Part shown: one piece after another, positions 1-64,000 of the stretch | How positions within the stretch are numbered: position 1 is the first letter of the stretch | Layout: each line of letters starts with the position of its first letter | Assembly: GCF_000686025.1 (NCBI RefSeq) | Contig: NZ_JMLQ01000006.1 | Location: forward strand, 124,001 to 188,000 | Direction: 5' to 3' | DNA length: 64,000 bases | From: Rhodococcus sp. UNC23MFCrub1.1 | GTDB taxonomy: Bacteria > Actinomycetota > Actinomycetes > Mycobacteriales > Mycobacteriaceae | Notes under the pieces: generated by a model | The model's input: the letters and a program-made list of their open reading frames with translations, nothing else | Database searches by the model: none | Told to the model about the DNA's origin: nothing | Position numbers and translations under genes: made by a program

Positions 1-287
1 TCGCCGAGGCGAAGAACCTGTCGCTGCGGCAGGTCGTCATCGAGACGTCGGCGCGTACCGGATTCGCGGGTACGCCGAGCCAGGTCGCGGACGAGCTCAC
101 CCGGTGGGTCCGCGGAGGGGCGAGCGACGGCTTCAACATCACGCCGTACCTCGTGCCGAGCGGGCTCGACGACATCGTCGACAAGCTGGTTCCCGAACTG
201 CAGGAACGTGGTTCGTACCCAGCCGCCTACGAGGGGTCGACCTTGCGGGAGCACCTCGGACTACGTCGACCCCGCATCGGCGAGTGA
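1..287 (+). CDS. FMN-dependent monooxygenase, NtaA/SnaA/DszA type (C-terminal part)
   Basis: The window opens inside this gene; about 94 codons are readable from base 3 to the TGA at 285-287. The visible part ends with the pattern typical of the nitrilotriacetate/dibenzothiophene-sulfone monooxygenase group: a G(T/S)PxQVAxxL segment, a GASDGFN segment, then LVPELQxRG near the C-terminus. Members use reduced FMN and oxygen to cleave C-S or C-N bonds and need a separate flavin reductase, which is not in view. The stop overlaps the next start by 3 nt (GTGA), so it is probably co-transcribed and coupled with ssuD. Substrate cannot be told from the tail alone. Confidence 0.8.
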   Translation, partial: AEAKNLSLRQVVIETSARTGFAGTPSQVADELTRWVRGGASDGFNITPYLVPSGLDDIVDKLVPELQERGSYPAAYEGSTLREHLGLRRPRIGE

Positions 288-1411
288 GATTCCACTGGTT
301 CCTCCCCACCGGGGGTGACGACGAGAGGCTCGGTGCGCACTCGCACGGAGTCTCGATCGGCGGCGCGTCCACGGCGGGATCCGGCGACGGACACCGGGAG
401 GCGACGCTCGAGTACCTGACCGAATTGGCCGTGACCGTCGAGGAACTCGGTTTCGAGGCAGTGCTCACTCCGACGGGCGGACACTGCGAGGACGCGTGGT
501 TGGTCACCGCGGCGCTGATCCCGGCGACCACTCGTCTGAAGTTCCTGGTGGCTTTCCGGCCGGGCCAGGTCTCGCCCGTGACGTCGGCGCAGATGGTCAG
601 TACATTCCATCGACTGTCCGGTGGCCGAGTGCTCCTCAACGTGGTGGTCGGGGGCGACGACGTCGAGCAGCGGTCCTACGGCGACCGTCTGACGAAGGAG
701 GGCCGCTACGCGCGGGCGGGTGAGTTCCTCGGCATCGCACGCGCCGTCTCCGACGGCCGGCCGGTGCGGCCGTCCGGCGACCACTACGCTGTGGACCGAC
801 CGAACGGCGGCGGTTTCGGCGGGCATCCTCCGGTGCCGCTTCCCGACGTCTATCTCGGCGGATCATCGGACGCCGCACTGGATGTCGCCGCCGAGCATGC
901 CGACGTCTTTCTCACGTGGGGCGAGTCTCCCGAGGCGGTGGCCGAGAAGATCTCCCACGTGCGGGAGCGTGCGGCTGCCCGCGGCCGCACCCTGCGTGCC
1001 GGACTGCGGATGCACGTGATCACCCGCGAGCGCGCGAAAGATGCGTGGGCTCGAGCTGAGGACCTGATCGCCGATGTCGACGACGCGACCGTCCGGACCC
1101 GACAGGCGCAACTGGGCGCCGTCGGATCGGAAGGCCAGCGACGCATGTTGGCGGTGCACGGCGGTGATCGTCGGAACCTGGTGGTGGGCCCCAACCTGTG
1201 GGCGGGCATCGGTCCCGTCCGCGGCGGCGCCGGCACCGCGCTGCTCGGCAGCCACGACGAGGTGGTGGCCCGCATCGAGGAGTATCGCGAGGCAGGTGTC
1301 GACGAGATCATCCTGTCGGGGTACCCCCATCTCGAGGAGGCACGTCACGTCGGCGACGGTGTCCTCGGCAGAATCGCATCGTCACCGTCCGAGAAGGAGT
1401 ACGCATCATGA
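284..1411 (+). CDS. ssuD: Alkanesulfonate monooxygenase, FMNH2-dependent (SsuD)
   Basis: 375-residue luciferase-like flavin monooxygenase that oxidises alkanesulfonates to aldehyde and sulfite. I read it as SsuD because the N-terminus (RFHWFLPTGG), the CEDAW segment holding the conserved active-site cysteine, RLKFLVAFRP, YLGGSSD, PNLWAGIG..RGGAGTALLGS and LSGYPHLEEA all match remembered E. coli SsuD blocks in the same order. The GTG at 284 is chosen because it overlaps the previous stop and places the family start correctly; the frame stays open further upstream but that part is low-complexity Arg-rich and unlike SsuD. It overlaps the DUF1684 gene by 4 nt (ATGA). No ssuE reductase or ssuABC transporter is visible. 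Confidence 0.9.
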   Translation: MRFHWFLPTGGDDERLGAHSHGVSIGGASTAGSGDGHREATLEYLTELAVTVEELGFEAVLTPTGGHCEDAWLVTAALIPATTRLKFLVAFRPGQVSPVTSAQMVSTFHRLSGGRVLLNVVVGGDDVEQRSYGDRLTKEGRYARAGEFLGIARAVSDGRPVRPSGDHYAVDRPNGGGFGGHPPVPLPDVYLGGSSDAALDVAAEHADVFLTWGESPEAVAEKISHVRERAAARGRTLRAGLRMHVITRERAKDAWARAEDLIADVDDATVRTRQAQLGAVGSEGQRRMLAVHGGDRRNLVVGPNLWAGIGPVRGGAGTALLGSHDEVVARIEEYREAGVDEIILSGYPHLEEARHVGDGVLGRIASSPSEKEYAS

Positions 1412-2202
1412 CAACATCCGTCACCACGTTCGAGCAGGACTGGGCTGCATGGCATTCCGATCGCGAGGAGTACTTCCGCGATCCGTTGGGCTGGGTCGCG
1501 CTCACAGGTCTGTACTGGTTGACCGAGACCGACGCGGCTGTGGGGGATCTGCCCGGTGTGTGGCGCGCCGACGACGACGCTCTGCACGTCACCGCGAGCA
1601 CGGGCGACGGGTTGTCGGTCGACGGGGTGGTCGTGGACGGGACTGTCGCTCTGCACCCTGTCGAGGGGGCTCCCGGCCTCCTCGTGGCCGCCGGTGAGCG
1701 GCGCGTCGAGGTGATTCGCCGCACCGGCTCGGTGGCCCTGCGCGTGCACGACCCCGCGGCCCCCACCTTGGCGTCGTTCGGCGGGATCCCCACCTTCGCA
1801 CCCGACGAGAAGTGGCGCGTGAGTGGCACGTTCACGCCGTACGACTCCGAGCGCACGGTCACCACCGCGGCCGTCGTCGAGGGTCTGGAGCACCACCACG
1901 CCGGGCTGGGCGTCATCGACTTCACGCTCGGGAACGCACCGCAACAGTTCGTCGCATTCCGAGGGAAGGCGGGCGGCTTCCACATCCTCTTCACCGACGA
2001 GACCAGCGGCGTGAGCACCTACCCCGCGTGCCGGTCCCTCGCGGTCGGCGATGCGGACGCCGACGGCCTGGTGACACTGGACTTCAACCGCGCGTCCAAC
2101 CTGCCGTGCGCCCTCACCGACTACGCGACGTGCCCGGTGGCGCCTCCCGAGAACCGGCTGACCGTCGCGGTGGAGGCCGGCGAGAAGCTTCCGATCAGGT
2201 GA
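1408..2202 (+). CDS. DUF1684 family protein
   Basis: 264 residues. The opening (DWAAWHSDREEYFRDPLGWVALTGLYWL), followed by a beta-rich centre and a late block FNRASNLPCALTDYATCPVAPPENRL, is the typical DUF1684 layout, a family without a settled function. No signal peptide or membrane segment is seen, so it is probably cytosolic. It starts in an ATGA overlap with ssuD and ends in a GTGA overlap with the 2-oxoglutarate oxygenase, so all three are translationally coupled. The cysteines in NLPCALTDYATC are conserved in the family as I remember it. A role in handling the sulfonate oxidation product is a guess from position only. Confidence 0.75.
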   Translation: MTTSVTTFEQDWAAWHSDREEYFRDPLGWVALTGLYWLTETDAAVGDLPGVWRADDDALHVTASTGDGLSVDGVVVDGTVALHPVEGAPGLLVAAGERRVEVIRRTGSVALRVHDPAAPTLASFGGIPTFAPDEKWRVSGTFTPYDSERTVTTAAVVEGLEHHHAGLGVIDFTLGNAPQQFVAFRGKAGGFHILFTDETSGVSTYPACRSLAVGDADADGLVTLDFNRASNLPCALTDYATCPVAPPENRLTVAVEAGEKLPIR

Positions 2203-3170
2203 CAGCGCTGCCCGTTCTCGACATGTCGACCGCGGATGTCGACGGGTTTCGTTCGGCATTGCGCGAGGCCACCCACGACCACGGCTTCTTCCACCTGACC
2301 GGTCATGGTGTCGACCCCGAGCTCGTGTCGACGGTCCTGTCGCTGGCGCGCACTTTCTTCGCGCTGCCGGCGGACGCCAAGGACGAGATCAGTCAACTGA
2401 ACTCGCCCCAGTTCCGCGGCTACAGTCGGCTCGGCGGCGAGCTGACCAACGGCGCCGTCGATTGGCGAGAGCAGATCGACATCGGTCCGGAGCGCGAGGT
2501 GATTCCCGCGGCGCAGGGATACTGGAACCTGCAGGGCCCCAACCAGTGGCCGTCCGCGCTACCCGAACTGCGTCCCGCGTTCGAGGCCTGGGACGCCGCC
2601 CTGTCGGACGTCGGGCTGCGGCTGCTCCGACACTGGGCAGTCTCCCTCGGCGCGGCCGAGGACACATTCGATGCCGCCTTCGCCGAGCTCCCCGCGACGT
2701 TGATCAAGGTGGTGCGGTATCCCGGCAGCACCGAGAACCCGCAGGGGGTGGGCGCGCACAAGGACTCGGGGGTGCTGACGTTGCTTCTCGTGGAGCCGGA
2801 GTCGACCGGCTTGCAGGTGGAGCTGCGCGGCGGCGAGTGGATCGACGTACCGCCCGTGGCCGGCGCGTTCATCGTCAACGTCGGGGAACTGCTCGAGGTC
2901 GCGACGGGTGGGTACCTGCGTGCCACTCGGCATCGAGTCCTCGCGCCGACGCCCGGCACGGACCGGGTGTCCGTTCCCTACTTCCTCAGCCCCGCACTGG
3001 ATGCGCGCGTGCCGATCATCGACCTTCCACCCGAGTTGGCGGCGCGGTCCCGGGGCGTCGACACCGATCCTGACAACCCCCTCTTCCGGACCTACGGCGA
3101 GAACGCGTGGAAATCGCGTACCCGTGCACACCCGGACGTGGCCGAGAAGCACCACGGGATCAGGCGCTGA
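2199..3170 (+). CDS. Fe(II)/2-oxoglutarate-dependent dioxygenase, isopenicillin N synthase family
   Basis: 323 residues with the DIOX_N domain (about 1-110; early HGFFHLTGHGV) and the double-stranded beta-helix domain (about 165-280). The iron triad is visible as H187-x-D189 (AHKDSG) and distal H245, and the 2-oxoglutarate-binding RxS is R256-V-S258. It is therefore probably an active oxygenase, substrate unknown. GTG at 2199 overlaps the DUF1684 stop. Next to two flavin monooxygenases it may desulfonate or hydroxylate an organosulfur compound, as TauD-type enzymes do, but it belongs to the IPNS branch rather than the TauD branch. Its 3' end overlaps the convergent comB-like gene by 11 bp. 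Confidence 0.85.
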   Translation: MTALPVLDMSTADVDGFRSALREATHDHGFFHLTGHGVDPELVSTVLSLARTFFALPADAKDEISQLNSPQFRGYSRLGGELTNGAVDWREQIDIGPEREVIPAAQGYWNLQGPNQWPSALPELRPAFEAWDAALSDVGLRLLRHWAVSLGAAEDTFDAAFAELPATLIKVVRYPGSTENPQGVGAHKDSGVLTLLLVEPESTGLQVELRGGEWIDVPPVAGAFIVNVGELLEVATGGYLRATRHRVLAPTPGTDRVSVPYFLSPALDARVPIIDLPPELAARSRGVDTDPDNPLFRTYGENAWKSRTRAHPDVAEKHHGIRR

Positions 3171-3930
3171 GGCCGCCGCTCCTAGCATCGACGAAGATCC
3201 CCTGACGGAGAATCGGAACGCCGGCGCTCTCCCCGACCTCCGCTGCCACCGCGACATCGCCGTCGAATCCGAGGGCGATCAGCTCGCGACCGGAACTGCA
3301 GTCACGCAGTGCCGTCGACGGATCATCGGCCACCGCCGTCCAGGCTGCCTGCGCTGCGTCGGCCTCGGGAGACGGGTCGAGAAGACGCCCGACGGCGGCG
3401 AGTGCCGCGACGACTGCACCCGCTCCCCAGAAGTCCTCGATCGCGGGGCGTAGCGATCCGTCCGGCCATCTCTCGCCCGCAGCGATGATCGCCACGGAGT
3501 CGTCCGGTCCCGCGGTGCGCGCGATCCAGTGCGCGATCGCCGTCGCCGTGCGCAGGGACGCCGCTGCCAGGACGGGTGTCGCCGCCATCGCCTCGGCGAT
3601 GGTCGATCCGTTGGGTGACGGAAGAACGAGCCGGGCGGGCACGTCGCGCGCGGACCGGATCGATCCGGGGGACAATGTGATGCGGCCCGGAGCCGATTGC
3701 GAGCGGCGGAACGCCACGGACGCGTCGTGACGTCGGGCGACCTCCTCGGTGTCGGCGCCCGCGTGCGGGACGACGCCGATCCCTCGGTCGAGAGCGACAC
3801 TCACCGTGGTGGTGAACGACAGGACGTCCACGATCACGGCGATGTCGGCGTCCGACGCGATCGCCTCGGCTCCGCGCAGGCCCCAGTCCACCCGGGTGCG
3901 ATGTCGCCGCTGACGGTGCTCGAGGTTCAC
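3160..3930 (-). CDS. comB: 2-phosphosulfolactate phosphatase-like protein (ComB family)
   Basis: 256 residues resembling ComB phosphatases: an early IAVIVDVLSFTTTVSVALDRG segment, then LPSPNGSTIAEAM, and a late EDFWGAGAVVAAL block. ComB hydrolyses 2-phosphosulfolactate in methanogen coenzyme M synthesis, but bacterial homologues have uncertain substrates. The GTG at 3930 is chosen because it overlaps the stop of the upstream membrane-protein gene (GTGA) and starts just before the conserved core; the frame extends further upstream but is Arg-rich and antisense to that gene. A sulfonate phosphatase facing SsuD-like genes is suggestive, yet the two groups are convergent, not one operon. Confidence 0.7.
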   Translation of the reverse strand: MNLEHRQRRHRTRVDWGLRGAEAIASDADIAVIVDVLSFTTTVSVALDRGIGVVPHAGADTEEVARRHDASVAFRRSQSAPGRITLSPGSIRSARDVPARLVLPSPNGSTIAEAMAATPVLAAASLRTATAIAHWIARTAGPDDSVAIIAAGERWPDGSLRPAIEDFWGAGAVVAALAAVGRLLDPSPEADAAQAAWTAVADDPSTALRDCSSGRELIALGFDGDVAVAAEVGESAGVPILRQGIFVDARSGGLSA

Positions 3931-4586
3931 GGCTGCTCGGCCAGCTCGGTGCCCCGCAGCTCGTAGGACTTCAGTGTCCAGTACGCGCCGAAGGTGATCA
4001 CTGCGACCGCTTCCACCACCAGTACCGCGAGCGCGCCCTGGCGGAGGACGAGCACCAGGGCGAGCGCCGACGCCGGAGCGACGACGACCACGACCGCCAC
4101 GACTCGATAGGCCCTGCGGTAACGGCGGATTCGCCGTTCGGAGTCCCGGGACGGATCCAGGGTGTCGTCCGCGCACCGCCAGACCGACACCGCGAAGCTG
4201 ACGAAGAAGGCCACGGCGGCGACGGCGTGGACCGTCATACGCAGGCCGAAGTCGCTCTGCCCCGGTGGATCCGTGGGCACGAGCGCGACGACGACGAGGA
4301 AGGCGCCGGCCGCGTTCAGCAGTCTGTTCTCGAGCGGCCCGTGACCGCGGTAGCAGATCAACGCGATACCGGTCCCGGAGAGCACTCCGACGAACACGTC
4401 GCGGGCCGGGCTGTAGTAGTACTCGCTCATCGATCCGAGCACGGGAAGGTCGGGATCGAGCAGCGACCAGGCGACGAGCAGGAGAGGCAACCCGACGGCC
4501 ATGATCGCCATCGCCGCGCGCAACGCGAAATACGTGCCGACGATGTGCTCGGCGAGCGGGTCGGACCAGGCGCGGAGCGGGCTCAT
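3927..4586 (-). CDS. Multi-pass membrane protein, DUF998/Frag1-like
   Basis: 219 residues with about six hydrophobic segments (around 25-45, 65-85, 90-110, 115-135, 155-180 and 180-200). A conserved-looking SMSEYYYSPARDVFVG block follows the first segment, and LVPTDPPG and R-H-A positions resemble DUF998-type proteins. Function is unknown. ATG 4586 has a TAGAGT hexamer ending 7 nt upstream, which fits a leaderless transcript. The comB-like gene follows in a GTGA overlap, so the pair is one operon. Confidence 0.65.
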   Translation of the reverse strand: MSPLRAWSDPLAEHIVGTYFALRAAMAIMAVGLPLLLVAWSLLDPDLPVLGSMSEYYYSPARDVFVGVLSGTGIALICYRGHGPLENRLLNAAGAFLVVVALVPTDPPGQSDFGLRMTVHAVAAVAFFVSFAVSVWRCADDTLDPSRDSERRIRRYRRAYRVVAVVVVVAPASALALVLVLRQGALAVLVVEAVAVITFGAYWTLKSYELRGTELAEQP

Positions 4587-4593
4587 GGGCTCG

Positions 4594-4599
4594 ACTCTA
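4594..4599 (-). promoter_or_regulatory. -10 hexamer of the membrane protein/comB operon
   Basis: TAGAGT on the minus strand, 7 nt before ATG 4586. The spacing would place the transcription start at or next to the A of ATG. No clear -35 is seen. Confidence 0.45.
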
Positions 4600-4666
4600 C
4601 GGCGCGCGGAGGGTGTCGGACCCTCGAGTTACCTTCTGCAGGAATCGAGGATCCGGGGGGAGATCG

Positions 4667-6013
4667 ATGAACGACACGGTAGAGCTGCACCCACCGTCGG
4701 TGGACGAGATACGGCTGTTCACAGCGCGTTTGGGGCTGGTGGAGGACGGCGGGTCGGCGCGGGAAGGAATCGATGCCGTGACGGCCATCGAAGCCCTGAA
4801 GTGCGTGGGCGCGGCGACGCAGGCGGTAGTGACCGCCGGGGTGGCGGCGAGCGTTCGAGCCGATAGGCGTGATCGCGGGCTGCCGAGGAAGCAGTGGGAT
4901 CTCGGGATCGCGTCACAGGTGGGTCTGGCACGTCGCGAGTCACACCGGCGTGGTGGCACATACCTCGGACTCGCACGGGCACTGGTGCACGAGATGCCGT
5001 ACACCCTGCAGTCGATGCGCGAAGGCCGCCTGAGCGAGTACCGCGCGATGCTGCTGGTGCGGGAGACGGCGCACCTCACCGTGGCGGACCGGCGGGAGGT
5101 CGATCGCCGGTTGTGTGCCGACGCCTCGACGTTGGAAGGGAAGGGCGACAAGCAGGTGGTCGCGCTCGCGGTGGCCGCGGCGGTCGAGCTCGATGCCGCG
5201 GCCGTGGTGCGGAGGAACGCGCGTGCGGCTGCGCAGCGCCGCGTGAGCGTGCGTCCGGCTCCGGATTTCATGGGATACGCGACGGCGCTGCTGCCGATGG
5301 ACAAGGCGGTGTGCGTGTACGCCACGTTGCGCCGAGACGCGGACGCGCTCGTCGCAGCCGGCCGTGCCGAGGGTCGAACACGTGATCAGGTGATGGCGGA
5401 CCTGTTGTTCGAGCGCGTGACCGGGGGAGATGCAGCGGCGGGTCCCCCGGTGGCGGTGCAGCTGGTCATGTCCGACGAGTCGTTGCTCGCCGGCGGTGAC
5501 GAGGCCGCGCACGTTCCCGGCTACGGCATGGTTCCCGCCGAAGTGGCCCGCCGTGCGGTGGCCGACCGCATCGACGGCGGGAGTGTCGGTGCGACCCTGC
5601 GGCGGCTCTACGCCGTCCCGTCGACGGGACAGCTCACGGCGATGGACTCGACGGCGCGTGTGTTCCCGGCGGGACTCGGTCACTACATCGACGTCCGCGA
5701 CCGGGCGTGCCGCACACCGTGGTGCGATGCGCCGATCCGACACCACGACCACATACGCCCCTTCAGGTTCGGTGGCCCGACGACGGCGGAGAACGGCATG
5801 GGACTGTGCGCCGCCTGCAATGACGCGAAGGACGCGGAGGGGTGGGAGGCCCAGCGGGTCGTCGAGCACGTCGACGGCGGCCACATCGTCAGATTCCGGA
5901 CGCCGACGGGCCACACCTACGACTCGGCTCCGCCGGCAGTACCGTTGCCGCTTCCCACCACGATGGTGGAGACGCAGCTGTACGAGCTGCTCGTTCAGCG
6001 TCGAGCCGGGTGA
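4667..6013 (+). CDS. DUF222 / HNH endonuclease domain protein (13E12-type)
   Basis: 448 residues. The N-terminal two-thirds is the helical DUF222 region found in the multicopy 13E12 family of mycolic-acid bacteria. Residues about 348-393 form an HNH nuclease fold with two CxxC-like pairs (CRTPWC, CAAC) around HHDHIRPF and GGPTTAENGMGLC. Such proteins are often near or inside mobile DNA, but no repeats or integrase are seen here and base composition looks like the neighbours. The start at 4667 follows a strong GGGGGGAGA ribosome-binding site; an ATG 54 nt earlier lacks one. The C-terminus overlaps the convergent FAD protein by 19 bp. Confidence 0.85.
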   Translation: MNDTVELHPPSVDEIRLFTARLGLVEDGGSAREGIDAVTAIEALKCVGAATQAVVTAGVAASVRADRRDRGLPRKQWDLGIASQVGLARRESHRRGGTYLGLARALVHEMPYTLQSMREGRLSEYRAMLLVRETAHLTVADRREVDRRLCADASTLEGKGDKQVVALAVAAAVELDAAAVVRRNARAAAQRRVSVRPAPDFMGYATALLPMDKAVCVYATLRRDADALVAAGRAEGRTRDQVMADLLFERVTGGDAAAGPPVAVQLVMSDESLLAGGDEAAHVPGYGMVPAEVARRAVADRIDGGSVGATLRRLYAVPSTGQLTAMDSTARVFPAGLGHYIDVRDRACRTPWCDAPIRHHDHIRPFRFGGPTTAENGMGLCAACNDAKDAEGWEAQRVVEHVDGGHIVRFRTPTGHTYDSAPPAVPLPLPTTMVETQLYELLVQRRAG

Positions 6014-7815
6014 GACACAGCACGGTGGCCGGCCACGAGATCCGCGGCGATCGCGTCGTTGTGCCGGAAGAAGCCGGCGTCGATGCCGGGCCGGGCGAAG
6101 GCGCCGGACCAGGCGTGGCCCGCCACCCACATTCCCACCGCGTACCGATGGGGGTGCGCCGTGCCCGATGCGTCGATCACGCGGGACGAGCCGTCGACGG
6201 CCAGTTTGGCCGGACTCGTCGGAGACGCACTCACCTCGCGGACCTCACCGCGCTCGTGCAGCGATCGCAGCAGGGCGTCGGCGCTGCGCGAGATGGACGC
6301 GCTGGGCAGTCGGGCTTCGATGAGCGTCCGCGCTCGCACCACGTCGTGGTGCACGTGCGAGGTCGCCCGGAAGCCGTCACCGTCCGCCTCGAACCGCACC
6401 TCGGGGCCGAGGTAGCGAATGACTCCGGCGCGGCCGAGTGCGAGCAGCTGCTCCAGGCGCTCGGGCGGGGGACCGCTCGCGAGGAAGCTGAAGAAGGAAT
6501 GCAGCTGTCCCTCCACCTGCGACGCGACGTCGTCCGGGCGCAGTCGCTCTGTCCGAACGAGCTCTCCCACAGTCCGATACGCCGACAGCAGGGCCGAGAA
6601 CACGGCGGCGTCCGCGCTGAAGCGGGGGTCGCGCCGTCGTGCCAGGTCTGCCTCGATGTAGCGGTGCACCTGCTCTGCGGCATCGGCCGCTGAGTCGAAT
6701 CGGGCGTGCCGCAGCGGTCGGTCGAGCGTGTCGATGTCGAAGTGGTCCTCGGGATCGGGGACCATTCGTTCGACCAGTTCACCGACTGCACGGGCGCCGT
6801 CACGGCCCAGGGCGGCCTCGAGTTCGATGAACGGCCCGCGGACACGGTCGGGGTGGGAGCGGAACAGCTCGTGATAGTGCGCCCACGCAAGTTCCGCGAC
6901 CGCGAGAGGCCAGACCGCCGTACGGAAGTCGAGCGTCTCCGTCCCGGGAAAAGCCTCGGGTACGAAGAACCTCGGGAGAGGCGGTGCCGCATCGGCGATG
7001 GAGTACGAGATCTTGGCGTGGTACGGAACCCCGCGTCGAGATCCGGCGTACACCAGGGGTTCCCGGCCGGAGGCCGTGTACACCAGGGTGCCGTCACCGG
7101 AGCGCGAGAAGGTGCCGCCGCGTGACTCCGCGAGCAGCACCATCCAGTCGACGAAGGCGAGACCGAGGCCCGAGATCAGGACGGGTTCGGCCTCGGGGAC
7201 CAGCGCCGGATCGAGGTCGGCTGTGTATCCCGGCCCGATGTACCGGAGACCGTGGGTCTCGGCATGGGCGGTGAATGCCTGGACGTCTGCCGGCGGCAGA
7301 GTGTCGGGTTGGCCCTGCGCCAGAACGACATCGGTCACCTCGAGCACGGTGCCGTCGTCGAGGATCAGACGCTGGTGGACACCCCGATCCTCGATGTCGA
7401 CGACGCAGGCCCGGTGCACGTGCACTCGAACACGATCCGGCCGCGCCTTCACCGCGCTCTCGAAGACGTGAGCGAGATAGTGGGACTGCAGCGACCGGGA
7501 CGCGAACGACGACGGGGTGAAACGGAGAATCTCCTCCCGCAGAGCCGGATCCGTGACGAGGGTGTCCCGGTTCGCCGTCACCCACTCCGCGAGGGTGGGA
7601 CCGCCCGACCCGTCGGGCAGCATGGCCACGTCCGCCGCGACGGAGTTCATCCAGAGCAGGGGGTCCTGGTTCCGTCGCCAGATCCGCCCTGCACCCGGCG
7701 GGTGGGGGTCGACGACATGGACGTCGATCGGTTCGGTCAGCTCGTCGGCCCGGCCGACGATCCGCTCGAGGATGCCGGTCGCGCGGGGTCCTCCGCCCAC
7801 GAACGCGATGCTCAC
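5995..7815 (-). CDS. FAD/NAD(P)-binding protein (NAD_binding_9 family)
   Basis: 606 residues. The N-terminus has a Rossmann dinucleotide motif, IAFVGGGPRATGILER, followed by DVHVVDPHPPGAGRIW and a WMNSVAADVAM block typical of this large uncharacterised FAD family; a second nucleotide-binding-like region (VLISGLGLAFVDWMVLL) lies near residue 215. Members may be flavin N-hydroxylase-like or redox proteins, with no known substrate. GTG 7815 is used because it puts the GxGxxG motif at the normal distance; the frame runs 18 codons further upstream without a family match. It is transcribed divergently from fgd, with a 16-bp palindrome in between. Confidence 0.75.
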   Translation of the reverse strand: MSIAFVGGGPRATGILERIVGRADELTEPIDVHVVDPHPPGAGRIWRRNQDPLLWMNSVAADVAMLPDGSGGPTLAEWVTANRDTLVTDPALREEILRFTPSSFASRSLQSHYLAHVFESAVKARPDRVRVHVHRACVVDIEDRGVHQRLILDDGTVLEVTDVVLAQGQPDTLPPADVQAFTAHAETHGLRYIGPGYTADLDPALVPEAEPVLISGLGLAFVDWMVLLAESRGGTFSRSGDGTLVYTASGREPLVYAGSRRGVPYHAKISYSIADAAPPLPRFFVPEAFPGTETLDFRTAVWPLAVAELAWAHYHELFRSHPDRVRGPFIELEAALGRDGARAVGELVERMVPDPEDHFDIDTLDRPLRHARFDSAADAAEQVHRYIEADLARRRDPRFSADAAVFSALLSAYRTVGELVRTERLRPDDVASQVEGQLHSFFSFLASGPPPERLEQLLALGRAGVIRYLGPEVRFEADGDGFRATSHVHHDVVRARTLIEARLPSASISRSADALLRSLHERGEVREVSASPTSPAKLAVDGSSRVIDASGTAHPHRYAVGMWVAGHAWSGAFARPGIDAGFFRHNDAIAADLVAGHRAVSHPARR

Positions 7816-7879
7816 GAGTACGGTCCCGCCGTGAAGCCCGCAGCGCGCCGGGAATCGTCCTCGCCCCACAGCAGTGGTT

Positions 7880-7895
7880 CAGAACGTTCGTTCTG
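7880..7895. promoter_or_regulatory. 16-bp palindrome between divergent genes, TetR-operator-like
   Basis: Perfect inverted repeat with 7-bp arms (CAGAACG / CGTTCTG) and a TT spacer, in the 255-nt gap between the FAD protein and fgd. Short-spacer palindromes of the AACGTTCGTT kind are common TetR operators. No tetR gene is in the window, so the regulator is unknown. The rest of the gap shows no other clear signal. Confidence 0.4.
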
Positions 7896-8070
7896 CACCT
7901 CGACACCCACCACAGCCTCCTCGCGCTCGTGCAACCTCCCACGGTGCCGGGCTGCCCACCTCGGTGACAGGGTTGCGCGCACTGCGATTCGAAGGCCTCG
8001 GGCGGATCGGAGGCCTCGACTGATAGACATGACGGTGACCGGGGTTCGGCGGTAGACGAGGGAGTTCGGC

Positions 8071-9084
8071 GTGGCACAGGAACTGAAGCTGGGATACAAG
8101 GCGTCGGCCGAGCAGTTCGGTCCACGTGAGCTCGTCGAGATCGCGGTGCAGGCGGAGGCGTCGGGCATGGACTCGGCGACCGTGAGCGACCACTTCCAGC
8201 CCTGGCGCCACGAGGGTGGCCACGCACCGTTCTCGCTGGCGTGGATGACCGCGGTCGGTGAGCGCACGAAGACTCTGCAGCTGGGCACGTCGGTGATGAC
8301 CCCGACGTTCCGCTACAACCCGGCCGTCATCGCGCAGGCCTTCGCGACGATGGCGTGCCTGTACCCGAACCGGATCATGCTCGGAGTGGGTACGGGTGAG
8401 GCTCTGAACGAGATCGCCACCGGATTCGACGGTGAGTGGCCGGAGTTCAAGGAGCGGTTCGCGCGTCTGCGCGAGGCTGTGTCGCTGATGCGCGAGCTGT
8501 GGCTGGGCGATCGCGTCGACTTCGAGGGCGAGTACTACAAGACCAAGGGCGCCTCGATCTACGACGTTCCCGAGGGTGGGGTCCCGGTGTACGTGGCGGC
8601 CGGCGGTCCCGTGGTCGCGCGCTACGCCGGACGCAGCGGCGACGGCTTCATCTGTACGTCCGGCAAGGGCATGGAGCTCTACACCGACAAGTTGATCCCC
8701 GCGGTGGCCGAGGGTGCGGAGAAGATGAACCGGTCCGTGGGCGACATCGACCACATGATCGAGATCAAGATCTCGTACGACACCGATGCCGATGCGGCGC
8801 TGGAGAACACGCGCTTCTGGGCGCCGCTGTCACTGACGCCGGAGCAGAAGCACTCCATCGACGATCCGATCGAGATGGAGAAGGCCGCCGACGAGCTGCC
8901 GATCGAGCAGGTGGCGAAGCGGTGGATCGTCGCCTCCGATCCCGACGAGGCCGTCGAGAAGGTCAAGCCGTACGTCGATGCAGGCCTGAACCACCTGGTC
9001 TTCCACGCGCCGGGTCACGATCAGCGTCGGTTCCTGGAGCTGTTCAAGACCGATCTGGAGCCCCGTCTGCGCCGTCTGGGCTGA
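8071..9084 (+). CDS. fgd: F420-dependent glucose-6-phosphate dehydrogenase
   Basis: 337 residues, almost the length of M. tuberculosis Fgd1. It is a luciferase-like TIM barrel that oxidises glucose 6-phosphate and reduces coenzyme F420 in the cytosol. The N-terminal [37 protein letters not shown] (active-site His and Trp region), [22 protein letters not shown] and [10 protein letters not shown] all fit the family closely. GTG 8071 has an AGGGAG site a few bases upstream. The presence of F420H2 supply is diagnostic of actinomycetes. Its last 41 bp overlap the end of the convergent marR gene. Confidence 0.93.
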
Positions 9085-9514
9085 CGACGCCGGAGGACAC
9101 CGCGCCCGACAGGATCCGGTGCAGCACCGCGGCGTCCTCGTCGCCGAGGTCGGCGAGCGAGTCGGGTACCGGGTCGGTGATCGCGTGCACGCGGTCCATC
9201 AGGGCGCGGCCGTCGTCGGTGATCGTGACGCGCTTGCTGCGACGATCGCTGTCGTCGACGGTGCGGCGGACGTAGCCGCGAGACTCGAGTTCGTTGACGC
9301 ACACCGTGGTCGCCGGTGCGTCCATCGCCGCCGCGGTGGCCACCGCGCTCATCGTCAGCGGTCCGTCGACCAGGCGCCGTAGCACCCGCACCCGGCTGAA
9401 CGGCATGTCGACCTCGGCCGCCACCCGTCGGCGCCAGGTGTCGCGGTTCTCGAAGACCAGCGAGGTCATCGCGGCCCAGGCCTCGTCTATCGGTCGGCTC
9501 CGGCGGTCAGGCAC
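9044..9514 (-). CDS. MarR family transcriptional regulator
   Basis: 156 residues with a winged helix at about 35-100: [41 protein letters not shown] (recognition helix) and the wing [17 protein letters not shown], the standard MarR signature. GTG 9514 overlaps the end of the upstream MFS gene by 8 bp, so pump and regulator form one operon. It most likely represses this operon through the imperfect palindrome at 10960-10974. The tail overlaps fgd antisense by 41 bp, more than usual, although the last 20 residues are poorly conserved. Confidence 0.85.
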
Positions 9515-10958
9515 GGGCGGGCTCCGGTGTGCGGAACAGTGCGGCCACGTCGTCCGCGGTCCGCGTGGCCCGCCTGCTCGCGCTGACCAGCCCGAGGCCC
9601 GCGACGATCAGACCGATGGCGGACAGAGCCCACCAGACCGTGTGTGTGGAGGCGGCAAACCCCGCGTCGATGCCGGCCGCGGCGCCCGCGGTGGTGAGGC
9701 TCCCGCACAGCGCGACGCCGATGCTGACACCGATCTGGCGGCTGCTCGACGCGACCGCCGACGCCGCACCCGCGCGATCGCGGGGCATCCCGCCGACGGC
9801 CGCGTTGGTGATGGGGGCGTTGACCAGCCCGAAGCCGACCCCGAAGATCGCGAACATGACCAGCAGTGCGCTGACGGGGGTGGTGGCGGAGAGGCGGGTG
9901 AGGGTCAGGCCGGCGACGGCGATGACCACACCGGCGATGGTCATCGAGGGGCGGGCACCCCACCGCGCCACCATCCGCCCGGACAGCGGCGAGCAGATCA
10001 GCGTGGCGAGTGCGAGCGGTAGGAAGGACGCTCCCGTGCCGATCGCGCTGAAGCCGCGCACCTCCTGCAGGTACAGCGACATGAGGAACAGGAACGCTCC
10101 GTATCCGCCGAAGGCGCACACGGCCACGATCGTCGCCGATGAGAACGGGATGCTGCGGAAGAAGCGCAGATCGATGAACGGATCGACGCGCCTGTTCTCG
10201 TAGCGGACGAACGCGACGAACGAGGCCACGGACAGGGCGAACACGGCGAGGGTGATGGGCGACGACCATCCGAGCGAGGGACCCTCGATGAGGCCGAACA
10301 CCAGGGAGGCCAGCATGACGACACCGAGCAGCTGACCGACCGGATCGAACGCGCGCATGACGGGCGACCGCGACTCGGGGACGAACACGGCGGCCAGAAC
10401 GAACGCTGCGAGACAGACCGGGATGTTGATCCAGAAGACGGACCGCCATCCGGAGATCTCGATCAACAGTCCGCCGAGCATGGGACCGAGGGCCATGGAG
10501 ATGCCGACCACGGCCCCCCACATACCGATCGCCCGAGCACGCTCGGCCTTCCCGGTGAAGACCTGCGTGATGATCGACATGGCGACGGGGTTGAGCATCG
10601 ACCCACCGATCGCCTGGATCATGCGCGCGAGGATGAGGACCGGGGCGGTGGGGGCGAGGCTGCAGAGCAGCGAGCCGACGGCGAAGCTGACGAGTCCGAT
10701 CTGGAAGACACGGCGCCGCCCCACACGGTCCGCGGTGGTGCCGGACAGCAGCAGCAGACTGGCGAGCACCAGTGTGTAGACGTCGATGGTCCACTGGAGC
10801 TGGGACACGGATGCGCCGAGTTCGGTGCGGATGGCGGGCAGCGCGACGTTCACGATGGTGGCGTCCATCGAGACGATGAGCAGGCTGAGGCAGCACGTGG
10901 CCAGCACGATCATCTTGTGACGCTGGTCGAGACCGCCTGACGCGACAGTTGTGGGCAC
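9507..10958 (-). CDS. MFS drug transporter, DHA2 (14-TM) family
   Basis: 483 residues with about 14 hydrophobic segments. Motif A-like GTTADRVGRRRVFQ after TM2, motif C-like GPMLGGLL in TM5, and the N-terminal SMDATIVNVALPAI match the DHA2/EmrB-QacA drug:H+ antiporters. GTG 10958 is chosen: the -10 hexamer CATAAT ends 6 nt before it, so the mRNA would be leaderless. The open frame continues far upstream but only as antisense to pta. The operon continues into marR, the usual local repressor arrangement for such pumps; the substrate is unknown. Confidence 0.85.
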   Translation of the reverse strand: MPTTVASGGLDQRHKMIVLATCCLSLLIVSMDATIVNVALPAIRTELGASVSQLQWTIDVYTLVLASLLLLSGTTADRVGRRRVFQIGLVSFAVGSLLCSLAPTAPVLILARMIQAIGGSMLNPVAMSIITQVFTGKAERARAIGMWGAVVGISMALGPMLGGLLIEISGWRSVFWINIPVCLAAFVLAAVFVPESRSPVMRAFDPVGQLLGVVMLASLVFGLIEGPSLGWSSPITLAVFALSVASFVAFVRYENRRVDPFIDLRFFRSIPFSSATIVAVCAFGGYGAFLFLMSLYLQEVRGFSAIGTGASFLPLALATLICSPLSGRMVARWGARPSMTIAGVVIAVAGLTLTRLSATTPVSALLVMFAIFGVGFGLVNAPITNAAVGGMPRDRAGAASAVASSSRQIGVSIGVALCGSLTTAGAAAGIDAGFAASTHTVWWALSAIGLIVAGLGLVSASRRATRTADDVAALFRTPEPARA

Positions 10959-10959
10959 A

Positions 10960-10974
10960 CAAGTATTATGCTTG
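10960..10974. promoter_or_regulatory. Promoter and MarR-type operator of the MFS-marR operon
   Basis: Fifteen-base imperfect palindrome, CAAG-N7-CTTG, in which 12 of 15 bases match the reverse complement. It covers the minus-strand -10 hexamer CATAAT (10965-10970), 6 nt before GTG 10958. A bound MarR dimer here would block polymerase, which fits autorepression. Confidence 0.5.
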
Positions 10975-11060
10975 CGTAGGCTAAGAAAGTGCGGAGTTGT
11001 TTCCGGGATCACAGCCCGACCGAGGGACATCGTCTCGGACGACCGCGGCGGCGCGCCCAT

Positions 11061-11066
11061 TAGGCT
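11061..11066 (+). promoter_or_regulatory. -10 hexamer of pta-ackA
   Basis: TAGGCT, followed by exactly six bases and ATG 11073. The spacing implies a leaderless pta mRNA. No convincing -35 is seen. Confidence 0.45.
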
Positions 11067-11072
11067 GAGACC

Positions 11073-13190
11073 ATGGTCGCCGCGCCCGCAGACACGCCCA
11101 GCTCGCCCGTCTCCAGCATCTACATCGCGTCGCCCGAGGGGGACACCGGCAAGTCGACCATCGCGTTGGGGCTGCTGCGCATGCTCGGTGCCTCGACGGC
11201 TCGGGTCGGTGTGTTCCGGCCGATCGCTCGGTCGTCGTCCGAGACCGACTACATCCTCGAGCTCATGATCGACCACACCACCGCGGACACCACGTACGAG
11301 CAGTCGCTCGGCGTCACCTACGACGAGGTGCACGCGGATCCCGACGCCGCGCTCGCCGAGATCGTGCGCCGCTACCACGACGTCGCGTCCCAGTGCGATG
11401 CCGTGGTGATCGTGGGCAGCGACTACACCGACATCGCCAGTCCCAGCGAGCTGGGATTCAACGCGCGCGTCGCCGTGAACCTGGGCGCCCCGGTGCTCCT
11501 CGCGCTGCGTGGCTCCGAACGCACGCCCGAGGAGATCGCCCACCTCGCCGACGTGTGTCGATCGGAACTGTCGACGCACCGCGCCCATCTGGCCGGCATC
11601 GTCGCCAACCGGTGCGATCCCGACGCGTTGGACGACGTCATCGCGCAGCTCTCGACAGAGGACGTGCCGGCGTGGGCTCTGCCCGAGGTACCGCTGCTGG
11701 TCGCACCGACCATGGACGAACTGCTGCACGCGATGAAGGGCGAGCTCTACAGCGGCGACGCCGAACTGCTGCAACGGGAGGCCCTGCGCGTGATGGTCGG
11801 CGGCATGACGGCCGAGCACATTCTCGAGCGACTCACCGAGGGAGTCGTCGTCATCGCTCCGGCCGACCGCTCCGACGTCGTGCTCGCGCTCGTCAACGCC
11901 CACGAGGCCGAGGGGTTTCCGTCGCTCGCCGGCATCGTCATGAACGGCGGACTGACACCGCATCCCATGATCGCCAAGCTCATCGAGGGTCTGCAGCCCC
12001 GACTACCGATCCTCACCACCGAACTCGGAACCTTCGACACCGCGAGTGTGGCCGCGTCCACTCGCGGGCGGGTGGCCGTCGGATCGCAACGCAAGGTCGA
12101 CACGGCGCTGGCGCTCATGGAGCGCCACGTCGACGCCGCCGAGATCCTGGGCCGCCTCGACGTCGCGATGCCGTCGGTGGTGACGCCGCAGATGTTCGAG
12201 TACCAGCTCATCGACCGGGCCCGCGCCGACCGCAAGCACATCGTGTTGCCCGAGGGGTCGGACGACCGGATCCTGCGCGCGGCCGGACGACTGCTGCAAC
12301 GGCAGGTCGCGGATCTGACCATCCTCGGCGACGAGGCGGCGATCACGCGCAGGGCCGGGGAACTGGGGGTGGACCTGTCCGAGGCCACCGTGCTGGATCC
12401 GACGAACTCGGAGTACACGGACGACTTCGTCGCGGAGTACGTCGAGCTGCGCAAGCACAAGGGCATGACCGAGGACAAGGCCCGCGACATCATGTCCGAC
12501 ATCTCGTACTTCGGAACCATGATGGTGCACAAGGGTATTGCCGACGGTATGGTCTCGGGCGCCGCGCACACCACGGCGCACACCATCAAGCCGTCCTTCG
12601 AGATCATCAAGACCATGGACGGGGTCTCGACGGTCTCGAGCATCTTCCTGATGTGTCTCGCGGACAAGGTGCTCGCCTACGGCGACTGCGCCGTGGTTCC
12701 CGATCCCACGTCGGAGCAGCTCGCCGACATCGCCGTCTCGTCCGCGGCCACCGCGTCGATGTTCGGCATCGAGCCGCGGGTGGCGATGCTGAGCTACTCC
12801 ACCGGCGATTCCGGATCGGGTGCCGACGTGGACAAGGTCCGGACGGCGACCGACCTCGTCCGCGACCGGGCGCCGGATCTGCTGGTGGAGGGGCCGATCC
12901 AGTACGACGCGGCCATCGACCCGTCGGTGGCGAAGTCCAAGCTGCCCGACTCCGAGGTGGCGGGCCGGGCGACCGTGTTCGTCTTCCCCGACCTCAACAC
13001 CGGCAACAACACGTACAAGGCGGTGCAGCGCAGCGCCAACGCCGTGGCGGTGGGACCGGTCCTGCAGGGACTGCGCAAGCCCGTCAACGATCTCAGTCGA
13101 GGAGCCCTGGTGCAGGACATCGTGAACACCGTGGCGATCACCGCCATCCAGGCCCAGTCCGGTACCGACGGTCTCGAGGTCGCGAAGTGA
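11073..13190 (+). CDS. pta: Phosphate acetyltransferase, long form
   Basis: 705 residues: an N-terminal BioD-like P-loop domain ([14 protein letters not shown] at about 20-33), a central DRTGG-type regulatory domain (about 220-330) and the C-terminal catalytic PTA domain (about 385-700, with [19 protein letters not shown] and [13 protein letters not shown]). It interconverts acetyl-CoA and acetyl phosphate. The long form is usual in actinobacteria. It overlaps ackA by 4 nt (GTGA), so the pathway is co-translated. The ATG at 11073 lies 6 nt after a TAGGCT hexamer and lacks an upstream Shine-Dalgarno, fitting leaderless translation. Confidence 0.95.
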
Positions 13191-14374
13191 GCACGGTGCT
13201 GGTCGTCAACTCGGGATCGTCGTCGGTGAAGTTCCAGGTGGTGGACCCCGACTCGGGACACAGCGTCCTGCAGGGCATCGTCGAGCGCATCGGGGACGCC
13301 GACGGGCGCGTGGCCGTCACCCGCGGCGACGACACGACGGAGAAGACGACCGACATCCCCGATCACGTCACGGGCCTCCGGCTGGCGTTCGAGATGATGG
13401 CCGACGCGGGACTGCCCCTGGCGGAGGCGGGCATCACGGCAGTGGGACATCGAGTGGTGCACGGCGGCACCGTCTTCAGCGAGCCCACCCTCATCGACGA
13501 CTCGGTCGTGGCCACCATCGACGAGCTCAGTGCGCTGGCGCCCCTGCACAATCCGGCCAACCTGCGTGGGATCGAGGTGGCGCGCCGGGAGCTGCCCGAC
13601 GTGCCGCAGGTCGCCGTGTTCGACACGGCGTTCTTCCACACCCTCCCCGCCGCCGCCTCGACGTACGCCATCGATGCGGCCACCGCCGCCGAACACGACA
13701 TCAAGCGGTACGGGATGCACGGCACGTCCCACGAGTACGTGAGTGGCCGCGTGGCAGAGCATCTGGGACGGTCGCCGTCGGACGTGAACCAGATCGTGCT
13801 GCACCTCGGCAACGGCGCCTCGGCATCGGCCGTGCGCGGCGGCGTCGCGGTGGACACGTCCATGGGCCTCACCCCGCTCGAGGGGCTCGTGATGGGAACC
13901 CGCAGCGGCGACATCGATCCCGGCATCGTGATGCACCTACGGCGCAGTGCCGACATGGATGTCGATGCCATCGACGAACTGCTCAACCGCCGCTCCGGTA
14001 TCAAGGGACTGAGTGGTGTCACCGACTTCCGTGAGCTCCGGCGCCTCATCGACGACGGTGACGAGGCCGCGGCCCTGGCCTTCGACGTGTACGTCCATCG
14101 CCTGCGGCGCTACCTCGGCGCGTACATGATCGAGCTGGGCCACGTGGACGTCGTCACGTTCACCGCCGGCGTGGGCGAGAATTCGGCCGAGGTGCGCGCA
14201 GCGGCCCTGGCGGACCTCGAGATGTACGGGATCGAACTGGACGAGGAGCGCAATGCCGAGCGCGGCAAGGGAATCCGGGTCATCTCGACGGACGATTCCC
14301 CGGTGACGGTCCTCGTGGTGCCCACCAACGAGGAGTTGGCCATCGCCCGCGCCGCGGTGGCCCTGATCGGCTGA
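13187..14374 (+). CDS. ackA: Acetate kinase
   Basis: 395 residues of the ASKHA fold. The N-terminal [15 protein letters not shown] (phosphate 1 loop), [38 protein letters not shown] and the late FTAGVGENS are the acetate kinase signatures in order. It converts acetyl phosphate and ADP to acetate and ATP, completing the pathway with pta. GTG 13187 sits in the pta stop overlap. Its stop codon directly abuts the stop of the convergent pknG gene (no spacer), so no independent terminator lies between them. Confidence 0.95.
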
Positions 14375-17669
<3,295 letters not shown>

Positions 17670-17670
<1 letters not shown>

Positions 17671-18980
17671 CACAGGTACTCCCGGATACGCGACCACATA
17701 CCGCCCACGACGGCGAGCACGGCCAGGCCGCACACGATGCCGGTGCCCACGGTGAGGCCGGCCAGCACGCCCGACGCACGCTGGACGTCGTCTCGCAGGG
17801 ACGCGCGGGACGCCTCGATCTCCTCGACGAGAGCCGAGTCGAGCCGACCGAACACGTCGCTGGAGTCGCCGGCAGCCGTTCCGGTGGCGATGGTGACGGC
17901 AGTGTCGAAGTCGCCGACGTCCAGCGACGCGTTCATCCGGTCGTGCGAGCTGGTCCAGAGCGACACCAGCGCACGGGCGTCGTCCATCCGGGGACTGTGC
18001 GTGTCGTCGTCGTGCGCGAGTGTGCCCAGGGTGTCGGCGAGGCCGGACACCGCGTCGGAGTACGACTTCTCGTAGTCGGCGAAGCCGCCGCGCCGCGTCA
18101 TGCCGATGGTCTCGTCGGCGCGTGCCTGCTGGGCGAGGATCCGGCTGGTGGTGAGCAGGTCCAGGGGCTCCGCGCCGCGCACCAGAGCGCGGTCGGTGGC
18201 GGTCGAGGAGATGAGCCCGGCGACGAGCATCCAGCCGAGCAGCAGTACGACGCCCACCGTGGCACCTGCGAAACCGACGTTGACGGTGCGCTTGGTCTTC
18301 CGGCTCAGGAACATCTGCGCGCCGACGAGCACGAGCACGGTGATGCCCAGCACGACGAACGCCGACCAGGGCGGTGTCGCGAACTGGCGCTGCGCATCCG
18401 ACACGTCACCGGACTTCTCCGCGTGCAGTTCCTCGGCCCACGGCAGGATCGTGTTCTGCATGAGGGTCGACGCCTCGGCCAGATACGCGGAACCCACCGG
18501 ATTGCCGACGCGGTTGTTCGTCCGCGCGGTCTCGATGATGCCGGCGTACAGCGGCAGGTTCGTGGAGATCGTCGCCAGCAGTTGCCGCGACGTCGCGTCG
18601 TCGCTCGCGAGTCCGGTGGACGCGCGGACCACCTCGCCCGCCGCCGCTCCGAGCGAGTCCGTGTACCGACCACGGACGTCGCCGGGTTCCAGACCGCCCG
18701 AGAGGAAGGCCGTCGCCGCCGTCGCGTCCGCGACCGACAGCTGCACGTACAGGTTCTGCGCCGCATCGGACAGCGGCTCGGTGCGCGCGAGCAGCAGTTC
18801 GAGGGTGCGCTGGCGATCCGACACCGACAGCGTCGTCACGAGAGCGGTGGTCACGAGCGTCGCGACCACCAGAAGACCCACCGCCAACAGCCGGACGGGA
18901 GTGGAACGGAGGAACTCCGACCGTTCGGAGCGGGTGTCGACGGGCGCGCGCAGAGTCAGCGCACTCGTCTGCTGTGACAC
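17670..18980 (-). CDS. glnX: Transmembrane sensor protein GlnX
   Basis: 436 residues with four transmembrane segments: about 30-52, 205-225, 240-262 and 405-428. Between TM1 and TM2, and between TM3 and TM4, lie two helical extracytoplasmic regions of about 150 residues each, matching the four-helix sensor topology known for mycobacterial GlnX (Rv0412c). It is thought to pass the GlnH signal across the membrane to PknG. GTG 18980 follows a GGAAGGGG-type site. The gene leads the glnX-glnH-pknG operon, with all junctions overlapping or nearly so. Confidence 0.88.
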
Positions 18981-19070
18981 CTCGACCCCTTCCCGCGCGA
19001 TCGGTCGCCCTCATGTCCGGATTCGAGCATAGGCCCACCGTGGTCCGAGCACAGGCAACGCGAGGAGCAA

Positions 19071-19076
19071 TAAGGT
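19071..19076 (+). promoter_or_regulatory. -10 hexamer upstream of mutT3
   Basis: TAAGGT, six bases before ATG 19083. That ATG opens an 8-codon frame, not mutT3 itself. Confidence 0.4.
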
Positions 19077-19082
19077 GGGGTG

Positions 19083-19109
19083 ATGCGGACGGTGAACCAT
19101 GCGCGGTGA
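19083..19109 (+). CDS. Possible 8-codon leader peptide overlapping mutT3
   Basis: ATG 19083 encodes MRTVNHAR and stops at TGA 19107-19109, inside mutT3 codons 3-4. It stands six bases after a TAAGGT hexamer, the spacing seen at other leaderless starts in this window. Ribosomes ending here could restart at ATG 19099. It may equally be chance. Confidence 0.3.
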   Translation: MRTVNHAR

Positions 19110-19791
19110 CGGGGACGGCTGGGTCTTCAGCAGCGACGGGAGCCGGCACTGGGGACGACACGGCGCGGCCGGTCTGCTGTTGCGGGCTCCGACCGGGTCG
19201 GCGGGCTCCGTGGTGTTGCTGCAGCACCGTGCGGCCTGGAGTCATCAGGGCGGGACGTGGGCGCTGCCCGGTGGTGCCAGGGACAGTCACGAGAGCGCCG
19301 TCCACGCGGCCGTGCGCGAGGCCGGCGAGGAGGCGGGCATCACCGACGACCTGCTGACCGTGCGGGACGAGCACGTCACCAAGGTCGAGGACTCGGGGTG
19401 GTCCTACACCACTGTGATCGCCGATGCGGAGCGCGAACTCGACACGGTTCCCAACGGTGAGAGCACCGAACTGCGCTGGGTCGCCGAGCACGAGGTGGAC
19501 TCGCTGCCGCTGCACCCCGCCTTCGCCGAGAGTTGGCCGTCGCTGCGCACCGTGCCCGTCCGCGCCGTCCTGGCCGCCGACGCCCCCGACGACCTCCCGG
19601 CGCGCACCGTACGACTGGCCGTCGGCAGCTTCGGGTGGATCGTCGACACCGTGCGGGCCGAGAACGTGGACGCGGCGCTCGCCGCCGTCCGGAACGACAC
19701 CGAACTGCGCGTCGTCGTCGTGACGGCCGACGACGCGGTGCGCTCGGCGGTTCCCGCCGACGTCACCGTCCTGTCGCCGGACGGACTCTGA
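19099..19791 (+). CDS. mutT3: Nudix hydrolase, MutT3-like
   Basis: 230 residues. The Nudix box occupies about residues 59-81 (GGARDSHESAVHAAVREAGEEAGI) and fits G-x5-E-x7-REUxEExGU. The position between glnX and thiE is that of M. tuberculosis mutT3 (Rv0413), described as an 8-oxo-dGTP/dGDP sanitising enzyme. The start is forced: an in-frame TGA sits at 19093-19095, leaving ATG 19099 as the first start. The C-terminal 80 residues after the Nudix fold have no motif I recognise. No Shine-Dalgarno is evident, and a short upstream frame overlaps the start. Confidence 0.85.
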   Translation: MRGDGDGWVFSSDGSRHWGRHGAAGLLLRAPTGSAGSVVLLQHRAAWSHQGGTWALPGGARDSHESAVHAAVREAGEEAGITDDLLTVRDEHVTKVEDSGWSYTTVIADAERELDTVPNGESTELRWVAEHEVDSLPLHPAFAESWPSLRTVPVRAVLAADAPDDLPARTVRLAVGSFGWIVDTVRAENVDAALAAVRNDTELRVVVVTADDAVRSAVPADVTVLSPDGL

Positions 19792-19794
19792 CGG

Positions 19795-20478
19795 TCAGAC
19801 CGACGGCAGCAGATCGAGCAGTCGACGGGCCGCCGCCTCGGGGTCGCGAGCCTGCGTGATCGCCCGCACCACCGCGATGCGGGACGCACCCGCCTCGAGC
19901 GCCTGCGCGACGTTGTTCTCCTCGACCCCGCCGATGACGAACCACGGCCGGGTGGGATGCGATTCGGCGACCTCACGCACGACGTCCAGGCCCGCGGCCG
20001 AACGGTTCGGCTTGGTGGGAGTCGCCCACACCGGTCCCGTGGCGAAGTAGTCGACGCCGTCCTCGATGTCGGCGAGCGTGGCCTGTGCCCGGTTCTGCGT
20101 GGAGCGCCCGATGACGACGTCCGGGCCCACGATGCGGCGCGCGTAGTGCACCGGCAGATCGTTCTGGCCGAGGTGCAGCACGTCGGCGCCCGAGGCGAGC
20201 GCCAGATCGGCACGATCGTTGACGGCCATCAGCGCGCCGTGACGGCGGCACGCGGCGGAGATGACCGCGAGAGCGGCGAGCTCGTCCTTCGCCTCGATGG
20301 CGCCGTACTTCTTCTCACCCGCCGACCCCTTGTCGCGGAGCTGCACGATGTCGACGCCCCCGGACAGCGCCGCGTCCACGAACTTGGCCAGGTCGCCGGT
20401 GTCGCGGCGGGCGTCGGTGCAGAGATACAGACGGGCGGGGGCGAGCCGCTCGCGGGCGGTGGTCCTCGAAGTCGTCAC
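19795..20478 (-). CDS. thiE: Thiamine phosphate synthase
   Basis: 227 residues, TIM barrel. It joins the thiazole and pyrimidine phosphates to thiamine phosphate. Motifs: IVQLRDKG (pyrophosphate/substrate loop), [50 protein letters not shown] and [32 protein letters not shown] 20478 is selected; the frame stays open far upstream only because of antisense coding in thiO. A TACATT hexamer lies 7 nt upstream, suggesting a leaderless mRNA. It is divergent from the riboswitch-controlled thiOSG operon, and its own leader is too short to hold a riboswitch. Confidence 0.94.
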
Positions 20479-20485
20479 GAGTGTG

Positions 20486-20491
20486 AATGTA
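20486..20491 (-). promoter_or_regulatory. -10 hexamer of thiE
   Basis: TACATT on the minus strand, 7 nt before GTG 20478; fits TAnnnT leaderless spacing. Confidence 0.35.
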
Positions 20492-20506
20492 GTACCCACA
20501 TTTTCT

Positions 20507-20532
20507 GCGGGAAGGCCGGAGGCCGGTCGGGT
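20507..20532 (+). repeat. Dispersed 26-bp repeat, copy 1
   Basis: Unit beginning GCGGGAAGGCC and ending CCGGTCGGGT, in the thiE/thiO gap. An identical copy starts at 20537 and a near copy (one mismatch over 24 bp) at 23788. Confidence 0.75.
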
Positions 20533-20536
20533 GATG

Positions 20537-20562
20537 GCGGGAAGGCCGGAGGCCGGTCGGGT
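20537..20562 (+). repeat. Dispersed 26-bp repeat, copy 2
   Basis: Perfect repeat of the unit at 20507-20532, separated by GATG. It ends 12 bases before the probable -10 of the thi operon. Confidence 0.75.
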
Positions 20563-20573
20563 CATCAGCCGGT

Positions 20574-20579
20574 TAGGGT
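20574..20579 (+). promoter_or_regulatory. -10 hexamer of the thiOSG operon
   Basis: TAGGGT placed so that transcription would start near 20586, just before the TPP riboswitch. Confidence 0.4.
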
Positions 20580-20589
20580 GAAGGGGAAC

Positions 20590-20675
20590 GAACACGGGAG
20601 TCCCGGACGGGGCTGAGAGTGGGCGAGGCCGCCCAGACCGTAACCACCTGACCCGGGTCATGCCGGCGGAGGAAG
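20590..20675 (+). promoter_or_regulatory. TPP riboswitch (THI element)
   Basis: The leader of thiO carries the conserved THI-box pieces in order: ACGGGAG (20594-20600), CTGAGA (20613-20618), ACCTGA (20646-20651), and GGGTCATGCCGGCGGAGGAA at the 3' side. Thiamine pyrophosphate binding should close the P1 helix. The thiO Shine-Dalgarno GGAGGAA (20668-20674) lies inside that 3' strand, so the switch probably works by hiding the ribosome-binding site rather than by termination; no U-run terminator is present. Confidence 0.92.
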
Positions 20676-20683
20676 TGAGTTTC

Positions 20684-21778
20684 ATGCAGCGATCCGTCTC
20701 CGTCGTGGGCGGTGGGGTGATCGGCCTCTTCTGCGCCCGCGCCGCCGCGGCTGCGGGATGGTCCGTCACCCTGCACGACCCGACGTTCGGTGCACGCGCT
20801 GTCGGCGACGGCGCCGCCAGCTGGGTGGCGGGCGGCATGCTCGCGCCGCTGTCCGAGGGCTGGCCCGGCGAACACGCACTCTTGGCACTCGGTTCCGCGT
20901 CGCTGCGGCGGTGGCACGATCCGGTGCTGCGCGCGGACCTGGAGGGTCGGGGCGTCGTCGTGTCGAGTGGATCGTTGACCGTCGCGTTCGACTCGGCCGA
21001 CGCTGCGGACCTGCGCACTGTCGCCGACTGGGTGGGTGCGCAGGGCCACGATCTCGAGATCCTCTCGCGCAGCGAGGTGCGCACTCTGGAGCCGTCACTC
21101 TCGCCGCGCGTTCGTCTGGGCCTGTCAGCGCCGGGGGAGTTGTCGGTGGACAACCGGGCGTTGGTGCTCGCGTTGGAGTCCGCGGTCCGCGACCGGGGAG
21201 TGCGGATCGAGCGTGCTCCCGTCACCGACCTCGACGCGCTCGCCACCGATCGTGTGGTGGTCGCCGCGGGGTGGTCGACGTCCCGTCTGCTGCCGGACGT
21301 CCCGGTGCGGCCGGTGAAGGGCGAGATCCTGCGCCTGCGTGCGCGACCCGGCTCGGCGAGTGCGCCGACGCGTACCGTCCGCGCGAGCGTCAACGGTCGC
21401 GCGGTGTACCTGGTCCCCCGTGGCGACGGTCTGGTGGTCGGTGCGACGCAGTACGAGCACGGTGACGACACCGCCGTGACCGTCGCCGGCGTCCGCGACC
21501 TCCTGGCGGACGCCGAGGCCGTGTTCCCGGCCGTCGGTGACTACGAGTTGGCGGAGACGGCGGCGGGCCTGCGGCCGGGGAGCCCCGACAACATCCCCGT
21601 GGTCGGGCGGTGGGACGACCGCGTGATCGTCGCCGCCGGCCACGGTCGCAACGGGGTGCTGCTCGCGCCCGTCACGGCGGACGCCGTGGTGGCAGAACTG
21701 GAGGGCGAGCCGTTGACGGAAGCGGCATGCGCTCTCCCCGAACGGTTTTCGAGTCTCACGCGGACTCGGGCACGGTAG
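20684..21778 (+). CDS. thiO: Glycine oxidase ThiO
   Basis: 364 residues, DAO-type FAD oxidase. It oxidises glycine to the imine needed for thiazole formation. Visible: [18 protein letters not shown] (FAD Rossmann), [11 protein letters not shown] and the C-terminal [17 protein letters not shown] ... [11 protein letters not shown]. The ATG at 20684 is used. An in-frame ATG at 20660 lies within the conserved riboswitch core and cannot be the normal start. The Shine-Dalgarno is GGAGGAA, 9 nt upstream, within the riboswitch. First gene of thiO-thiS-thiG. Confidence 0.93.
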
Positions 21779-21787
21779 GAGACGAAC

Positions 21788-22745
<958 letters not shown>

Positions 22746-22771
22746 CCACCCCGGGGGCGGCTCAGGGTCGC

Positions 22772-22806
22772 GTCATCCCTTCGGATGACCCGGGTCGAGA
22801 CCCGGG
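22772..22806 (+). terminator. Overlapping hairpins after thiG
   Basis: Two stems sit side by side and share bases: GTCATCC-CTTC-GGATGAC (22772-22789) and CCCGGGTC-GA-GACCCGGG (22789-22806). There is no T-run, as is common for actinobacterial terminators. It would end thiOSG transcription before the ABC genes, or let the two stems compete. Confidence 0.5.
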
Positions 22807-22847
22807 AGCGATGTGGTCGGTGGTCCTGCTCGGGCATCCTGATGCAC

Positions 22848-23837
22848 ATGATCGAAGTGACAGGTTTGACCAAACAGTTCGGCGCGAAGAAAGCCGTGGA
22901 CGATCTCTCCTTCACGGTGCGCCCGGGTATCGTGACGGGCTTCCTCGGCCCCAACGGTGCCGGCAAGTCCACCACGATGCGGATGATCCTCGGGCTCGAT
23001 CAGCCCACGTCCGGAACGGCACTCATCGAGGGTCGGCCCTACCGTGAGCTGAAGAATCCCATTCGCACCGTCGGCGCTCTGCTCGACGCGAAGTGGGTGC
23101 ACCCCAACAGATCCGCGCGTGCTCACCTGCAGTGGATGGCGGCCTCCAACGGCATAGCCTCGTCCCGCGTCGACGAGGTGCTCCGCCTCGTCGGTCTGTC
23201 CGAGGTGGCCAAGCAGAAGGCCGGCGGGTTCTCCCTCGGCATGTCGCAGCGACTCGGTCTGGCCGGTGCGTTGCTCGGTGACCCGAAGGTCCTGATGTTC
23301 GACGAGCCGGTCAACGGACTCGATCCCGAGGGCATCGTCTGGATCCGCAAGTTCATGCAGCGCCTCGCCGCCGAGGGGCGGACCGTGCTGGTGTCCTCGC
23401 ACCTGCTCTCCGAGATGGCGCTCACCGCAGAACAACTGATCGTCATCGGCCGCGGCCGGCTCATCTCGGACTCGTCCGTGCAGGAGTTCGTCGACCGCGC
23501 CTCGGAGGCGTCGGTCCGCGTCCGCAGCCCCCAGCTCGACGCCCTGCGCAGCGCGCTCACGTCGGCAGGTCTGACGGTCAAGGAGCCCAGCAGCCTCGAT
23601 CAGGTGCATCCGACCCTCGTGGTGGCCGAGTCCACCACGGAGGCGATCGGCGAGATCGCCGCGCGCCACAACATCGTCCTGCACGAGCTGGCGTCCCAGC
23701 ACGGTTCGCTCGAGGACGCGTTCATGAAACTCACCGGTGACGACGTGCAGTACCACGGCGCCGGTACCGGTACCGACAATGACGTGAGCGGGCAGGCCGG
23801 AGGCCGGTCGGATTCAATGGGAGGGGCACTGCGATGA
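22848..23837 (+). CDS. ABC transporter ATP-binding protein
   Basis: 329 residues. Walker A GPNGAGKST, a signature loop SLGMSQRLGL, Walker B VLMFDEPVNGLDPEG and the switch His in VSSHLL are intact, giving an active ATPase of the CcmA/DRR-type exporter group. ATG 22848 begins at the conserved MIEVTGLTKQFG; ATG 22842 two codons earlier is an equal alternative. The C-terminus is an unusual Gly/Ser/Asp tail, part of which is encoded by the dispersed repeat at 23788-23811. It overlaps the permease gene by 4 nt. The substrate is unknown. Confidence 0.88.
   Translation: MIEVTGLTKQFGAKKAVDDLSFTVRPGIVTGFLGPNGAGKSTTMRMILGLDQPTSGTALIEGRPYRELKNPIRTVGALLDAKWVHPNRSARAHLQWMAASNGIASSRVDEVLRLVGLSEVAKQKAGGFSLGMSQRLGLAGALLGDPKVLMFDEPVNGLDPEGIVWIRKFMQRLAAEGRTVLVSSHLLSEMALTAEQLIVIGRGRLISDSSVQEFVDRASEASVRVRSPQLDALRSALTSAGLTVKEPSSLDQVHPTLVVAESTTEAIGEIAARHNIVLHELASQHGSLEDAFMKLTGDDVQYHGAGTGTDNDVSGQAGGRSDSMGGALR
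23788..23811 (+). repeat. Dispersed repeat, copy 3, inside an ABC ATPase gene
   Basis: Matches the first 24 bp of the units at 20507 and 20537 with one A-to-C change. It encodes SGQAGGRS near the ATPase C-terminus, so the element has been tolerated in a coding tail. Confidence 0.7.
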
Positions 23838-24628
23838 GTGTGCTTGCAGCGGAACGAATCAAACTCACCTCGACGAAGTCGCCGTGGTGGTGCACCGTCA
23901 TCATCGTGGCGCTCGGGCTGGGCATCGGTGCCGTCATCGGCATCACGGCCAAGTCGACGGTCACCACCGTGCAGAACGACATCGCCGCCGGAAACGACCC
24001 CGGCTTCGAGCCGTACCTGCCGACCCTCGCGGACGCCGTCGCCGGCGTCAGCGGGTTCGGCGTTCTCGTGCTCATGATTCTCGCGGCGCTGTCGATCACC
24101 AGCGAGTATCGCTTCGGCATCATCCGGACCACGTTCCAGGCCATCCCCAGCCGTGCCTCGGTACTCGGCGTGAAGGCGCTGCTCATCGGCGTCTTCGGTG
24201 CGGTGTTGTCCCTGGTGCTCACGCTGGGCGCGTTCTACATCGCGAAGGCCACGGCCGGTCCCGATGCGGGCGCCGCACTCGTGCTCGAGGGTTCGGACGC
24301 GTGGCGTGCCATCTACGGTGTCCCGATCTACGCCTTCCTGTGCGTCGTCCTCGCCGTGGGAGTCGGTGCGCTGCTGCGACAGTCGGCCGCCGCGATCGCA
24401 CTGCTGCTCCTGTGGCCGCTGTTGATCGAGTCGCTGTTCAACCTGTTCGGCAGCATCGGGCGCGACATCATGCCCTTCCTCCCGTTCATGAACGCGAACA
24501 ACTTCCTCGGTTCGCCCGGTGGAGTGGAGTACCACTGGGGACCGTGGGGCAGCCTGGCCTACTTCGCGGCCTTCGTCGCCGTCGTCTTCGGCGCCGCAGT
24601 GGTGGTGGTGAACAAGCGAGACGCGTGA
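23834..24628 (+). CDS. ABC transporter permease (ABC-2 type)
   Basis: 264 residues with six hydrophobic segments: about 18-40, 70-92, 110-135, 160-180, 185-205 and 235-258. The N-terminal AAERIKLTSTKSPWW and internal LSITSEYRFGIIRTTF are typical ABC-2 permease features of the Bcr/Nos type, which often export peptides or drugs or act in envelope homeostasis. ATG 23834 overlaps the ATPase stop (ATGA). Two-gene exporter with no extracellular binding protein. Confidence 0.85.
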   Translation: MSVLAAERIKLTSTKSPWWCTVIIVALGLGIGAVIGITAKSTVTTVQNDIAAGNDPGFEPYLPTLADAVAGVSGFGVLVLMILAALSITSEYRFGIIRTTFQAIPSRASVLGVKALLIGVFGAVLSLVLTLGAFYIAKATAGPDAGAALVLEGSDAWRAIYGVPIYAFLCVVLAVGVGALLRQSAAAIALLLLWPLLIESLFNLFGSIGRDIMPFLPFMNANNFLGSPGGVEYHWGPWGSLAYFAAFVAVVFGAAVVVVNKRDA

Positions 24629-24640
24629 CCGCTCTTTCGT

Positions 24641-24646
24641 TAGGGT
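24641..24646 (+). promoter_or_regulatory. -10 hexamer of lpqL
   Basis: TAGGGT, seven bases before ATG 24654; leaderless-type spacing. The sequence lies 13 nt beyond the ABC permease stop. Confidence 0.4.
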
Positions 24647-24653
24647 GACGTTC

Positions 24654-26138
24654 ATGCGGACGACACGATCGACCCTGTCCATCGCGATCTGTGCGGCGGG
24701 AGTGCTCGCGCTGTCGTCCTGCTCCTCCGGCTCGTCCGGTGAGGAAGCCGCCCCGTCCGAGGAACCCGTGGCCGCACCGGTCACGGGTTCCTCGCTGTCC
24801 GAGGCCGTCACCCTCGACGCGGTGGTGAGCCACCTGCAGGAGCTCTCCGACATCGCCGACGCGCACGACGGGAATCGCGCCGCCGGCACCGCCGGATACG
24901 ACGCCAGCGTCGACTACGTGGCCGGCACACTGCGGGACGCGGGCTTCGACGTCGAGACGCCCGAGTTCTCGTTCGACAGCTACACCCTCGACTCGGTGGC
25001 GCTGCGCGCTGCCGACCGCGACGTGCCGGTGAGCGCGTTCACGTACTCACCGGCCACGCCCGCCGGTGGGGTCTCCGGTCCGATCGTGGCAGCACCTGCC
25101 GACGACTCACCCGGCTGCGAGGCCACCGACTACGACGGCCTCACGCTGACCGGCGCGGTCGCTCTGGTCCCGCGCGGGGTGTGCTCTTTCGCGCAGAAGG
25201 GGCAGATCGCCGCCGAGCGCGGCGCCGCCGCGATCATCGTGTCCAACAACGAGGACGGTCCGCTCGACGCCGGCACGCTCGGCGCGAAGGAGGATGCCCG
25301 CATCCCGTCGGTGGGTGTCAGCCGTGAGGACGGTGCCGCTCTGGCCGCGGCCCCGACCACCGCGCAGATCACGCTCGCCGCGGAGACCGAGACCACGACC
25401 AGCCGCAACATTCTCGCGCAGACCACGACGGGATCCACCGAGAACGTCGTCATGGCGGGAGCGCATCTCGACTCGGTCCCCGAGGGCCCGGGCATCAACG
25501 ACAACGGCACCGGTACCGCCGCCGTGCTCGAGTCCGCTCTGCAGATGGGTGGCTCGCCGGACGTGACCAACGCCGTGCGGTTCGGGTTCTGGGGCGCGGA
25601 GGAACTCGGTCTGGTCGGATCCACGAAGTACGTCGAGGGACTGTCCGACGAGGACAAGGCCGCGATCGCGCTCTACCTGAACTTCGACATGGTCGGGTCG
25701 AACAACGCCGGCTACCTCGTCTACGACGGAGACGACTCGGATCAGGTCGGCGAGCCCGCCGGCCCCACCGGCTCGGACGCGATCGAGCGAGTCTTCGAGG
25801 AGCAGCTCACGACGCAGGACGCCGACGGCACCGACTTCGACGGTCGCTCGGACTACGGCCCCTTCATCGAGGTCGGCATCCCCTCGGGAGGTGTCTTCAG
25901 CGGCGCGGACGACGTGAAGACCGAGGAGCAGGCCGCGCGCTGGGGCGGGACGGCGAACGAGCCCTTCGACCCGAATTACCACACCGCCGAGGACACGCTC
26001 GAGAACGTCGACCGGGAGGCTCTCGGCATCAACTCGAAGGCCGTCGCCTACGGCATCGGCACGTACGCCGAGTCGGTGACGGGCCCGAACGGCGTCCCCG
26101 TGGGTGCCGATCGAGACGCTGCCCGTCAGGCCGAGTGA
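24654..26138 (+). CDS. lpqL: Lipoprotein aminopeptidase, M28 family with PA domain (LpqL-like)
   Basis: 494 residues. A signal peptide with lipobox LALSS-Cys23 makes it a surface lipoprotein. A protease-associated (PA) domain (about 120-240, with LVPRGVCSFAQKGQIAAERGAAAIIVSNN) is inserted before the zinc peptidase domain. Zinc-site pieces are visible: AGAHLDSV (His, Asp-Ser), GINDNGTGT (bridging Asp), WGAEELG (catalytic Glu pair), NFDMVG and the late YHTAEDT (His). It should trim N-terminal residues from peptides outside the cell. M. tuberculosis lpqL (Rv0418) follows thiG in the same way. Confidence 0.88.
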   Translation: MRTTRSTLSIAICAAGVLALSSCSSGSSGEEAAPSEEPVAAPVTGSSLSEAVTLDAVVSHLQELSDIADAHDGNRAAGTAGYDASVDYVAGTLRDAGFDVETPEFSFDSYTLDSVALRAADRDVPVSAFTYSPATPAGGVSGPIVAAPADDSPGCEATDYDGLTLTGAVALVPRGVCSFAQKGQIAAERGAAAIIVSNNEDGPLDAGTLGAKEDARIPSVGVSREDGAALAAAPTTAQITLAAETETTTSRNILAQTTTGSTENVVMAGAHLDSVPEGPGINDNGTGTAAVLESALQMGGSPDVTNAVRFGFWGAEELGLVGSTKYVEGLSDEDKAAIALYLNFDMVGSNNAGYLVYDGDDSDQVGEPAGPTGSDAIERVFEEQLTTQDADGTDFDGRSDYGPFIEVGIPSGGVFSGADDVKTEEQAARWGGTANEPFDPNYHTAEDTLENVDREALGINSKAVAYGIGTYAESVTGPNGVPVGADRDAARQAE

Positions 26139-26146
26139 CGTTTACT

Positions 26147-26161
26147 GTCACTCGGAGTAAC
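26147..26161. promoter_or_regulatory. Small palindrome in the cyclase promoter region
   Basis: GTCACTC-G-GAGTAAC: 7-base arms with six of seven pairs, just upstream of the TAAGGT -10 of the cyclase gene. A possible operator; the regulator is unknown. Confidence 0.3.
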
Positions 26162-26168
26162 GACAAGA

Positions 26169-26174
26169 TAAGGT
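26169..26174 (+). promoter_or_regulatory. -10 hexamer of the cyclase gene
   Basis: TAAGGT followed by six bases and GTG 26181; predicts a leaderless mRNA. Confidence 0.45.
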
Positions 26175-26180
26175 CGAGCG

Positions 26181-26999
26181 GTGAAGATCAGCGCAGGTGA
26201 CGCCGCCCGTCGGGCCGCCGACGCTGCCCGCACCGTCAACCGGACGCCGCGGGTGGTCGAACTGGTCCGCCGCGTACGCGGAGTGCTGCCCGGTGATCCG
26301 TCGTTCGGCGATCCGCTCTCGACGGCCGGACCCGGAGCCGCGCGCATGGTCGCGCGGGTCACCGACCGGCTGCAGGGCGACGCTCCCGGCGCCTCGAAGG
26401 AACTCTCGCTGGGTGCGCTGCAGGTGTGGCAGGCGGTGCTCGAACGCGCGGGCCGCGGGCGGGGCGAACGCGAGGTCACCATCGTCTTCACCGATCTGGT
26501 CGGCTTCTCCACGTGGTCGCTGTCCGCCGGTGACGCCACCACGCTGGTGCTGCTCAAGCAGGTCGCCCGTGCGGTCGAGCGGCCGATGCTCGATCGCGGC
26601 GGTCACATCGTGAAACGCCTGGGGGACGGGCTGATGGCCGTCTTCCCCAGCGCGGACAACGCGGTGCGGGCCGTCTTCGAGGCGCAGACTGCTCTGGCGC
26701 GTGTCGACGTGAACGGCTACACCCCGCGGATGCGCGTCGGCATCCACACCGGCTGTCCGCGCGCCGTCGGATCGGACTGGCTCGGCGTCGACGTCACCGT
26801 GGCCGCGCGCGTCATGCAGACCGGTGCCGACGGCAACGTCATGATCTCGAACGCCGCGCTGGATCTGGTGTCACCCGAGGTGCTGGACACCGTCGGGCTG
26901 GCCACCAAGCCCTACCGGCGCGGGTTGTTCTCGCCGAAGCTGACCGGTGTTCCGGAGGATCTACGCATCAGCCGACTGGTGCAGTCGCCAGAGCGGTGA
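26181..26999 (+). CDS. Class III adenylate/guanylate cyclase domain protein
   Basis: 272 residues, soluble. An N-terminal helical region of about 95 residues precedes a cyclase homology domain. The two metal aspartates are D105 (FTDLVGFS) and D149 (LGDG); the purine-selecting pair is K145 and D199, which predicts ATP; the transition-state Arg is R210. The Asn normally four residues before that Arg is Thr206 (VTVAAR), so catalysis could be weak or altered. No receptor or HAMP domain is present. GTG 26181 lies 6 nt after TAAGGT. The 3' end overlaps the convergent thiD by 39 bp. Confidence 0.8.
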   Translation: MKISAGDAARRAADAARTVNRTPRVVELVRRVRGVLPGDPSFGDPLSTAGPGAARMVARVTDRLQGDAPGASKELSLGALQVWQAVLERAGRGRGEREVTIVFTDLVGFSTWSLSAGDATTLVLLKQVARAVERPMLDRGGHIVKRLGDGLMAVFPSADNAVRAVFEAQTALARVDVNGYTPRMRVGIHTGCPRAVGSDWLGVDVTVAARVMQTGADGNVMISNAALDLVSPEVLDTVGLATKPYRRGLFSPKLTGVPEDLRISRLVQSPER

Positions 27000-27815
27000 G
27001 ACCGGGCCGTGCCCGTGGCCGAGGTCGTACGCGGCCTCGAGCGACTTCGTGACCCACTCCTTCGCGAACTCGAACGCGTCCGGCACCGCGTAGCCGTGGG
27101 CGAGGGCGCACGCCAGCGCTGCGGCGAGGGTGTCGCCGCCGCCGTGATCGTTGCCCGTGTCGATACGAGGGTTCGTGAACTCGAGCATCCGCTCACCGTC
27201 GAAGAGCAGATCGGTGCTCGACGACGAGGTCCGCAGGTGCCCACCCTTGACGACGGCCCACTGGGCGCCGAGAGCGTGCAGTGCCTCGGCGGCCCGTCGC
27301 GCCGTCACCTCGTCCTCGACGTCGATGCCGGTGAGCAGTCGGACCTCGTCGAGGTTGGGCGTGACGATCGTGGCGAGGGGAATGAGTCTGGTGCGCAGCG
27401 CATCCAGCGCATCGGCGTGCAGGAGGGAATCGCCGTGCATCGACGCCGAGACCGGGTCCACGACGAGCGGTACCGAGCCACCGCGGCCGATCCCGACCTC
27501 GGTGCACACGTCGGTGACGGCCTCGATGATGGCGGTGGACGCCAGCATGCCGGTCTTGGCCGCGCCGATGCCGATGTCCGACACCACCGTTCGCACCTGG
27601 TCGGCCACCACGGCGGGTGGGATCTCGTGAAAACCGCTGACTCCCACCGTGTTCTGCACCGTCACGGCGGCGACCGCGACGCAGGCATGCAGTCCGCACA
27701 GAGCGATGGTGCGCGAGTCGGCCTGGATTCCGGCGCCGCCGCCGGAGTCGGTGCCGGCGATGGTGAGGACGCGCAGTGGCGTCGTCCCGGAAGGTGCCAG
27801 AGGCAGCGTTGTCAC
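26961..27815 (-). CDS. thiD: Hydroxymethylpyrimidine/phosphomethylpyrimidine kinase
   Basis: 284 residues, ribokinase fold. It phosphorylates HMP and HMP-phosphate for the thiamine pyrimidine branch. TIAGTDSGGGAGIQAD (substrate loop), GLHACVAVAAVTVQNT, AKTGMLAS, VDPVSASMHGDSLL, IVTPNLDE, VVKGGH and the anion-hole DHGGGDTLAAALA are ThiD motifs; the usual GTGCT anion hole reads H-GGGDT here. GTG 27815 is chosen over an upstream extension that would need an antisense-looking leader. TACAGT stands 7 nt upstream. No riboswitch is seen. Confidence 0.92.
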   Translation of the reverse strand: MTTLPLAPSGTTPLRVLTIAGTDSGGGAGIQADSRTIALCGLHACVAVAAVTVQNTVGVSGFHEIPPAVVADQVRTVVSDIGIGAAKTGMLASTAIIEAVTDVCTEVGIGRGGSVPLVVDPVSASMHGDSLLHADALDALRTRLIPLATIVTPNLDEVRLLTGIDVEDEVTARRAAEALHALGAQWAVVKGGHLRTSSSSTDLLFDGERMLEFTNPRIDTGNDHGGGDTLAAALACALAHGYAVPDAFEFAKEWVTKSLEAAYDLGHGHGPVSPLWRLHQSADA

Positions 27816-27822
27816 ACGCCGA

Positions 27823-27828
27823 ACTGTA
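27823..27828 (-). promoter_or_regulatory. -10 hexamer of thiD
   Basis: TACAGT on the minus strand, 7 nt before GTG 27815. Confidence 0.4.
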
Positions 27829-27911
27829 CTCGAGCGCTTTTCCAGTGAGTTCGCCACATATTCACCCGCTCCCCCGGCGAAGACGCGAATCCTGTGCAAT
27901 AGTGGTCTACG

Positions 27912-27929
27912 TCACATGCACCCATGTGA
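27912..27929. promoter_or_regulatory. 18-bp palindrome between thiD and a small acetyltransferase-like gene
   Basis: Perfect arms TCACATG / CATGTGA with a CACC spacer, in the 207-nt divergent gap. It lies just after an AATAGT-like hexamer, so it would overlap the transcription start region of the 28023 gene. Operator or RNA hairpin; the regulator is unknown. Confidence 0.4.
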
Positions 27930-28022
27930 TGCACACGACCGCGGCGACGAGGCTGCTCGTGTCCCGCCCCGCGCCCGGGTTCGCACAGGAACCGGGTGAG
28001 CCCCACGGCCGCCAGGAGAAGA

Positions 28023-28352
28023 ATGATGCTGTCGGATGCGCCCGTCACCGATGTGACAGACAACCCGCACCAGAACCGGTTCGAGCTCCGGCTCAACGGT
28101 GACCTCGTCGGGATCGTCGGGTACTTCCCCGTCGACTCCATCGGACGCGGTGCGCGTCGTCAGCCCGTCGTCAGCTTCATGCATGCCGTCATCACCGAGG
28201 ACTTCGGGCATCGCGGCCTCGCCGCCATCATGGTCCGCAACTCCCTCGACGCTGCTCGCGGCTACGGCTGGAAGGTCAAGCCGGTCTGCACCTACGTGCA
28301 GCGCTTCGTCGCCGAGAACCCCGAGTACCGCGACATGGTGACCGCCGACTGA
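28023..28352 (+). CDS. Small GNAT-like protein, Acetyltransf_CG type (first of a pair)
   Basis: 109 residues. It matches the YjdJ/Acetyltransf_CG fold, a shortened GNAT: FELRLNGDLVGIVGY, FMHAVITEDFGHRGLAAIMVRNSLDAARGYGWKVKPVC (acetyl-CoA loop region) and YVQRFVAENPEYRDMV. The usual QxxGxG pyrophosphate loop is reduced to FGHRG. A catalytic Cys in KPVC is typical of the group. ATG 28023 follows CCAGGAGAAG, a strong ribosome-binding site; a second ATG follows immediately. A diverged paralogue lies 87 nt downstream. Confidence 0.7.
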   Translation: MMLSDAPVTDVTDNPHQNRFELRLNGDLVGIVGYFPVDSIGRGARRQPVVSFMHAVITEDFGHRGLAAIMVRNSLDAARGYGWKVKPVCTYVQRFVAENPEYRDMVTAD

Positions 28353-28388
28353 TCTCGACACCGTGACGACTTCGTCGCGATTGCGCAT

Positions 28389-28437
28389 CAACAGTCACAG
28401 GAACACCATCCGTCACAACATCGATGGTGAACTGTTG
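28389..28437 (+). promoter_or_regulatory. Nested inverted repeats before the second acetyltransferase-like gene
   Basis: Inner arms CACCATC (28404-28410) and GATGGTG (28423-28429) and outer arms CAACAGT (28389-28395) and ACTGTTG (28431-28437) form a bulged stem that ends 2 nt before ATG 28440. It could control translation of that gene or serve as a pair of operators. Confidence 0.45.
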
Positions 28438-28439
28438 TC

Positions 28440-28820
28440 ATGGACACCAGTCTCGTGTCGGACGATCCGAGCAACTCGCGCTTCGTCCTGACCGTCGGCG
28501 ATGCGCTCGTCGGCATCCTCGCGTACGAGGTCGCACCCGACAGCGACACGGTCGTGCTCCAGCACACCGTCGTCAAGGAGGAGTTCGGCGACCACGGGTG
28601 GGCAGCGGTCCTCGTGCGCGGCGCCCTCGACATCCTGCGTATCGGTGACCTGTCGATCTGGCCCCAGTGTTCCTACGTGCGGCGATTCATCGGCGCGAAC
28701 ATCGAGTACCTCGACATGGTGGCCGATCAGGCCCCGGCCGGCTCGGTCACCGCGGCGTCCCCGCCCAGCTCGACGACGACCGGCGCGTGGTCGCTGGCGC
28801 CCTTCCCCTTGCGCTCCTGA
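28440..28820 (+). CDS. Small GNAT-like protein, Acetyltransf_CG type (second of a pair)
   Basis: 126 residues, a paralogue of the 28023 protein: FVLTVGDALVGILAY, LQHTVVKEEFGDHGWAAVLVRGALDILR and PQCSYVRRFIGANIEYLDMV align along the whole core. It ends with a 30-residue Ser/Thr/Pro tail encoded over the 3' end of xthA, an antisense overlap of 94 bp; the tail is probably not functional. No Shine-Dalgarno is seen before ATG 28440; instead a long hairpin reaches to within 2 nt of it. Confidence 0.65.
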   Translation: MDTSLVSDDPSNSRFVLTVGDALVGILAYEVAPDSDTVVLQHTVVKEEFGDHGWAAVLVRGALDILRIGDLSIWPQCSYVRRFIGANIEYLDMVADQAPAGSVTAASPPSSTTTGAWSLAPFPLRS

Positions 28821-29560
28821 CGATCGATCGAGGCGTCGGTGACCTGCGCCGCGAGTGCGGGTGAGGCCAGCACGAAGTCGATGCGGAGCCCTTCGCGGCG
28901 CGGGAAACGCAGCTGCGTGTAGTCCCAGTAGGTGTAGACACCGGGGCCGGGGGTGAACGGTCGCACCACGTCCGCGAATCCTTCGTCGACGATGGCTCGG
29001 AACGCGTCGCGCTCCGGTCCCGAGGTGTGCGTGCGGCCCTCGAACAGCGCCGGGTCCCAGACGTCGTCGTCGGTGGGGGCCACGTTCCAGTCACCGACCA
29101 ACGCGATGCGTGCCTGCGGATCGGCGGCGAGCCACGACCGGGCGTCGTCGCGCAGGGTCGCGAGCCAGTCCAGCTTGTAGCGGTAGTGCGGGTCCTCGAG
29201 GGACCGTCCGTTGGGGACGTACAGGCTCCAGACGCGCACGCCCCCGCAGGTCGCGCTGATGGCCCGGGCCTCGTCGGCGGGCGGGACCTCCGGGTCCTTG
29301 CTGAACCCCGGCTGGTTCTCGAACCCGATCTGCACGTCGTCGAGCCCGACGCGTGACGCGATGGCGACACCGTTCCACTGACTCGTGCCCACGTGCGCGA
29401 CCTGGTACCCGATGTCGGTGAAGCGCTGGTACGGGAACTGATCGTCCTTGCACTTCGTCTCTTGAATCGCGAGAACGTCGGTGTCGGAGCGCTCGAGCCA
29501 GTCGACGATGCGGTCGACTCGCGAGCGGACGGAGTTCACGTTCCAGGTAGCCAGGCGCAC
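28727..29560 (-). CDS. xthA: Exodeoxyribonuclease III (AP endonuclease)
   Basis: 277 residues of the EEP fold. Motifs: LATWNVNSVRSRVDRI, LAIQETKCKDDQFP (metal-binding Glu), VWSLYVPNGR, LVGDWNVAP (catalytic Asp and Asn), YTYWDYTQLRFPRREGLRIDFVLAS and the final KGASDHAPVVVEL (His). It repairs abasic sites and removes 3' blocks. GTG 29560 has TAGGGT 8 nt upstream. The M. tuberculosis order xthA-GNAT-def is kept, although the 11-nt spacing to the GNAT gene leaves room for its own start signal. Confidence 0.94.
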   Translation of the reverse strand: MRLATWNVNSVRSRVDRIVDWLERSDTDVLAIQETKCKDDQFPYQRFTDIGYQVAHVGTSQWNGVAIASRVGLDDVQIGFENQPGFSKDPEVPPADEARAISATCGGVRVWSLYVPNGRSLEDPHYRYKLDWLATLRDDARSWLAADPQARIALVGDWNVAPTDDDVWDPALFEGRTHTSGPERDAFRAIVDEGFADVVRPFTPGPGVYTYWDYTQLRFPRREGLRIDFVLASPALAAQVTDASIDRQERKGKGASDHAPVVVELGGDAAVTEPAGA

Positions 29561-29568
29561 GGTGAGCG

Positions 29569-29574
29569 ACCCTA
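29569..29574 (-). promoter_or_regulatory. -10 hexamer of xthA
   Basis: TAGGGT on the minus strand, 8 nt before GTG 29560. It overlaps the last codon of the upstream GNAT gene, giving xthA an internal promoter within the def-GNAT-xthA run. Confidence 0.35.
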
Positions 29575-30501
29575 GCCCGGGGCGGTGACACCCTCCGGGC
29601 TCGCGTAGCGGTAGCGATGATGCTCAGTGAAGCCGAGGCGCTCGTACAGCGATCGCGCCTCGTCGTTGTCCACCTCGACCTGGACGTAGGCGTGCGTCGC
29701 GCCGTGGTCGGCACCCCACCGCATCGCTTCGGCACACACCGCGGACCCGTGACCGCGCCGACGCTCGTCGGGTCGAGTGGCCACCGCGGTGATGCCGACC
29801 CAGCGTCGTCCGGTCGGCGATGCGGTGACGGCAGCGCGGGCGACCGCGGTGTCGCCTCGTCGGAGAAAGGTCACGACACCATCGTGGACCGCGGTGAGGA
29901 GGTCCGGACGATGCCGGTAGCGGGGATGGTGCGCCAGCCATCGGTCGTCGGGCGCGGCGATGCGCTCGGTGTCCGTGTCCGTGTCCGTGTCCGGCCCGGT
30001 CGACGACGGGATCGGCAGCGTCAGCACCAGTGCCTCGGCCGACAGGCTCCATCCCGCCGGCGCCCGGAGAAGTCGGTCCGGCAACGACAGCGAGGGTTGC
30101 AGGTCCCGGTCGCGGTACCAGGCGGCGACGGCCGGCAGGTCGACGGCGGACGCGTCGGGACGCAGGGGGCTCGCCGAATTGCCTCGTCGGGTCACGCCGG
30201 CGCCGGCGCGGAGCAGCCATCCACCGATCCACTCCTGCTCGAGGCCCGGCCACGCATCGGCCGCCGCACTCTCGAGACCGCGGATCTCCGAATTGCGGAC
30301 GGGCCGAGGTGCCAACGCCTTGAGTGCGACGATGCGCTCGGCCGGCACGGTCACCGGGTCACCGGACTCCGGCTGCACGGTCACCGCGGTGCCGGACGCC
30401 GCGAGGATGCCGATCACGTCGGTGAACGGCGGGGTCGACCCGTCCGGCAGGCGGTACCGCAGCACCACCCGCGAGCCCGGAACCGGGGCGTCCCGAGTCA
30501 C
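29572..30501 (-). CDS. GNAT family N-acetyltransferase (Rv0428c-like)
   Basis: 309 residues in two parts: an N-terminal SH3-like domain ([20 protein letters not shown]) and a C-terminal GNAT domain (about 210-305) with [21 protein letters not shown] as the acetyl-CoA loop (RxxGxG) and [17 protein letters not shown]. The linker carries four Asp-Thr pairs from a GTGTCC hexamer repeat. GTG 30501 overlaps the def stop by 3 nt. The place between xthA and def is that of M. tuberculosis Rv0428c. The acceptor is unknown; coupling to def hints at work on protein N-termini, which is inference. Confidence 0.8.
29969..29992 (+). repeat. Hexamer microsatellite, four copies of GTGTCC
   Basis: Perfect 6-bp repeats that read as (Asp-Thr) pairs in the GNAT linker on the minus strand. 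Copy changes would stay in frame. Confidence 0.8.
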
Positions 30502-31094
30502 TCGTCGTCGTCGTGGCCGAACGGATCCGCGACGGTGCCGGGGATCCAGCTCAGCCCGGGTACGCCCCACCCGTTCTTCTTGATGGCCTTCTTCGCCGCC
30601 CGCGCGTTGCGTCCGACCAGCACGTCGACGTAGAGGAAACCGTCGAGGTGGCCCACCTCGTGCTGCAGCATGCGCGCGAAGAAACCGTGCCCCTCGATGT
30701 CGACGGGCTCACCCTTCGCATCGGTTCCGGTGACACGCGCCCACTCGGCCCGACCCGTCGGGTGCTGCTCGCCGGGAACCGAGAGGCACCCCTCGTCGTC
30801 GTCGTCCGGATCGGGCATCGTCTCGGGAATCTCCGACGTCTCGAGAACCGGGTTGATCACCTCGCCGCGGCGGCGCGTCACCGTGCCGTCCTCGCTGTGG
30901 TCGGGGCAGTCGTAGATGAACAGGCGGAGCGGTTCACCCACCTGGTTGGCGGCCAGTCCGACACCCTTGGCGGCCTCGAGCGTGTCGTACATGTCCGCGA
31001 TCAACGTCTCGAGTTCCGCGGGCGACGCCGTGACCTGCTGGGTGGGGGTGTGCAGCACCGGGTCACCGACGATACGGATGGGGAGAATTGCCAT
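30498..31094 (-). CDS. def: Peptide deformylase
   Basis: 198 residues. The three deformylase motifs are complete: [10 protein letters not shown] (46-53), EGCLSVPG with metal ligand Cys103, and QHEVGHLDG with His145, Glu146 and His149. It removes the formyl group from nascent proteins. HEVGH instead of HEVDH is common in actinobacterial enzymes. ATG 31094 fits the usual N-terminus [15 protein letters not shown], and TATCCT lies 8 nt upstream. A basic C-terminal extension ([11 protein letters not shown]) is also usual here. The GNAT gene follows in a GTGA overlap. Confidence 0.95.
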
Positions 31095-31102
31095 GGTCCA
31101 GA

Positions 31103-31108
31103 AGGATA
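31103..31108 (-). promoter_or_regulatory. -10 hexamer of def operon
   Basis: TATCCT on the minus strand, 8 nt before ATG 31094. Confidence 0.4.
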
Positions 31109-31195
31109 CTGCCCGCCCGGTGGACGATTTCTGGTCCGGTCGGCCGGGCCGAGACGCGCCGCGGTGTCGCCGCATCCCGGAGCCCGGTCCGTGGT

Positions 31196-31365
31196 TAGAT
31201 TGGCGGCGAACGACACGGATGTGATTCACCGCCGTGCGCGGACCTCTTCGGGTCCGGGGGACGCGCGAGAACACGGTCACGGCCGGGTTCACACGGCACA
31301 GCCCGAGGTCGACGGCAGAGCTCGCGAGACGCGATGCCGAGGGCGGCACAGACGACAGGAGTGAG
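31196..31365 (+). promoter_or_regulatory. Promoter and long structured leader of the DUF3263 gene
   Basis: The 271-nt def/DUF3263 gap holds TAGATT at 31196-31201, giving a leader of about 158 nt, long for this window. A hairpin CGGACC-TCTTCG-GGTCCG (31239-31256) lies within it. No known riboswitch class is recognised. A GGAGTGAG site precedes the gene. Confidence 0.35.
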
Positions 31366-31674
31366 ATGGACAGCGCTGCAGCGCGAAGTCACGGGCGAGC
31401 CGACGGGGCCGACGAGCCGAGTGACGGACTCTCCCGCCGGGAACACGACATTCTCTCGTTCGAGCGCCAATGGTGGAAGTACGCCGGCGCGAAGGAAGAA
31501 GCGATCAAGGAACTGTTCGACATGTCGGCGACCCGCTACTACCAGGTGCTCAACGCCCTGGTGGACAAGCCGGAGGCGCTGGCCGCGGACCCGATGCTCG
31601 TGAAGCGCCTGCGACGTCTGCGCGCGAGCCGGCAGAAGGCACGCGCTGCGCGTCGACTCGGCTTCGAGATCTGA
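31366..31674 (+). CDS. DUF3263 family protein
   Basis: 102 residues. The core is [42 protein letters not shown], where helices resemble a helix-turn-helix, then a basic tail ([19 protein letters not shown]) suited to nucleic-acid binding. The family is restricted to actinobacteria and uncharacterised; position matches M. tuberculosis Rv0430. ATG 31366 follows CAGGAGTGAG. The 60-nt gap to the LytR_C gene contains a separate -10. A DNA-binding role is inference from the fold-like pattern and charge. Confidence 0.8.
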
Positions 31675-31721
31675 CGGGTGTCGTCCCGCGCCGCCCCGGT
31701 CACCCGGTTCGGCCGAGTCGC

Positions 31722-31727
31722 TAGGCT
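31722..31727 (+). promoter_or_regulatory. -10 hexamer of the LytR_C gene
   Basis: TAGGCT followed by six bases and GTG 31734; leaderless spacing. Confidence 0.45.
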
Positions 31728-31733
31728 CGCAGC

Positions 31734-32279
31734 GTGACTGATCAGACCTCCGCGAGCACTCCGACCCCGGACTCGTCCGGCCCACCGTTGCGAGCGCTGG
31801 CCATGGTTCTGCTGTCGCTGGCCGTCGTCTTCGCAGGTCTCGGGTTCTTCTCCCTCACGGGCTCGGACGAGGACACGCCCACCTCCACCGCAGCGGCCGT
31901 GACCACCACCGCCGCTGCGGCAGCACCCGCCATGCCGCAGTCCGACGCGAGCGCCGGGTCGGCCGCCACGACGACGACCAGTGCGCCGTCCTCCACCACG
32001 GCCGCGGCACAGTCGTTGCGCGTGCTCAACAACAGCAATGTCAGCGGACTGGCCGCCGAGGTGGCGCAGACGCTCGAGTCGGCCGGTTTCACGGTCGGCG
32101 AGACCGGCAACTACAGCAGCGGCACCATCGCGGCCTCCACGGTCTACTACGACCCGTCGGTGTCCGGTCAGCAGGCCGAGGCCGAACGCATCGCGACCAC
32201 ACTGGGCTTCGGTGTCGAACCACGTTTCGAGGGCATCGAGTCCTCCACGCCCGGCATCATCGTCATCGTCACCGGGTGA
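31734..32279 (+). CDS. Membrane-anchored LytR C-terminal domain protein (Rv0431/VirR-like)
   Basis: 181 residues: a short cytosolic N-terminus, one membrane segment (about 22-42), a Ser/Thr/Ala-rich linker (about 45-95) and a LytR_C domain (about 96-181: LRVLNNSNVSGLAAEVAQTLESAGF ... TVYYDPSVSGQQAEAERIATTLGF). It should sit in the membrane with the domain outside. Its M. tuberculosis counterpart by position, Rv0431 (VirR), affects cell-wall integrity and vesicle release. Start GTG 31734 is 6 nt after TAGGCT. Confidence 0.85.
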   Translation: MTDQTSASTPTPDSSGPPLRALAMVLLSLAVVFAGLGFFSLTGSDEDTPTSTAAAVTTTAAAAAPAMPQSDASAGSAATTTTSAPSSTTAAAQSLRVLNNSNVSGLAAEVAQTLESAGFTVGETGNYSSGTIAASTVYYDPSVSGQQAEAERIATTLGFGVEPRFEGIESSTPGIIVIVTG

Positions 32280-32280
32280 C

Positions 32281-32286
32281 TAGAGT
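32281..32286 (+). promoter_or_regulatory. -10 hexamer of sodC
   Basis: TAGAGT immediately after the LytR_C stop, giving a leader of about 35 nt that contains TAGGAGA as ribosome-binding site. Confidence 0.35.
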
Positions 32287-32326
32287 TCAGGTCAGCACGT
32301 CCCCACACATCTAGGAGACCTTCACC

Positions 32327-33058
32327 ATGGCCAGCTGGAAGCGCAGCCGAGTCGCACCTCGCACCCTCGTCGTGGCGCCTCTCGCCGCAGTAGCCCTGTT
32401 CGGCATGGTGGCCTGCAGCAACGGCGAGGAAGCCAGCGACGTCGCCGGCACGACTCCGCCCGTCTTCACCAGCTCCGCCGCACCCGCGGGTTCCGAGCAC
32501 GGCGAGGAGTCCCACAGCGCGGGCGGCGAGGGTTCCGAGGGCGGGGGCTCGGCGACCGAGGCCGCGATGACCGGCGACCTGCGCAGCCCCGAGGGCGAGA
32601 CCATGGGCACGGTCTCCTTCGCCGAGGTCGACGGGCACCTCGAGGTCACCGTCGAGGCAGAGGGTCTGACCCCCGGCTTCCACGGCCTGCACATGCATCA
32701 GAACCCCGTGTGCGAGCCCGATTCGGTCGCTCCCACAGGCGGCGAGCCCGGCGCATTCCTGTCCGCCGGCGGTCACCTGCAGGTGAACGGCAACACCGGC
32801 CATCCGGCCAGCGGCGACCTGACCTCGCTGCAGGTGCGTGAGGACGGCACCGCCGACCTCACGACGACGACCGACTCGGTCACGCTCGACGACCTGCGCG
32901 GCGGCGTGGCCGTCATCGTCCATTCGGGCGCCGACAACTTCGCCAACATCCCGACGCGCTACACGCTGCCCGACGGCCAGCCCGTTCCCGACGCGACGAC
33001 CCTCAGTACGGGCGACGCCGGCAGCCGCGTCGCCTGCGCGGTCGTCGAGTCCGAGTAG
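32327..33058 (+). CDS. sodC: Cu,Zn-type superoxide dismutase lipoprotein
   Basis: 243 residues. Signal peptide with lipobox GMVA-Cys30 anchors it outside the membrane. Copper ligands are visible: GLHMH (two His), GGH, and VIVHSGADN. The zinc-site spacing of ordinary enzymes is not kept: the loop reads GHPASGDL, like M. tuberculosis SodC, which is known to lack zinc. It removes superoxide at the cell surface. An AGGAGACC site precedes ATG 32327. A Gly/Ser/Glu linker with extra His (about 50-75) separates the anchor and the enzyme. The GCS2 ligase follows 41 nt later. Confidence 0.92.
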
Positions 33059-33099
33059 ACGGGCACGTCCCCCTGAAGAACGAGTCGAGCTCGACCACG

Positions 33100-34215
33100 G
33101 TGCCGTTCGCCGGGTCGGAGCGTCCGACCATCGGCGTCGAGTGGGAGATCGCGCTCGTCGACCGCGTGTCGCGGGATCTGTCGAACACCGCGTCCGAGGT
33201 GATGGACGGCGTCGTGGAACTCGCGGGAGCGCACACGCCGCGCGTGACGAAGGAACTCCTGCGCAACACGGTCGAGTTGGTGACCGACATCTGCGACACC
33301 GTCGGTGAAGCGATCGACGATCTGAGCGAGTCGCTGGATCTGGTGCGCCGCGCCGCGGATCCGTTGGGAGTCGACCTGTTCTGCGCCGGGACACACCCGT
33401 TCGCCGAGTGGTCGTCGCAACAGCTCACCGCGGCCCCGCACTACGACGAGCTGATCGAGCGCACACAGTGGTGGGGTCGGCAGATGCTGATCTGGGGCGT
33501 CCACGTCCACGTCGGACTCCGCTCCGCCGACCGGGTCTTCCCGATTCTCAACTCGATCCTGCTGCAGTACCCGCACCTGCTCGCGCTGTCCGCGTCGTCC
33601 CCGATGTGGGCCGGGTCGGACACCGGCTACGCCAGCAACCGCGCGCTCATGTTCCAGCAGCTCCCCACCGCGGGACTGCCGTTCCAGTTCGAGACCTGGT
33701 CGCAGTTCGAGGGTTTCGTGCACGACCAGATGAAGACCGGCGTCATCTCGCAGCTCGGCGGCATGCACTGGGACATCCGTCCCGTGCCGCGGCTCGGCAC
33801 CATCGAGATCAGGGTGTGCGACGGGGTGTCCACCAAGCGTGAGCTCGGTGCCCTGGTCGCCCTGATCCACTGTCTCGTGGTGTATCTCGACGAACGGCTC
33901 GATGCCGGCGAGCCGTTGCTCACGATCCCGCCGTGGCACGTGCAGGAGAACAAGTGGCGCGCCGCGCGGTACGGGCTGGACGCCGAGATCGTGCTCGACG
34001 CCGACAGCAACGAGCGGCTCATGACCGACGACCTGTTCGACCTGCTGGAGAAGCTCACCCCGATCGCCGTGCGGCTGGGGTGCGCGGACGAGCTGGGCCG
34101 CGTCGCGGACATCCCGCGCCAGGGTGCGTCGTATCAGCGTCAGCGTGCCGTGGCGGAGAGGTCGGGGGGCGACCTCATCGCCGTCGTCGACTCGCTCATC
34201 TCCGAACTTCGCTGA
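33100..34215 (+). CDS. Carboxylate-amine ligase, GCS2/YbdK family
   Basis: 371 residues. Family markers: TIGVEWEIALVD (metal-binding Glu pair), KELLRNTVELVT, CAGTHPFAEWS, QWWGRQMLIWGVHVHVG, QLGGMHWDIRPVPRLGTIEIRVCDG and EENKWRAARYG-like QENKWRAARYG. It resembles glutamate-cysteine ligase 2 and has weak such activity in E. coli YbdK; in a mycothiol-making actinomycete its real substrate is uncertain. GTG 33100 is used, with no strong ribosome-binding site; a CTG further upstream is possible. Position matches Rv0433 after sodC. Confidence 0.85.
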   Translation: MPFAGSERPTIGVEWEIALVDRVSRDLSNTASEVMDGVVELAGAHTPRVTKELLRNTVELVTDICDTVGEAIDDLSESLDLVRRAADPLGVDLFCAGTHPFAEWSSQQLTAAPHYDELIERTQWWGRQMLIWGVHVHVGLRSADRVFPILNSILLQYPHLLALSASSPMWAGSDTGYASNRALMFQQLPTAGLPFQFETWSQFEGFVHDQMKTGVISQLGGMHWDIRPVPRLGTIEIRVCDGVSTKRELGALVALIHCLVVYLDERLDAGEPLLTIPPWHVQENKWRAARYGLDAEIVLDADSNERLMTDDLFDLLEKLTPIAVRLGCADELGRVADIPRQGASYQRQRAVAERSGGDLIAVVDSLISELR

Positions 34216-34230
34216 CCAGAACGTCGCTGA

Positions 34231-34578
34231 TCAGGCTCGGTCGTTGCGCTCGTCCGCGCGCAGCTCGTCGACCATGAAGAGGTCGTCACGGCTGCTCTGC
34301 TCGCGATAGGCGACCTGGCCCACGGTGTGCGCGATGATCGGCGCCGTGAGCACCGTGAAGACGCCGACGAGGAAGATCATCCAGATGTCGACGTTGCCGC
34401 GCAGGCTGATGAACGCGCCGATGAGAATCAGGATCAACCCCACCACCTGAGGCTTGGTGGCGGCGTGCATGCGGGACAACGTGTCCGGGAAGCGGACGAC
34501 TCCGATGGCCGCCGTGAGCGCGAGGATCGATCCCAGGATGATCATCGTGCCGCTGATGATGTCGAGGACGAGTGTCAT
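34231..34578 (-). CDS. mnhG: Mrp Na+/H+ antiporter subunit G
   Basis: 115 residues with three membrane segments (about 8-28, 42-60, 65-85). IGVVRFPDTLSRMHAATKPQVVGL is the PhaG/MnhG signature. ATG 34578 overlaps the mnhF stop. Last gene of the Mrp operon; the tail is charged and cytosolic. It works only within the membrane complex that exchanges Na+ for H+. Confidence 0.93.
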   Translation of the reverse strand: MTLVLDIISGTMIILGSILALTAAIGVVRFPDTLSRMHAATKPQVVGLILILIGAFISLRGNVDIWMIFLVGVFTVLTAPIIAHTVGQVAYREQSSRDDLFMVDELRADERNDRA

Positions 34579-34925
34579 GACTTCCCCTGCCGTCGGTCGC
34601 GGGACTCGTCTCCGCGGGGTGGGTGCGGGGTCCGCGCCGTGGCGGCGGCCGCGGCGCGCCGGGTCTCGGGTGTGTCGGCGACGCGGAACCGCGCCACGCT
34701 CACCGACCCGACGAAGCCCACCACCGACAGCGCGACGATGGACGGCACCAGCGTGGTGTCGCGGGAGTACACCGCCCACACCATCACCCCGCAGACCGTG
34801 AGCGCGATGAGCGTGTCGACGGCGACGAGGCGGTCGAGCGAGTTGGGGCCGGCGAGAAGGCGATACGCGGTGATGACGGCGGCGGACAGCAGCATCACGC
34901 CGGAGACGATCAGGACGACGGTCAC
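34575..34925 (-). CDS. mnhF: Mrp Na+/H+ antiporter subunit F
   Basis: 116 residues; three membrane segments within the first 85 residues, with YRLLAGPNSLDRLVAVDTLIAL as the MnhF/PhaF signature, followed by an Arg/Pro-rich cytosolic tail. GTG 34925 overlaps the mnhE stop and the stop overlaps mnhG, each by 4 nt. The long open frame upstream of GTG 34925 is antisense noise over mnhD/E. Confidence 0.92.
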   Translation of the reverse strand: MTVVLIVSGVMLLSAAVITAYRLLAGPNSLDRLVAVDTLIALTVCGVMVWAVYSRDTTLVPSIVALSVVGFVGSVSVARFRVADTPETRRAAAAATARTPHPPRGDESRDRRQGKS

Positions 34926-35587
34926 GACCGGTCCTCCTTCCGGTCCGACCTGCGGGCGGACGAACTCTCGTCGCCGGACTTGTCGGAGTAGTCGGTGCTG
35001 ATGTCGTCGACGGTGTCGGCCACGCTGTCCACGTCGGTGTCCGCCATCGATTCGATCTCGGTGGCCGGGTGCCATTCCGGGTCGCGCTCGAACGCGGAGA
35101 TGAAGGCCGTCTCGTAGGCACGCACGATGGTGCGGAACTGCTCCACCGCATCGGGTTTCGCGACGTCCAGGACGTGGATGTACAGCACCCGATCCTCGCG
35201 GTCGATGTCGAGCACCATGGTGCCGGGCACCATGTTCAGCGCGTCCACCATGAACGTCAGCACCAGGTCGGACTTGATCTGCACCGGGTAGCGCAGCACC
35301 GCGTTGACGGGTGACGGTCCGGGACGGATCGCGGCCCAGGCGACCTGGACGCTGGACACCGCCGCGTACCAGACGAGCACGCCGATCAGTCGCACCACCG
35401 ACAGGGGGTGCACCCGGCCCTCGACCGGAACGCGCGGGAGCGCGAGCACGGTCATCACGAACGTGCCGACCGCGAGACCGCCCAGGATGTTGGCCGCGGA
35501 GACGTTGCCCCACAACAGCACCCACACGCCGGTGAGCCATGCGAGCAACGCGGCCTTGAGGGCGACGTCGCGACTCATGAGGGTCAT
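34922..35587 (-). CDS. mnhE: Mrp Na+/H+ antiporter subunit E
   Basis: 221 residues; two to three membrane segments near the N-terminus (about 10-50, 60-85), then the MnhE domain with YPVQIKSDLVLTFMVDALNMVPGTMVLDID and LYIHVLDV. The C-terminal 60 residues are acidic and Ser-rich (ADTDVDSVADTVDD), longer than in most MnhE proteins. ATG 35587 lies in the mnhD stop overlap; a second Met three codons later is a possible start. Confidence 0.92.
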   Translation of the reverse strand: MTLMSRDVALKAALLAWLTGVWVLLWGNVSAANILGGLAVGTFVMTVLALPRVPVEGRVHPLSVVRLIGVLVWYAAVSSVQVAWAAIRPGPSPVNAVLRYPVQIKSDLVLTFMVDALNMVPGTMVLDIDREDRVLYIHVLDVAKPDAVEQFRTIVRAYETAFISAFERDPEWHPATEIESMADTDVDSVADTVDDISTDYSDKSGDESSSARRSDRKEDRS

Positions 35588-37227
35588 CGTCCTCCCTCCG
35601 CCGGTGCGTCGCGTCCGTCCGCGTAGGTGACGGGATCGTCGACGGTGCCCAGCACGGCCGAGATGTAGACGTTGCGGTCACGCAGGTCGTCGGCGGCGCG
35701 GTCGCTGATCCCGATGAACGGTCCGGCGAACACGGTGAGCGACAGTCCGACGAGCACCAGTCCCACCGTGGGGACGAGCATCCCGACCGGCATCCGGCCC
35801 GGATCGACGCGGCTGTCGAAGTCGACGTCGTTGGCGTTGTCGAGCAGCGCGGTGGGGGAGTCGTCCGACATCTCGCCGTCCGGGGCGTCGGCGCGGGCGC
35901 GCCAGAACGCCTTCGTCCACACACGGGCGACGACGTAGAGCGTGAGCAGGCTGGTGATCGTGCCGCCCGCGACGAGGACCCAGGCCAGCACGCTCGCCTT
36001 GTCCGCACCGGCCTGCAGCAGCGCCACCTTGCCGATGAAGCCGGAGAACGGGGGGATGCCGCCGAGGTTGAGCGCGGGAACGAGGAACAGGATGGCCAGG
36101 AGCGGGCTGGCCGCGGCGAGACCACCGAGCCGGCGCAGCGACGACGACCCGGCCTGGCGCTCGATGAGACCGACCACGAGGAACAGCGTGGTCTGCACCA
36201 GGATGTGGTGGGCCACGTAGTACACGGACCCGGAGAGACCGGCCTTCGTCGACAGCGCGACACCGAAGATCATGTAGCCGATGTGCGAGACCAGCGTGAA
36301 CGAGAGCAGACGCTTGATCTCGCTCTGGGCGATGGCACCGAAGATGCCGATGACCATCGTGAGCAGACCGGCGACCAGCAGCACGTTGTCCATGGCGCCG
36401 TCCGGGAAGAGCAGCGTGTGGGTCCGGATGATCGCGTACACACCCACTTTGGTGAGCAGGCCCGCGAACACGGCGGTGACCGGCGCGGGCGCCGTCGGGT
36501 AGGAGTCGGGGAGCCAGGCCGACAGCGGGAAGACCGCGGCCTTGATGCCGAACGCGACGAGCAGGATCGAGAAGATCGCGAGCCGCGTGCCCTGCGGGAT
36601 GTCGTCGAAACGCAGCGCGAGCTGGGCGAAGTTCAGAGTGCCCGTGGCCGCGTACGTGGCGGCGATGCCCGCCAGAAAGATCATCGACGAGACGACGGAG
36701 ACCATGACGTACGAGACGCCGGCACGCACCCGTTCGGCGCTGGCACCGAGCGTCAGCAACACGAACGACGCGACGAGCAGGACCTCGAACCCCACGTACA
36801 GGTTGAACAGATCGCCGGCGAGGAACGCGTTGCACACACCCGCCGTGAGCGCCAGGTACGTCGGTAGAAAGATCGACACCGGCTGATTGGCGTCACCGTC
36901 GCGGATGCCCTGCCCGACGGCGTAGACGATGACGGCCAGCAGCACGATCGACGAGACCACCAGCATCAGAGCGGACAGGCGGTCGACCACCAGGGTGATG
37001 CCCATCGGCGCCTCCCACCCGCCGACCTGCAGCGCGGTGGTGCCGTCCCGGTCCGCCAGGTAGAGCAGGACGCACGAGACGGCGGTCACGGCGACGAGCG
37101 CGACGATGGTGACCGCCCGCTGCGCGCGTGGCTTCCGACCGAGCACGAGGCACAGGGCGGCCGCGAGCAGCGGGATGAGGACCGGGAGCGGGGTGAGGGT
37201 TCCGATGATGGTCGGCGACAGCGTCAT
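35584..37227 (-). CDS. mnhD: Mrp Na+/H+ antiporter subunit D
   Basis: 547 residues with about 14 membrane helices, related to NuoN/NuoL of complex I. The proton-antiporter module is clear: NLYVGFEVLLVASFVLL (helix Glu), AVFPLSAWLPDSYPTAPAPVTAVFAGLLTKVGVYAIIR (broken-helix and Lys region) and ALNLGGIPPFSGFIGK. It ends with a 75-residue polar/hydrophobic extension with one more likely helix. Overlaps on both sides couple it with mnhC and mnhE. Confidence 0.94.
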   Translation of the reverse strand: MTLSPTIIGTLTPLPVLIPLLAAALCLVLGRKPRAQRAVTIVALVAVTAVSCVLLYLADRDGTTALQVGGWEAPMGITLVVDRLSALMLVVSSIVLLAVIVYAVGQGIRDGDANQPVSIFLPTYLALTAGVCNAFLAGDLFNLYVGFEVLLVASFVLLTLGASAERVRAGVSYVMVSVVSSMIFLAGIAATYAATGTLNFAQLALRFDDIPQGTRLAIFSILLVAFGIKAAVFPLSAWLPDSYPTAPAPVTAVFAGLLTKVGVYAIIRTHTLLFPDGAMDNVLLVAGLLTMVIGIFGAIAQSEIKRLLSFTLVSHIGYMIFGVALSTKAGLSGSVYYVAHHILVQTTLFLVVGLIERQAGSSSLRRLGGLAAASPLLAILFLVPALNLGGIPPFSGFIGKVALLQAGADKASVLAWVLVAGGTITSLLTLYVVARVWTKAFWRARADAPDGEMSDDSPTALLDNANDVDFDSRVDPGRMPVGMLVPTVGLVLVGLSLTVFAGPFIGISDRAADDLRDRNVYISAVLGTVDDPVTYADGRDAPAEGGR

Positions 37228-37793
37228 CGGGAGTCACCCGCCGGCGTGGAGACGTCGTCCCGGTCACGGAACTTGCCCTCGTGGAGATCCTCGTAGCACT
37301 CGAGGTCCTCGCGGTTGGCGATCTGGTCGAGAGGAATCGGGTTTCCGTCCTTGTCGAAGGCGTCTCCGGCCTCGCCGGGCTCGCCGGTGATCGGATCGTC
37401 GGACTTGTCGCGGTCCGGAGCGTCCGCGAGGCTGCGACGCGTGAGCACCTTGGTGTCCTCGGGGTCGTTCTCGACGACGTCCGCGATGTTGATCGTGTAC
37501 GACCGGTACGCCAGGGCCAGCACGAAGGCGGCGATGCCCATCGTGATGACGATGGCCGTGAGGATCAGGGCCTGCGCCAACGGATCCGCGTCACCGTCGG
37601 CGACCTCGGACACGCGTCCGACCACGGGTGGATTGCCCGACCCACCGCCGGAGGTGAGGATCAGCAGGTTCAGCCCGTTGCCCATCAGCAGCACGCCGAG
37701 CAGCATCCGGATGATGCTGCGTTCGATCAGCAGGTAGACCCCGGCCGCGATCAGCGCGGCGACGACCACGAGCATTCCGATGTTCGCGGTCAC
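37224..37793 (-). CDS. mnhC: Mrp Na+/H+ antiporter subunit C
   Basis: 189 residues. The first 120 contain three membrane helices and the NuoK-like pattern GVYLLIERSIIRMLLGVLLMGNGLNLLIL and DPLAQALILTAIVITMGIAAFVLAL. About 70 residues follow as a charged cytosolic tail (with EDLECYEDLHEGKFRDRDD), absent from short MnhC proteins. GTG 37793 overlaps the mnhA stop. Confidence 0.93.
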   Translation of the reverse strand: MTANIGMLVVVAALIAAGVYLLIERSIIRMLLGVLLMGNGLNLLILTSGGGSGNPPVVGRVSEVADGDADPLAQALILTAIVITMGIAAFVLALAYRSYTINIADVVENDPEDTKVLTRRSLADAPDRDKSDDPITGEPGEAGDAFDKDGNPIPLDQIANREDLECYEDLHEGKFRDRDDVSTPAGDSR

Positions 37794-40615
37794 TGGCGGC
37801 TCATTTCGATCTGCGCGTCGAGGCGCGCTCCGAGGCTTCGAAGGACGTCGAGAACCAGTCCGACGACGATGAGATAGACACCCAGGTCGAAGAACAGGGC
37901 GGTCACCATCTTGATGTCGCCGAGGATCGGGAGCGTCACCTCGAAGGTGGCGGACGACAGCACCGGTGCTCCGAGGAACAACGAGGCGAGGGCCGTACCG
38001 CCGGCGAACAGGAGGCCGATGCCGAGAATCTTCCCGGCGTCGAACGGCACCGTCTCGCCGAGCTCGTAGCGGCCACCGGCGAGGTAGCGCAGCACGAGGG
38101 CGAGGCCGGCGGTGAGTCCACCCGCGAAGCCGCCGCCGGGCGCGTTGTGGCCGGCGAAGAAGAAGTAGATGGACAGCATCATGACCGTCGGGAACACCAG
38201 GCGAGTGGTGATCTCGAGGACCAGGACGCGGTGCTTGGGGTCGATGAGATCGCTGCCGCTGAGCCACGTGATCTCGGACGCGACCTGCTGGCCGTCCATC
38301 GCCGACGGGGCGTCGGACACGCGCGGCGCACTGCCGAAGCGACGATTGCGGAACACCAGGCTGGCGACGCCGGTGGCCGCGACGAGCAGCACCGAGATCT
38401 CGCCGAGGGTGTCCCAGGCGCGGATGTCGACCAGGATCACGTTGACCACGTTGCTGCCGTCACCGAAGTTGTACGCGGCGTCCGGGAGCAACTCCGCGAT
38501 GGGGCGGGTGCTACGTGCGTTCATCGCGAACGCTCCCACCAGCGTGACCGTGATGCCGACGAGCACGGCCAGGGCAGCGCGTGCCGGCTTGCGGCCGAAC
38601 GCGCGCCCCTCGTCGATCTCCGCCGGCAGCTTGCGCAACACGAGAACGAACACGACCAGCGTGAGCGTCTCGACGAGGAACTGGGTCAGCGCGAGGTCAG
38701 GCGCACCGTGCACCGCGAACAGCACACCGCAGCCGTAGCCGGTGACACCGACGAGCAGCACCGCTGCCAGACGGTTCCTCATCACCACGGCGCCGATCGC
38801 GGCCGCGACCATGATGGCGCCCACGACGAGCTGGATCGGGGAGTCGGCGAGACGACTCTCGACGCCGGTACGGGTGTAGACGATCAGCGACACGAGCGGG
38901 AACAGAGCGAGGGTGGCGAGGATGGTCGCCTGCGTGCCGGGAAGCGAACCGCGCTGGGTGGTTCCGGTGAGGCGCAGCGACAGCAGGTCCATCAGGTAGA
39001 GGACGCGGTCGTACACCCGGTCGGCGTTCAGCGGCACGGCCGGGACCGTTCGCGCGATCGCCTTGTGCACTCGGTAGAGCAGGACGCCGACGAGGATGAC
39101 GACGACGGTCAGACCCAGCGGGAGGTTGACGCCGTGCCACAGCGCGAGGTGGTAGTCCTCCGCGCCGTAGGACGGCAGGGTCTTGCTGTACGGCGCGATC
39201 AGGGTGTCGACGACCGGCGCGGCGAGGCCGGCCACCAGTCCGAGGACGGCGAGCAGCACGGGCGGGAAAAGGAAGAACCATCCCGGTGTGTGCATCGAGG
39301 CGACGGCGGCGCTGGGCTGCCGCAGCTTCTTGCGACCGAAGGCGCCCCACACGAAGCGCAGGCTGTAGGCAACGGTCAGGATCGAGCCGACGACCATCGC
39401 GGCCAGCACCAGCACAGACGAGAGCGGACCCATCGCGTCCGAGTCGAGCGTCGACTCGAACGCGGTCTCCTTGCCGATGAAACCGAGGAACGGCGGAAGG
39501 CCCGCCATGCTCGCCGCTGCGATCACGGCCGTCGCGGCGAGAACGGGTGACCGGTCCCCGAGATGCGCGAGCTTGCGCACGTCGCGGGTGCCGGTCGAGT
39601 GGTCGATGATGCCCACCACCATGAACAGCGCGGCCTTGAAGAAGCCGTGGGCGAGGACCATCGCGAGGCCCGCGAGCATCGCCGTCCGCGAACCGATGCC
39701 GACGATGGCGACGAGGAAGCCGAGCTGGCTCACCGTGCCGAATGCGAGCACGAGCTTGAGGTCGTACGCACGCAGTGCGCGGTAGCCGCCGACGAGCATC
39801 GACGCCAGACCGAGCGTGAGGATGGTGAAGCGCCAGGGCCCGGCGTCGGCGAAGCCCGGTGCGAGACGCGCCACCAGGTAGATGCCGGCCTTGACCATCG
39901 CGGCGGCGTGCAGGTACCCGCTGACGGGTGTCGGCGCGGCCATGGCGCCGGGCAACCAGAAGTGCAGAGGAACGATGGCCGACTTGCTCAGCGCACCGAC
40001 CAGGACCAGGACCAGGGCGGTGCCCGCCAACCAGCCGCGCGGAGCCGCCTCGATGACGTCGGAGAGGTTGTAGCTGCCCACCGTCTGGCCCAGCACGATG
40101 ATGCCGACCAGCATGGCGAGACCGCCGGCCGTGGTGACCAGCAGAGCCTGCGTCGCGGCACGTCGACTCGAGGCGCGCTCGGCGTAGTGCCCGACCAACA
40201 GGAACGACAGCACCGTCGTCAATTCCCAGAAGATGTAGAGCATCAGCATGTTGTCGCTGGTGACCAGCGCGAACATGACACCGGCGAACGCGACGAGCTC
40301 CGCGGCGAAGATGCCCAGACGGGGCTCGTCGTCCTCGAAGTAGCGAGCGCAGTAGAGCAGGATCAGTGCGCCGATTCCGAGCACCAGCGTGGACATGACC
40401 GCGGCCAGGGAATCGAAGCGCAGATCGATGTTCATGGAGAGTCCGGGGACCCACTCGATGGACAGTCGCTGCTCGGTGTTCCAGTTCGCGGCCACCCAGA
40501 CGAGCGAGGCGGCCGGCACCGCGGCGAGCGGAAGAAAAGCCTGTCGTCCCCACAGGCGCACGAGAAGCGGCGCGATCAGCGCGGCCACCGTGTGGGCAAC
40601 GAGAATGGAAAGCAA
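37790..40615 (-). CDS. mnhA: Mrp Na+/H+ antiporter subunit A with fused subunit B
   Basis: 941 residues, over 20 membrane helices. Residues 1-about 770 are MrpA: NuoL-like, with FWELTTVLSFLLVGHY, LPGAMAAPTPVSGYLHAAAMVKAGIYL and GIIDHSTGTRD, plus the MrpA C-terminal domain (HGAPDLALTQFLVETLTLVVFVLVLRKLP). The last 170 residues are an MrpB domain (FFFAGHNAPGGGFAGGLTAGLALVLRYLAGG), so no separate mrpB exists. TTG 40615 is preferred: it has GGAG 6 nt upstream and matches the family start. GTG 40675 would lie at the predicted transcription start. Confidence 0.92.
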   Translation of the reverse strand: MLSILVAHTVAALIAPLLVRLWGRQAFLPLAAVPAASLVWVAANWNTEQRLSIEWVPGLSMNIDLRFDSLAAVMSTLVLGIGALILLYCARYFEDDEPRLGIFAAELVAFAGVMFALVTSDNMLMLYIFWELTTVLSFLLVGHYAERASSRRAATQALLVTTAGGLAMLVGIIVLGQTVGSYNLSDVIEAAPRGWLAGTALVLVLVGALSKSAIVPLHFWLPGAMAAPTPVSGYLHAAAMVKAGIYLVARLAPGFADAGPWRFTILTLGLASMLVGGYRALRAYDLKLVLAFGTVSQLGFLVAIVGIGSRTAMLAGLAMVLAHGFFKAALFMVVGIIDHSTGTRDVRKLAHLGDRSPVLAATAVIAAASMAGLPPFLGFIGKETAFESTLDSDAMGPLSSVLVLAAMVVGSILTVAYSLRFVWGAFGRKKLRQPSAAVASMHTPGWFFLFPPVLLAVLGLVAGLAAPVVDTLIAPYSKTLPSYGAEDYHLALWHGVNLPLGLTVVVILVGVLLYRVHKAIARTVPAVPLNADRVYDRVLYLMDLLSLRLTGTTQRGSLPGTQATILATLALFPLVSLIVYTRTGVESRLADSPIQLVVGAIMVAAAIGAVVMRNRLAAVLLVGVTGYGCGVLFAVHGAPDLALTQFLVETLTLVVFVLVLRKLPAEIDEGRAFGRKPARAALAVLVGITVTLVGAFAMNARSTRPIAELLPDAAYNFGDGSNVVNVILVDIRAWDTLGEISVLLVAATGVASLVFRNRRFGSAPRVSDAPSAMDGQQVASEITWLSGSDLIDPKHRVLVLEITTRLVFPTVMMLSIYFFFAGHNAPGGGFAGGLTAGLALVLRYLAGGRYELGETVPFDAGKILGIGLLFAGGTALASLFLGAPVLSSATFEVTLPILGDIKMVTALFFDLGVYLIVVGLVLDVLRSLGARLDAQIEMSRQ

Positions 40616-40678
40616 GAGGCACTCCGTCGTGGACGTCGGGGCGGCGGGGTGTCGGACGCACGAGACGTCGTCCACTCC

Positions 40679-40684
40679 ATACTA
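40679..40684 (-). promoter_or_regulatory. -10 hexamer of the Mrp operon
   Basis: TAGTAT on the minus strand. The start of transcription would be near 40672, giving a leader of about 57 nt before TTG 40615. Confidence 0.4.
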
Positions 40685-40735
40685 CCGGTGCGGGTCCACG
40701 CCCTCGCGGTCAGCGATACCCACCCCCGGTACGGG

Positions 40736-40741
40736 TATGGT
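40736..40741 (+). promoter_or_regulatory. -10 hexamer of the Nudix gene
   Basis: TATGGT, nine bases before ATG 40751; a very short leader or none. Confidence 0.35.
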
Positions 40742-40750
40742 CACCGGGCG

Positions 40751-41161
40751 ATGACCGAACCACTGCGCACCGCCGCCCTCGCCCTCGTCCGTGACGGCCG
40801 GATGCTGCAGGCCCGGTCGGTCGGCAAGCGTGCGTTCTACATGGTCGGCGGCAAGATCGATCCCGGTGAGACACCACTCCAGGCGCTGCACCGCGAGGTG
40901 CGAGAGGAACTGGGCGTCGACGTCGTCGAGTCGTCGGTGCACCTGCTGTGCGTGGTCGAGTGCCCGGCGTTCGGCGACCCCCTCGGCCGTGATCTGCACA
41001 TGACGTGCTTCTCCGCCGACCTCACCGGCGAACCTCGGGCCACCAGCGAGATCGCTGATCTGCGGTGGTTCACCGTCGCCGAGTACGCCGCCATGCCGGA
41101 TGTCGCGCCGGGATCGATGCGCGTCTTCCGGCACCTCCAGGCGCAGGGCCTGGTGATCTGA
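40751..41161 (+). CDS. Nudix hydrolase
   Basis: 136 residues, compact MutT size. The Nudix box at about 34-56 (GGKIDPGETPLQALHREVREELGV) is a perfect fit with all metal-binding glutamates. It should hydrolyse a nucleoside diphosphate linked to another group; the substrate cannot be assigned. FSADLTGEPRATSEIADLRWFTVAEYAAMPD resembles Nudix proteins annotated as 8-oxo-dGTP or NTP pyrophosphohydrolases. Divergent from the Mrp operon and convergent with the membrane-protein pair. Confidence 0.87.
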   Translation: MTEPLRTAALALVRDGRMLQARSVGKRAFYMVGGKIDPGETPLQALHREVREELGVDVVESSVHLLCVVECPAFGDPLGRDLHMTCFSADLTGEPRATSEIADLRWFTVAEYAAMPDVAPGSMRVFRHLQAQGLVI

Positions 41162-41172
41162 GGAACCCGTGC

Positions 41173-42585
41173 TCACGCATGGGGTGCAGGGGGCTCGGAG
41201 TCCGGCTCGGGGGCATCTGTGCGCCGGGACAGCCACACGATGCGCAGCGTGCAGAGCGCGGCGACCCCGAGCAGGAGGTAGGCGGAGGTGAGGTCGGTGG
41301 ACGTGTACTCGGCCATGACAGTGTCGAGGTCGCCGATCACCGACAGGCTCCCCGTGTACGCGTCGCCGGTGGGCTGGTCGGACCCGATCGACAGCTGATT
41401 CAGCCACTCGGGGTCGAGTGTCTGCGCCGGTACCGGCGCCGCCGCAGCGACGAGGATCGCGAGCCCGGGCAGCGCCGCCGCCAATGGCCGCACCGTCGCG
41501 TGCGGATCCGCGGTGACGGCGGTCAGGGCGATCGGAACGAGCGCGGCCACCACCCCGAGTGCTGCCGCCGACACCTCGTCGACGCTCACGAGGGCAGCGC
41601 CCATCGGCAGCGCGGTGAGTGCCAGGGCGGTGAGCCACGACGTGATGCGTCCGACCGGGAGCCGCCAGGCCAGGACGGCGCCGAGGACCAGTCCGCCCAC
41701 GCCCACCACGGTGAGCAGCCGGGAGTCGAGCAGGGTGCGGGCGCCCACGTTCCACATCGCGACGGCAGAGGCGGTGACGAGGATCGCGACCAGCACCGTT
41801 CGTGCGTCGGCCGACTCCCACCGTGCGGCGACGCGGTCCACGACGACGAGCGCCACGATCAGCACGACGATCGCCTTCCACAGTGCGTACTCGCCGGTGC
41901 CGACGATCTCGACACCCACGCGGCAGACGGCGGCGACGATCACCGCGTAGACGGTGAGCCGCACCAGTTCGCGAGCGGTCGGGTCCTCGTCGGGATCGGC
42001 GGCCGGTCGATGCAGAACGGCGGCGACGATGCACGCCGTGAACGCGGAGCCGATCAACCACCAGGCCGGTTCGCCGAACACACTGGTGCTGTCGAGACGC
42101 GTCGCCACGAAGGCGGCGGACGCGGCGGTCGTTCCGACGGAGGCGAGCAGCGTTCCGCCGAGCACGCCGGTCGCGAGGGCCACCCATCCGGCGGCGGATC
42201 GCCGGGTGGCGTGCAGGACGAGGCCGACCAGGACGCCGGCCACGCACGACTTGAGAATGTGCAGTGCGGTGAAGACGGCCAGGCTCGCCGCATCGGGAAT
42301 CGCCACCTTGGTGAAGGCGAGCACCACGACCAGCAGGGCCGCACACACCCAGGGGGCGATGCGTGTCGGCATCCGCAGTCCGACGGCCAGCGCGACGGTG
42401 ACCACCACCAGCACCTGCCCGACCACGGTGGCGGTGGACTGGGTGGACGACCACCCGATCAGATCGTCGACGGTGGCCGCGAACGGCCACGTGTCGCTGC
42501 GGGGGCCGGACCACGCGAGAGCGCCGAGAGCTCCGACGAGCGCGGCTGCGAGGAGGGAGGCGGCGAGGGCGATGTGGTGTCTCAC
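41173..42585 (-). CDS. Polytopic membrane protein of unknown function
   Basis: 470 residues with about 12 predicted membrane segments and a loop of about 50 residues before the last segment (PEWLNQLSIGSDQPTGDAYTGSLSVIGDLDTVMAEYTSTD), probably extracellular. I recognise no family. Short conserved-looking spots are HILKSCVAGVLVGLVLHATRR and LRIVWLSRRTD at the C-terminus. GTG 42585 overlaps the stop of the upstream membrane gene, so the two are coupled and probably form a complex or act in one pathway. Confidence 0.65.
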   Translation of the reverse strand: MRHHIALAASLLAAALVGALGALAWSGPRSDTWPFAATVDDLIGWSSTQSTATVVGQVLVVVTVALAVGLRMPTRIAPWVCAALLVVVLAFTKVAIPDAASLAVFTALHILKSCVAGVLVGLVLHATRRSAAGWVALATGVLGGTLLASVGTTAASAAFVATRLDSTSVFGEPAWWLIGSAFTACIVAAVLHRPAADPDEDPTARELVRLTVYAVIVAAVCRVGVEIVGTGEYALWKAIVVLIVALVVVDRVAARWESADARTVLVAILVTASAVAMWNVGARTLLDSRLLTVVGVGGLVLGAVLAWRLPVGRITSWLTALALTALPMGAALVSVDEVSAAALGVVAALVPIALTAVTADPHATVRPLAAALPGLAILVAAAAPVPAQTLDPEWLNQLSIGSDQPTGDAYTGSLSVIGDLDTVMAEYTSTDLTSAYLLLGVAALCTLRIVWLSRRTDAPEPDSEPPAPHA

Positions 42586-43832
42586 CCGCGGCGCCGTCGG
42601 ATCAGTTCGGCGCCGACGGCGCACAGAGCGAGGCAGGTCACCGTCACCAGTGTCCCTGCCGTGGGCTCGGTGAGGGTGACGGACCCCGACTGCAGGGTGA
42701 GGGGCGTGTACGCCGTCCAGCCGAAGTCCGCCGAGATCGGGGACGAGGGCATGGTCGTCAGAGCGAGGGGGACGAGCAGGCCGGCGCCGACAACAGCGGC
42801 GGGTGACGGCACGTCGACGGACGCGGCGCCGGCCCCGACGACGGCGCCGGTCGCGAGCGCCGCGGCGATGACGGCCACCCCGGAGGAGGACGTCCCGAGG
42901 TGGATCGCCGCCACCACGGCCGCGCAGCACAGGATGGCCAGCGGTGTGCCCACCGTGGGTCGTGCACGGGCGCCTGCCGCGGCGCCCACCGCGCAGGCGA
43001 GTGCGACACCGACGACGAGGAGAAGGGGGAGGGCCGTGGTGCCTGCCGTCGTGAGGACGACGACGGAGGCCGGCCGCGTCGACAACCACAGCACGGTGCC
43101 CGCGACGACGAGGACGCCGCCGCTCGGCAGTGCCAGAGCGACACCGACGAGCACCAGCGTGACGACGATCGTCGACACCGACCACGCGGCCGTCGTGGTC
43201 ACCGCGCCCAGCCCGGCTGCTCCGGCGGCGGCCGTCAGGTTCGTGACCAGCACCGGGACGAGTCCGACGAGGGCGACGATCACTGCCGTCAGGGCGGTGC
43301 GAGTCGAGGAACTCCGGGACGAGCGCTGCGTCCTCGACTGCAGACCGATCGCGAGCACTGTCACCACCATCGCGGCGACGAGTGCGATGGTGCGGGACGT
43401 CGTCGTGTCGGTGTCGACGTAGGAGGCGTAGCGCCGCGGTATCGCGACGACGGTGATGCTCAGGACCAGAGAGACGGTCGACGCGACTCCGAACGCGGCG
43501 ACCCACAGGCGTCGGACCGAGGCGAGGACCGCGAGCACGCCGAGGACGACGCCACTGCCGAGCGCCCCCAGCAGGGACAGGGCGGCCGAGGATCCGAGAG
43601 TGCCCAGAACCAGCGCTGCGCCGCCGACGGCAGCGAGGACCGCGGGTGCGGCTCTGCTCGATCGTCCCGTGAGCAGCGCGGCCACGGCCACGGCTGCCAC
43701 CACCGCTGCGGGGCCGTTGCCGGTGTCGGCGACGAGATCGGGCGACGTCACGGCATGCACGGCGGTGCCCGCACCGACGACGAGGGCGATCGGCGTCGAC
43801 ACGGCGTCGAGACGTCCACCGGATGCGCTCAC
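42582..43832 (-). CDS. Polytopic membrane protein of unknown function
   Basis: 416 residues, Ala/Val-rich, about 12 membrane segments; no family recognised. An internal soluble patch AIPRRYASYVDTDTTTSRT and a short loop SPISADFGWTAYTPLTLQSG near the end are probably extracellular. GTG 43832 stands 6 nt after TAGGTT (leaderless spacing). First of a two-gene operon with the 470-residue membrane protein. The similar size and topology of the two suggest an ancient duplication, which needs alignment to test. Confidence 0.62.
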   Translation of the reverse strand: MSASGGRLDAVSTPIALVVGAGTAVHAVTSPDLVADTGNGPAAVVAAVAVAALLTGRSSRAAPAVLAAVGGAALVLGTLGSSAALSLLGALGSGVVLGVLAVLASVRRLWVAAFGVASTVSLVLSITVVAIPRRYASYVDTDTTTSRTIALVAAMVVTVLAIGLQSRTQRSSRSSSTRTALTAVIVALVGLVPVLVTNLTAAAGAAGLGAVTTTAAWSVSTIVVTLVLVGVALALPSGGVLVVAGTVLWLSTRPASVVVLTTAGTTALPLLLVVGVALACAVGAAAGARARPTVGTPLAILCCAAVVAAIHLGTSSSGVAVIAAALATGAVVGAGAASVDVPSPAAVVGAGLLVPLALTTMPSSPISADFGWTAYTPLTLQSGSVTLTEPTAGTLVTVTCLALCAVGAELIRRRRG

Positions 43833-43838
43833 GCGGCG

Positions 43839-43844
43839 AACCTA
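43839..43844 (-). promoter_or_regulatory. -10 hexamer of the membrane-protein pair
   Basis: TAGGTT on the minus strand, exactly six bases before GTG 43832. Confidence 0.45.
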
Positions 43845-43899
43845 TCGGTCTTCATCCGGTTTCGGGAATCGACAGCGGCCCCCCTCGGTTGCCCCGAGC

Positions 43900-44649
43900 A
43901 TGACACTCGCAACGAAGGCCACGACCCTCCTCGAACTGCACGTCCCCGGAAACCCGGTGATCCTTCCGACCGTCTGGGACGCCTGGTCGGCGAACCTCGC
44001 GGTGAGCGCGGGTTTCACTGCCCTGACCGTCGGCTCGCACCCGGTGTCCGACTCGATCGGCAAGCCGGACAACGAGGGCATCACCTTCGACGAGTTGCTC
44101 ACTCGCATCCGCCAGATCACTGCCGCCGTCGACGTGCCGATCTCCGTCGACATCGAGTCGGGCTACGGCGAGGACCCGAAGCGTCTCATCGAGGGACTGA
44201 TCGACGCGGGTGCGGTGGGCCTGAACATCGAGGACACCGTGCACAGCGAGGGCGGCCGTCTGCGTGAGGCGCAGGAGCACGCCGACTTCGTCGGTGCACT
44301 GCGCGCAGCCTCGGATGCCACCGACGTCCACGTGGTGATCAATGCCCGTACCGACCTCTTCGTCAAGCAGATCGGTGACGAGAACGATCGCGTGGATCGC
44401 GCCATCGCCCGCCTGAAGCTGGCGGCCGCTGCCGGTGCCGACGTGCTCTACCCGGTCGGCTTCCACAGCGACGACGATCAGAAGCGACTCACCGCGGAGC
44501 TCCCGTTGCCGGTCAACGCCATCGGCCACCCGGTGAAGAACTCGAAGTCCGCCCTCGCGCAGCTGGGTGTCGGCCGTGTCAGCTTCGGCCCGATCTTCCA
44601 GATGGTGCTCGCCGAGCGCGCGAACGAGGTGCTCGCCGACTGGGCGTGA
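43900..44649 (+). CDS. Isocitrate lyase/PEP mutase family protein
   Basis: 249 residues, TIM-barrel of the ICL/PEPM superfamily. PTVWDAWSANLAVSAGFTALTVGS, VPISVDIESGYGEDP (metal-binding Asp and Glu), GAVGLNIEDT and INARTDLFV are typical. The KKCGH loop of true isocitrate lyase is absent, so it is more likely an oxaloacetate decarboxylase, carboxyphosphonoenolpyruvate-type or methylisocitrate-like lyase; I cannot choose. ATG 43900 fits the family start. Only one base separates its stop from that of the convergent AAA gene. Confidence 0.85.
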   Translation: MTLATKATTLLELHVPGNPVILPTVWDAWSANLAVSAGFTALTVGSHPVSDSIGKPDNEGITFDELLTRIRQITAAVDVPISVDIESGYGEDPKRLIEGLIDAGAVGLNIEDTVHSEGGRLREAQEHADFVGALRAASDATDVHVVINARTDLFVKQIGDENDRVDRAIARLKLAAAAGADVLYPVGFHSDDDQKRLTAELPLPVNAIGHPVKNSKSALAQLGVGRVSFGPIFQMVLAERANEVLADWA

Positions 44650-44650
44650 C

Positions 44651-46843
44651 CTAATCCCTCGTGCTGTAGGCCTCGAGAGCGGCCACCTGCACCGGATCGA
44701 GTGACGGCCGGACGGCGTCGCGCGCAGTCGCGACGTCGTCCGCTGTCACGACGGCGGTGTCGACGTCGCGGCGCATCGCGGCGAGAGCCGCCTCGCGCAG
44801 CAGTGCCGCACAGTCCGCGGCGGAGTACCCGTCGAGATCCTCGGCCAGAGAGTCGAGATCGACGTCGTCCGCCAGCGGCACCGAGGCTCCGGCCGTCGCG
44901 AGGATCGCGCGACGCGCCTCGGCGTCGGGCGGCGGTACGAACACCAACTTCTCCAGTCGTCCGGGCCTCAGCAGTGCCGGGTCGATGAGCTCGGGCCTGT
45001 TGGTCGCGCCGAGGATCACGACATCCTGCAGCGGCTCGACACCGTCCATCTCCGTGAGCAACGCGGCCACCACGCGATCGCCGACGCCGGAATCGCTGCT
45101 CTGCCCGCGGCGCGGTGCCAGGGCGTCGACCTCGTCGAGAAAGATGAGCGACGGTGCCGAGTCTCGTGCTCGCCGGAACAGTTCGCGGACGGCCTTCTCC
45201 GACGAGCCGACCCACTTGTCCATCAACTCCGCGCCTTTGACGGCGTGCACGCTGAGTTGCCCCGAGCTGGCGAGTGCCCGGACGACGAACGTCTTGCCGC
45301 ACCCCGGCGGGCCGTAGAGCAACACGCCCCGCGGCGGCTCGACACCGAGCCGCGCGAAGGAGTCGGGATGGCGTAGCGGCCACAACACCGCTTCGGTCAG
45401 CGCCCGCTTCGTCTCCACCATGTCGCCGACGTCGTCGAGGGTCAGGCTGCCGACCGCGAGTTCCTCGGTGCCCGACCGGGAGAGTGGCCGGATGACCGAC
45501 AAGGCCCCGACCAGATCGTCCTGTGTGAGAACGGGCTCGGCCGAGTCCCGGTGGGCACGCACCGCGGCCCGGACGGCTGCCTCCCGGCACAGGGCTGCGA
45601 GGTCCGCGACGACGAATCCGGGTGTGCGCAGGGCGATCTCGGCAGGGGTGATCTTCCGGGTCGGAACATCACGTAGCAGCGCCTCGAGCAACGCGGCGCG
45701 CTCGACCGACCCCGGAAGCGGGAGTGCGAGCTCGCGATCGCACAGATCAGGTCCGCGCAGACGCGGATCAGCGGCGTCCGGCCGTGACGTCGTGCAGATC
45801 AGGACGGTTCCCGGTGTCTGCACCACCTGTCGCAGGCGATCGAGGACGAGAGTCGACACCGGATCCGCCGCAGAGCCCCGTCCGTCGGCGGACAGGGGGA
45901 GCAGCGCATCCACGTTACCGACGAGAAGCACTGCACCGGTGGGACTGTCGGTCAGTCGATCGGCCGCGGCGACCACTGCGGCCAACCGGTCCTCGGGGGC
46001 GAGCGACCCGACCGACGGACCGTCGATCTCCACCAGCCTGCGACCGGCGGCGACGGCGCGGACGAAGGTGGACTTGCCCACGCCGCCCGGCCCGGTGACC
46101 AGGACGCCGAGCTGGGCCGACGCGCCGAGAGTGCGGAGCAGCTCGGGGCGATCGAGCGAGAGTTCGAGCCACTCCGTCAGTTTCGCCGCCTGGTCGCGTA
46201 CACCGACCAGGTCGTCCACCGGAATCACGGGCTGGGGCGGAGCCTCGACGGGGCGGGGTGTCGCGCGGTCGTTCGACTGTCCGCGGGCAGCGGCGCCGCG
46301 CGTCACGGCCGTCGTGGGCTGGATGCTGACGATGCCGGCCGGGTCGGTCGACGTGACGGTGAGCAGTTCGGTGGTCCACGCGACACCGACCGTGCGCGAG
46401 AGCGTCTGCGAGACCGACGCGGTGGAGGTGCCCGGCCCCAGGTCGCGGGGCAGGAGCGACACGGCGTCGCCCGCGACGACCACCTTTCCCAGCAGTGCTC
46501 GGCGCAGCGTCGCGTCGTCGAGCGCGGTGGTCGTCGCGGATCCGTGCACCAGGACGGTGCGTGCCGCCTGCACCGAGACGGGAGCGACGACGACCGACGC
46601 GTTCTCCGTCAGTCCCGCGTTCGACATCGTCACGTCGTCGAGCAGCACGGTCCCCGTGGGCGTTCCGGCCGGTGCCTGTGCCACCACGGTGGCGGTACGC
46701 CTCGCGCCGATCAACTCGACGGCGTCCCACTCGCGCAGTCCGAGCGCGGTGAGCACCTCCGCGTGCACACGGACCACCCCGCGGCGGGCATCGGCGGCGG
46801 AGGTGGTGAGGCGAACGGTCAGGGCGAGATCGGGGGTGCTCAC
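44651..46843 (-). CDS. Tandem AAA ATPase, CDC48-like (Rv0435c-like)
   Basis: 730 residues: an N-terminal double-psi-barrel-like domain (about 1-180), then two AAA modules. D1 has Walker A GPGGVGKST (251-259) but its Walker B reads LLVGNVDALL without the Asp-Glu pair, so it probably binds but does not hydrolyse ATP. D2 is complete: GPPGCGKT (511-518), FLDEVDAL (D570, E571) and GATNRPELIDPALLRPGRLE. The pore residues KWVGSSEK fit a p97/Msp1-like unfoldase. Start GTG 46843 is 6 nt after TAGGCT. Next to pssA-psd, as in M. tuberculosis Rv0435c-Rv0437c. Confidence 0.9.
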   Translation of the reverse strand: MSTPDLALTVRLTTSAADARRGVVRVHAEVLTALGLREWDAVELIGARRTATVVAQAPAGTPTGTVLLDDVTMSNAGLTENASVVVAPVSVQAARTVLVHGSATTTALDDATLRRALLGKVVVAGDAVSLLPRDLGPGTSTASVSQTLSRTVGVAWTTELLTVTSTDPAGIVSIQPTTAVTRGAAARGQSNDRATPRPVEAPPQPVIPVDDLVGVRDQAAKLTEWLELSLDRPELLRTLGASAQLGVLVTGPGGVGKSTFVRAVAAGRRLVEIDGPSVGSLAPEDRLAAVVAAADRLTDSPTGAVLLVGNVDALLPLSADGRGSAADPVSTLVLDRLRQVVQTPGTVLICTTSRPDAADPRLRGPDLCDRELALPLPGSVERAALLEALLRDVPTRKITPAEIALRTPGFVVADLAALCREAAVRAAVRAHRDSAEPVLTQDDLVGALSVIRPLSRSGTEELAVGSLTLDDVGDMVETKRALTEAVLWPLRHPDSFARLGVEPPRGVLLYGPPGCGKTFVVRALASSGQLSVHAVKGAELMDKWVGSSEKAVRELFRRARDSAPSLIFLDEVDALAPRRGQSSDSGVGDRVVAALLTEMDGVEPLQDVVILGATNRPELIDPALLRPGRLEKLVFVPPPDAEARRAILATAGASVPLADDVDLDSLAEDLDGYSAADCAALLREAALAAMRRDVDTAVVTADDVATARDAVRPSLDPVQVAALEAYSTRD

Positions 46844-46849
46844 TCCCCG

Positions 46850-46855
46850 AGCCTA
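46850..46855 (-). promoter_or_regulatory. -10 hexamer of the AAA ATPase gene
   Basis: TAGGCT on the minus strand, six bases before GTG 46843. Confidence 0.45.
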
Positions 46856-46906
46856 TCGAGCCGACCGGCCCGGGCTCTCGCTCCAGCGTGTGCAGCCTGG
46901 CCCGTT

Positions 46907-46912
46907 TATGCT
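46907..46912 (+). promoter_or_regulatory. -10 hexamer of the amidotransferase gene
   Basis: TATGCT, six bases before ATG 46919. Divergent from the AAA promoter 50 bp away. Confidence 0.45.
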
Positions 46913-46918
46913 GCGCGC

Positions 46919-47629
46919 ATGACCCGTGCCGCCCTCGTCTTCCACGAACGTGACCACGCCCTCGGCGTCCGGAACGTCGGCTCGATCGGCCCGGCTCTCC
47001 GCGATCGCGGATTCGAGACGACGACCTTCTCGTTCGAGGGTGACAGCCGCGACGCGGACCGGCCCACGGCCTCGTCGTTCGACCTGATCGTGCTGATGGG
47101 CTCACCCGACGCCGCCTACGACGATGCGCTCCCGTGGCTGGCGGAGGAGATCACCTGGCTCGGTGACGCTGTCGCGCAGCGCGTTCCGGTTCTCGGTGTG
47201 TGCTTCGGTGGTCAGCTGCTCGCGCGGGTGCTCGGCGGGACCGTCACGCGTGCGGCCGAGTCGGAGCACGGATTCGTGACCGTGCGGACGGAGTCCGACG
47301 AGCTGATCCCCCAGGGTCCGTGGATGCAGTTCCACGACGACACGTTCACGCTCCCGCCGGGCGCCGAGCCGCTCGCGACCACGGCGGCCGCACTGCAGGC
47401 CTTCGTCTCGGGACCGCACATCGGTCTGCAGTTCCACCCGGAGATCACGGTCGACGTGTTCGAGTCGTGGATCGAGGGGTGGGACGCACGGGGAGTGCGG
47501 GCGGAGGTGGAGGCGAGTGTGGACGTCCCCGCGATCCGCGCGGAGGTCGCGCGCCGGGAGCAGGCCTCCATCGAGGCCTGCTCCCGGTTGATCGACGCGG
47601 TCCTCGCTCGTGCGGGAGTGTCCCGCTAG
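46919..47629 (+). CDS. Class I glutamine amidotransferase-like protein
   Basis: 236 residues, GATase1 fold of the stand-alone GMP-synthase-like type. The nucleophile is Cys95 in GVCFGGQLLA, and the His173/Glu175 pair is in QFHPEIT, so the glutaminase triad is complete. LIVLMGSPDAAYDD holds the oxyanion strand. Stand-alone members act on various acceptors, including gamma-glutamyl compounds; the partner is unknown. ATG 46919 is the leaderless-type start. The 3' end overlaps pssA by 4 bp, stop to stop. Confidence 0.85.
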   Translation: MTRAALVFHERDHALGVRNVGSIGPALRDRGFETTTFSFEGDSRDADRPTASSFDLIVLMGSPDAAYDDALPWLAEEITWLGDAVAQRVPVLGVCFGGQLLARVLGGTVTRAAESEHGFVTVRTESDELIPQGPWMQFHDDTFTLPPGAEPLATTAAALQAFVSGPHIGLQFHPEITVDVFESWIEGWDARGVRAEVEASVDVPAIRAEVARREQASIEACSRLIDAVLARAGVSR

Positions 47630-48567
47630 ATCTCGTCGCGGGGCGGGACGTCGGCTGCTCGGGCGCTCGGTGACCGGAGTCGGAGCCGAGCCGAACTCGC
47701 CGTGGCGCGGGCGGGACGCCGCCGCCGGGCGATACCGGTGCGTGCCGGGCGGTCCTTGCGCATCGCTCGTCGTACGGCCCGTCGCTCGGCGGGCTTGGCC
47801 TCCCACGTCTCGGGCCGCGCGGCCACCCATCGCTGCGACCGCACCGCGAACGGGATGTGGAGCAGATACAACACGATCAGGACCATGAGCAGCACGAACG
47901 GGAACGTGATCAGTGCCGCGCCCGCCAGGCCGACGAGGATCAGCAGCAACGTCGCCATTCTCGGCGGAACCGAGACGGTCTTGAACGCCATCGTCGGGAT
48001 ACGGCTGACGATGAGCAGGGCCGACAGCACCACCCAGGTGGCGACGACGTAGTACGAGGACCACCAGCCGTTGCCCCACTGCTCCTCCGCAGCGAGCGGG
48101 AGGAGTGTGACCAGGGCCCCCGCCGGAGCGGGGACACCCACGAAGTACTCGCCGGCGAACGCGGGCCGGGAGTCGTCGTCGAGAAGTGTGTTGAACCGGG
48201 CGAGGCGCAGCACGATGCTCACCGCGTAGATGAGGGCGATGACCCACCCGCCGCTGCTGCCCTCGAGGAGCGTCACGTACAGCACCAGGGCCGGCGCGAC
48301 GCCGAAGGAGATGGCGTCGGCGAGCGAGTCGAGCTCGGCTCCCATCCGGCTGGTCGCGTCGAGCATGCGTGCGATGCGACCGTCGAGGGCGTCGAAGACG
48401 GCGGCTGCGCCGATCATGGCCAGCGACAACCCGAGTCGACCGTCGAGCGCGAACTTCACGGCGGACAGTCCTGCGCACATCGCCAGCACCGTGACGGCAC
48501 TGGGCAACAGGCGGACCGCGCCCTGGCGGCCGGTGGACTCGTCGGCCTGCTCGCGTGCCGCGCTCAC
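47626..48567 (-). CDS. pssA: CDP-diacylglycerol-serine O-phosphatidyltransferase
   Basis: 313 residues, multi-pass membrane enzyme. The CDP-alcohol phosphatidyltransferase motif is complete: D59-x2-D62-G63-x2-A66-R67-x8-G76-x3-D80-x3-D84. It makes phosphatidylserine, which Psd then decarboxylates. The C-terminal 60 residues are strongly basic ([22 protein letters not shown]), cytosolic and longer than in many homologues. GTG 48567 overlaps the psd stop, so psd-pssA are co-translated. Confidence 0.95.
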
Positions 48568-49277
48568 GGAAGCTCGGCCAGAACCGTCTCGGCTCCGATG
48601 GCGCGCTGCCCGACGATCACCGCCGTCCGCGACCCCTCCGGGAAGTAGGTGTCGACGCGCGAACCGAAGCGGATCAGTCCGTAGGTGTCGCCGATGGTGA
48701 GCGAATCGCCCACGGACGTTGTGTTGACGATGCGTCGCGCGAGCAGTCCGGCGATCTGTACGACCGCCAGGTCGTGACCCGACGGTGTGCGCAGATGCAT
48801 GCTGGTGCGCTCGTTGACCTCGCTGGCGTCGGCGAGGTCGGCCGACAGGAACTGTCCGGCCTTGTGCACCACGGCCTCGACCGTGCCGGACACCGGGACG
48901 CGCTGGACGTGGACGTCGAGCACGGACAGGAAGATGCTGACCCGCGGCAGCGGAGCGGTGCCGAGGTTCAACTCGGCGGGCGGCACCGCGTGGTCGACGA
49001 GTGCGACCTCACCGTCGGCAGGGGCCACGACCACCCCGGCCCGATTCGGCGGGACGCGCGGAGGGTGGCGGAAGAAGCCCGCCATGGCTCCGGCGGCGAG
49101 CAGCGAGGCGGTGCGGACGATCCGGTGGCGGCGGCCGAGTCCGGCGAGCGCCAACGGCACCGCGACGAACGGGGCACCGGCGGGATGCAGCGGCGGAATG
49201 CTGCGCCGCACCAGGTCCACGATGTGTCCTGCTCCGGTCGGTTCAGGCGTACCAGGGGGGACAGGTCTGCGGGCCAC
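48564..49277 (-). CDS. psd: Phosphatidylserine decarboxylase proenzyme
   Basis: 237 residues. The self-cleavage site is G205-S206 in RFGSR; cleavage leaves the beta chain and a short alpha chain with an N-terminal pyruvoyl group. [16 protein letters not shown] and [22 protein letters not shown] are Psd motifs. It converts phosphatidylserine to phosphatidylethanolamine. GTG 49277 has AAGAGGAG upstream. A strong terminator hairpin for the next gene lies 60 bp upstream, so psd-pssA has its own promoter. Confidence 0.94.
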
Positions 49278-49336
49278 GGGCTCCTCTTACGTCGATTCGG
49301 GCGGACTCTCACGGCCCGAGGGGAGTGCGGACACGA

Positions 49337-49373
49337 CTCGGGGCCCCTCACAGATTACGTGAGGGGCCCCGAG
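49337..49373 (-). terminator. Strong terminator hairpin after glsB
   Basis: Perfect 15-bp arms (CTCGGGGCCCCTCAC / GTGAGGGGCCCCGAG) around a 7-nt AGATTAC loop. It lies 15 nt beyond the glsB stop and before psd. There is no long T-run, but the stem is the strongest in the window. Confidence 0.85.
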
Positions 49374-49387
49374 AGGTGGGGTCTGCG

Positions 49388-49660
49388 TCAGACGCGCGAA
49401 CCGCGTCCCGTGACTGCCTTGACGATGAACAGCAGGATGCACGCGCCGATGAGGCACGTGACGAAGCTGAAGATGATGCCGCCGCCCTGGACGTCGACGC
49501 CGAACGCGCGGAGCAGGAATCCACCCAGCAGGCCGCCGATGATGCCGACGACGATGTTGAGGATGATGCCCTGCTGCGCATCCGTCTTCATGATCTTGCT
49601 GCCGATCCATCCGGCGAGTCCGCCGATGATGATCCAACCGATGATGCCCAGACCCAACAT
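49388..49660 (-). CDS. GlsB/YeaQ/YmgE family stress membrane protein
   Basis: 90 residues with three Gly/Ile-rich membrane helices: GIIGWIIIGGLAGWIGSKIM, GIILNIVVGIIGGLLGGFLL and FVTCLIGACILLFIVKAV. This is the transglycosylase-associated (GlsB) family, membrane partners of general and envelope stress responses. ATG 49660 follows AAAGAGG. A GTTT-N16-GGGTA promoter upstream suggests a SigB/SigF-type factor. Asp23/Gls24-family genes, its usual functional companions, start 2 kb away. Confidence 0.9.
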   Translation of the reverse strand: MLGLGIIGWIIIGGLAGWIGSKIMKTDAQQGIILNIVVGIIGGLLGGFLLRAFGVDVQGGGIIFSFVTCLIGACILLFIVKAVTGRGSRV

Positions 49661-49721
49661 GATGGAACCTCTTTCAGATCAGCTTTGCTGCCCGTGGACC
49701 GGGCATGACTACTGACCTTCT

Positions 49722-49747
49722 GTACCCGGCCCCGATACTCAGCAAAC
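49722..49747 (-). promoter_or_regulatory. General-stress-type promoter of glsB
   Basis: GTTTGC (49747-49742) and GGGTAC (49727-49722) on the minus strand are separated so that GTTT-N16-GGGTA results, close to the SigF/SigB pattern of mycolic-acid bacteria. The leader would be about 55 nt. Confidence 0.5.
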
Positions 49748-49801
49748 GTTAAGCCGACCGTCGGCACATCACGATCCGGCCTCGACTGTGTGACGGCGGA
49801 A

Positions 49802-51016
49802 CTACTGCGGTGTGACCAGCAGGATCTGGTCGGTGTCGCCGTTGTCGGTCGTCACGAGCAGCGTCCCTTCCGGTTGTGCCGACACCGTGCGGATGCGGCC
49901 GTACTCGCTGAGAGCGGGAATCGTCGACTGCGCGTCCACCGTGGTGCCGTCGTCGGAGAGATCGAGGAGCAGGACCTCCTGGCCCTTCTGCACGCCGACG
50001 GCGAGCATGCCGTTCCACGCGCCCCAGGCGTCACCGTCGAGGAACGTGGCCGACGCGGTGGCGATGGTGCTCGGGCCCGAGCTCCACACCGCGTTCCGGG
50101 CGCCGGGTACACGGTCCGGATCGGTCATCGCGACGGACTCGTCGTAGCCGCCGCCGCGGTCCGGGCGGTACCCGTAGTTGCCGCCCGCCGCGAGGAGGTT
50201 CACCTCGTCGTCCCGCGACGTGCCCTGTTCGACGGAGAAGATCTGATCGGTGCCGGGCCGGGCGGCCAGTCCCTGGACGTTGCGGTGGCCGAGTGTGAAG
50301 ACCGGGCTCGCGGGGTCGGGATTGCCTGCGGCCGGTGCGCCCGTGGCGGCGTCGACCCGGAGGACCTTGCCGCCGAGCGACGTCGGGTCCTGCGGAACGG
50401 TGCCCTGAGCCGAGTCGCCGGTGCCGATGAACAGGGTGCCGTCGGCGTTCGCCAGCACCCGGCATCCGCCGTGGCGACCGGAGGTGACCGGGAACCCGGA
50501 GACGACGGTGCGCTCACGCGTGAGGCTCGCGTAGTCGTCGGCCACGGTCCATGCGACCACGCCGATGGTGGGGTCGTCGCCTCGAATGCCCTGGCAGGAG
50601 TACAGGGTCCGATCGGTCTCGAAGGTCGGTGACAGTGCGAGGCCCATCAGACCGGTCTCCGATCCGACGAACAGATCGCCGAGATCGGCGCTGATCGGTG
50701 TCGGCTCACCACCGGGCCGGATCGCGGTGAAGCGGCCGGGGCGCTCGTCGAAGATCACGGTGCCGTCCGGCGCCCGGACTACGTCCCACGGATGATCGAG
50801 CCCCGTGGCCAGTGAGGAGACGACGACGTTCGGGACGGCGTCCGCGGCGTCCGCGGATGTCGGTCCCGGTGTCGTTGCCTGGGATGTCGGCGATTCGGGG
50901 GTGCCGGCCGCGGGGGAGGCGTCGGACTCGGTCGTGGTCGAGCACGCGGTCGTCGCCAGAGCAGCGGACAGGGCGAGGCCGGCGAGGGCGCGGGTCGTGC
51001 GGGCGCGAGGGGTCAT
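49802..51016 (-). CDS. PQQ-dependent sugar dehydrogenase-like lipoprotein
   Basis: 404 residues. Lipobox ATTA-Cys25, then a Ser/Thr/Pro linker and a six-bladed propeller of the soluble glucose dehydrogenase (GSDH) type: LDHPWDVVRAPDGTVIFDERPG, GLMGLALSPTF, LFIGTGDSAQGT, GGKVLRVDAATG and FTLGHRNVQGLAARPGT. Whether it binds PQQ or is a different aldose-dehydrogenase-like or sensor protein is open; no PQQ synthesis genes are here. ATG 51016 shares one base with the upstream SRPBCC stop, so it is the last gene of the ECF sigma operon. Confidence 0.85.
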   Translation of the reverse strand: MTPRARTTRALAGLALSAALATTACSTTTESDASPAAGTPESPTSQATTPGPTSADAADAVPNVVVSSLATGLDHPWDVVRAPDGTVIFDERPGRFTAIRPGGEPTPISADLGDLFVGSETGLMGLALSPTFETDRTLYSCQGIRGDDPTIGVVAWTVADDYASLTRERTVVSGFPVTSGRHGGCRVLANADGTLFIGTGDSAQGTVPQDPTSLGGKVLRVDAATGAPAAGNPDPASPVFTLGHRNVQGLAARPGTDQIFSVEQGTSRDDEVNLLAAGGNYGYRPDRGGGYDESVAMTDPDRVPGARNAVWSSGPSTIATASATFLDGDAWGAWNGMLAVGVQKGQEVLLLDLSDDGTTVDAQSTIPALSEYGRIRTVSAQPEGTLLVTTDNGDTDQILLVTPQ

Positions 51017-51483
51017 CACTTCACGGTACGAGCAGAACTCTCGGCCGCGTCCTTGATCTTCGCCAGGGTGGACGCCATGCCCCGCTCGAGTTCGGCCTCG
51101 AAGTTGCGTGTGCCGCCCAGCACCAGTCGCACCGCGGTGTCGGAGACCTTGGTGGTGCCGCCGGGTGCCTCGCGACGCTCGGTCACGCGTGTGCCCGTCT
51201 CGGTCGGTTCCAGGAAGTAGGACCACACCGTGTGGTTCTCGGTGATGCGGAACGCGAGCAGTCGCTCGGGCTCGAGGCGCACGACCCGCGACGTCGTGGG
51301 CCACACGAGGGGTCCGCGCCGATTGACGTTGAGCGTGCGAGTGCCCACGCGCAGCGGGCCGAACACCTTCATCACCGCGCACTGGGGGCTCCACTCACCC
51401 ATGCGCTTCAGGTCGGACACCACGGACCAGACCGCGCTCGGCGGTGCATCGATGTCGACGCTGACGGACAGGGGTGTGGCCAT
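51016..51483 (-). CDS. SRPBCC family (polyketide cyclase/START-like) protein
   Basis: 155 residues. SVSVDIDAPPSAVWSVVSDLKRMGEWSPQC and RVVRLEPERLLAFRI ... YFLEPTETGTRVTERRE give the helix-grip fold, with a hydrophobic pocket for a lipid-like ligand; many mycobacterial homologues are uncharacterised. ATG 51483 follows CGGGAGAA. It lies between the sigma/Asp23-like pair and the sugar dehydrogenase lipoprotein and is coupled to the latter by a 1-nt overlap. Confidence 0.85.
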   Translation of the reverse strand: MATPLSVSVDIDAPPSAVWSVVSDLKRMGEWSPQCAVMKVFGPLRVGTRTLNVNRRGPLVWPTTSRVVRLEPERLLAFRITENHTVWSYFLEPTETGTRVTERREAPGGTTKVSDTAVRLVLGGTRNFEAELERGMASTLAKIKDAAESSARTVK

Positions 51484-51526
51484 GGAGTTCTCCCGGTGTG
51501 TTCAGGCAGGCTGGGTGGTGACGCCG

Positions 51527-51979
51527 TCAGGGTAGTAGGACGTCCACGACGTGCACCGCGACGTCCTCCGCCGTGAGAGCGGTGCCGAGCGTGGTGTTCA
51601 CTGCGTCGGCCGTCCTCCCGGTCAGTGTCACCGCCAGCGCGGCCATGTCCTGGCCGTACGTCACGGCGATGTCCAGGGACACCCCGGTACACCGGCGTCC
51701 GTCGACGTCGAGTTCGATGCCCTTGACCCCGCAGGGCAGTTCCGACAGGGCGCGGGCGATGGACAGGAGCACCAGGTGGTCGCCCACCCGGAGCGAGTCG
51801 CCGTCGACGAAGCCCGGGTGCGAGGCGTCCAGCGCGCGTGTCCGCCGAGCCGTCGCGCGGAGTGCGGCGAGGATCGCCGTGCTGGCCTCGACCCAGGACG
51901 GCACCTCCTCGTCTCGGAGTTCCTGTGCGGCGCGGCTGAGCACGGGATCGTCCGGCTCGTCCGCCGTGTCTAACGCCAT
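51527..51979 (-). CDS. Asp23-like protein with helical N-terminus, next to the ECF sigma gene
   Basis: 150 residues. The C-terminal half reads like an Asp23/Gls24 domain (LDVDGRRCTGVSLDIAVTYGQDMAALAVTLTGRTADAVNTTLGT ... VAVHVVDVLL). The N-terminal 60 residues are a charged helix region (VLSRAAQELRDEEVPSWVEASTAILAALRATARR) absent from plain Asp23 proteins. ATG 51979 overlaps the sigma gene by 10 bp, the position where an ECF anti-sigma factor usually sits, although no zinc anti-sigma motif is seen. Regulation of the sigma factor by this protein is an inference. Confidence 0.6.
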   Translation of the reverse strand: MALDTADEPDDPVLSRAAQELRDEEVPSWVEASTAILAALRATARRTRALDASHPGFVDGDSLRVGDHLVLLSIARALSELPCGVKGIELDVDGRRCTGVSLDIAVTYGQDMAALAVTLTGRTADAVNTTLGTALTAEDVAVHVVDVLLP

Positions 51980-52509
51980 GACGCCATCCTCTCGCTCAGA
52001 GTGGTTCGTGCGCGGGTGACCTGACCGCGCACCGCGGACGGCGACATGGACAGGATCTCCCCGATCTCGACATGAGTCATTCCCTCGACCTCGCGGAGCA
52101 ACCAGCACGAGCGCTGCATCTGTGGCAGTGCCCCGAGGGCCACGCGCAGCTCGGCGAGGAACCCCGATTCCGTCGCCCGCACCTCCGGATCGTCCGACAC
52201 GTCGCTGACGGCGTCGTCGAACAGCCACTCCTCGTGCGGACGGGGGATGCGGCGCCGCGTGGCGTCGATGGCCTTGTGTGCGGTGATGCCGAACAGCCAT
52301 GTGCGCAGCGCCGAGTCGGACCGGTAGTTGCCGAGGCTCTTCCAGGCCGCGACGAACGCGTCCTGGACCACCTCCTCCGCGACGCCGTCGTCACGCAACA
52401 TGTTGCGGGCGTACCGGAACATCGCGGGACCGTGCGTGCGGACGATCTCCTCGAACGCGCCGCGGTCACCGATGACCGCAGCGTCGACGAGAGCCGCATC
52501 GCTGTCCAC
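51970..52509 (-). CDS. ECF-family RNA polymerase sigma factor
   Basis: 179 residues. Sigma region 2 at about 15-85 (YARNMLRDDGVAEEVVQDAFVAAWKSLGNYR, ALRTWLFGITAHKAIDATRRR) and region 4 at about 122-175 (LGALPQMQRSCWLLREVEGMTHVEIGEILSMSPSAVRGQVTRARTTL). GTG 52509 is the first start compatible with the domain. It heads an operon with the Asp23-like, SRPBCC and lipoprotein genes and is divergent from the Asp23/AmaP operon, which it probably controls. Confidence 0.92.
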   Translation of the reverse strand: MDSDAALVDAAVIGDRGAFEEIVRTHGPAMFRYARNMLRDDGVAEEVVQDAFVAAWKSLGNYRSDSALRTWLFGITAHKAIDATRRRIPRPHEEWLFDDAVSDVSDDPEVRATESGFLAELRVALGALPQMQRSCWLLREVEGMTHVEIGEILSMSPSAVRGQVTRARTTLSERMASWR

Positions 52510-52549
52510 GGAGCAGATTCGAACCAGCGGGTGTGAAACGACAGTGGTG

Positions 52550-52574
52550 TGGCATACGTCACATTGGCATACGT
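52550..52574. promoter_or_regulatory. Direct repeats in the sigma/Asp23 divergent promoter
   Basis: Two identical 10-bp TGGCATACGT units start 15 bp apart. On the minus strand GGAAAA-N15-CGTATG, and on the plus strand GAAAC-N17-CGTC, can be read as ECF-type promoters across them. This suggests one control element for both directions. Confidence 0.4.
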
Positions 52575-52631
52575 TTTCCTCGGTCCGCCTCGACCTACTC
52601 CCGACACAACGAACCCGAAAGGATGACGTAG

Positions 52632-53117
52632 ATGACGACAGCACAGGGATCCACCACGTCCACCACCGCCTCCGGCTCGAACGGTGCGCTGGACAAGAAG
52701 ACCGACTCCACCGGTGCACTGGTCGCGTCCGACGGCCGCACCACCATCGCGGACGTCGTCGTGTCCAAGATCGCCGGCATCGCCACCCGTGAGGTCCAGG
52801 GCGTGCACGACGTGGGCGGCGGCGCGACCCGCGCCATCGGTGCACTGCGCGAGCGCATCCCCGGCGCCCGGGTCAACCACTCGCAGGGCGTGTCCGTGGA
52901 GGTCGGCGAGAGCCAGGCAGCCGTCGACATCGACATCGTGGCCGACTACGGCGTGTCCATCGCGGATCTCGCGGCGGGCATCCGTCGCAACGTGATCGAC
53001 GCGGTCGAGCGGATGACCGGCCTGCAGGTCACCGAGGTCAACATCACCGTGCACGACGTCTTCCTGTTCGAGGAAGAAGACGAGCGCGACGACGCAGCAC
53101 CCGCACGCGTTCGATGA
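52632..53117 (+). CDS. Asp23/Gls24 family envelope stress protein
   Basis: 161 residues. After a Ser/Thr/Gly-rich start, the Asp23 domain runs about 38-150: TTIADVVVSKIAGIATREVQGVHDVGGG, GVSVEVGESQAAVDIDIVADYGVSIADLAAGIRRNVIDAVERMTGLQVTEVNITVHDV. In firmicutes Asp23 is a very abundant protein tethered beneath the membrane by AmaP. GAAAGGA precedes ATG 52632. It is the first gene of a six-gene operon, overlapping the next by 4 nt. Confidence 0.92.
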   Translation: MTTAQGSTTSTTASGSNGALDKKTDSTGALVASDGRTTIADVVVSKIAGIATREVQGVHDVGGGATRAIGALRERIPGARVNHSQGVSVEVGESQAAVDIDIVADYGVSIADLAAGIRRNVIDAVERMTGLQVTEVNITVHDVFLFEEEDERDDAAPARVR

Positions 53118-53500
53118 GCCCCGCGGCACCGTCGGGCAGCGATCGCGCCGATCTCGTCGCGGACGCGGTCGTCGCGGTGGACGGAGTCGCCTCGTTGCAC
53201 GGCGGGATGTTCGGCGAGATCGGCACCTACCTTCCCGGTAGGCGCGTCGCCGGGGTCGCGATCCGGGACGACGGGACCGAGATCCACATCGCCGTGACCC
53301 CGGACGCCGTCGTACGCGAGACGGCCGACGCGGTTCGCCGCGCGGTCCGTGCGGTGGTCGATGCCCCGGTGCACGTCGTGGTCGAGGACGTGGCGTCGCC
53401 GTCGGACGGCGGCGCCGACACGGGGTCCTCCGGACCGGAACCGACCGAGTCCTCCGAGCCGGGGTCGACCTCGGCTCCCGGGGGTACTCTCCGCCCGTGA
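53114..53500 (+). CDS. Asp23-like protein, second in operon
   Basis: 128 residues. A shortened Asp23-type domain (about 12-92: LVADAVVAVDGVASLHGGMFGEIGTYL, GVAIRDDGTEIHIAVTPDAVVRETADAVRRAVRAVVDAPVHVVVEDV) lacks the usual middle part, and a Ser/Gly/Glu tail follows. ATG 53114 overlaps the first asp23 stop, and the stop overlaps the next GTG, so expression ratios should be linked. It may form mixed assemblies with the full-length Asp23 protein. Confidence 0.7.
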   Translation: MSPAAPSGSDRADLVADAVVAVDGVASLHGGMFGEIGTYLPGRRVAGVAIRDDGTEIHIAVTPDAVVRETADAVRRAVRAVVDAPVHVVVEDVASPSDGGADTGSSGPEPTESSEPGSTSAPGGTLRP

Positions 53501-53817
53501 CCCAGCCTCGTCCGCCGCACGCCGACCCCGCCTATCGCGAGGCTCGGCGTGCCGCGGCGAGAGCGCACCATCCCGACGCCGGGGGCGACGCCGAGTCGCT
53601 CATCCGTGCGTTGCGCGACATCGACGCGAAGTTCTCCCGCGGGACCGTCGCGACGCAGGTGGTCGTCGGCGTCTCCCGACGACGGCTCGCCGTTCGCCGC
53701 CTGTCCCGGGTCCGGCGACTGCTGCCCACGCGGCGCACCTACGTCGACCTGCCCACGAGCTCGGCCGACCGGCCACCCAGACCCACGGACCCACGTTCTC
53801 CCTCCCGGGAGAACTGA
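53497..53817 (+). CDS. Small basic protein with HPD motif in the Asp23 operon
   Basis: 106 residues, Arg-rich. The N-terminus DPAYREARRAAARAHHPDAGGDAESLIRALRDIDAKF resembles helices II-III of a J-domain with the HPD tripeptide at about residues 25-27, but helix I is missing, so co-chaperone activity is doubtful. The rest is basic with no known motif. GTG 53497 lies in the overlap with the preceding stop. It might dock on the Asp23 layer or DnaK; both are guesses. Confidence 0.6.
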   Translation: MTQPRPPHADPAYREARRAAARAHHPDAGGDAESLIRALRDIDAKFSRGTVATQVVVGVSRRRLAVRRLSRVRRLLPTRRTYVDLPTSSADRPPRPTDPRSPSREN

Positions 53818-53840
53818 CCGCTCTCCACGATCGGAGCACC

Positions 53841-54020
53841 ATGACCTCCTCGACCATCGGCCTTCTCGCCGGCCTCCTTCTGGCAGTCGCTGCCGCAGCC
53901 GGCGGATTCACCGGATTCCTCGTCGCTCTCGTCCTGGGTGCGATCGGGTTCGCCGTCGGCGCGTACCGCGACGGAAACTTCGACCCCGAGGCACTCCTGC
54001 GAGGTCGCGGCCGTGGCTGA
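53841..54020 (+). CDS. Small membrane protein of the Asp23 operon
   Basis: 59 residues: one or two Gly/Ala-rich membrane helices (about 5-45; GLLAGLLLAVAAAAGGFTGFLVALVLGAIGFAVGAYRDG) and a short basic tail. It resembles the DUF2273-type small proteins found beside asp23 and amaP in gram-positive bacteria. ATG 53841 lies 23 nt after the previous stop, preceded by GGAGCACC. It overlaps the next gene by 8 bp. Confidence 0.7.
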   Translation: MTSSTIGLLAGLLLAVAAAAGGFTGFLVALVLGAIGFAVGAYRDGNFDPEALLRGRGRG

Positions 54021-54837
54021 CACCGCCCCGAGCGACACGGCGGACGGAGCGGACACCGTCTCGAAAGACCTGTCCGACAGGCATGACCCCGGGACGATCG
54101 ACCCCGCGCAGCGTGGGTCGCTCACAGTCCTCGATCGCGCGGTCGAGTCCATCGCCGACGCCTCCCTCGGTCGCACCGACGGTGTCGTCACCTCCGGCGG
54201 GAGCTTCGGCCGCAAACCGTCCCGTGTGAAGGTGACGAAGCAGGACGACCGCGTACGCGCCGCCGTCGACGTGACCGTGGCGTGGCCGCGCTCGGCGGCG
54301 TCCGTCGCCGACGATCTCCGCCGCGACATCGCGCGCGGCATGACCGACTCGGGCCTGCGCACGGATTCCGTCGACGTACACGTCGGCGACTTCGGTTCCG
54401 TGTCCTCGTCCGCCGCGCCGGCGTCGGGCGCGACTCCGGCGCCGACCACCCGGCCGCTCGCGGCTCCGGCCGCGACCCCGATCGCGATCGTGGTGTCGCT
54501 GCTGCTCCTCGCCGGGGCGGGTGTGCTGATCCGCGACGCGCTGGTCGGATTCTCCGTCATCAGCGGTCGAGAGTGGACGGCGAGCGCACTCGACTGGATC
54601 GACGGACTCACACCCCTGTCCTGGATGTTCCCCGCGGGCATCGCCTTGGCGGTCGTCGGAGTTCTGGTCGTCCTGGCCTCGCTCAAGTGGCGCGCCCGTC
54701 GGTACCGGTCCAGCGGGATCGCGGACGACGTGTGGGTGCACAAGGCCGACCTGGCGAAGGTGACCGAGCCGAAACCCACGGTGGCGGCCGCACCCGAGAC
54801 CACGGCCACCCCGACTGTCGCAGGAGGCGAGAAATGA
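54013..54837 (+). CDS. Asp23-domain membrane protein (DUF6286-like)
   Basis: 274 residues. An N-terminal Asp23-type domain (about 35-135: LTVLDRAVESIADASLGRTDGVVTSGG ... [47 protein letters not shown]) precedes a Pro/Ala linker, two membrane helices (about 155-175 and 205-228) and a cytosolic tail. It could anchor the soluble Asp23 protein through domain pairing. GTG 54013 overlaps the small membrane protein; the stop overlaps the amaP-like gene by 4 nt. Confidence 0.75.
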   Translation: MADTAPSDTADGADTVSKDLSDRHDPGTIDPAQRGSLTVLDRAVESIADASLGRTDGVVTSGGSFGRKPSRVKVTKQDDRVRAAVDVTVAWPRSAASVADDLRRDIARGMTDSGLRTDSVDVHVGDFGSVSSSAAPASGATPAPTTRPLAAPAATPIAIVVSLLLLAGAGVLIRDALVGFSVISGREWTASALDWIDGLTPLSWMFPAGIALAVVGVLVVLASLKWRARRYRSSGIADDVWVHKADLAKVTEPKPTVAAAPETTATPTVAGGEK

Positions 54838-55385
54838 AGCGGACCACGGTGTTCTTCGACCGCCTCGGTGTCCTGATCATCGGACTCGCGCTCGTGGCCG
54901 TCGGCGGTGGCGCCGCACTGTGGCAGCGCGATCGACTCCCGTTCGAACTCACCGAGGTCGACGCGTCGGTGGTGACCGACGCGCAGGACCAGCAGTGGTG
55001 GCCGTGGGCTCTCCTCGGCGCCGGAGTGCTGATCGCGCTGCTCGTGGTGTTCTCACTGGTGCGAAGGCTGCCGTCCTCAGCGGGGCGCACCCTGTCGCTG
55101 CCGGTCACCGGCGATCCCGACGGCCGCGTGACCGTCGATCTGCGATCGGTCGCTCACAGGGCGGCCGACACCGCCCGCGAGGTCGACGGGGTGAAGTCCG
55201 CGCGTGCGCGTCTGCGTCACGAGCGGTCCGACGGTCGCCGTGTCCCGGTGATCACCGTGGTGGTGCGGGCCGAGGAGTCCGCATCGCTGCGCACCGTGGC
55301 GGAGAAGTTGACGGACGTGCGCAGCGCGGTCGCGTCGGTCGTCGGCGACGGTGCCGTCGGCGTTCGGGTACTGCTCTCGGCCTGA
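54834..55385 (+). CDS. amaP: AmaP-like alkaline-shock membrane anchor protein
   Basis: 183 residues: membrane helix 1 (about 10-30), an extracytoplasmic loop of about 30, helix 2 (about 58-78), then a cytosolic domain (about 90-183: VTVDLRSVAHRAADTAREVDGVKSARARLRH ... VITVVVRAEESASLRTVAEKLTDVRSAVASVVG), the AmaP topology. In Staphylococcus AmaP recruits Asp23 to the membrane. CAGGAGGCGAG gives a near-perfect Shine-Dalgarno before ATG 54834. Last gene of the operon; a small hairpin follows. Confidence 0.82.
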   Translation: MKRTTVFFDRLGVLIIGLALVAVGGGAALWQRDRLPFELTEVDASVVTDAQDQQWWPWALLGAGVLIALLVVFSLVRRLPSSAGRTLSLPVTGDPDGRVTVDLRSVAHRAADTAREVDGVKSARARLRHERSDGRRVPVITVVVRAEESASLRTVAEKLTDVRSAVASVVGDGAVGVRVLLSA

Positions 55386-55387
55386 CC

Positions 55388-55407
55388 CTCGCGGCTCAGA
55401 GCGCGAG
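55388..55407. terminator. Weak bidirectional hairpin between amaP and DUF1304 gene
   Basis: CTCGCG / CGCGAG arms of 6 bp with an 8-nt loop, located across the 10-nt gap and the stop of the convergent gene. Confidence 0.35.
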
Positions 55408-55776
55408 TGCGGTGGCCACGACGGCCAGTCCTGCCGGGACGATCTGCACGAGCGCGCCCTTCATCATCCGACGGTCGGTGCCGAGCAGAACACTGCCGGC
55501 GCCGACCATCGATCCCGCGGACACGAAGACCAGGACGGCGCCGACGGTGTGATTCCCCGCCGCCAGGTTCACCGCGCCGACCGCGGCACCCACCGCGAGG
55601 AACAGGTTGTAGAAGCCCTGGTTGAAGGCCCACCGCTCGACGACGTCGACGTGGGAGTCCTCCCGCACGCCGAAGACGTGACGGCCCTTGGTGCGGAAGA
55701 CCAAGGACTCCAGAACGAAGATGTACACGTGGAGCGCGGCGGCGAGAGCGGCCAGAACAGCAGCGACGGCGGTCAT
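55396..55776 (-). CDS. DUF1304 family membrane protein
   Basis: 126 residues with four membrane helices. LHVYIFVLESLVFRTKGRHVFGV and ERWAFNQGFYNLFLAVGA are the DUF1304 signature; the function is unknown. ATG 55776 is used; the open frame continues upstream into sequence without a match. A CATACT hexamer stands 7 nt upstream. Convergent with the Asp23 operon. Confidence 0.85.
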   Translation of the reverse strand: MTAVAAVLAALAAALHVYIFVLESLVFRTKGRHVFGVREDSHVDVVERWAFNQGFYNLFLAVGAAVGAVNLAAGNHTVGAVLVFVSAGSMVGAGSVLLGTDRRMMKGALVQIVPAGLAVVATALAL

Positions 55777-55981
55777 GCCGGTCAGTATGCGCCGCACCTG
55801 CCACACGGCACGGGGCCAGCACCAGTTGTGTTTTCTCACGAAGTTGTCACAGGAGCCCCGGGACCCTCGTCCGGCGCGTACGCTTCGGCCCACGGACGAG
55901 ATGGTGTATCGCTCCACGATCCCGCTTCGTTACACACAGATTCGGCGTCGTGTCGACGCCCCTCGTGTCGGGGAGAACCAC

Positions 55982-56311
55982 ATGCACGACCTTCTGGCGC
56001 ACCGCTCACACGCGGTCAACACCGGCCACACCGAGATGATCCGCGCGGTCTTCTGCGACGAGTTCGAGATCGGCGTGGACCAGGACGTCCTGACCACCAT
56101 CTCGTGCGGCGACATCGGGCAGTGGGTGTCCGATCTGCGGTTCACCGGCCTGTTCCTGCCGGGTGAGATCGAGGCCATCGAGCGCCAGTGGAACACCGAC
56201 CCCGCAGGTCTGGTCGCCGCGCTCATGGGCGGCATCGACGAGGTCGGGCGGCGCCGCTCGGCGCATCAGGCTCCGCAGGTCGACGTGGTCGCCCAGCGCT
56301 TCGTCGGCTGA
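55982..56311 (+). CDS. Conserved small hypothetical protein
   Basis: 109 residues, acidic, no membrane segment. HRSHAVNTGHTEMIRAVFCDEFEIGVDQDVLTTISCGDIGQWVSDLRFTGLFLPGEIEAIERQW has no family that I recognise. ATG 55982 follows CGGGGAGAACC and is preferred over an earlier in-frame ATG that lacks a site. The 205-nt upstream gap shows no promoter I would defend. Codon use is like the neighbours, so it is probably real. Confidence 0.6.
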   Translation: MHDLLAHRSHAVNTGHTEMIRAVFCDEFEIGVDQDVLTTISCGDIGQWVSDLRFTGLFLPGEIEAIERQWNTDPAGLVAALMGGIDEVGRRRSAHQAPQVDVVAQRFVG

Positions 56312-56336
56312 CCCGGCTCGCCGGGCCGCGCGTCCG

Positions 56337-56747
56337 TCAGCGGTTCTTCGGGGGCCTGTTGGTCTGCGCCCGGCGCGCCTCTTCCTTCTCCTTCACGCGG
56401 ACGGCCTCGCGCTGCACCTCCGCGTAGTTCTCGCGTTCGGCCTTCAGCCAGTCCGGTTCCTCGGCGGACAGCGCGTCGATCTCGGCCTGCGTCATCGAGT
56501 CGGACACGTCGTTGCGCGCCAGTGCGGTGTTGGTGACGCCGAGTTTGCGCGCCACGACGTCGCGGGGGAACGGCCCCGCCGTCCACAGATCGCTCAACCA
56601 CTGCGGCGGATTGTGGCGCAGAGCCTCGAGGTCGCCTCGCGTGATGGGCTGGGAGCGGAACTCCTCCGGCGCCGCCGGCAGGAAGATCCCGAGCTTGGCA
56701 GCAGCCGTCAGAGGCTTCATCGTCTGGGCGTTCAGGTCCTGGCTCAC
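56337..56747 (-). CDS. DUF5997 family protein
   Basis: 136 residues. MKPLTAAAKLGIFLPAAPEEFRSQPITRGDLEALRHNPPQWLSDLW ... RDVVARKLGVTNTALARNDVSDSMT is typical of DUF5997, which often stands beside a LysR-type regulator, as here. The C-terminus is a charged helix (LKAERENYAEVQREAVRVKEKEEARRAQ). GTG 56747 lies six bases after TACGCT; a Met nine codons later is an alternative. The function is unknown. Confidence 0.8.
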   Translation of the reverse strand: MSQDLNAQTMKPLTAAAKLGIFLPAAPEEFRSQPITRGDLEALRHNPPQWLSDLWTAGPFPRDVVARKLGVTNTALARNDVSDSMTQAEIDALSAEEPDWLKAERENYAEVQREAVRVKEKEEARRAQTNRPPKNR

Positions 56748-56753
56748 CGCGCC

Positions 56754-56759
56754 AGCGTA
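56754..56759 (-). promoter_or_regulatory. -10 hexamer of the DUF5997 gene
   Basis: TACGCT on the minus strand, six bases before GTG 56747; the same hexamer and spacing as the divergent LysR promoter. Confidence 0.45.
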
Positions 56760-56779
56760 GCGCCCGCACGGCCGACCAC

Positions 56780-56838
56780 GGCCGAGCGCAGCGGGAAGTC
56801 GGCCGAGCGCAGCGGGAAGTCGGCCGAGCGCAGCGGGG
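56780..56838 (+). repeat. 21-bp tandem repeat between DUF5997 and lysR genes
   Basis: Nearly three copies of GGCCGAGCGCAGCGGGAAGTC in direct order. Two copies are identical; the third diverges after GGG. The 21-bp period is two helical turns, so sites would face the same side. It lies between two divergent -10 hexamers. Confidence 0.85.
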
Positions 56839-56840
56839 AC

Positions 56841-56846
56841 TACGCT
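56841..56846 (+). promoter_or_regulatory. -10 hexamer of the lysR-type gene
   Basis: TACGCT, six bases before GTG 56853, directly after the 21-bp repeats. Confidence 0.45.
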
Positions 56847-56852
56847 GGCCCG

Positions 56853-57779
56853 GTGAACGATGCGACCGTCCTGCGCTGGTACATCGAGGTCGCCGAGACG
56901 CTCGCGTTCGGGCGCGCGGCGAAGGCGCTGAACATCTCCCGGCTCCGACTGAGTGCCGCGGTCAAGGAACTCCAGGACGAGGTCGGCGAACCCCTGTTCG
57001 TTCCGGGCGACGGGCCCACCGAACTCACCGAGGCCGGACGGGCTCTGCTCGACCGGGCCCGCGACATCGTGGCGGAGGACGATCGCCGCCGCGCCGAGGA
57101 GGCTGCGGCAGCGCCGGCGCGGCCGACGCTGCGGGTCGGTTTCGTTCCGGGAGTGACGGTCACGAAATGGACCCGGATCTGGGCGGATCGCCACCCCGGC
57201 ACCGACCTGCAGACGGTCGTCGTCGAGGAGTCGGACCAGCTCGACGCGCTGCGGACGGGTGTGGTCGACATGTGCTTCGTGCGGGAGCCCGCCGAACGGG
57301 AGGGGCTGCACTGCGTCCCGCTGTACTCCGAGGTCGCCGTCGTGGTGGTGCCCAAGGACCATCCGGCCGCGGCCTACGACGCCGTCACGCTCGGTGATCT
57401 CGAGGGCGAGTCGCTGCAGGACGGCTCCGACCGATCCGAGGCGTCGCTGCCGACGACGCTCGAGATGGTGGCCGCCGGTGTCGGCCCGGTGCTCGTGCCG
57501 CACTCGTTGGCCCGACTGCACAGTCGCAAGGACCTGCTCTACCGGCCCGTCACCGACGCGGACCCCACCCGGATCTTCCTGGCCTGGCCCACATCGGTCG
57601 CCGCACCCGAGGAGGGAACACTCGACCTGCCGCAGGAGTTCCTGGGGGTGGTGCGCGGACGGGCCGCGCACAGCTCGCGTACCGAGTCCGAACGCGGGAC
57701 ACCGCCGAGGAAGAAGAAGAAGGCAGCTGCTCCGGGGCCGGCCGCCAAGCGAAGTCAGGTGCCCCGCCGACGACGCTGA
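56853..57779 (+). CDS. LysR family transcriptional regulator
   Basis: 308 residues. The HTH lies at about 1-60 (LRWYIEVAETLAFGRAAKALNISRLRLSAAVKELQDEVGEPLF) and the effector-binding fold at about 90-270 (LRVGFVPGVTVTKWTRIW, VDMCFVREP, VAVVVVPKDHP). The C-terminal tail is unusual: about 40 basic residues (GTPPRKKKKAAAPGP ... RRRR), a possible non-specific nucleic-acid contact. GTG 56853 has leaderless spacing after TACGCT. The 21-bp repeats and divergent DUF5997 gene form its likely regulatory target. Confidence 0.85.
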   Translation: MNDATVLRWYIEVAETLAFGRAAKALNISRLRLSAAVKELQDEVGEPLFVPGDGPTELTEAGRALLDRARDIVAEDDRRRAEEAAAAPARPTLRVGFVPGVTVTKWTRIWADRHPGTDLQTVVVEESDQLDALRTGVVDMCFVREPAEREGLHCVPLYSEVAVVVVPKDHPAAAYDAVTLGDLEGESLQDGSDRSEASLPTTLEMVAAGVGPVLVPHSLARLHSRKDLLYRPVTDADPTRIFLAWPTSVAAPEEGTLDLPQEFLGVVRGRAAHSSRTESERGTPPRKKKKAAAPGPAAKRSQVPRRRR

Positions 57780-57781
57780 CA

Positions 57782-57787
57782 TACTGT
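57782..57787 (+). promoter_or_regulatory. -10 hexamer of the redox signalling operon
   Basis: TACTGT; the start of transcription would be near 57794, giving a leader of about 25 nt with GGAAAGG before GTG 57818. Confidence 0.4.
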
Positions 57788-57817
57788 CGCCGTCGTGACG
57801 AGTGGAAAGGCGGGTTC

Positions 57818-59509
57818 GTGAGCGACCCAGCTCCCCGAAGTTCGGCCGGCGCGAGCAAGCCGGCCATCCTCACCGTGGACGACGATCCCGGGGTGTCCCG
57901 CGCCGTCGCCCGCGATCTGCGGCGCAAGTACGGCGAGAAGTACCGCATCATCCGGGCGGAGTCCGGCGAGTCCGCCCTGGAGGCGTTGCGAGAGATCGCG
58001 TTGCGCGGTGACCAGGTCGCGGTATTGCTCGCGGACTACCGCATGCCGTCGATGAGCGGTCTCGAGTTCCTCGAGCAGGCCATGGACATCTTCCCGTTCG
58101 CGCGCCGCGTGCTCCTCACGGCGTACGCGGACACCGACGCCGCCATCGAGGCGATCAATGTCGTCGACCTCGACTACTACCTGCTCAAGCCGTGGGATCC
58201 GCCGGAGGAGAAGCTGTACCCGGTGGTGGACACGCTGCTCGACGCGTGGCACGCCGCCGACATCCGGCCCATCCTGGAGACCAAGATCATCGCGGGTCGG
58301 TGGGCGTCTCGATCGTCGGAGATGCGCGAGTTCCTCGCCCGCAACAGGCTGCCGTACCGGTGGTTCCTCGCGGACGAGCCCGAGGGAGCGCGTCTGTTGG
58401 CGGCGGCGGGTCACGACGATCGCACGCTGCCGGTGGTGGTGTGCGCGGACGGGTCGTGTCTGCTCGACCCCACCGACACCGAGTTGGCCGAGTACTTCGG
58501 TCTGGGCACCACGCCGACGGAGGACTTCTACGACCTCGTCGTCGTGGGCGGCGGGCCCGCCGGCCTGGGCGCGGCCGTCTACGGCGCGTCCGAGGGTCTC
58601 CGGACGGTCCTCGTCGAGCGCACCGCGACGGGTGGGCAGGCGGGCCAGAGCTCGCGCATCGAGAACTACCTCGGTTTCCCGGACGGGGTGTCCGGCGCAC
58701 AGCTGGCCGAGCGTGCACGTCGGCAGGCCGAGAAGTTCGGCGCCGAACTCGTCACCACCCGCGAGGTCGCGGGTGTCGAGGTCGACGGGCCGGCGCGCGT
58801 GGTGCGTCTGACCGACGGCAGTGCGATCGCCGCGCACTCGATCATCCTCGCCACGGGTGTCTCCTACCGCCGGCATCCGGCGCCGGGGGTCGACGAGTTC
58901 GCCGGTCGCGGCGTCTTCTACGGCTCCGCGGTCACCGAGGCGGTCGGCTGTACCGATCAGGACGTGTACATCGTGGGCGGCGCGAACTCCGCCGGTCAGG
59001 CAGCGATGTACCTGTCCAAGTGGGCGCGGTCGGTGACCATCGTGGTGCGCGCCGAGTCGCTGGAAGCCTCCATGTCGTACTACCTCGTGCAGCAGATCGA
59101 GAAGAACCCCGTCATCTCCGTCCGCCCCTGCACCGAGGTGACCGCCGCGCACGGCGACGGCCACCTCGAACAGATCACCCTGCGCGACAAGGTCTCCGGC
59201 GACGAGGAGACCGTCGACACGGGCTACCTGTTCCTCTTCATCGGGGCGGCGCCGCGGACCGAGTGGCTGGACGGCGTGGTGGTGCGCGACCGCCACGGCT
59301 TCGTCGTCTCGGGTCAGGACCTCACGGTCGACGGGGCCCGCCCGCCGGGCTGGTCGGTCGACCGCGCACCGCACCATCTCGAGACCAGCGTGCCCGGCAT
59401 CTTCGCGGCGGGCGACGTGCGCGCGGACTCCGCCAAGCGCGTCGCGTCGGCCGTCGGTGAGGGTGCGATGGCCGTCATGCTCGTCCACCGCTATCTCGCC
59501 CAACCCTGA
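57818..59509 (+). CDS. Receiver domain fused to thioredoxin-reductase-like FAD oxidoreductase
   Basis: 563 residues, cytosolic. REC domain at about 15-140 with acidic pair D21-D22, phosphoacceptor D73 (LLADYRMP), T101 and K124. A thioredoxin/glutaredoxin-like segment follows (about 150-232) with no CxxC. Then a TrxR-like reductase: FAD loop GGGPAG (244-249), ATGVSYR and a second NAD(P)H loop VGGANSAGQAA (386-396). The dithiol CxxC of true TrxR is missing: the region reads RGVFYGSAVTEAVGC, leaving Cys378 alone. It is probably a phosphorylation-controlled redox sensor or enzyme. GTG 57818 follows GGAAAGG. Operon with the kinase and UBP genes. Confidence 0.9.
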   Translation: MSDPAPRSSAGASKPAILTVDDDPGVSRAVARDLRRKYGEKYRIIRAESGESALEALREIALRGDQVAVLLADYRMPSMSGLEFLEQAMDIFPFARRVLLTAYADTDAAIEAINVVDLDYYLLKPWDPPEEKLYPVVDTLLDAWHAADIRPILETKIIAGRWASRSSEMREFLARNRLPYRWFLADEPEGARLLAAAGHDDRTLPVVVCADGSCLLDPTDTELAEYFGLGTTPTEDFYDLVVVGGGPAGLGAAVYGASEGLRTVLVERTATGGQAGQSSRIENYLGFPDGVSGAQLAERARRQAEKFGAELVTTREVAGVEVDGPARVVRLTDGSAIAAHSIILATGVSYRRHPAPGVDEFAGRGVFYGSAVTEAVGCTDQDVYIVGGANSAGQAAMYLSKWARSVTIVVRAESLEASMSYYLVQQIEKNPVISVRPCTEVTAAHGDGHLEQITLRDKVSGDEETVDTGYLFLFIGAAPRTEWLDGVVVRDRHGFVVSGQDLTVDGARPPGWSVDRAPHHLETSVPGIFAAGDVRADSAKRVASAVGEGAMAVMLVHRYLAQP

Positions 59510-59540
59510 CCACCGCACGCGTCCCGGAAGCTGGATCATC

Positions 59541-60995
59541 ATGACCGAACTCGACTGCAGCACCGAGGAACTGAAGACGCTGTTCCTCTTCGAGTCGCTC
59601 GACGACGAGCAGCTCGAGCAACTGTGTGCCAACGGGCACGTGGAGATGATCGAGGCCGGTCCCGTGTTCGCGGAGGGCGACGACGCCACGTGCTTCTACG
59701 TGCTCCTCGACGGGGAACTGGTGCTGACCAAGATGTCCGGCGGCGAGAAGATCGAGGTGAACCGCACGTCGTCGCGGGGCGTCTACGCGGGTGCGTGGCA
59801 GGCGTACCTCGGGGACCGCGCCCCGCAGAAGTACATGTCGGGCATGGACGTGACGCGTCCGTCCCGGTTCTTCGTGCTCGACGCCGAGCGGTTCGGAGAC
59901 CTGGTTCGAGAGTGGTTCCCCATGGCGGTCCACATGCTCGAGGGACTGTTCTTCGGTCAGCAGAGCAGCAAGCAGGTCATCGACCAGCGGGAGCGGTTGC
60001 TGGCGCTGGGGTCGCTGTCGGCCGGTTTGACACATGAGCTGAACAACCCGGCCGCCGCGGCGGTCCGTGCGACGGCGGCGCTGCGGGACCGGGTGTCGCA
60101 CATGCGCCGCAAACTCGGCGTCATCGCGTCGGGCGTCTACGACACCGACTCCCTGACGGGTCTGATCCGCCTGCAGGACGAGGCTGCCGAACTGGTGGGC
60201 AAGGCGCCGGAGCTCACTCCCATGGAGGCCTCCGACCGGGAGGACGCGCTGGGGGAGTGGTTCGAGGACCACGGCATCTCCGACGGGTGGGACCTCGCCC
60301 CGACCTTCGTGCAGGCCGGCATCGAGGCCGACTGGCTCGAGCGCGTCGCCGCGGACACGGGGGCGGAGCTTCTCGAGAGCACGATCCGCTGGCTGAACTA
60401 CACCATCGAGACCGAACTGCTCATGAACGAGATCTCCGACTCCACCACACGGGTGTCGACGCTGGTCAACGCCGCGAAGCAGTACTCGCAGATGGACCGT
60501 GCGCCGTTCCAGAAGGTGGATCTGCGGGTCCTCCTCAAGAGCACCCTGGTGATGCTCGGCCGCAAGATCGGCGACGACATCACGGTGGTCAAGGACTTCG
60601 ACCCGGCGCTGCCTCCCGTCGCGGCGTACGCCGCGGAGCTCAACCAGGTGTGGACCAACCTCATCGACAACGCCGTACAGGCCATGGACGGCCGAGGAAC
60701 GCTCACTCTGCGGACCTCGCGGGAGAACGACACGGCCCTCATCGAGATCGGGGACACCGGCCCGGGCGTTCCCGAGGCGATCCGGTCCCGCATCTTCGAA
60801 CCGTTCTTCACCACCAAGCCCGTGGGCGAGGGCACCGGTCTGGGCCTCGACATCTCGTGGCGGATCGTGGTGAAGAAGCACGGCGGCGACCTACGGTTGC
60901 TGTCGGAGCCGGGAGACACCCGGTTCCAGGTACGGATACCGATCGACGGCCCGGCCGGGGCGCCGATGCCGACCGCAGAGGAGGAAGTCGGATGA
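59541..60995 (+). CDS. Soluble histidine kinase with N-terminal cNMP-binding-like domain
   Basis: 484 residues without membrane helices. An N-terminal CRP/cNMP-type beta-roll (about 12-135: LFLFESLDDEQLEQLCANGHVEMIEAG, FYVLLDGELVLTK) has no clear Arg-phosphate pocket, so the ligand is uncertain. The kinase core follows: phosphoacceptor His165 in LTHELNNPAAAAV, N box NQVWTNLIDNAVQAM, G1 EIGDTGPGVP, F box FEPFFTTK and G2 GEGTGLGLDIS. It is the natural partner of the receiver-TrxR protein, 31 nt upstream. It overlaps the UBP gene by 4 nt. Confidence 0.9.
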   Translation: MTELDCSTEELKTLFLFESLDDEQLEQLCANGHVEMIEAGPVFAEGDDATCFYVLLDGELVLTKMSGGEKIEVNRTSSRGVYAGAWQAYLGDRAPQKYMSGMDVTRPSRFFVLDAERFGDLVREWFPMAVHMLEGLFFGQQSSKQVIDQRERLLALGSLSAGLTHELNNPAAAAVRATAALRDRVSHMRRKLGVIASGVYDTDSLTGLIRLQDEAAELVGKAPELTPMEASDREDALGEWFEDHGISDGWDLAPTFVQAGIEADWLERVAADTGAELLESTIRWLNYTIETELLMNEISDSTTRVSTLVNAAKQYSQMDRAPFQKVDLRVLLKSTLVMLGRKIGDDITVVKDFDPALPPVAAYAAELNQVWTNLIDNAVQAMDGRGTLTLRTSRENDTALIEIGDTGPGVPEAIRSRIFEPFFTTKPVGEGTGLGLDISWRIVVKKHGGDLRLLSEPGDTRFQVRIPIDGPAGAPMPTAEEEVG

Positions 60996-61336
60996 GCACG
61001 AACGGAATCGACACCGCGGTACCGCCCAGCGGCACGGGCTGCGTGGAGTGCGACGCCACCGACGGGTGGTGGGTGCACCTGCGCCGGTGCGCTCAGTGCG
61101 GCCACGTCGGATGCTGTGACTCCTCACCGTCGCAGCACGCGAGTGCCCATGCCGCGACCAGCGGTCATCCCGTCGTGCAGTCGTTCGAACCCGGGGAGAC
61201 GTGGTTCTGGAACTACGTCACCGAGGAGGGCTTCGACGGTCCCGAACTCAGTGCGCCACAGCATCATCCGATGGACCAGACGGTGCCCGGACCGTCGTCT
61301 CGGGTCCCCTGGGACTGGCAGCGTCACGTCCGCTGA
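60992..61336 (+). CDS. UBP-type zinc finger protein
   Basis: 114 residues. The zinc-finger UBP fold is clear: C17-x2-C20, C33-x2-C36 (CAQCGHVGCC), Cys41/Cys42 and His49, His53, His59, followed by FEPGETWFWNYV. In eukaryotes this fold binds the free Gly-Gly end of ubiquitin. Bacteria that carry it lack ubiquitin, so its ligand here is unknown. ATG 60992 overlaps the kinase stop. Its place in a phosphorelay operon suggests a regulatory adaptor or redox/zinc sensor. Confidence 0.88.
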   Translation: MSTNGIDTAVPPSGTGCVECDATDGWWVHLRRCAQCGHVGCCDSSPSQHASAHAATSGHPVVQSFEPGETWFWNYVTEEGFDGPELSAPQHHPMDQTVPGPSSRVPWDWQRHVR

Positions 61337-61388
61337 ACCCAACATCGAATCGTTATGGAGTTACCCGCCGGTAGGGACGAGCGGGCGG

Positions 61389-61394
61389 TAAGGT
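61389..61394 (+). promoter_or_regulatory. -10 hexamer of the secreted-protein gene
   Basis: TAAGGT; transcription would begin near 61401, at a small palindrome TGCAT-N6-ATGCA (61401-61416), with AGGAG before GTG 61445. Confidence 0.35.
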
Positions 61395-61444
61395 CTGCGG
61401 TGCATTGCACGATGCATTCTCTCGCACAGCCTCAGGAGCCGTCC

Positions 61445-61987
61445 GTGTCGTTCATCCCCACCTCGTCCTTCTTCTCCAACGCCACGCGCTCGGATCGAAG
61501 TTCCTCTCGTGCAACGCGATTCGGTGCAGCAGTCGCGGTCGGCGCCACCATCGCCGCAGGGGCGATCCTCGGTACCGGGGTGGCGTCCGCGGCTCCGGTC
61601 ACCTGCGTGTCCCCGCCCGCGGCCAACGACATCCAGGTGAGCGACACGGCCAGCTGCGGAGCCAAGGCCACCGGCGCCGGCGTCGCCACGTCGTCGGCGT
61701 CCGAGAGCGGTACCGCGGTCAGCGTCGCCGACGGCGGGCGCTCGACGTCGAACGCCACCGGCTTCGGCACCGCGCTGAGTGCCGTTCTGGGAGCGGGTAC
61801 CTCGTACTCGTACTCCCTCGGTGGTGGCATCTCGCAGTCCTTCGCCACGAACGGAGCCACCTCCGTCGCCATCGCCGGGTACGGCGGCGGCGCGACGGCC
61901 AGCACGGTCACGGGCGTGAACTGCGCCGGTCTCAACTCCTTCGCTCTCGACCTCTCCACCGGGCGGTCCTGCATCGCCGGTCTGTAA
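61445..61987 (+). CDS. Secreted Gly/Ser/Thr-rich protein (DUF6764-like)
   Basis: 180 residues. A signal peptide (about 20-52: RFGAAVAVGATIAAGAILGTGVASA-AP, cleavage AxA) exports it. The mature part is small-residue-rich with alternating Ser/Thr/Gly stretches (ASESGTAVSVADGGRSTSNATGFG), likely beta-solenoid-like or extended, and four cysteines that may form two bridges (about 58, 72, 160, 176). The function is unknown. GTG 61445 follows AGGAG; an earlier ATG at 61412 lacks a site. Confidence 0.72.
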   Translation: MSFIPTSSFFSNATRSDRSSSRATRFGAAVAVGATIAAGAILGTGVASAAPVTCVSPPAANDIQVSDTASCGAKATGAGVATSSASESGTAVSVADGGRSTSNATGFGTALSAVLGAGTSYSYSLGGGISQSFATNGATSVAIAGYGGGATASTVTGVNCAGLNSFALDLSTGRSCIAGL

Positions 61988-61992
61988 CCGTC

Positions 61993-62880
61993 GTGAACGC
62001 CACCGTCCTGGCGGTGCTCTGCGCCGTCGGGGCGGCGGTGTGCATCGCTGTCGGTACCGTCGTCCGCCAGCGGTCGGCGGCGTCGATTCCCGACGAGTAC
62101 GTCGGTCGGCTGGGGCCCATCACCACGCTGATCCGCGAGCCGCTGTGGTGGATCGGCACGGTCGTCGGTATCGGCGGCTACGGCCTGCAGGCGGCGGCGT
62201 TGGGGCTCGGATCCCTTCTCCTGGTGCAGCCGCTCCTCGTGTTGTCCCTGCTGTTCGCGCTGCCGCTGGGTGCTCGGTTCTCCGGCCGCACCGTGTCGGC
62301 GAAGGACTGGCTGTGGGCTGCCGCGCTGACGGCAGCCATCGCGGTCCTCGTCGTCGTGGGCGATCCGCGGCCCGGCGTGGAACGCGCCGAGACGCGGCAC
62401 TGGGTCGTCGTTCTCTGCGTCGGAATCCCGTTCGTTCTCGCCTGTGTTCTCGGCGCGCGCAGCGGCTCCCGGTCCCGGCGCGCCCTGCTGCTGGGACTGG
62501 CCGGCGGTGCGCTGTTCGGCGTCGCGGCCGTGCTGACGAAGAGCGTCGTCCACCTCGCCGGACGCGGACCGCAGCCGCTGCTGACCTCGGTCGAGCCGTA
62601 CGCGCTCGTCGCCGTGGCCGTGGTCGCGATCTCGCTGCAGCAGTCGGCCTTCCAGGTGGGTGCGTTGCAGGCCTCGCTGCCCGCGACGACCGTGATGGAA
62701 CCGATGGTCGCGTCGCTGCTGGGATTCGTCGTGCTGGGCGAGTACCTCGACGCCGATCGTGAGGTCACGGTGGTGCTGGTCGTCGCCCTCATTCTCGTGG
62801 TGGTCTCGGCGGTGGCACTGGCCCGGTCCGCGGGCGCGGCCGAGAACGTCGAACCCGCCCATCCTGCCCCGAACCCGTAG
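61993..62880 (+). CDS. DMT superfamily transporter
   Basis: 295 residues with nine to ten membrane helices in the EamA/NIPA-like pattern: LAVLCAVGAAVCIAVGTVVRQRSA, WWIGTVVGIGGYGLQAAALGLGSLLLVQPLLVLSLLFALPLGA, then LLGLAGGALFGVAAVLTKS and ASLPATTVMEPMVASLLGFVVLGEYL. The substrate is unknown; relatives are annotated as magnesium or drug/metabolite transporters. GTG 61993 lies 5 nt after the previous stop, so it may be co-transcribed with the secreted-protein gene. Confidence 0.82.
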   Translation: MNATVLAVLCAVGAAVCIAVGTVVRQRSAASIPDEYVGRLGPITTLIREPLWWIGTVVGIGGYGLQAAALGLGSLLLVQPLLVLSLLFALPLGARFSGRTVSAKDWLWAAALTAAIAVLVVVGDPRPGVERAETRHWVVVLCVGIPFVLACVLGARSGSRSRRALLLGLAGGALFGVAAVLTKSVVHLAGRGPQPLLTSVEPYALVAVAVVAISLQQSAFQVGALQASLPATTVMEPMVASLLGFVVLGEYLDADREVTVVLVVALILVVVSAVALARSAGAAENVEPAHPAPNP

Positions 62881-62886
62881 CGGCAC

Positions 62887-62892
62887 TAGGCT
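62887..62892 (+). promoter_or_regulatory. -10 hexamer of the HAD gene
   Basis: TAGGCT, six bases before ATG 62899. Confidence 0.45.
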
Positions 62893-62898
62893 CGTCGC

Positions 62899-63693
62899 AT
62901 GAGTCCGATCGGTGGGGTGCTGTTCGACATCGACGGTGTGCTCATGACCAGTTGGCGTCCCGTGCCCGGGGCCGCGGAGACGGTGAGCACGCTGCGCAGC
63001 AACGACGTGGCGTGCGCGTTCCTGACCAACACGACGTCGAAGACGCGGGAGCAGATCTCCGACGCGCTCACCGATGCGGGCATCGAGGTGCACGCCGACG
63101 AGATCGTCACCGCGGCCACTCTCACCGCCGACCACCTGCGGACGCGGTACCCCGGTGCACGGTGCGTCCTCCTCAACAGCGGCCGGATCGCCGACGATCT
63201 GCCCGGCGTGGAGTGGGTCGACAGCGATCCGGACGTGGTGGTGCTCGGCGGCGCCGGCGAGCAGTTCACCCACGAGGCGCTCAGCCGGGTCTACGACTGG
63301 ATGTGTCAGGGCGTGCCCGTCGTCGCGATGCACCGCAGCCTCATGTGGACCACGGCCGAGGGGCTGCGCATCGACACGGGCATGTATCTGACGGGCATGG
63401 AATCGGCGTCCGGCCGCACGGCGACGGCCGTCGGCAAGCCGGCGCCGCTCGGTTTCCAGACGTCGGCGGAACGCATGGGCGTCGATCCGGACCTGGTGGT
63501 GATGGTCGGGGACGATCTCGACAACGACGTGCTCGCCGCCCAGGTCGTCGGCATGCGCGGCATGTTGGTCCGCACGGGCAAGTTCCGTCAGGAACGCCTC
63601 GACCGGCACGCACGCGACCAGTACGCGATGCAACCGGCGTTCGTCGTCGACTCCGTCGCGGACCTGCCGGCGGTGCTGGAGATCGGTCGGTAG
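62899..63693 (+). CDS. HAD-superfamily phosphatase, subfamily IIA (NagD-like)
   Basis: 264 residues. Motif I is LFDIDGVLMTSW (nucleophile and acid Asp), motif II LTNTTSK, motif III lysine in VGKPAP and motif IV MVGDDLDNDV, all intact. A type IIA cap lies between (about 75-165). The substrate is unknown; relatives hydrolyse nucleotide or sugar phosphates. ATG 62899 has leaderless spacing after TAGGCT. Its TAG stop shares one base with the kinase start. Confidence 0.87.
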   Translation: MSPIGGVLFDIDGVLMTSWRPVPGAAETVSTLRSNDVACAFLTNTTSKTREQISDALTDAGIEVHADEIVTAATLTADHLRTRYPGARCVLLNSGRIADDLPGVEWVDSDPDVVVLGGAGEQFTHEALSRVYDWMCQGVPVVAMHRSLMWTTAEGLRIDTGMYLTGMESASGRTATAVGKPAPLGFQTSAERMGVDPDLVVMVGDDLDNDVLAAQVVGMRGMLVRTGKFRQERLDRHARDQYAMQPAFVVDSVADLPAVLEIGR

Positions 63694-64000
63694 TGGTCCT
63701 GCGGCCGGGATCCGAGTTCGCGGGGTTCCGCGTCGAGAGACTGCTCGGTCACGGCGGCACCGCCGAGGTGTATCTCGCCCGACGTGGATCGGCACCGCCG
63801 GAGACCCTGAAGATCCTGCGTGCGGACGCCCCGCGGGACGCGTTCGCGGCCGAGGTGCGGATCGGGGCCCTGCTGCAGCACCCGAACATCGTCGCGGCGC
63901 ACGATCACGGCGAGTTCCGCGGGCGGCCGTGGATGTCGATGTCGCACGTCGACGGGTACAGCGCCGCCCGCCTCGTCGCGCGCGGACAGATCCCACTCGA
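63693..64000 (+). CDS. Serine/threonine protein kinase (N-terminal part)
   Basis: About 102 residues are visible before the window ends. FRVERLLGHGGTAEVYLA is the glycine loop (with GHGG for the usual GxGxxG), followed by the ATP-binding lysine in TLKIL, the helix-C Glu in FAAEVRIGALLQHPNIV and DHGEFRGRPWMSMSHVDG, the hinge. It is a Hanks-type kinase of the bacterial PknB group. GTG 63693 overlaps the HAD stop by 1 nt. The catalytic loop, any membrane helix and any sensor domain lie outside the window. Confidence 0.85.
   Translation, partial: MVLRPGSEFAGFRVERLLGHGGTAEVYLARRGSAPPETLKILRADAPRDAFAAEVRIGALLQHPNIVAAHDHGEFRGRPWMSMSHVDGYSAARLVARGQIPL

Follow-up and report, generated by a model that had tools for sequence, protein, structure and literature searches.

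A three-gene locus within the window (the whole 64,000-nt stretch of DNA analyzed) may well encode a two-component system that acts through a flavoprotein instead of a transcription factor, with a histidine kinase that is predicted from sequence to switch this output via a receiver domain. The kinase and the receiver–flavoprotein fusion look like a cognate pair, and a zf-UBP protein is a frequent, non-universal companion of this pair. As judged by alignment, the fusion has lost both cysteine pairs that a thioredoxin reductase (TrxR)–glutaredoxin relay would need. Where a two-component system is known to have an enzyme as its output, this is usually a cyclic-di-GMP enzyme, a methylesterase, or a phosphatase.

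Gene organization of the locus

The three genes called in an earlier note on this DNA are real as called, with the following features.

57818..59509, + strand: REC–degenerate glutaredoxin-like–TrxR-like flavoprotein fusion (GTG start, 563 aa)
57866..58204, + strand: receiver domain, residues 17–129 (Pfam PF00072, 50.2 bits; D21, D22, D73, T101, and K124 intact)
58280..58504, + strand: glutaredoxin-like domain, approximately residues 155–229 (CxxC replaced by A163 and S166; from profile comparisons)
58529..59464, + strand: TrxR-like FAD domain pair, residues 238–549 (Pyr_redox_2; FAD motifs kept, CxxC lost)
59541..60995, + strand: histidine kinase with an N-terminal CNB-like domain (ATG start, 484 aa; His165; ATP site 365–468)
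60992..61336, + strand: zf-UBP protein (114 aa; Pfam zf-UBP, 52.8 bits, over the cut-off)

The spacing of 4–31 nt reported previously is right as to the 31 nt that separate the fusion gene from the kinase gene, but the 4 is an overlap and not a gap, because the kinase and zf-UBP genes share 4 nt (ATGA). A LysR gene (56856–57779) lies upstream of the fusion gene and was left out of the system because its close relatives, among the loci searched, are confined to four from the same genus, L014, L017, L034, and L035 (three of which recur in shorter form as L003–L005). When neighboring genes from up to 112 loci were clustered for a further conserved neighbor beyond the kinase and the zf-UBP protein, no family occurred in more than 7 loci. 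Among these heuristically called genes, LtrA was seen in 6 loci and sugar-breakdown enzymes in a few.

Receiver domain and kinase

The Response_reg match to residues 17–129 of the fusion exceeds the Pfam cut-off, and the acidic pocket, phospho-Asp, Thr, and Lys of a two-component receiver are all in place. D73, T101, and K124, noted earlier as intact, are invariant together with D21 and D22 in the 18 sequences of alignment A1 (from a protein search) and in the 54 of A3, where T101 and K124 were partly fixed by the search pattern and D73 was not. Loci L100–L179 were likewise retrieved by a pair of receiver motifs in which T101 and K124 are included, and conservation of these residues there is partly by construction. 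The kinase has both a phospho-acceptor His and an intact ATP site, as the earlier note had it: HATPase_c matches residues 365–468 with 81.4 bits, over the Pfam cut-off, and His165, N377, G407, G433, L434, G435, and L436 are invariant in sets of 14 and 33 kinases, with D405 fully conserved in the larger set and almost so in the smaller. The HisKA model falls below its cut-off (16.8 vs 26.9 bits), and the H-box pattern H[ED][LM]NNP is found in 105 of 118 kinases of a wider set.

The description "cNMP-domain kinase" overstates the input domain. In the window kinase the cNMP_binding model (PF00027) scores 19.2 bits and so falls short of its cut-off of 27.5, which the relatives in L072, L173, and L127 do reach. 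CNB sensors of the cAMP type carry a phosphate-binding cassette with an Arg; by a regular-expression test only, the corresponding pattern GE..PR.A occurs in 2 of the 118 kinases and is absent from the window kinase. A cAMP-dependent kinase was rejected on these two counts.

Kinase–flavoprotein pairing

Across 149 Actinomycetota genomes, the kinase is found in 17 of 17 fusion-bearing genomes and in 1 of the 132 others (Fisher p 1.9e-21), and it is encoded directly downstream at 19 of 21 fusion loci, with 3–35 nt between the matched segments. Of the 80 loci in the genome_contigs set, 59 carry the kinase gene in the same orientation no more than 400 nt downstream and 11 more have it elsewhere in the stretch. 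No such kinase was found in the stretch at the remaining 10 loci, two of which are cut by contig ends, and nine of these 10 keep all three receiver residues. All 21 close same-order loci fetched, from 21 of the 40 other genomes that gave a close match, encode the kinase; this count excludes the broken L017 and the diverged, kinase-less L030–L032 of the same order. The pair spans seven bacterial phyla and was also seen in an archaeal MAG, and because its two members remain linked from one phylum to another, their arrangement is more than chance.

The fate of the receiver residues bears on the same link. Among loci not chosen by receiver motifs, and with L016, L078, and L142 set aside for an incomplete receiver, a kinase lies within 1 kb at 42 of 42 loci with intact D73, T101, and K124, as opposed to 0 of 6 loci where at least one of them is changed. 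The six changed sequences form one clade (99/94), and two of them retain D73; this co-loss may therefore be a single event. The tree used 44 of the 122 receiver-type rows and omitted L047, L142, and L016. The pairing of kinase and receiver proposed in the earlier note is thus supported by genome content, by gene order, and by the lack of a nearby kinase in the six relatives with changed receivers, and the kinase very probably acts on the receiver of the fusion.

A flavoprotein core without its cysteine pairs

The flavoprotein part matches Pyr_redox_2 over residues 238–549 (118.3 bits, over the Pfam cut-off), and the GxGxxG and C-terminal GD motifs predicted to bind FAD are kept and strongly conserved. 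All 128 receiver-type homologues lack a CxxC near the TrxR active site, as does the window protein. For these 128-sequence counts, 11 receiver-less loci, including the CxxC-bearing L041 and L043, were removed first, and L001–L013 were excluded as coming from the same genome or as short pieces from close relatives; by pattern, L041 and L043 are the only 2 of 143 domains with a CxxC. Cys378 is present, as the earlier note observed along with the loss of the CxxC, but it is kept in only 106 of the 128, whereas E374, in the column of the Asp that follows the lost CxxC, is kept in 123.

Two further features had been overlooked, one of which concerns the NADPH-binding residues of the core. Thioredoxin reductases carry the NADPH motif HRRxxxR, which is seen in TrxB of the same genome (L043) and is reduced in the fusion to a single Arg, R411. 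This Arg is kept in 127 of the 128 homologues, the next position is Gly or Ala in 117, and the GxGxxA motif has become GxAxxA in 115.

The second is a domain between the receiver and the flavoprotein that is glutaredoxin-like and has also lost its CxxC. Its profile (A5) matches glutaredoxin Rv3198.1 (mycoredoxin-1; PDB 2lqo) at E 1.4e-9 as its best solved match, and hhalign of the middle domain against the Grx domain of L041 gave 98.5%. At E<=1, PF00462 detects the domain in 14 of the 24 members, with a best value of 2.3e-4, and misses the window's own copy. By profile the domain thus belongs to the glutaredoxin fold family; its active-site CxxC is found in 0 of the 128 homologues, and any Cys in that stretch in 4.

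These losses bear on two other readings of the core. The best NCBIfam and PDB matches of the fusion are thioredoxin reductases, as they would be for an ordinary thioredoxin reductase or AhpF-like enzyme placed under two-component control. However, a CxxC is present in neither place in 128 of 128 sequences, and the scores for TIGR01292 (thioredoxin reductase; 226.5 vs a cut-off of 343.45 bits) and TIGR03140 (AhpF; 164.3 vs 502.9 bits) fall far short, which refutes this reading on sequence and leaves it scarcely credible, in agreement with the earlier note. A dithiol relay within the flavoprotein can very probably be discounted. Alternatively, the core could be a catalytically dead redox or nucleotide sensor, with the receiver as a phosphate sink that feeds back on the kinase and the output elsewhere. 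The absence of both cysteine pairs, an NADPH motif down to one Arg, and the GxAxxA change would suit such a sensor, but the FAD motifs stay strongly conserved, and in relatives whose core is fused to a CNB domain, the stretch fetched shows no kinase of this type and there is no receiver that could act on one, such that we consider this reading improbable. That the receiver regulates the flavoprotein is probable. In the tree, a 100/100 branch has all 60 CxxC-less rows on the same side; some of these have a receiver, some a CNB domain, and some neither of the two, and the CNB forms are a single clade among them.

The zf-UBP companion

The complete UBP zinc finger described previously is confirmed by a match over the Pfam cut-off and by its likely zinc ligands, as C17, C20, C33, C36, C41, H49, H53, and H59 are the same in every one of 65 zf-UBP sequences (hits >60 bits covering the domain). 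In the ZnF-UBP domains of HDAC6 and USP5, an Arg-Tyr holds the C-terminal carboxylate of the ubiquitin tail. In the alignment, S44-S45 of the window protein (P0002) take the place of the Arg-Tyr of USP49, and across the bacterial set no sequence has an Arg at column 44 and all 65 have a Ser at column 45. A role as a ubiquitin reader was rejected, as the carboxylate-holding Arg-Tyr is absent.

Gene co-occurrence had been set beforehand as a test of the three-gene system, and its outcome, clear for the pair, is mixed for the trio. The zf-UBP gene directly follows the kinase gene in 13 of the 21 close same-order loci, is elsewhere in 3, and is not in the stretch in 5. It occurs anywhere in 11 of the 17 fusion-bearing Actinomycetota genomes, adjoining or fused to the kinase in 5; no zf-UBP hit was found in the other 6, which means that the protein is not strictly required. 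Relatives in which a CNB domain replaces the receiver, or nothing does, have a zf-UBP gene as well (5 of 7 fetched REC-less loci, from 12 genomes that show one), and the protein is for this reason not tied to the receiver.

The zf-UBP gene could instead be an unrelated neighbor from another process, in which case the system would consist of the first two genes only. Of 39 zf-UBP hits, only 9 have a TrxR-like gene or kinase less than 3 kb away, and many of the other 30 sit on contigs with neither; some zf-UBPs are fused to Na+/H+ exchangers. Against this, among the 149 Actinomycetota genomes a zf-UBP is found in 21 of the 28 that encode any flavoprotein of this kind vs 10 of the 121 that encode none (p 1.6e-12), one is fused to a kinase (L072), and adjacency recurs in Actinomycetota, Acidobacteriota, Betaproteobacteria, and Cyanobacteriota. 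A chance neighbor is thus rather unlikely, and the odds that the zf-UBP protein binds the flavoprotein or the kinase are about even.

The vicinal Cys41–Cys42, invariant in all 65 sequences, raises another alternative, namely that dithiol chemistry persists with the dithiol supplied in trans, either this pair or a thioredoxin meeting the flavin directly. A trxA gene stands directly before the UBP and CNB–TrxR genes in two plasmid loci, genes for a thioredoxin-domain protein and a DsbA-family protein precede a Gloeocapsa relative that may or may not lack the CxxC, and E374 is widely kept. However, 6 of the 17 fusion-bearing genomes gave no zf-UBP hit, several of the zf-UBP cysteines are expected to bind zinc, and Cys378 of the flavoprotein is not uniformly kept, such that a dithiol in trans appears distinctly improbable. 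The trxA or DsbA-family genes beside some REC-less relatives hint at dithiol substrates, which counts against the reading favored below. From the neighbors of some relatives, in a handful of neighborhoods, the setting is likely stress survival.

Proposed mechanism and implications

In the two-component reading that we favor, the CNB-like domain of the kinase would sense a cytosolic ligand, though not cAMP in the usual way, and the kinase would autophosphorylate on His165 and pass the phosphate to D73. The phosphorylated receiver may then act through the dead glutaredoxin-like domain to alter the behavior of the bound flavin, either in electron transfer to a non-thiol acceptor (oxygen, a quinone, or a partner protein) or in partner binding, with the zf-UBP protein as a putative optional subunit or adaptor of the flavoprotein family. 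A bolder and rather doubtful extension is that these proteins form a widespread response-regulator class built on a cysteine-less flavin switch, that is, a TrxR–glutaredoxin with both dithiols lost and the FAD site kept, which would be gated either by phosphorylation, through the receiver and the CNB-like kinase, or by the ligand of a fused CNB domain, with a UBP finger recruited for a non-ubiquitin purpose and possibly with thiols in trans.

If correct, this system would let a cytosolic kinase signal directly to cellular redox, bypassing transcription, and it would represent a phosphorylation-gated flavoprotein without thiol chemistry that has been retained with its kinase in many phyla. The labels "thioredoxin-disulfide reductase" and "cyclic nucleotide" on such proteins would need correcting, and the bacterial UBP finger would gain a functional context.

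Comparison with known systems

REC–TrxR is a known response-regulator architecture (PMC5847659), and the REC–thioredoxin reductase response regulators described there have the same domain pair as the fusion. The passages of that paper available to us mention no glutaredoxin-like domain, CxxC loss, paired CNB-like kinase, or zf-UBP partner, and "cnmp" and "zf-ubp" have 0 occurrences in its main text. Among the literature matches listed, in the parts accessible, there is no functional study of REC–TrxR, CNB–TrxR, or a bacterial zf-UBP with TrxR. The transmissible locus of stress tolerance (PMC8290217) offers an analogy for some relatives, as chaperones, thioredoxin, and a K+/H+ antiporter are grouped on mobile DNA; "UBP" has 0 occurrences in that paper, and the passages available describe no receiver–flavoprotein pair.

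The CNB "thioredoxin-disulfide reductases" of NCBI annotation (e.g., H12, H18, and H78) share the CxxC-less Grx–TrxR core in the members examined, with a fused CNB input in place of the receiver and without an annotated kinase gene as an immediate neighbor. H18 and H78 each have an annotated zf-UBP gene next to them, H78 having been found via the zf-UBP search, and H12 has none. The bacterial-type zf-UBP of PDB 2ida, listed as "Hypothetical protein," matches residues 5–95 of the window protein (E 2e-24). Glutaredoxin Rv3198.1 matches the middle domain in fold by profile, and that domain is without both active-site cysteines. TrxB, the low-molecular-weight TrxR, and AhpF have, by sequence, the fold and FAD motifs of the fusion, whereas the fusion is without the CxxC and most of HRRxxxR and carries extra N-terminal domains.

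The three-gene set in the window

The earlier note had described a receiver–TrxR-like fusion, a histidine kinase and a UBP zinc-finger protein encoded together, and this three-gene set was confirmed, with one domain of the fusion having been overlooked.

Genes of the set and Pfam matches above cut-off
57818-59509, same direction as the other two genes: receiver–TrxR-like fusion (Response_reg and Pyr_redox_2)
59541-60995, same direction: histidine kinase (HATPase_c)
60992-61336, same direction: UBP zinc-finger protein (zf-UBP)

The spacing, given previously as 4-31 nt, is 31 nt between the fusion and kinase genes; the 4 nt is an overlap of the kinase and zinc-finger genes. The zf-UBP match is the only one in the genome. 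Upstream (51970-53117) lie a sigma-70-type sigma factor gene (minus strand, start position approximate) and an Asp23-family gene (plus strand), and immediately downstream (61448-61987) is a gene for a DUF6764 protein, for which four related loci, the broken L017 among them, have a match close to the trio.

The kinase and its pairing with the fusion

His165 and most ATP-site residues of the kinase are invariant in two alignments, of 14 and of 33 kinases, and D405 is nearly invariant in the set of 14. The H-box pattern was found in 105/118 related kinases and in that of the window; the usual cAMP phosphate-binding cassette pattern was found in 2/118 and is missing from the window's kinase, the cNMP_binding and HisKA matches of which are both below the Pfam cut-offs. 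Of the former description as a cNMP-domain kinase, His165 and the ATP site stand and the cNMP label overstates the input domain.

A gene-neighbourhood survey, as proposed in the earlier note, showed the pair of kinase and fusion to be solid and gave a mixed result for the zinc finger. Among 149 Actinomycetota genomes (E ≤ 1e-150 for the fusion, E ≤ 1e-60 for the kinase), the fusion was identified in 17, all of which are among the 18 with the kinase. The kinase is immediately downstream at 19/21 fusion loci; the two exceptions are both in one genome (G102) and belong to six diverged members with changed receiver residues. Forty other genomes within the order have a close match, and the pair was present in all 21 loci fetched from these, one of which (L016) has the fusion divided between two frames. 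When the best 80 of at least 589 confirmed relatives from a species-genome scan were taken, the kinase was on the same strand within 400 nt downstream in 59, elsewhere in the stretch in 11, and not found in the stretch in 10, two of which are cut by contig ends. By record title, these 80 come from Acidobacteriota, Cyanobacteriota, Chloroflexota, Verrucomicrobiota, Deinococcota, Pseudomonadota and Actinomycetota, and include one Nitrososphaeraceae MAG, possibly a binning error. At L016 (5001-6655, genome G022) the divided match reflects a frameshift or sequencing error, and kinase and zinc-finger matches adjoin; at L017 (5001-5923, G015) a broken fusion is left with adjoining fusion and zinc-finger remnants and no kinase match. 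Tandems of three CNB-like kinases adjoin one receiver-flavoprotein gene at L067, L127 and L133.

Because two or three CNB-like kinases lie near a single fusion at ten loci, several inputs are suggested to feed one output. For loci picked without receiver motifs, a kinase was present within 1 kb in 42/42 with D73, T101 and K124 intact and in 0/6 with at least one of these changed (p 8e-8, an overstatement, since these are related sequences and the changed six share one group). D73 itself is altered in four of the six, which form a supported group in the tree (99/94), and loss of the kinase with receiver change may have been a single event. The rule has exceptions: nine genome-contig loci keep the receiver residues intact and have no kinase of this type in the stretch. 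The co-occurrence fits a kinase that would serve the fusion's receiver.

The zinc-finger protein

Among the 21 same-order loci, zf-UBP is encoded directly after the kinase in 13, elsewhere in 3, and is missing from the stretch in 5; it also directly follows the kinase on Tsukamurella and Streptomyces plasmids. Among the best 80 of at least 589 relatives it does so in 7 (L101, L102, L106, L121, L126, L162, L165) and occurs anywhere in the stretch in 11. Across the 149 genomes, zf-UBP was matched in 21/28 with any such flavoprotein versus 10/121 without (p 1.6e-12), but only 9/39 matches have a flavoprotein or kinase gene within 3 kb. With the fusion as query, 12 genomes showed receiver-less, CxxC-less relatives, and seven of these loci were fetched; zf-UBP adjoins a flavoprotein gene or lies no more than about 1 kb from it in five (L033, beside just one of two flavoprotein copies; L038; L040, on the opposite strand; L042; L046) and was absent nearby in L039 and the fragment L047. 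In L072, zf-UBP is fused to the kinase. Since no zf-UBP was matched in 6/17 fusion-bearing genomes, it is a companion of the flavoprotein family and no essential part. A role as partner of the flavoprotein system is likely.

The likely zinc ligands and an extra Cys42 are invariant in 65 sequences. In HDAC6 and USP5 an Arg-Tyr pair holds the ubiquitin tail; unlike in these proteins, it is missing from 65/65 of the aligned sequences, so that they are unlikely to bind a ubiquitin-like tail by the known mechanism. The C-terminal tail of the window's protein (residues 85-114, 61244-61333) resembles L084 by eye (HP.DQ.VPGP...VP.DW) and is possibly a partner-binding segment. Elsewhere, zf-UBP is fused C-terminally to Na+/H+ exchangers (L098, 4974-7202, minus strand; L056, 4204-6237, plus strand, also with a TrkA_N domain).

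Genomic setting

In Rhodococcus sp. PD04 and Streptomyces angustmyceticus, plasmid-borne relatives adjoin the genes dnaK-grpE-dnaJ-cbpM-clpB-trxA. Other stress-type neighbours encode a universal stress protein and a starvation-protection protein, and LtrA is a neighbour in 6 loci. We infer stress survival as the setting only tentatively, because stress genes adjoin some relatives and no broadly recurring family was found among the clustered neighbour genes. L055 (1-7927) and L182 (1-7296), plasmid loci from two actinobacterial genera, share the gene order dnaK-grpE-dnaJ-cbpM-clpB-trxA-UBP-CNB/TrxR, an arrangement that looks like a mobile stress-tolerance locus.

The fusion and known thioredoxin reductases

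The overlooked domain spans residues ~155-229, between the receiver and the TrxR-like part. A profile of this domain from 24 relatives matched the glutaredoxin Rv3198.1 (2lqo; E 1.4e-9), which we take to be mycoredoxin-1, and further glutaredoxins. L041, which retains both cysteine pairs, is a relative with a glutaredoxin domain to which hhalign matched the profile at 98.5%. Pfam PF00462 is weak here, matching 14/24 members and not the window's own copy at E ≤ 1. The glutaredoxin CxxC columns hold Ser in 47/54 and 37/54.

No CxxC in any register was found near the TrxR active site or in the glutaredoxin-like domain of 128 receiver-type homologues, which upholds the earlier view that the fusion is not an ordinary thioredoxin reductase. 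Only L041 and the genome's own TrxB, of 143 TrxR-like domains gathered, fit the pattern. Cys378, singled out previously, is present in the fusion and conserved in only 106/128; E374, the acid adjoining the lost pair, is found in 123/128. In a midpoint-rooted tree of 62 TrxR-like domains with only two CxxC rows, all 60 CxxC-less rows fall to the same side of a 100/100 branch. The CNB fusions make up a single clade (100/97) adjoining a receiver-bearing row, and the Grx–TrxR proteins that lack a receiver make up another. The dead-cysteine core therefore carries, at its N-terminus, a receiver, a CNB domain or neither as input.

The combination of REC and thioredoxin reductase appears in one census (PMC5847659), where it is termed 'Mycobacterium-like'. 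The literature matches listed, with most subscription papers outside their scope, included no functional work on REC–TrxR, CNB–TrxR or bacterial zf-UBP with TrxR.

With neither CxxC present, a FAD–dithiol–glutaredoxin relay within the fusion is not possible; FAD is probably bound, since its motifs are preserved in the fusion and aligned homologues. The sequences point to a two-component system with an unusual output, enzymatic or flavin-switch; of the interpretation proposed before, the kinase–receiver pair and the non-ordinary output hold, and the zinc-finger partner role is likely. Compared with the genome's own TrxB, the NADPH motif HRRxxxR is down to one Arg and GxGxxA has become GxAxxA (115/128 homologues, GxGxxA in 13). 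Thiol redox chemistry of the familiar sort is not the predicted output.
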